Source: a bacterium (GTDB lineage Bacteria > JALSQH01). Taken from it: a stretch of 17,152 bases of DNA. Positions 1-17,152 of the stretch are shown piece after piece. Where the stretch lies: the NCBI GenBank assembly GCA_026985515.1, contig JALSQH010000061.1, positions 1 to 17,152 of the forward strand. Reading direction: 5' to 3'. A model generated the notes under the pieces. That model saw only the letters and a list, made by a program, of their open reading frames with translations, ran no database searches and was not told where the DNA came from. Numbering within the stretch: the stretch's first letter is position 1; each line of letters begins with the position of its first letter. A program made the position numbers and the translations under genes.

Positions 1-1100
1 AATTTACCTGTGGAATCAGGGATGATGGAAGTTTATGGTGCTGGGGGTCTAACACCCACGGTCAATTGGGAACAGGAGATCATTTTTCAAGAAATCATCC
101 TGAATTTATTGATCAGGGTCCCTGGGATATGGTCGAAACAGGAGGTTATTATGATTATGAGAAAAGTCAACACATACAGCATGCATGTGGAATAAAAGGA
201 GGCATAGTTTACTGCTGGGGATCAAATTTATATGGACAGATTGGAACAGGCAGTGACGGAGGTGATGTGACAGTTCCACATACTGTACAGACACCTTCTC
301 TTCTCGGTGGAACTGTTGATTTGAGGGGGAGTTTCGTAACTTCTGGAGGATTTCACTCTTGTGCGCTTCACCAGATAGGGTCTGCGATCTGGATATATTG
401 CTGGGGAAGAAATAATTTTGGTCAGCTTGGTGTCAATAGCGGAGATAATCAGTTAAATGTGGCACTGCCTGTGGCAAATTCATCAAATCACAATTGGATA
501 ACTGTATCTGCAGGAAGATTTCATACCTGTGCAGTTGATGATGATTATTCATTGTGGTGCTGGGGACAGAATAGCTATGGTCAGCTTGGTGATGGTACTT
601 ATGACAACCATCCTGAACCAGAAAAAGTGAGTCAGAACAATTTCTGGGTAAATGTATATTCCGGAGCAAGCATGACCTGTGGTCAGCATTTTCTCACCAT
701 TGCCTGCTGGGGGGATGACACCTATGGGCAGCTGGGTAACGGGGATGAGTATGGATCGACTAACAGTGCAGATAATGCACATAATCTTGATACTGACCAG
801 TATATATTTAACCTTTCCACTGCTATGACCACAGTTTGTGGATTGAGTGGCCAATCTTTATTTTGCTGGGGCTCTAATGATTATGGAGAAATTGGAGATG
901 GAACCAGGATAAACAAACAATCTCCTGTCCATGTATCTGATGGATGGACAAAAGTTTCTGCCGGAAATTATCACACCTGTGGTATTCAGACCGACGGTTC
1001 CCTCTGGTGCTGGGGACATAATGGATATGGTGAGCTTGGCGATGGTACCACTACAAGCAGAACCTCTCCAGTACATGTGTATCCTACTCCATGGCCATAG
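1..1100 (+). CDS. RCC1-repeat protein, 3' part only
   Basis: The reading frame is open from the left edge (first whole codon at 3), so the start and any signal peptide lie outside the window. Seven RCC1-type repeats are visible. Each has a pattern close to (H/F)-T-C-x-hydrophobic, then a (W/Y/F/A)-C-W-G, then N-x-x-G-Q-L-G-D-G-T. The two cysteines per repeat start near codons for F-T-C at 3-11 and H-T-C at 973-981. RCC1 repeats form beta-propellers, and seven blades is the usual number. Bacterial homologues with paired cysteines are commonly exported, so disulfide-stapled blades are a reasonable inference. A TTG at 66 is a poor start because it cuts through the first repeat. The gene ends 11 bases before the FHA gene, and the FHA ribosome binding site overlaps its stop, so the two are co-transcribed. 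Its ligand is unknown. Confidence 0.85.
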   Translation, partial: FTCGIRDDGSLWCWGSNTHGQLGTGDHFSRNHPEFIDQGPWDMVETGGYYDYEKSQHIQHACGIKGGIVYCWGSNLYGQIGTGSDGGDVTVPHTVQTPSLLGGTVDLRGSFVTSGGFHSCALHQIGSAIWIYCWGRNNFGQLGVNSGDNQLNVALPVANSSNHNWITVSAGRFHTCAVDDDYSLWCWGQNSYGQLGDGTYDNHPEPEKVSQNNFWVNVYSGASMTCGQHFLTIACWGDDTYGQLGNGDEYGSTNSADNAHNLDTDQYIFNLSTAMTTVCGLSGQSLFCWGSNDYGEIGDGTRINKQSPVHVSDGWTKVSAGNYHTCGIQTDGSLWCWGHNGYGELGDGTTTSRTSPVHVYPTPWP

Positions 1101-1111
1101 GAGGTGTTTTG

Positions 1112-2512
1112 ATGATTGTAAGAATTTTTGAAGGAGATCTGATGCTGAAGAAGATGGAGTTGAAGGAGGAGAAGAGATATCGTCTGGGAAGCGACCAGGA
1201 GTGTGAAATAAGGCTTGAGAAGTCATCTCCACTGGAGGGAGAGATCTACTTTTCGGAGGGAAAGTGGTTTTTCAAGAGGGTTAAGGAAAAGGACGCCATT
1301 GAAATCAATCCGGGGTACACTTTCAATATCGGTGATTACTCCCTGAGGTTCGCCCTTCCGGTTTTCCCTTCAGGCCGGGATGAGAAAACCATGGTTTATG
1401 AAATGAATGATTCCACGATTGTGATAAGCAGGGGAAGGAAACCACACATACTCTTTCTGAATGGTGAGTTTAAGGGAAAGGAAGTTGAAATTGATAAGCC
1501 GATTTTCACTATAGGGAGGGTGGAGGGGAATGATCTTGTGATACCTGATCCGGGAGTTTCAAGACAGCACTGCAGAATAGTAAACAAGAGCGGAAAATAT
1601 TTTATCGAAGATTTTAACAGCACCAATGGAACCTTTGTTAATGGGGAGAGGGTAAAGAGTGCAGAGTTGAAATCTGGTGACGAAATTGAAATAGGTCAGG
1701 CAAAACTGCAGTTCTGGATGGAGGAGAAGAGTTACGGCGGTAAGAGAATGAGCAGAGATGAGACCATTGTATCGGGTAAAAAAATCAACATGAGAATCAT
1801 TCTGCTCTCTGCAGGAATTATTCTTGCACTGCTTTTTATATTTCTCTCTTCTCAGCCCGGTACCAGAAAAGAGGTCAGAAAGAATATTCCTGAACAACTG
1901 CCCGTTGAGAGCAGAAGTGAGTTGTCCCTCCCTTCAGTAGTAGAGGTATCTCATAAAGAGGAAAGTGGAGGGGGAGTTGAGGAGAAGAAAAATCTTTCTG
2001 AGAAGGAGACAGTGGCTAAAAATTCGCAGGAGAAACAGGTTCAGGCTTCACCAGAAAGGGTGACGGAGAAAAGAAGAGAAAAAATCAAGGTTAAGACGAG
2101 AAAGAGGGTGATAAAGAGTCATAAACCCTCTGCTACAATCACCCCCTGGTGGAGAAATCTGCCCTGTAAGTATCTTTTCTCAAACTGGAGTGTTGTTGAG
2201 AAAGATTTTTCTTCATCCAGAGAACTTCAGGATAAGATCTATACCTGTGCTTCTTTGAGCATAAAAGATTCTCTGACAAAAAAGGATTACTCCTCTGCAA
2301 TGGAGACTTACAGCAAGGTGAAACTTCTCAATAAAAGGGTGCCCCAGAAGATCATCACACTGTTTGATAATGCCGTTAAGGATATTTACAGGCAGGCATA
2401 TCTACTTGAAGATGTTGACCCTGACACTGCAAGGGAGATCTACAGAAGGATAGTGAATATAACCCCACCTGAAAGCGAGTACCACAGGAAGGCTGAGGAG
2501 AGATTGAGATGA
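1112..2512 (+). CDS. Membrane-anchored tandem FHA-domain protein
   Basis: A 466-residue protein. ATG 1112 is chosen because AGGAGG at 1099-1104 sits 7 bases upstream; an in-frame ATG at 1091 has no such site. Residues about 1-85 look like a degenerate FHA fold. Residues about 110-205 are a canonical FHA phosphothreonine-binding domain: G-R (R136), S-R-Q-H (S150, H153) and N-S-T-N-G (N169-G173). One transmembrane helix spans about 227-246. A Lys/Glu-rich linker follows, then a helical C-terminal domain (about 340-466) with two cysteines. The predicted topology is cytoplasmic FHA and periplasmic C-terminus. The stop overlaps the start of the kinase gene by 4 bases, so translation is probably coupled and the kinase is the obvious source of the phosphothreonine ligand. 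The role of the C-terminal domain is not recognised. Confidence 0.9.
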   Translation: MIVRIFEGDLMLKKMELKEEKRYRLGSDQECEIRLEKSSPLEGEIYFSEGKWFFKRVKEKDAIEINPGYTFNIGDYSLRFALPVFPSGRDEKTMVYEMNDSTIVISRGRKPHILFLNGEFKGKEVEIDKPIFTIGRVEGNDLVIPDPGVSRQHCRIVNKSGKYFIEDFNSTNGTFVNGERVKSAELKSGDEIEIGQAKLQFWMEEKSYGGKRMSRDETIVSGKKINMRIILLSAGIILALLFIFLSSQPGTRKEVRKNIPEQLPVESRSELSLPSVVEVSHKEESGGGVEEKKNLSEKETVAKNSQEKQVQASPERVTEKRREKIKVKTRKRVIKSHKPSATITPWWRNLPCKYLFSNWSVVEKDFSSSRELQDKIYTCASLSIKDSLTKKDYSSAMETYSKVKLLNKRVPQKIITLFDNAVKDIYRQAYLLEDVDPDTAREIYRRIVNITPPESEYHRKAEERLR

Positions 2513-4167
2513 TGGAGAGGTTTGGAAATTACATTCTCATAGAGAGGATCGGTTCAGGTGGAATGGCAGAGGTTTATCAGGCTCTGCAGATGGGGGTTCT
2601 GGGCATAGAGAGAATTGTTGCCCTCAAAAGACTTCACGCTTCTTTTTCCGACAATGAGAGATTTGTCAAACTATTTCTTAGGGAAGGGAAGGTTGCTCTT
2701 CAGCTTCACCATCCCAATATTGTTTCAACCTACGACTTTGGGGAAACTGATGGTATCTACTACCTTGCCATGGAATTTATTGAGGGATGGGATCTGAGAA
2801 CTCTGTTTAAACTTGTAACCTCTGAGGGGGAACCTTTTCCCCTTCATGCTTCCCTTTACATAATCCAGAGCGTACTTCGTGCCCTTGATTATGCTCACAA
2901 TCTCAGGGACCTTTCAGGAAAACCTCTCAATGTCGTTCACAGAGATGTTACCCCGGGCAACATCATGATTACCCTGGATGGTGTGGTGAAACTATCAGAT
3001 TTTGGTGTGGCAAGGGCTGGTATTTCTGATGGTTACACCCTTGGTGGTTCCATTGTGGGGAAGATCTCATACCTGCCACCTGAGATAGTTGACGGTAAGT
3101 TTGTGGACAGGAGGGGAGATCTATTTTCTCTTGGTGTGGTCTTCCTTGAACTCCTTACGGGGGAGAGGGTTTTCAGGGGTGAAGATTTTGAGATTATGAG
3201 GCAGATAAGAGAGGGATATGCGGAAAAGTTTGTTTCAGAAAGAAACTTTCCGCCACCTCTGAAGGAGATTCTTCTCAAAGCTGTGGCCACTGATCCCGCA
3301 ATGAGATACTCCTCTGCAGGGGAATTCCTGGCAGATCTCAATGAATTTATCTTTCATCACCTCTACCAGGACATTGAAGAGGAATTTAAGAAGTTTCTCT
3401 CCAGATATGTGCCGTCAATCAGAAGAGCATCCTTCAGTGAAAGTGAGGTAATGCAATTGTTTGAAAAGAAAGAGGTAAAAAGGTCTCTGGAGAAAAAGGA
3501 GAAGAAGAAGAGGAAGTATCTGATTCCCATCTTCCTGGTGGTGGTTGCCTCCCTTGTATGGGTGGGAGAGGAGAAGAATCTGTTTCACTTCCTTCTGCCT
3601 GGCGGAAGGAGAATTTCGGGTATTGTAGGGAATGAGGATGTAAAGCAAAAAGGTAGCGGACAGGAGAAAAAGAGGCAGGTAGCTCATAAGAAGAAGGTAC
3701 AGGAAAAGCCAGAATTAGCAGTTATTGTAAAGGAAGCGAGATTACAGAGGAGGAGAAGAAAGGAAAAGAAAGGGAGAAAACTATCTCAGGTGAGAGAACA
3801 GGAAATCAGGGTTCCCCTGGAGAAAAAGGAAAAGCCTGTGAAAAAGGAAACTGAGGAAGAAAAGGTAGGTATCATATCCTCTCAACCAGCAAGAACAAAT
3901 TCCTCTGCACCGAAAGAAGTTACAACGGTTACGGTGGTGAGAAAGAAAGCGGGGTATGGTTTTTTCACCATTCTCACCCGGCCCTGGGCAAAGGTGTATA
4001 TTGACGGGGAGGATTCAGGAACAACACCTCTCTTCAGATTTAAGCTGAAAGAGGGAGAGCACACTGTAGAGGTCTTCTTTCCAGATATCGGGGTAACGAA
4101 GAAATTTAAGATTGAAATTGAAAAGGATCAGGAGGTAAAAAAGGTGATAAAGATGGAGGGTGAGTGA
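2509..4167 (+). CDS. Transmembrane Ser/Thr protein kinase with PEGA domain
   Basis: A 552-residue Hanks-type kinase. The kinase domain (about 7-285) shows the Gly loop G-S-G-G-M-A-E-V-Y (16-23), V-A-L-K with K40, alpha-C E59, catalytic H-R-D (144-146) with N151, D-F-G (164-166) and P-P-E (190-192). The usual Lys after HRD is Thr (H-R-D-V-T-P-G-N), a variant familiar in deltaproteobacterial kinases, so activity is expected. A Lys/Arg-rich stretch precedes one transmembrane helix at about 337-352. Then comes a long Lys/Glu-rich segment and a PEGA domain (about 480-552, with V-Y-I-D-G-E and T-T-P-L), predicted periplasmic. ATG 2509 overlaps the FHA stop; GAGGAG at 2495-2500 lies 8 bases before it. 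ATG 2512 is a possible alternative. The likely role is sensing envelope state and phosphorylating the FHA partner. Confidence 0.93.
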   Translation: MMERFGNYILIERIGSGGMAEVYQALQMGVLGIERIVALKRLHASFSDNERFVKLFLREGKVALQLHHPNIVSTYDFGETDGIYYLAMEFIEGWDLRTLFKLVTSEGEPFPLHASLYIIQSVLRALDYAHNLRDLSGKPLNVVHRDVTPGNIMITLDGVVKLSDFGVARAGISDGYTLGGSIVGKISYLPPEIVDGKFVDRRGDLFSLGVVFLELLTGERVFRGEDFEIMRQIREGYAEKFVSERNFPPPLKEILLKAVATDPAMRYSSAGEFLADLNEFIFHHLYQDIEEEFKKFLSRYVPSIRRASFSESEVMQLFEKKEVKRSLEKKEKKKRKYLIPIFLVVVASLVWVGEEKNLFHFLLPGGRRISGIVGNEDVKQKGSGQEKKRQVAHKKKVQEKPELAVIVKEARLQRRRRKEKKGRKLSQVREQEIRVPLEKKEKPVKKETEEEKVGIISSQPARTNSSAPKEVTTVTVVRKKAGYGFFTILTRPWAKVYIDGEDSGTTPLFRFKLKEGEHTVEVFFPDIGVTKKFKIEIEKDQEVKKVIKMEGE

Positions 4168-4565
4168 TGAAGAAGGTTTTACCGGCAATTCTTGCAATTC
4201 TAATTTTAACTTCCTGCGGAAGGTTACCGGGAGGAGTTGAATTTAAAATTGAAGAAAACGCAGTCCAGGGAAATTTTAAAGTGATGGCTGAGAGTGAAAG
4301 GAACTACTACTGCCACGATCCGGTATCTGTGGCAGATAGAATTGTTGTGACTCTCAAAGGGGAAAATTATTACCACGTTTTCACCCTTTCCCCTTCCCAT
4401 ACACTTAAAGTAACGAACCTTGATGAGGGGAGTTACAGTGCAACTGTGGTGATTTACAGGGGAGAGTTGATTATTGCCTGGGGAGAGAGCGGAGATTTCA
4501 GAGTCCATGAGGGAAAAATAAAAGAGGTAAAAATTGCACTTGTCTGCCAGGAGGAGTGGCAATGA
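4167..4565 (+). CDS. Small lipoprotein, function unknown
   Basis: A 132-residue protein. The N-terminus is a lipoprotein signal peptide: M-K-K, a hydrophobic core, then lipobox L-T-S-C with the lipidated cysteine at 17. The mature part is beta-rich with alternating hydrophobic residues and looks like a single Ig- or carboxypeptidase-regulatory-like sandwich. C49 and C127 near its two ends could form a disulfide. ATG 4167 shares its A with the kinase stop (TGATG), and GGAGGG lies at 4154-4159. A GTG at 4164 is in frame but less attractive. The tight coupling to the kinase gene suggests it acts in the same envelope system, perhaps as a ligand or accessory of the periplasmic kinase domain; that is inference. 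No family was recognised with confidence. Confidence 0.8.
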   Translation: MKKVLPAILAILILTSCGRLPGGVEFKIEENAVQGNFKVMAESERNYYCHDPVSVADRIVVTLKGENYYHVFTLSPSHTLKVTNLDEGSYSATVVIYRGELIIAWGESGDFRVHEGKIKEVKIALVCQEEWQ

Positions 4566-5629
4566 GAGGAAAAATTGTGATGCCATTTCTGATTTTATTC
4601 ATCAGTAAAGTTCTCTTCTCCTTTGAATTGAGGGTTGTTCCATTTTCTCCCTCAATTACGGAAGCTGAGATGCTCTCACTTGCTGATAAGGTTACTTCTG
4701 CTTCCATCAGGTACTATCTATCAAGGCCCCATGGTGTAAAAAGTTTGTTCGAGTTTTACGATAGCATAAAAGAGAATTTTATTGCTCTGAATTATTCGGA
4801 GGTTTCCACAACCTGCACATCAGCCCTGAGGACAGCTTCATCCCATCTTAGAGATGTTGCTGAGTGGGAAACTCTCCACAAAATTTTACGATTCTGTGCT
4901 GTAACATACTTTGGAATGAGGGAGAGTGCAAAACTTGATCAAGTTCTCTGGGCACTGATAAGGTGGTTCCCCGACGATAACTTTTCCGGTAAAAACATTC
5001 CTCCAGACCTGAGATTACGCTGGAAAAAGCTTAGAGGCGAAATTCCATTCTATCTTGTTAAATTCTCCTCTCCTGTCAGTGGGGTGACTCTGGAGGTAGA
5101 TGGAAGAGTTGTCAGAGGAGAAGAGGTAAAACTTCCCCAGGGTCCTCACCAGATTTACTGGCATACATCCTATGAGAGCGATGTCTTTGTAAAGGATATT
5201 TATGCTCCCATTGAAATAAAACTTACCCCCATCCCCCTTGATCTCACACTTCTGAGGAGCATCGTTATGGAGAAGGGGTGGTGTAGCAGAAAAATCAGGG
5301 ATCTCTTTGACTATTACTCCGGTGAATCTCCCCTCCTCTTTTATTCACCTGATCTGCAGGATAGATATGCCCTTGTTGATCCGGTGGTTAAAGGCGTGAT
5401 AATTCATGGGGGAGATGAAGTAATTCCCAGATTAAATGAGATACTTGAAAAGATGAGTTCAATTGAGTATGTTCCTCCTTTATCCTGCTCATGGAAGAAT
5501 CCTCCATTTTACAAAACCTGGTGGTTTTACATGGGAATAGGCATTCTCACCGGTGGAGGTGGATATGGAGGTTACTACCTCTGGAAGAGGGACAGGAGTG
5601 AAAACACAGGCGTAATCCTCTCTTGGTGA
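4562..5629 (+). CDS. Exported protein with PEGA-like domain and C-terminal TM
   Basis: A 355-residue protein. ATG 4562 overlaps the upstream stop in an ATGA arrangement, and AGGAGGAG at 4549-4556 gives a well-placed ribosome binding site; a GTG at 4556 is rejected because it lies inside that site. A signal peptide occupies about residues 1-20. Residues about 30-160 are helical and could be TPR-like. Residues about 163-223 resemble a PEGA beta-domain (V-T-L-E-V-D-G followed by L-P-Q-G-P-H). A Gly-rich hydrophobic segment at about 320-341, followed by K-R-D-R, looks like a C-terminal transmembrane anchor. Similar layouts occur in exported PEGA/TPR proteins encoded beside kinases in deltaproteobacteria. 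Its action is unknown; a scaffold or envelope partner of the kinase is a guess. Confidence 0.75.
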   Translation: MRGKIVMPFLILFISKVLFSFELRVVPFSPSITEAEMLSLADKVTSASIRYYLSRPHGVKSLFEFYDSIKENFIALNYSEVSTTCTSALRTASSHLRDVAEWETLHKILRFCAVTYFGMRESAKLDQVLWALIRWFPDDNFSGKNIPPDLRLRWKKLRGEIPFYLVKFSSPVSGVTLEVDGRVVRGEEVKLPQGPHQIYWHTSYESDVFVKDIYAPIEIKLTPIPLDLTLLRSIVMEKGWCSRKIRDLFDYYSGESPLLFYSPDLQDRYALVDPVVKGVIIHGGDEVIPRLNEILEKMSSIEYVPPLSCSWKNPPFYKTWWFYMGIGILTGGGGYGGYYLWKRDRSENTGVILSW

Positions 5630-5630
5630 T

Positions 5631-5659
5631 TTGAAGACAACTTCTTTTTATGGTATAAA
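5631..5659 (+). promoter_or_regulatory. Possible internal promoter before the FnIII lipoprotein gene
   Basis: TTGAAG (5631-5636) and TATAAA (5654-5659) are separated by 17 bases in the only gap of note inside the operon (82 bases). They match the sigma-70 consensus at 4 of 6 and 5 of 6 positions. This could let the large lipoprotein be expressed apart from the kinase genes. Confidence 0.35.
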
Positions 5660-5711
5660 AGGAGTGGTACATAAATTGCTCATTTTTTCAAAAGAAAAAA
5701 GGAGGGGTCCT

Positions 5712-8700
5712 GTGAGAAAAGTTTTTGTACCTGTTTTTATCATGGTTGTAATGGTATCTTTCTCTCTTTCATCCTGTGGTGGATCAAAGAAGAAAGGGAA
5801 AGGTGGTAATGTCTCTGGTGTGACAGAACTGTCAGAGGTGGAGAACCTTGCTGTGACACCTCTTCCAGAGGGAGGGAAGTTAAAATTAACATGGAAGATG
5901 CCAGATGACAGCAGGGTAAAAGGTGTTGTAATTGTGAGGAAGGTGAATTCTGAACCTTCAGACCTCAGTGATGGGGAACAGGTGTATTCTGGCAGTGCCA
6001 CTGAGTTTACAGATACAGGCCTCACCAATGGTGTGAAGTATTTTTACAGGGTTGCTACAACGGATGGAAAGGGCAATTTCTCCGAAGGTGTGGTCGTGAG
6101 TGGGGTACCCCTGGATACGGTTCCCCCACCGGATGTTTCAAATGTACAGGTGATCACTGCACCTGAGGGAAGTGCTTTACTTCTCATCTGGCAGAATCCC
6201 GCTGATCCGGAGTTTCAGGGGGTTAAAATTGTCAGGAAAACCGGCTCTGCCCCAACTTCTGTAAGTGATGGAACGGTTGTTTATACCGGAAACAGCGAGG
6301 AGTTTAAGGACACGGGTCTGGTCAATGGGACTCTTTACTACTACAGAATTTTCTCCTATGACGATGATGGAAACTACTCGGATGGCGTTATTGTGGCGGG
6401 AACTCCCCAGGATCTTCCTCCTCCACCTGTGGGGGAATTCAGGGTAACCGTGGATCCAGCAGGGAATACACTTCTTCTCTCATGGAGCAATCCAGATGTC
6501 CCCGATTTCAACGGGATAAAGATATTGAGGAAGGAAAACACAGTCCCCGATAGCTGCAACGACAGTGACGCTGATGAGGTCTACAACAGCAATGCAACTG
6601 ATGTGTCTTCCTATACCGATTCTTTTCTCACCGATGATCAGCTCTACTGCTATGGTGTGTGTTCGATTGATGCTGCAGGTCAATTTTCAAGCATGGTGAC
6701 TGCCTGTGCCATCCCCCATGATAGTCTACCTCCCTCTCAGGTTTATGCCATCGGGGTGACGGTGGTGCCTGAGGGAAATATTCTTGAGCTGTACTGGAGT
6801 GAACCTTCCGATGATGATTATATGGGTGTGCTTGTTTTGAGGGGTAGAGATGGTTACTGTCCCACTGCAACCAACGATACCTACCCCGGGGTTGTTACAG
6901 TTGGAGTTTTCAACACAGGAACAGCATATTTTAAAGATACAGGACTCGAAAATGATGTTGATTACTGCTACAGTTTCTTCAGCTTTGACGAGGTGCCCAA
7001 TTATTCTGCACCTGCTCAGTTTCACGCAACTCCCCACGATTCCGTGCCCCCTGAGGGACCTGATGATGCCAAATCTGCTCCCACATTTTTTGGAAATATA
7101 GTGGCATGGCATATGAGTACAACTGACGATGTGAGTGGTTATCTGGTGCTTGCCAGGAGCGACAGATATCCCACAGGGGCAACTGATCCTGAGGCAAGGG
7201 TTGTTTACAGAGGCTATCTTGAAAGCGACTCGTCCAGTTTTTACAGTGTCAATGACACAGGTGCTTCCCTTGATACACTATGGTACTACTCCATCTATTC
7301 CTATGATGAAACTCCCAATTACTCAACTCCAGCCTATGCCAAATCTGGACTTTTCCTTCACGCTGTTGATTCTGTGGGGGTATCGGGTCTGATAAGCAAA
7401 ATGGTACCTTACAGAAGTGGATACGCAATTTTCTATACCGATTCAAAGACGAGGGAGGGACTTAAGGTTGCCTACAATCCCGATGACTTTAATTTTGCCG
7501 GTTCCTCCTTTGCGACTGTCACCACCCAGCCAGTTTCATCCTTTGATGTGACGGATGATGGAAGTGGGGGTTACTATGTATCTCTCTTTTCCCTGTGGGA
7601 TAAAGCCGGATTGAATCTCTACCACTTTGACGGAAATGTGACTTATGTGAGAAGAATCACCACAATTGCAGATATAGATTCAAACAGCAGATTCTCAGTC
7701 TACTTCGCAACCTCCCTGTACAGGGAAGGGGATAATCTCCACTTCTTCTACTTTGAGGTAACACATGAGGTTACCCTCACAGAGGCAGTTTACAACACAG
7801 TGAGTGGTACCCTGAGTTATAAAAGGGAGATAACCACCGCTCCGGCTGATTACATTCCCCTGAAAATCGTTGCAAGATACAATCCAGTCTCAAACAGGGG
7901 TGAGGTTGTATGTTACTACTTCAGCTTCAGCATACCTGCTGCGCAGATTGTGTATGGAAGGGAAGATAATGGCAACTGGAGCTTTTTCACTGTTGATCAG
8001 AATAGCGGTTACACCCTCTCCCCACCTGCCTTTGAGATCTCTGACAGTGGGAAGGGGTACATTTTCTACAGGAGAAATGAGGCTGACTATACCTTCAGAG
8101 GAGTTCTCAAGATTTATCCTGAAGATTCAACTATTCCCACCGTCCAGACCTTTGGTAAGGAGTACAGCATAAATAAAGCACTGCTCCTCAACTCTCCTGC
8201 GATCGTGCTTGATGGGGACAGATGGGAGGTGGTGAGGTATGTGAATGAAAGTGGTATCATTTTTACTGAGGGAGAACTGACTGGCTTGTATATGGATGGA
8301 GCAAATCCTGTAACAGTTACTATTGAAAATTATCCAGATTTTCTCAATAGAGCATTTGATTATCCTTTGTTGGGGGTGAAAAGTACTTCAGCCTTTATCT
8401 CTTCTGGCGGAAAGCTTTTCATCTCTGCCTGGAATCAGGATTTGAAGAGTTACGAGGGAGTACCCTTTTCATCAGATCCATTCAGTGCAAGTGTGATTGA
8501 GGAGAATCAGGATTACCATCTTCCTTTGCTGCCTGTTATAAGAAATGGTGGATTTGACCTCTTTGAGGATGAAACAGGTAATGTGAATGTAATGGCAAGT
8601 GGGTTTAAGAGGGGTGGAGCAGGTGTTTATGGATTACAGATTTCTGCATCTGTAGCGAAAATCGGCAGTAGCGCATCTGGTTTTAATATATTTGATTCTG

Positions 8701-9623
8701 ATTATATCTCTACCAGCAATGGAAAAAGATTTTTTATCTCCGTAGGAGTGAGTGACGGCAGTGACCTTGTTTTTTACTCGAGCGGGGAAGATAAGTCTAA
8801 TTATTCTTCAAAAACCATTGCCTCCAGTGTCAATCCTGCCTTTGCCTCCCTTGCCTATGTACCCAGTATTGGAAGTGGTACCAGTGACAGGGTGATTGTG
8901 GCGTACATTGATAATTCCAGGAATGTTTCTCTCTGTCAGTCTGATTATACTGTTGGTTCTGGATGGGGAGATTTTACATGTAACTCTCTAAGCCTTGGAG
9001 CAACGCCTTCAGCCATTCTTCTTGATATAGAGGGATTCTGGAATGGAAGTGACTTTACTGCCGACCTGGTCTATACAGCTCTCGGGAGAATTAGATTGGC
9101 TGAAATTGTTAATGGAACCGTGTCAGATGATAGTCCTTTATCAATACCCGGTGGGACTAAACCGTATATTCTGAGGTATGGCGATCCCTCTGATCCAGGT
9201 ATTGCAGTGGTGGGTTATTCAACCTCAACTGGAGACTTCTTTGTGAGAAGTATAAGGTCTGATTCTTTTTCCTCTTCACTTCCCGATGGTAGAATGCTCC
9301 CCTGTGACGATTCTCCATCCTATGCACCTGGCAATAGGGATATGCCTCCCCAGCTTCTCTATGTATTCAATGGAACCACCTACGACAGGAGCGTATTCTA
9401 CATCAAAGATAACACCCTCTACATGGGTGTTGAGGTACCTGAGCTGGGATGCTGGTTCTACAATATTCCCCTTGCACTCTTCGTAAACGGAGATCAGGAC
9501 TATCTCAGAGCTGACTCTGTTTATGGAACTGGTGTTGATCACTATGTGGCAGGGTTTGCACCTCAGATTCTCTTCAGAAATAGCGGAACTCCATTCTATC
9601 TCGACATATATCTCACAAGATAA
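5712..9623 (+). CDS. Large fibronectin type III surface lipoprotein
   Basis: A 1303-residue protein. GTG 5712 is chosen because AGGAGGGG (5699-5706) lies 5 bases upstream and the product then opens with a textbook lipoprotein signal (M-R-K, hydrophobic core, L-S-S-C with Cys22). The frame is open further upstream to TTG 5631, but that would bury the signal. Five fibronectin III repeats of about 90-100 residues follow at roughly 41-133, 137-232, 236-335, 339-441 and 445-545. Each has a core W, a (Y/F)-T/K-D-T-G-L-x-N-G turn, a Y-Y-R-type strand and a closing V-P-P linker. The last 750 or so residues are beta-rich with blade-like aromatic repeats, perhaps a propeller; no enzyme motif was recognised. 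It is probably displayed on the outer membrane and binds protein or polysaccharide. It is the last gene of the operon. Confidence 0.85.
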   Translation: MRKVFVPVFIMVVMVSFSLSSCGGSKKKGKGGNVSGVTELSEVENLAVTPLPEGGKLKLTWKMPDDSRVKGVVIVRKVNSEPSDLSDGEQVYSGSATEFTDTGLTNGVKYFYRVATTDGKGNFSEGVVVSGVPLDTVPPPDVSNVQVITAPEGSALLLIWQNPADPEFQGVKIVRKTGSAPTSVSDGTVVYTGNSEEFKDTGLVNGTLYYYRIFSYDDDGNYSDGVIVAGTPQDLPPPPVGEFRVTVDPAGNTLLLSWSNPDVPDFNGIKILRKENTVPDSCNDSDADEVYNSNATDVSSYTDSFLTDDQLYCYGVCSIDAAGQFSSMVTACAIPHDSLPPSQVYAIGVTVVPEGNILELYWSEPSDDDYMGVLVLRGRDGYCPTATNDTYPGVVTVGVFNTGTAYFKDTGLENDVDYCYSFFSFDEVPNYSAPAQFHATPHDSVPPEGPDDAKSAPTFFGNIVAWHMSTTDDVSGYLVLARSDRYPTGATDPEARVVYRGYLESDSSSFYSVNDTGASLDTLWYYSIYSYDETPNYSTPAYAKSGLFLHAVDSVGVSGLISKMVPYRSGYAIFYTDSKTREGLKVAYNPDDFNFAGSSFATVTTQPVSSFDVTDDGSGGYYVSLFSLWDKAGLNLYHFDGNVTYVRRITTIADIDSNSRFSVYFATSLYREGDNLHFFYFEVTHEVTLTEAVYNTVSGTLSYKREITTAPADYIPLKIVARYNPVSNRGEVVCYYFSFSIPAAQIVYGREDNGNWSFFTVDQNSGYTLSPPAFEISDSGKGYIFYRRNEADYTFRGVLKIYPEDSTIPTVQTFGKEYSINKALLLNSPAIVLDGDRWEVVRYVNESGIIFTEGELTGLYMDGANPVTVTIENYPDFLNRAFDYPLLGVKSTSAFISSGGKLFISAWNQDLKSYEGVPFSSDPFSASVIEENQDYHLPLLPVIRNGGFDLFEDETGNVNVMASGFKRGGAGVYGLQISASVAKIGSSASGFNIFDSDYISTSNGKRFFISVGVSDGSDLVFYSSGEDKSNYSSKTIASSVNPAFASLAYVPSIGSGTSDRVIVAYIDNSRNVSLCQSDYTVGSGWGDFTCNSLSLGATPSAILLDIEGFWNGSDFTADLVYTALGRIRLAEIVNGTVSDDSPLSIPGGTKPYILRYGDPSDPGIAVVGYSTSTGDFFVRSIRSDSFSSSLPDGRMLPCDDSPSYAPGNRDMPPQLLYVFNGTTYDRSVFYIKDNTLYMGVEVPELGCWFYNIPLALFVNGDQDYLRADSVYGTGVDHYVAGFAPQILFRNSGTPFYLDIYLTR

Positions 9624-9650
9624 GAGGGGGTGGTTTCCCCCCTTTTTTTT
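9622..9650 (+). terminator. Rho-independent terminator ending the kinase/FnIII operon
   Basis: AGGGGG (9625-9630) pairs with CCCCCT (9638-9643) around a 7-base loop, and a run of eight T follows (9643-9650). The stem begins right at the stop codon of the FnIII lipoprotein gene. Flanking A/T pairs can lengthen it by two or three bases. Confidence 0.88.
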
Positions 9651-9689
9651 GTTTTCAGAAAATCCGCTCTGAATAGTGGTAAATTTAAC

Positions 9690-9717
9690 TTGACATCATC
9701 AATAATTGTCGTAAAAT
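9690..9717 (+). promoter_or_regulatory. Sigma-70-type promoter for the TPR-like gene
   Basis: A perfect TTGACA (9690-9695) is followed after 16 bases by TAAAAT (9712-9717), which matches the -10 consensus at 5 of 6. Transcription would start near 9724, giving a leader of about 20 bases that contains GGAGG. The promoter lies directly after the upstream operon terminator. Confidence 0.75.
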
Positions 9718-9742
9718 TTGCAAGAAAAATCTGGAGGCTGTG

Positions 9743-10438
9743 ATGGACGAAGTTTTTGAACTTGGTGAAGAGGTGGGGGATTTACTCGTAAAACATACGC
9801 CACTTTCATTGACTCTGGTTAAGCAAAAGATTTTGCGATTTGTAAAGACTTATGGTCTTGTGAGACATCCCGTTCTTTTTCAGATAATTGCCCTTTATGC
9901 AGGTTATTCCGGAAAGAGGAGGAGTGCGGAAAGGTTCTTTGATCTGGCGATGGATCTGTGTGAGGATGAAGACATGTTTATTGAACTGATCATAAACAGG
10001 ATAATCTATTACCTGGAGATTGGGGAGAGAGATGAGGGGAAGGAGTTACTTTCTGAAGCAAAGGAGGAGTTCCCTGATTGTGGAAAGTTACGTTTACTTG
10101 AAGTTGATATTGCCATCCGTGAGCAAGACTGGAGAAAAATCACTGAATTTATTGGTAACTCAAGAGGTCTTGACAGGATGTTAAGGGAGATGAGCCTTGC
10201 TGGGCTTTTTTACAAAAATGGTGATGTTAAAACAAGTATGGTGATTCTCCAGAGTGTGTTGAGTTCAAGGATTCTTCTTCTCAGAAGGAGGGGGAAAAAT
10301 AATTTCAGGGAAAATCATGAGGAGTCACTCCGTTTAATGGAGAAAGTGGCCAATCTTATCTCCCCCTACGGGTATGAAGCTTTTGTGACATTTAAGAACA
10401 GAATGAAGGGAAGGAAAAATCTCCTTCAATTTGAATGA
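9743..10438 (+). CDS. Helical-repeat (TPR-like) protein, function unknown
   Basis: A 231-residue soluble protein without a signal peptide or membrane segment. ATG 9743 has GGAGG at 9733-9737, 5 bases upstream; GTG 9740 is in frame but too close to that site. The sequence is almost all alpha-helical, with helix pairs of TPR character in the middle (about 35-185). Examples are the A-L-Y-A-G-Y-S-G-K-R-R-S-A-E segment and a later L-F-Y-K-N-G-D-V-K-T-S segment, both with the small-residue and turn pattern of TPR units. No catalytic motif is visible. It has its own promoter and is followed by a second promoter for the next gene, so it may be a single-gene unit. A protein-interaction role is likely; its partner is unknown. 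Confidence 0.75.
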   Translation: MDEVFELGEEVGDLLVKHTPLSLTLVKQKILRFVKTYGLVRHPVLFQIIALYAGYSGKRRSAERFFDLAMDLCEDEDMFIELIINRIIYYLEIGERDEGKELLSEAKEEFPDCGKLRLLEVDIAIREQDWRKITEFIGNSRGLDRMLREMSLAGLFYKNGDVKTSMVILQSVLSSRILLLRRRGKNNFRENHEESLRLMEKVANLISPYGYEAFVTFKNRMKGRKNLLQFE

Positions 10439-10448
10439 GTTAATTTTA

Positions 10449-10463
10449 AAAAGTGTCACTTTT
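10449..10463. repeat. 15-bp inverted repeat overlapping the next promoter
   Basis: AAAAGTG and CACTTTT are exact reverse complements around a single T. The repeat lies just upstream of the extended -10 box at 10465-10473, where a regulator would block or assist polymerase. It could instead act as a weak A/T hairpin ending the upstream transcript. No known regulator can be named. Confidence 0.5.
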
Positions 10464-10464
10464 A

Positions 10465-10473
10465 TGGTAAAAT
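10465..10473 (+). promoter_or_regulatory. Extended -10 promoter with apparent leaderless start
   Basis: TGGTAAAAT carries the TGn extension plus a 5 of 6 match to TATAAT. No good -35 is present, which extended -10 promoters tolerate. The start of transcription expected 7 or so bases further on falls at about 10480-10481, on or next to the GTG start codon of the following gene, which has no Shine-Dalgarno sequence. Confidence 0.55.
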
Positions 10474-10480
10474 AGCACTG

Positions 10481-11197
10481 GTGGGTTTTCCTTTTGTTAG
10501 AAAGTTATTGGTAATAATTTTTATTTCACTGTATATCACCACTTCCCTCTATTCAGATGCAATTTTTGGTGTGGGAGGTGTGGAACCAAGGCTAACATGG
10601 AGGTTACTGTCAAAATTAAAGGCAGACGTATATTTTCAAAATTTTGATGACCCCTGGATTGAGCATGTGGAGAATTTTAAAAAGATTGGGAGAAGGGTCA
10701 TAGTAGTTTTAATGGGTCCGGAGGGGGAAAGAGGAAGTTTTCTCCTATCAAAAAGGGGAATTTATCCAGATTATCTCATGCTCATCAATCCCGGCTGCCT
10801 GAAGTTACCATCCCACCTTAAACTGGTTTACTTTCCCCTGCTCTTTAATCTCTTCTTCCCCATTACTGGTAAGTGGTGGCTTGATGAATTTTTCAGCTAC
10901 ATCTTCTCAGATGGAAAGGCTGAGGAGATTATATTTCGGTCATACCTGTATTACTGGGGAAGACGGGGCAGGAGAATCCCTGATTTTTTCAGATGCAATT
11001 TTTCCCCATTTCTTTATGGAGGGAAAGTTTTAATAGTTTGGGACCCGGATCTTGCAGGTTTTGAGAAGGCAAAGGGTGAATATTTTGCAGATAAACGAAT
11101 CTTTGAATTGCCGGGAAGCGGGTTCTTCATTCAGGAGAGCAACCCCTGGTATTTAATTGCAATTTTAAATTCCATTATTTTCAGGAGGATCAGATGA
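10481..11197 (+). CDS. Exported degenerate alpha/beta-hydrolase-like protein
   Basis: A 238-residue protein. GTG 10481 is the only sensible start; no Shine-Dalgarno site precedes it. A hydrophobic N-terminus (about 8-25) looks like a signal peptide or anchor. The rest aligns by eye to alpha/beta hydrolases: V-I-V-V strand, then the nucleophile-elbow region, L-M-L-I-N-P-G (98-105), and the late strand K-V-L-I-V-W-D-P-D (182-190) followed by L-P-G-S-G-F-F-I-Q-E. In active members the elbow reads G-x-S-x-G and the last motif has His after G-x-G. Here the elbow reads M-G-P-E-G, with Pro80 in the Ser place, and the His place is Phe215. The early oxyanion strand also seems to be missing. It is probably catalytically dead and structural or binding. 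Its stop overlaps the epimerase start by 4 bases. Remote homology without a search is the main doubt. Confidence 0.6.
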   Translation: MGFPFVRKLLVIIFISLYITTSLYSDAIFGVGGVEPRLTWRLLSKLKADVYFQNFDDPWIEHVENFKKIGRRVIVVLMGPEGERGSFLLSKRGIYPDYLMLINPGCLKLPSHLKLVYFPLLFNLFFPITGKWWLDEFFSYIFSDGKAEEIIFRSYLYYWGRRGRRIPDFFRCNFSPFLYGGKVLIVWDPDLAGFEKAKGEYFADKRIFELPGSGFFIQESNPWYLIAILNSIIFRRIR

Positions 11198-12159
11198 AAA
11201 AGGTCCTTGTAACGGGAGCCACAGGCTTCATTGGGAGGAATCTTGTGGAAGAACTTCTTAGAAATGGGTATGAGGTCAGGGTACTGGTTAGAAAGAAAGG
11301 GAAGGTGGAGTGGTGTGGTGAGGTTGAGGAAGTGGTAGGAGATGTACTTGTGTATGATACTCTATCCCCTGCTTTTGAGGGAGTGGATGGAGTTTTTCAC
11401 CTGGCGGGAGTAATTTCCACAAGAAGAAGAGATGAGAAGTTTATGTATGAAATCAATTACATTGGAGCTAAAAATGTTTTTGAAAATGCACTGAAAGCAG
11501 GTGTAAAAAGATTTCTCTACCTTGCCTCCATTTTTGCTCTTGGTGTGGGAAACAGAGAGCACCCGGCAGATGAGAATGTTAAATACAATCTTGGTCATTT
11601 AAAAATTGCGTACTTCAGAGCCAAGAGGGCTGCAGAGATGGAATCAATTAACTATCTGGATAGGGGGTTACCGGTAATTTATGTCTATCCAACTTTCTGT
11701 CTCGGTCCCGGCGATGAGTATATATCCTCCTCCAGATTACTGGTGGAATTTATGAGGGGGAGGATCCCTGCAGCAGCTCCAGGGGGATTCAATGTGATTG
11801 ATGTGAGAGATACCGCAAGGGGATTGAGGTTGGGGTATGAAAAGGGAAAGGTAGGTGAGAGGTATATTATTGGCGGTACCAACATTACCTACTTTGATTT
11901 TCTCAGAGAGGTGGCCAGATTGACGGGGAGAAGCCCCCCCCGATTTATTGTTCCCGCTCCAGTAATAAGAATTGCGGGAGAAGTGATGGACGTGCTGCTC
12001 AAAAATCCTCCCATTGATCATGGAGTTGGGCTGATGGCAGGTTACTACTGGTACTACGACGATTCAAAGTCGCGGAGAGAACTGGGGCATACGAGCAGGC
12101 CACTTTCAGAGACAATTGTTGATGCAGTCAGGTGGTTCAGGGACAGAGGTTATTTTTGA
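11194..12159 (+). CDS. NAD-dependent epimerase/dehydratase (extended SDR)
   Basis: A 321-residue cytoplasmic extended short-chain dehydrogenase. The Rossmann dinucleotide motif is T-G-A-T-G-F-I-G (7-14). D50 and the F-H-L-A-G motif (68-72) complete the NAD(P) site. The catalytic triad is intact: S112 in L-A-S-I, and Y140-x-x-x-K144. The P-T-F-C-L-G-P-G-D segment and the overall pattern are closest to dihydroflavonol-4-reductase-like and hopanoid-associated HpnA-type sugar epimerases. The substrate cannot be assigned from sequence alone. The start ATG 11194 has AGGAGG at 11183-11188 and overlaps the stop of the hydrolase-like gene, so the pair is co-translated. Its 3' end overlaps the end of the opposite-strand gene by 10 bases. 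Confidence 0.88.
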   Translation: MKKVLVTGATGFIGRNLVEELLRNGYEVRVLVRKKGKVEWCGEVEEVVGDVLVYDTLSPAFEGVDGVFHLAGVISTRRRDEKFMYEINYIGAKNVFENALKAGVKRFLYLASIFALGVGNREHPADENVKYNLGHLKIAYFRAKRAAEMESINYLDRGLPVIYVYPTFCLGPGDEYISSSRLLVEFMRGRIPAAAPGGFNVIDVRDTARGLRLGYEKGKVGERYIIGGTNITYFDFLREVARLTGRSPPRFIVPAPVIRIAGEVMDVLLKNPPIDHGVGLMAGYYWYYDDSKSRRELGHTSRPLSETIVDAVRWFRDRGYF

Positions 12160-14657
12160 GAGTTGATCCTTGTAATGTAGCCCGCAGTTGCGTCGAGGAT
12201 TACCTCTTCACCGTCCTTTAATTTTTTCGTGGCATCTTTTACGCCTGCCACGGCAGGTATTTTGAATTCCCTTGCAATTATGGCACCATGTGAGAGTAGC
12301 CCACCCACCTCAAATATTGCTCCAGATACTTTCCCGATCAGAGAACTCCATGAGGGATCAATGTTGCTCATTACTATTATTTCACCCTCTTCCACCATAA
12401 AAAAATCATCGAGGGAACGAATGATTCTCACTTTTCCCCTCGCGTAACCGGGGCTTATGGTTTCTCCAGTTAAATGTTCCAGATTCCCTGCCGGGACTTC
12501 GAAGGGTTTCCCCCCCAGTATGTAATCTGGCGGTGATTCTGATTGAAAAAATTTTTCTTTCCGCTCTTCAATCTGTTTTACAGGATCAGTATTTCCGTTG
12601 ATGATGATTTCTTTTATCTCATCAAAAGTCAAGAAAAATATCTCTTCTCTGTCCCCAAGCACCCCCTCCTCCATCAGTTTCTCAGCAATTTTCAGAAGAA
12701 TTTTCCTGAAGGCAAGGAGGTAAATATCAGCATAGAATCTCATATTCTCCCTCATGGTCAAATAGGTGCGTGATAACCACAGAAACAGGAGAAAGGGTGG
12801 ATAGTAGATTATCCTCCATTTAACCCTTTCCTCTTTTGCCCTTTGTTTAAGAATTCTGAGAGTTTCTCCAGTACTTCTCTCTTCGAGTGGCGGAATTGAG
12901 GAAGATTTTATGATTTTAAGGACAAGGATCTCATCCTCTTCCCATCTTGGTATGAGAAGGTCCCTTTCTTCTGAACGGTGACGGTACTTTCTTATGAAAT
13001 TTTCCCATTCTCTGGCAAATTCTGGATATTTTTTCTTCATATTTTCCAGTTCCTCAGGTGTGGAAATTTTTTCCCACTCCTCTGGGAGATTTTCCCTGAT
13101 TTTTTTCATTTCTTTCATAAAGGTGGTGTTAATATCACCCTTAAGTCCAGAGAAAAGAATATGAGAGTAGCTTTTTGCAAATTTTCTTCCAGTCATTTTT
13201 TCAAAAATTTTCAATGTCAGGGGAACACCTATGTAGGCGTAGGTTACCCCCCACACCACTATGGAGAGGAACTCCCTAAGTTCTTCTTCGATTTTATACA
13301 TGCTTTCCAGAAGTTCGTTTTTCCCTGTCGGAAGCGAGAAGTCGAGCCATTTGAGTGTATTTTCCTCAACGAATTTTTGAAAAATCAGATAGTTGCTGTG
13401 AAAATACCAGGGAAGCCGTGCCATCAGAAACCTTATCATGGCAACAGGGAGTTTTGCAGGCAGGGGTGAAGAGTTTTTTCTGATTTCTTCCTTCATTGAT
13501 GGGGGAAACATTGATAGAAGCTCCTCTGTCAGAGCCCATCGGGGAATTATCCCGAAAGCCTGTTTGAGAAGGTCAAGGTTGATGTATATATGGTCGTGAA
13601 ACAGAGCGATGCCAGGTATATCACTTAATTCTCGCCCCAGAAGTGCTTTAAGTGGTTTTTTTATCATAGAATCTTCAATTGCTTTTCCAACAAGGGAAAA
13701 CATAACCGGACTCACCTTCCCCGACCAGAATTCTTCACCCAGGATGCGGGACCAGTGGTATTGACTGAAGTCCTCCCTGTGGGTTATGGGTCTAGCCTGA
13801 AGAATGTATATCTGGTTACAGCAGTAGGTCCACTCAATATCCCTTGGTGAACTGTAGATCTCTTCAATTTTCTTCCCCGTCTGGATAAGTTCTCTGATAA
13901 TGTTATGAGGCAGAGGCTTCTTACCCACCTCCATTTTTTTCAGGCCATTTTGATAAAAGATTACCCTGAATTTTTCTGGAATTTTTTGCTGAATAATCTT
14001 TCCCTCATGAGTTACCTCATATCTTCCCGGTTCCACCTCTCCCTGAACAAGAGGAGATGCGATTCCAGGTACATACTCAATTATCATCCTGCCATTCATC
14101 CTGGTGAAGATAACGCCTGAGTATTCACCAGGTATAAATTTTTGCAGGATTATTGCTCCTCTTAAAGTATCTTCACCATATCTCTCCATGTGTTGAATGA
14201 TTCCCTGATTGAAAAAGGATTTGAGGACAGTTTTGATTGCAGCAGTTACTTCTTCCTCTTTTGAATCAACACCCACTACCGATTCACCCTGTCCCGCCAT
14301 GGAGAATGCGGAGGTATCTTCATAGAGGATCGAACTTCTCACGGCGATTGTTTTCCATTTCTTGATTATCTTTAGGAGATTTTCCCATTCTACTCCCATC
14401 AAGGTTTTAAAGTTTATTGAGTCCAGTTTTTCCCTTGCTTTTTCAGAAGCTGAATAATCTCCTCTCCTGATTCTTTCTATAAGATTTTCCATTTGGGCTG
14501 CCTGGAAAACCTTCTGTGTAAAGTTTGTGGTGAGAATGACGGCAGGTGGTACATTTAAACCCTTTCTGTATAAATAAGCGAGGGATGAGCCCTTACCTCC
14601 ACTTATTTCTCTCTCTGTGGCTTTTCTATCAGATAAATCAATGATGATTTCTGCCAT
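12150..14657 (-). CDS. PEP-utilising phosphotransferase, rifampicin phosphotransferase-like
   Basis: An 835-residue protein with three parts. Residues about 1-295 form the ATP-grasp PPDK/PEP synthase N-terminal domain: G-G-K-G-S-S (20-25), A-V-R-S-S (105-109), S-G-V-I-F-T-R (180-186), D-I-E-W (273-276) and L-Q-A-R-P-I-T (286-292). The middle, about 300-730, matches the rifampicin-binding region by its Y-R-H-R (558-561), I-P-R-W-E-E-D (569-575) and E-E-I-F-F-L-T-F-D-E pattern. The C-terminal phosphohistidine swivel domain has G-G-L-L-S-H-G with catalytic His790. The TIM-barrel PEP-binding domain of true PEP synthase is absent, and the length is near that of rifampicin phosphotransferase. The natural substrate is unknown; drug resistance should not be assumed. 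The start overlaps the upstream gene by 20 bases, with no clear Shine-Dalgarno site. Confidence 0.82.
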   Translation of the reverse strand: MAEIIIDLSDRKATEREISGGKGSSLAYLYRKGLNVPPAVILTTNFTQKVFQAAQMENLIERIRRGDYSASEKAREKLDSINFKTLMGVEWENLLKIIKKWKTIAVRSSILYEDTSAFSMAGQGESVVGVDSKEEEVTAAIKTVLKSFFNQGIIQHMERYGEDTLRGAIILQKFIPGEYSGVIFTRMNGRMIIEYVPGIASPLVQGEVEPGRYEVTHEGKIIQQKIPEKFRVIFYQNGLKKMEVGKKPLPHNIIRELIQTGKKIEEIYSSPRDIEWTYCCNQIYILQARPITHREDFSQYHWSRILGEEFWSGKVSPVMFSLVGKAIEDSMIKKPLKALLGRELSDIPGIALFHDHIYINLDLLKQAFGIIPRWALTEELLSMFPPSMKEEIRKNSSPLPAKLPVAMIRFLMARLPWYFHSNYLIFQKFVEENTLKWLDFSLPTGKNELLESMYKIEEELREFLSIVVWGVTYAYIGVPLTLKIFEKMTGRKFAKSYSHILFSGLKGDINTTFMKEMKKIRENLPEEWEKISTPEELENMKKKYPEFAREWENFIRKYRHRSEERDLLIPRWEEDEILVLKIIKSSSIPPLEERSTGETLRILKQRAKEERVKWRIIYYPPFLLFLWLSRTYLTMRENMRFYADIYLLAFRKILLKIAEKLMEEGVLGDREEIFFLTFDEIKEIIINGNTDPVKQIEERKEKFFQSESPPDYILGGKPFEVPAGNLEHLTGETISPGYARGKVRIIRSLDDFFMVEEGEIIVMSNIDPSWSSLIGKVSGAIFEVGGLLSHGAIIAREFKIPAVAGVKDATKKLKDGEEVILDATAGYITRINSQK

Positions 14658-15603
14658 AATTTTTCAACCAGAACTTTTCTAACTTTTTCCTCTGATAAAT
14701 CAGGAAGTCCCTTACCTCACTTTTCCATTTGAGGTCGTAGAGTGCACCGTAAATTTCGTCGTAATATATTAGATCACCGGAGATTATCCATAGTTCTGTG
14801 TGATTGGAAAGCAGGAGTTTGACTGTATCGTGGGGGGAAAAATTATCCTTCACTGCCTTCATGTAAAGATCATCTGAAACAATGAATCCTGAAAAACCCT
14901 CTTCCCTCAAAAGCTTTTCCGTGGTGGGTGCAAGGGATGCAGGCAGAACAGGATCAATAAAGTCAAAAGCCACATGAGTTGTCATGATAAAATCAAGATT
15001 CTGAAAATTTTCTCTGAATGGTGGGAAATACAGCTCCTTCCATTTTTCGTAATTCACATGATCATGTGGCAACATTTGATGAGAATCTGCCACAACCCCT
15101 CCATGACCGGGAAAATGCTTACCACAGGAGAAGATTTGCCTTTCACTGAAGATGCTAATCCACTCTTTCCCGATTTCTTTTACCACTTCCGGGGAGGATG
15201 AAAAAGCTCTGTCTCCTATCACATCACTTTCAACGATTGCAACATCAAGCACAGGTGCAAGGTTGAGATTGAATCCACACTTTCTTAATAGATCAGCCAT
15301 TCTCCCGATTGTCTCCCTGAATTTTTCGGGAGAAGATGAAAATATTTCTGCCATTTCTCTTGCCGGGGGAAATTTTTCAGGCAGTCTGTTGACCCTGCCA
15401 CCTTCCTGATCGACTGCGATGAAAACGGGAAATGGAGAGCAAATGGCCTTAAGTTCCTCAATCATCTGAACAAGCTGCTCCCGGTCGTAGATGTTCTTTT
15501 TGAAGATGATCCACCCGGCAGGATTGTAGTTCCTGCAGAATTCTCTTGCGCTTTCAGTATCATATCCCTCAAAACCCAGTATGAACAACCTTCCCTCAAT
15601 CAT
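14638..15603 (-). CDS. Beta-N-acetylhexosaminidase, GH3 family, NagZ-like
   Basis: A 321-residue protein without a signal peptide, so cytoplasmic. Family signatures are D-Q-E-G-G-R-V-N-R-L (65-74), K-H-F-P-G-H-G (162-168) followed by the loop D173-S-H175 that gives NagZ enzymes their His-Asp acid/base, and the nucleophile D244 in V-S-D-D-L. NagZ removes GlcNAc from anhydro-muropeptides during peptidoglycan recycling. The length fits the single-domain NagZ class. ATG at 15603-15601 gives the usual N-terminus (M-I-E-G-R-L-F-I-L-G-F-E-G); a TTG at 15621 would add six residues. No Shine-Dalgarno site is seen before either, so a leaderless start is possible. It is the first gene of a two-gene unit with the PEP-utilising enzyme. 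Confidence 0.85.
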   Translation of the reverse strand: MIEGRLFILGFEGYDTESAREFCRNYNPAGWIIFKKNIYDREQLVQMIEELKAICSPFPVFIAVDQEGGRVNRLPEKFPPAREMAEIFSSSPEKFRETIGRMADLLRKCGFNLNLAPVLDVAIVESDVIGDRAFSSSPEVVKEIGKEWISIFSERQIFSCGKHFPGHGGVVADSHQMLPHDHVNYEKWKELYFPPFRENFQNLDFIMTTHVAFDFIDPVLPASLAPTTEKLLREEGFSGFIVSDDLYMKAVKDNFSPHDTVKLLLSNHTELWIISGDLIYYDEIYGALYDLKWKSEVRDFLIYQRKKLEKFWLKNYGRNHH

Positions 15604-15609
15604 ACTATA

Positions 15610-15638
15610 ATTTTCTAACAAAAGGGGGAATTATGCAA
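15610..15638 (-). promoter_or_regulatory. Weak candidate promoter for the nagZ-like gene
   Basis: Read on the minus strand, TTGCAT (15638-15633) and GAAAAT (15615-15610) are 17 bases apart; a TGT-TAGAAA extended -10 reading overlaps them (15620-15612). Either would place the start of transcription at or near the ATG at 15603, in line with the missing ribosome binding site. The matches are poor. Confidence 0.25.
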
Positions 15639-15658
15639 ATGGAAAACCTGATCTTCCC

Positions 15659-15686
15659 TTGACAACTAAAACCTTTTAAATATAAT
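15659..15686 (+). promoter_or_regulatory. Near-consensus sigma-70 promoter of the speD-speE operon
   Basis: TTGACA (15659-15664) and TATAAT (15681-15686) are both perfect hexamers with a 16-base spacer. Transcription should begin near 15693, leaving about 125 bases before the speD start codon. A core promoter this strong suggests that control lies downstream, in the leader. Confidence 0.88.
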
Positions 15687-15692
15687 ACCTAA

Positions 15693-15818
15693 TTACAGTT
15701 TCCAGGGAAAGGAGGTGAAGAAAGGTATGCGTGACGGTGAAGCCGACAAGCGTATCTGTTTTTGCGGGCTTTTATACCTTGACAATTGGTGAAAACCCTA
15801 ACCAGGAGGTATGATGAA
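15693..15818 (+). promoter_or_regulatory. Structured speD leader with competing hairpins and a leader ORF
   Basis: Two exclusive pairings use the same strand. ATACCTT (15774-15780) can pair with AAGGTAT (15722-15728), 7 of 7. Its ATACCT can instead pair with AGGTAT (15807-15812), 6 of 6, which includes half of the speD ribosome binding site AGGAGG (15804-15809). The second hairpin is helped by TGGT (15787-15790) with ACCA (15801-15804). Inside the first, AAGCC (15740-15744) can pair with GGCTT (15767-15771). A 21-codon ORF runs through the switch region. This layout would allow translational control of speD by a metabolite or by ribosome position. It matches no riboswitch class I recognise. 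Folding is by eye only. Confidence 0.5.
15727..15792 (+). CDS. Putative 21-residue leader peptide upstream of speD
   Basis: ATG 15727 to TGA 15790-15792. The peptide begins M-R-D-G-E-A-D-K-R and ends L-L-Y-L-D-N-W, with an I-C-F-C segment between. The region ahead carries AAAGGAGGTGA (15708-15718), an almost complete complement of the usual 16S rRNA 3' end, followed by GAAAGGT; the spacing from GGAGG to ATG is 11 bases, slightly long. The stop lies 26 bases before the speD GTG. The start codon sits inside the first leader stem and the Y-L codons lie in the shared switch strand, so translation would change the fold. The ORF could be chance; conservation is untested. Confidence 0.4.
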   Translation: MRDGEADKRICFCGLLYLDNW

Positions 15819-16238
15819 GTGAAAAAGGCACTTGGAACCCAGTTGATCGTGGAGCTCTATGGATGTGATCCAAAAACCCTCACCAGCCGCGATTATGTTG
15901 AAAAGGCCCTCCAGGAAGCGGCATTAAAATCTCATGCACATTCAATTGGTTCATTCTTCCATCAATTCCAGCCACATGGTGTTTCTGGAGTAATCATCAT
16001 TGAGGAATCCCACTACACAATCCACACATGGCCGGAGAATGGTTACGCTGCAGTGGATCTATTCTACTGCAGTGATGAGGTGGATGTGGAGAAGGCTCTG
16101 GAGGTACTTGAGAAATATTTCAAACCGGAGAAGATGACTCTCTTTGAGTTGAAGAGGGGCGTACTCAGGGAAAAGGAATCGGAATTGCCTGTGGAATCTG
16201 AAAAGGTTACAACAGACTCCAGGGCTGTAATAGCGTAA
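15819..16238 (+). CDS. speD: S-adenosylmethionine decarboxylase proenzyme
   Basis: A 139-residue pyruvoyl enzyme that decarboxylates S-adenosylmethionine to provide the aminopropyl donor for spermidine-type polyamines. The proenzyme self-cleaves between E63 and S64 in E-E-S-H-Y-T-I-H-T-W-P-E, and Ser64 becomes the pyruvoyl group. H69 and C84 match the processing and catalytic residues of the short bacterial/archaeal class (Ser63, His68 and Cys83 in the Thermotoga enzyme). GTG 15819 is the start: AGGAGG (15804-15809) lies 9 bases upstream and the product begins M-K-K-A-L-G as in relatives. A TTG at 15786 would reach into the leader. Two out-of-frame ATGs (15811, 15814) lie between the ribosome binding site and the GTG. 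The last 20 or so residues form an extra polar tail. speE follows after 22 bases. Confidence 0.95.
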   Translation: MKKALGTQLIVELYGCDPKTLTSRDYVEKALQEAALKSHAHSIGSFFHQFQPHGVSGVIIIEESHYTIHTWPENGYAAVDLFYCSDEVDVEKALEVLEKYFKPEKMTLFELKRGVLREKESELPVESEKVTTDSRAVIA

Positions 16239-16260
16239 GATTCATAAAAAGAGGTTTATT

Positions 16261-17152
16261 ATGGAAAAAAAGTGTCCACCGGTGTGGTATGTAGAAACGA
16301 TGGGGGATAGTTTAAGCTATTTTTACAGGGTTGAGAATTTTGTTTATCAGGGGAAATCTGAGTTTCAGAAGATAGATATAGTTGATACATGTGAATTTGG
16401 AAGGGTGCTCTTCCTTGATGAAAAGATTCAATCTGCTGAGATTGATGAGTTTATCTACCATGAGATGCTTGTTCATCCTGCAATGCTTTTACATCCATCA
16501 CCTGAAAGAGTTCTCATAATAGGTGGTGGTGAAGGTGCAACATTGAGAGAGGTCCTGCTTCATCCAGATGTAAAAGAAGTCGTGATGGTTGATATTGATG
16601 AGGAACTGGTTTCTGTTTGCAAAAAGTATCTGGAGAAGTGGCACAGAGGAGCCTTTGATGATCCAAGGAGCAGGGTAATTTTTGAAGATGCCAGAAAATA
16701 TGTCTTTGAGACTGACAGGAAGTTTGATGTGGTGATTTCTGACCTCACTGAGCCCCTTGAGGAGGGTCCCTCTGTTTATCTTTTCACGAAGGAATTCTAC
16801 TCCCGAATTTTTGATATTCTGACAGATGATGGCATACTTGTAGCTCAATCAGGCAGTGCAGATATCTTTTACTACAATTTGCCCACAACCCTTTACAGAA
16901 CACTTAAAGAAGTTTTCCCCTTTGTGGATATCTATCTTACCTTCATGATGTCTTTCCAGTCGCTCTGGTCCTTTGTCATTGCATCTAAATCAAAGCAACC
17001 TTCAGATGTAACTGAGGAGGAACTGGAAAAAGAGATTAAGAGAAGAAATTTATCCCTTAAATTTTTCTATCCCGGATTTATCAGAAGCATTTTTACTCTC
17101 CCTCTCTATCTTCAGGAAGAATTGAAAAAGCCGGGTAAAATAAGTACCGATT
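16261..17152 (+). CDS. speE: Aminopropyltransferase (spermidine/thermospermine synthase-like), 3' end cut
   Basis: 297 residues are visible and the frame is open at the window edge. The enzyme transfers aminopropyl from decarboxylated SAM, made by SpeD, to a diamine or polyamine. Y-H-E (66-68), I-G-G-G-E-G-A-T (87-94), D111 in V-D-I-D and E142-D-A-R line the donor site. The catalytic segment is D161-L-T-E-P followed by L-F-T-K-E-F-Y. The D-L-T form and the V-A-Q-S-G-S-A segment resemble thermospermine synthases (ACL5 type) and thermophile aminopropyltransferases more than the D-S-(T/S)-D-P of standard SpeE. Glu164 stands where the substrate-binding Asp is usual. The tail beyond 250 looks like the start of a C-terminal extension. 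AGAGG (16250-16254) is the ribosome binding site. The acceptor amine is not certain. Confidence 0.9.
   Translation, partial: MEKKCPPVWYVETMGDSLSYFYRVENFVYQGKSEFQKIDIVDTCEFGRVLFLDEKIQSAEIDEFIYHEMLVHPAMLLHPSPERVLIIGGGEGATLREVLLHPDVKEVVMVDIDEELVSVCKKYLEKWHRGAFDDPRSRVIFEDARKYVFETDRKFDVVISDLTEPLEEGPSVYLFTKEFYSRIFDILTDDGILVAQSGSADIFYYNLPTTLYRTLKEVFPFVDIYLTFMMSFQSLWSFVIASKSKQPSDVTEEELEKEIKRRNLSLKFFYPGFIRSIFTLPLYLQEELKKPGKISTD

Follow-up and report, generated by a model that had tools for sequence, protein, structure and literature searches.

Few metabolite-sensing arrest peptides are known in bacteria, to our knowledge; one leader peptide of the polyamine pathway, SpeFL of the gamma-proteobacteria, precedes the ornithine decarboxylase gene speF. 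SpeFL and TnaC are both bacterial peptides that arrest the ribosome at termination: SpeFL senses ornithine and blocks RF1-mediated release, and the tryptophan-sensing TnaC of E. coli, 24 residues long, is arrested at a UGA stop codon with involvement of RF2 (PMC8429421). In mammals, the MAGDIS peptide of AMD1 stalls at its stop codon under high spermidine and blocks synthesis of the AMD1 enzyme (PMC13025110). Other systems include ErmCL/ermC, where a leader ORF is combined with a hairpin that conceals the downstream Shine-Dalgarno (SD) sequence (PMC10219788), and the spermidine riboswitch, a variant of SAM-I that serves as an off switch for spermidine on speD/speE-type genes (PMC10853860).

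Here we report the analysis of a short ORF upstream of the S-adenosylmethionine decarboxylase gene speD in a bacterial DNA contig of 17,152 nucleotides (hereafter, the window), as well as of its counterparts in related genomes. Because it is a short SD-led ORF fixed before one operon, and its conservation ends at the stop codon, it resembles TnaC, SpeFL, and MAGDIS. As in MAGDIS and the plant AdoMetDC uORFs, the ORF precedes a S-adenosylmethionine decarboxylase gene and its key residues end at the stop; however, AMD1 has a eukaryotic scanning mRNA with another peptide and another ribosome, the enzyme in the window is of the bacterial class (TIGR03330), and its leader ends with LYLDNW rather than DIS, being a functional analogue at most. 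Like SpeFL, it is a leader peptide of the polyamine pathway, with the termination arrest demonstrated for SpeFL and proposed for the speD leader, but its target is speD, not speF, and its UGA or UAA stops, never UAG, differ from the RF1 block by SpeFL. The UGA stop, the readability by RF2, and the similar short length are shared with TnaC, and arrest is again the proposed part, whereas the sequence and the regulated operon are different, and the gap to speD is too short for the Rho arrangement of TnaC. The window has a leader ORF and a predicted hairpin over the downstream SD like ErmCL/ermC, although the hairpin is missing from most members of the speD leader family and no drug is involved. 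The spermidine riboswitch also controls speD/speE-type genes, but it is a structured RNA, and no match to the SAM family or any other Rfam family was found in the window and the relatives tested. Regulatory leader peptides are a known kind of element; as far as could be checked, the speD leader family and its target are new. The peptide has no match among the Pfam and NCBIfam profiles, and the largely open-access literature searched did not yield any description of a leader peptide for speD in bacteria.

The speD-speE operon and its leader ORF

All features of the locus described here are on the forward strand. A sigma-70-type promoter, TTGACA-16-TATAAT (positions 15659-15686), matches the consensus at 12/12 positions, in agreement with the strong near-consensus promoter described in an earlier note on this DNA. 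It is followed by the leader SD AGGAGGTGA (15710-15718, read from the sequence) and by a leader ORF of 21 residues, MRDGEADKRICFCGLLYLDNW, closed by a stop codon (15727-15792), one of the conserved SD-led ORFs that precede speD both in the window's family and in the candidate division WOR-3. The speD SD, AGGAGG (15804-15809), lies 11 bases past the leader stop. The speD gene (15819-16238) starts with GTG and matches TIGR03330 with 136.5 bits and PF02675 with 135.3 bits, and the polyamine aminopropyltransferase gene speE (16261-17151; NF002010, 300.9 bits; PF01564) continues past the end of the window. No intrinsic terminator was found.

At every leader locus tested, speE is located downstream of speD, and the order leader-speD-speE is constant. 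The promoter, in the form TTGAC[ACT]-16/17-TATA[AC]T, precedes 18 of the 19 distinct leaders. In the alignment of these leaders, the AGG of the leader SD with the next T, the leader ATG, and the speD SD AGGAGG are all invariant, and the speD start codon is GTG or TTG, never ATG, at 19/19 loci, including the GTG at 15819 in the window. The leader stop is separated from the aligned speD start by 19-35 bases and from the speD SD by 11-21 bases. We ruled out a leader-SpeD fusion by readthrough or frameshift, since the offset between the leader stop and speD takes all three values modulo 3. In the window, a three-codon ORF (ATG ATG AAG TGA; 15811-15822) is found between the speD SD and the GTG, with its stop overlapping the start codon, and several relatives also carry ATGAAGTGA or ATGAATTGA.

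Distribution and conservation of the leader peptide

The window's family is represented by two genomes, that of the window and one other (G001), and SpeD searches led on to WOR-3, where 78 of 147 genomes have a SpeD match. In the SpeD clade that contains the window's family and WOR-3 sequences, the leader was identified in 18/18 distinct sequences, without any of the clade's WOR-3 or own-family members having to be left out; the sole leader-less row in this part of the tree comes from another phylum and sits on a long branch. The nineteenth leader precedes a WOR-3 speD outside this clade, at a greater distance (L062), and the known range of the peptide is therefore a single SpeD clade plus one outlier. 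Since the window's two-genome family nests within the WOR-3 SpeDs with good support (98/96), the operon and its leader may have moved jointly between phyla, as suggested by a tree of a short protein in which some inner forks are weak.

A six-frame search with the pattern L[YF]xDNW-stop in the 147 WOR-3 genomes yielded 22 matches, 19 of them directly upstream of speD, versus 6 matches for the reversed-pattern control. Domain-wide, 386 genomes gave 17 matches, only three of which are upstream of speD, as against 154 genomes encoding a TIGR03330-type SpeD; these three represent the window's family and one further genome, whose leader matches that of the WOR-3 locus L051. At speD loci from other phyla, an SD-led ORF of at least 7 codons ending near speD was present in only 2 of 30 cases.

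All 19 distinct leaders, which represent 21 genomes, have the LYxDNW-stop end in the form L-[Y/F]-x-D-N-W-stop, are 17-21 residues long, and possess their own strong SD, as exemplified by MCDYARCSLYLGRLYLDNW, MSEGDRCKHCVGLLYVDNW, MESESERIVGILYVDNW, and MRSDEDQPGRRYTTFLFVDNW. The N-terminal half is variable in both length and sequence, and conservation is located at the end adjoining the stop. In the window, this end corresponds to the C-terminal block G-L-L-Y-L-D-N-W-stop (15766-15792), the proposed arrest motif. The codon table of the 19 leaders has invariant L, D, N, W, and stop, Y or F in 14 and 5 leaders, respectively, and G in 18 of 19, where the sequences were chosen partly by D-N-W, and the preceding L, Y/F, and G played no part in the choice. 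The codons at the invariant positions vary, with TTA, CTT, TTG, CTA, and CTG used for Leu, GAT and GAC for Asp, and AAC and AAT for Asn. Pairwise comparison of the last codons gave 341 synonymous versus 70 non-synonymous differences, the latter all being Tyr/Phe replacements, with the counts representing non-independent events because the sequences are related. The leader stop is UGA in 16 cases, UAA in three, and never UAG, and hence all leaders can be read by RF2. On this comparative evidence, conservation resides in the amino acids encoded by the leader ORF, chiefly the last six, and in the stop. The ORF is thus conserved as a peptide, and we consider its translation very probable.

Two features of known bacterial arrest peptides were found in this family: a short ORF preceded by a ribosome-binding site of its own lies directly upstream of speD in 19/19 leaders, and selection on the peptide is concentrated near the proposed arrest point. 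The ORF could instead encode a small trans-acting protein that binds, for instance, SpeD or a polyamine, in line with acidic N-terminal residues (DGD, EGD, ESES) that recur among the leaders; we regard such a protein as improbable, given that conservation is mostly confined to the last six residues by the stop, the remainder varies in length and sequence, and the ORF is nearly always directly upstream of speD. We assign a similarly low probability to a leader that merely supplies ribosomes to speD by translational coupling, with no sensing. The strong leader SD, the short gap, and the use of GTG or TTG instead of ATG as the speD start at all leader loci would agree with coupling, which, however, needs no conserved C-terminal peptide, and speD has an invariant AGGAGG of its own.

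Predicted RNA structures in the leader region

The earlier note had proposed that the strand 15774-15780 pairs either with 15722-15728 or with the speD SD, and that a small molecule chooses between the two folds. Both pairings are indeed present in the window: 15774-15780 (ATACCTT) is the exact complement of 15722-15728 (AAGGTAT), 15774-15779 is complementary to 15807-15812 (AGGTAT), the speD SD falls inside the second pairing, and the helper pairing of 15787-15790 (TGGT) with 15801-15804 (ACCA) can also be drawn. The switching strand, TATACCTT, is part of the Leu-Tyr-Leu codons of the leader ORF. Within 15693-15822 there are three perfect 6-mer complements and one 7-mer, compared with 1.3 and 0.28 expected from shuffles; since 18% (6-mer) and 20% (7-mer) of the shuffles equal these counts, the complementarity is no more than expected by chance. 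The fold of 15693-15850 has a z-score of -1.4.

The comparison with relatives speaks against the switch as well. Across the 19 aligned leaders, 62% and 65% of the cells are paired in the first and second stems, respectively, neither stem is kept in relatives, and no pair-changing covariation was detected in either of them beyond that in slid and shuffled controls. The helper stem is nearly unique to the window, with its two G-C pairs found there only and one of them kept as G-U in a single other sequence, the nearest relative. RNAalifold produced zero consensus pairs for the 19 leaders, and a search with Rfam 15, including the SAM classes, gave no match at the gathering score in the window or in 15 related loci and, at a relaxed threshold, nothing of significance. 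We also rejected selection for RNA structure within the leader ORF, with a mean z-score of -0.55 against synonymous recoding over the 19 leaders and a strong signal in only a few. What stands from the earlier proposal is a regulatory leader of speD with a leader ORF and likely control at the level of translation; two mutually exclusive stems acting as a switch we now regard as very improbable.

A single hairpin over the speD SD was considered separately. Minimum free energy folds of the window predict a 12-pair hairpin (15774-15812) formed by 15774-15780 with 15806-15812 and 15786-15790 with 15801-15805, and folding of the free RNA buries the speD SD to an unpaired probability of about 0.13-0.20. 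Compared with versions in which the ORF was recoded synonymously, the natural sequence leaves the SD less accessible, both in the window (0.13 versus 0.54 ± 0.20) and in the one other member of its family (L002; 0.22 versus 0.51 ± 0.29). SD masking is predicted in these two and is no shared feature of the other leaders; the hairpin is not conserved in WOR-3, where most leaders carrying the same peptide have the speD SD in an A-rich linker and predicted to be largely open. The predicted hairpin, which overlaps the leader end and masks the SD in the window's family, may thus be a lineage-specific addition. When a ribosome footprint is placed on the leader stop of the window, the computed unpaired probability of the SD rises from 0.20 to 0.72, so that a ribosome parked there would melt the hairpin, which argues for activation of speD in the window. 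Accordingly, an attenuation of the ErmC type is conceivable in the window's family, where the hairpin would keep speD off until the leader ribosome stalls or slows at the end of the ORF, opens it, and turns speD on; in view of the open SDs in WOR-3 and the absent covariation, we find it unlikely.

Proposed arrest at the leader stop

All 19 distinct leaders retain the last residues, and the peptide therefore probably controls speD by arresting the ribosome translating it. The reading that we prefer, and hold with somewhat more confidence than doubt, is that 15727-15792 encodes an arrest peptide acting as a nascent chain, with stalling at the leader stop and, most simply, repression of speD when polyamines are plentiful. 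In this mechanism, the motif (G)-L/I-L-[Y/F]-x-D-N-W-stop would act from within the ribosome when Trp occupies the P site and UGA or UAA the A site, and termination would stall on a metabolite of the pathway. The likeliest signal would be a polyamine end product, and SAM and decarboxylated SAM are less likely candidates. A ribosome held 11-21 bases ahead of the speD SD would most simply block initiation, leading to feedback repression of the speD-speE operon. With the stop at 19-35 bases from the speD start, a held ribosome would be in contact, or almost in contact, with an initiating one, which favors feedback repression. The distance from the stalled P site to the speD start is 28-41 bases, that is, from a clear clash to barely enough room, and a steric block is thus uncertain for some members.

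The components of this mechanism differ in strength. Action in cis by termination arrest appears probable from the position of the conserved residues, a net repression of speD is about evenly balanced with other outcomes, and a polyamine as the ligand falls a little short of that. Termination arrest could also turn the operon on through Rho-dependent attenuation, with stalling at the stop hiding a Rho site, as stop-codon arrest peptides of the tna/speF type are known in bacteria (PMC8429421). This is highly doubtful here, because the 11-21 bases between the leader stop and the speD SD leave little room for a Rho site, and the linker is A-rich.

We tentatively suggest that the speD leader may be a bacterial polyamine sensor that switches the gene off through arrest at the leader stop, a convergent, sequence-unrelated counterpart of the animal and plant AdoMetDC uORFs. 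If polyamines do trigger the arrest, bacteria and eukaryotes would have arrived independently at this type of control for the same enzyme. As the conserved core is short, comprising six residues and the stop, both the ligand and the mechanism are directly testable in a standard cell-free system.

Other elements upstream of speD in WOR-3

In four WOR-3 genomes that are close relatives (loci L075, L077, L080, and L199), a different SD-led ORF, MCxxLxRxxLNPLTSD[YF]GGxKECKP, precedes speD and overlaps its start, and it may represent another class of leader peptides for this gene. Another WOR-3 branch has a conserved non-coding block about 150 bases upstream of speD (L060, L069, and L071), in which GGTCTCTGGGYGGC is followed by a variable hairpin, TTATGGYAAACCYTTCAAMCA, and CACTTGGGGTGC, the last located over the SD. 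This block is a candidate structured RNA for speD; it has no match in Rfam, and a pattern search for further members was too unspecific.

Finally, SD-led ORFs with acidic N termini overlap the speD start out of frame at L060, L061, L064, L065, L069, and L070, as well as at L071, L072, L101, L102, and L103. These ORFs mostly begin with MDxxD (MNENQ in L070) and have a constant frame relative to speD, such that a +1 shift would join the two; dual starts, coupling, and frameshifting are the candidate readings of this overlap.
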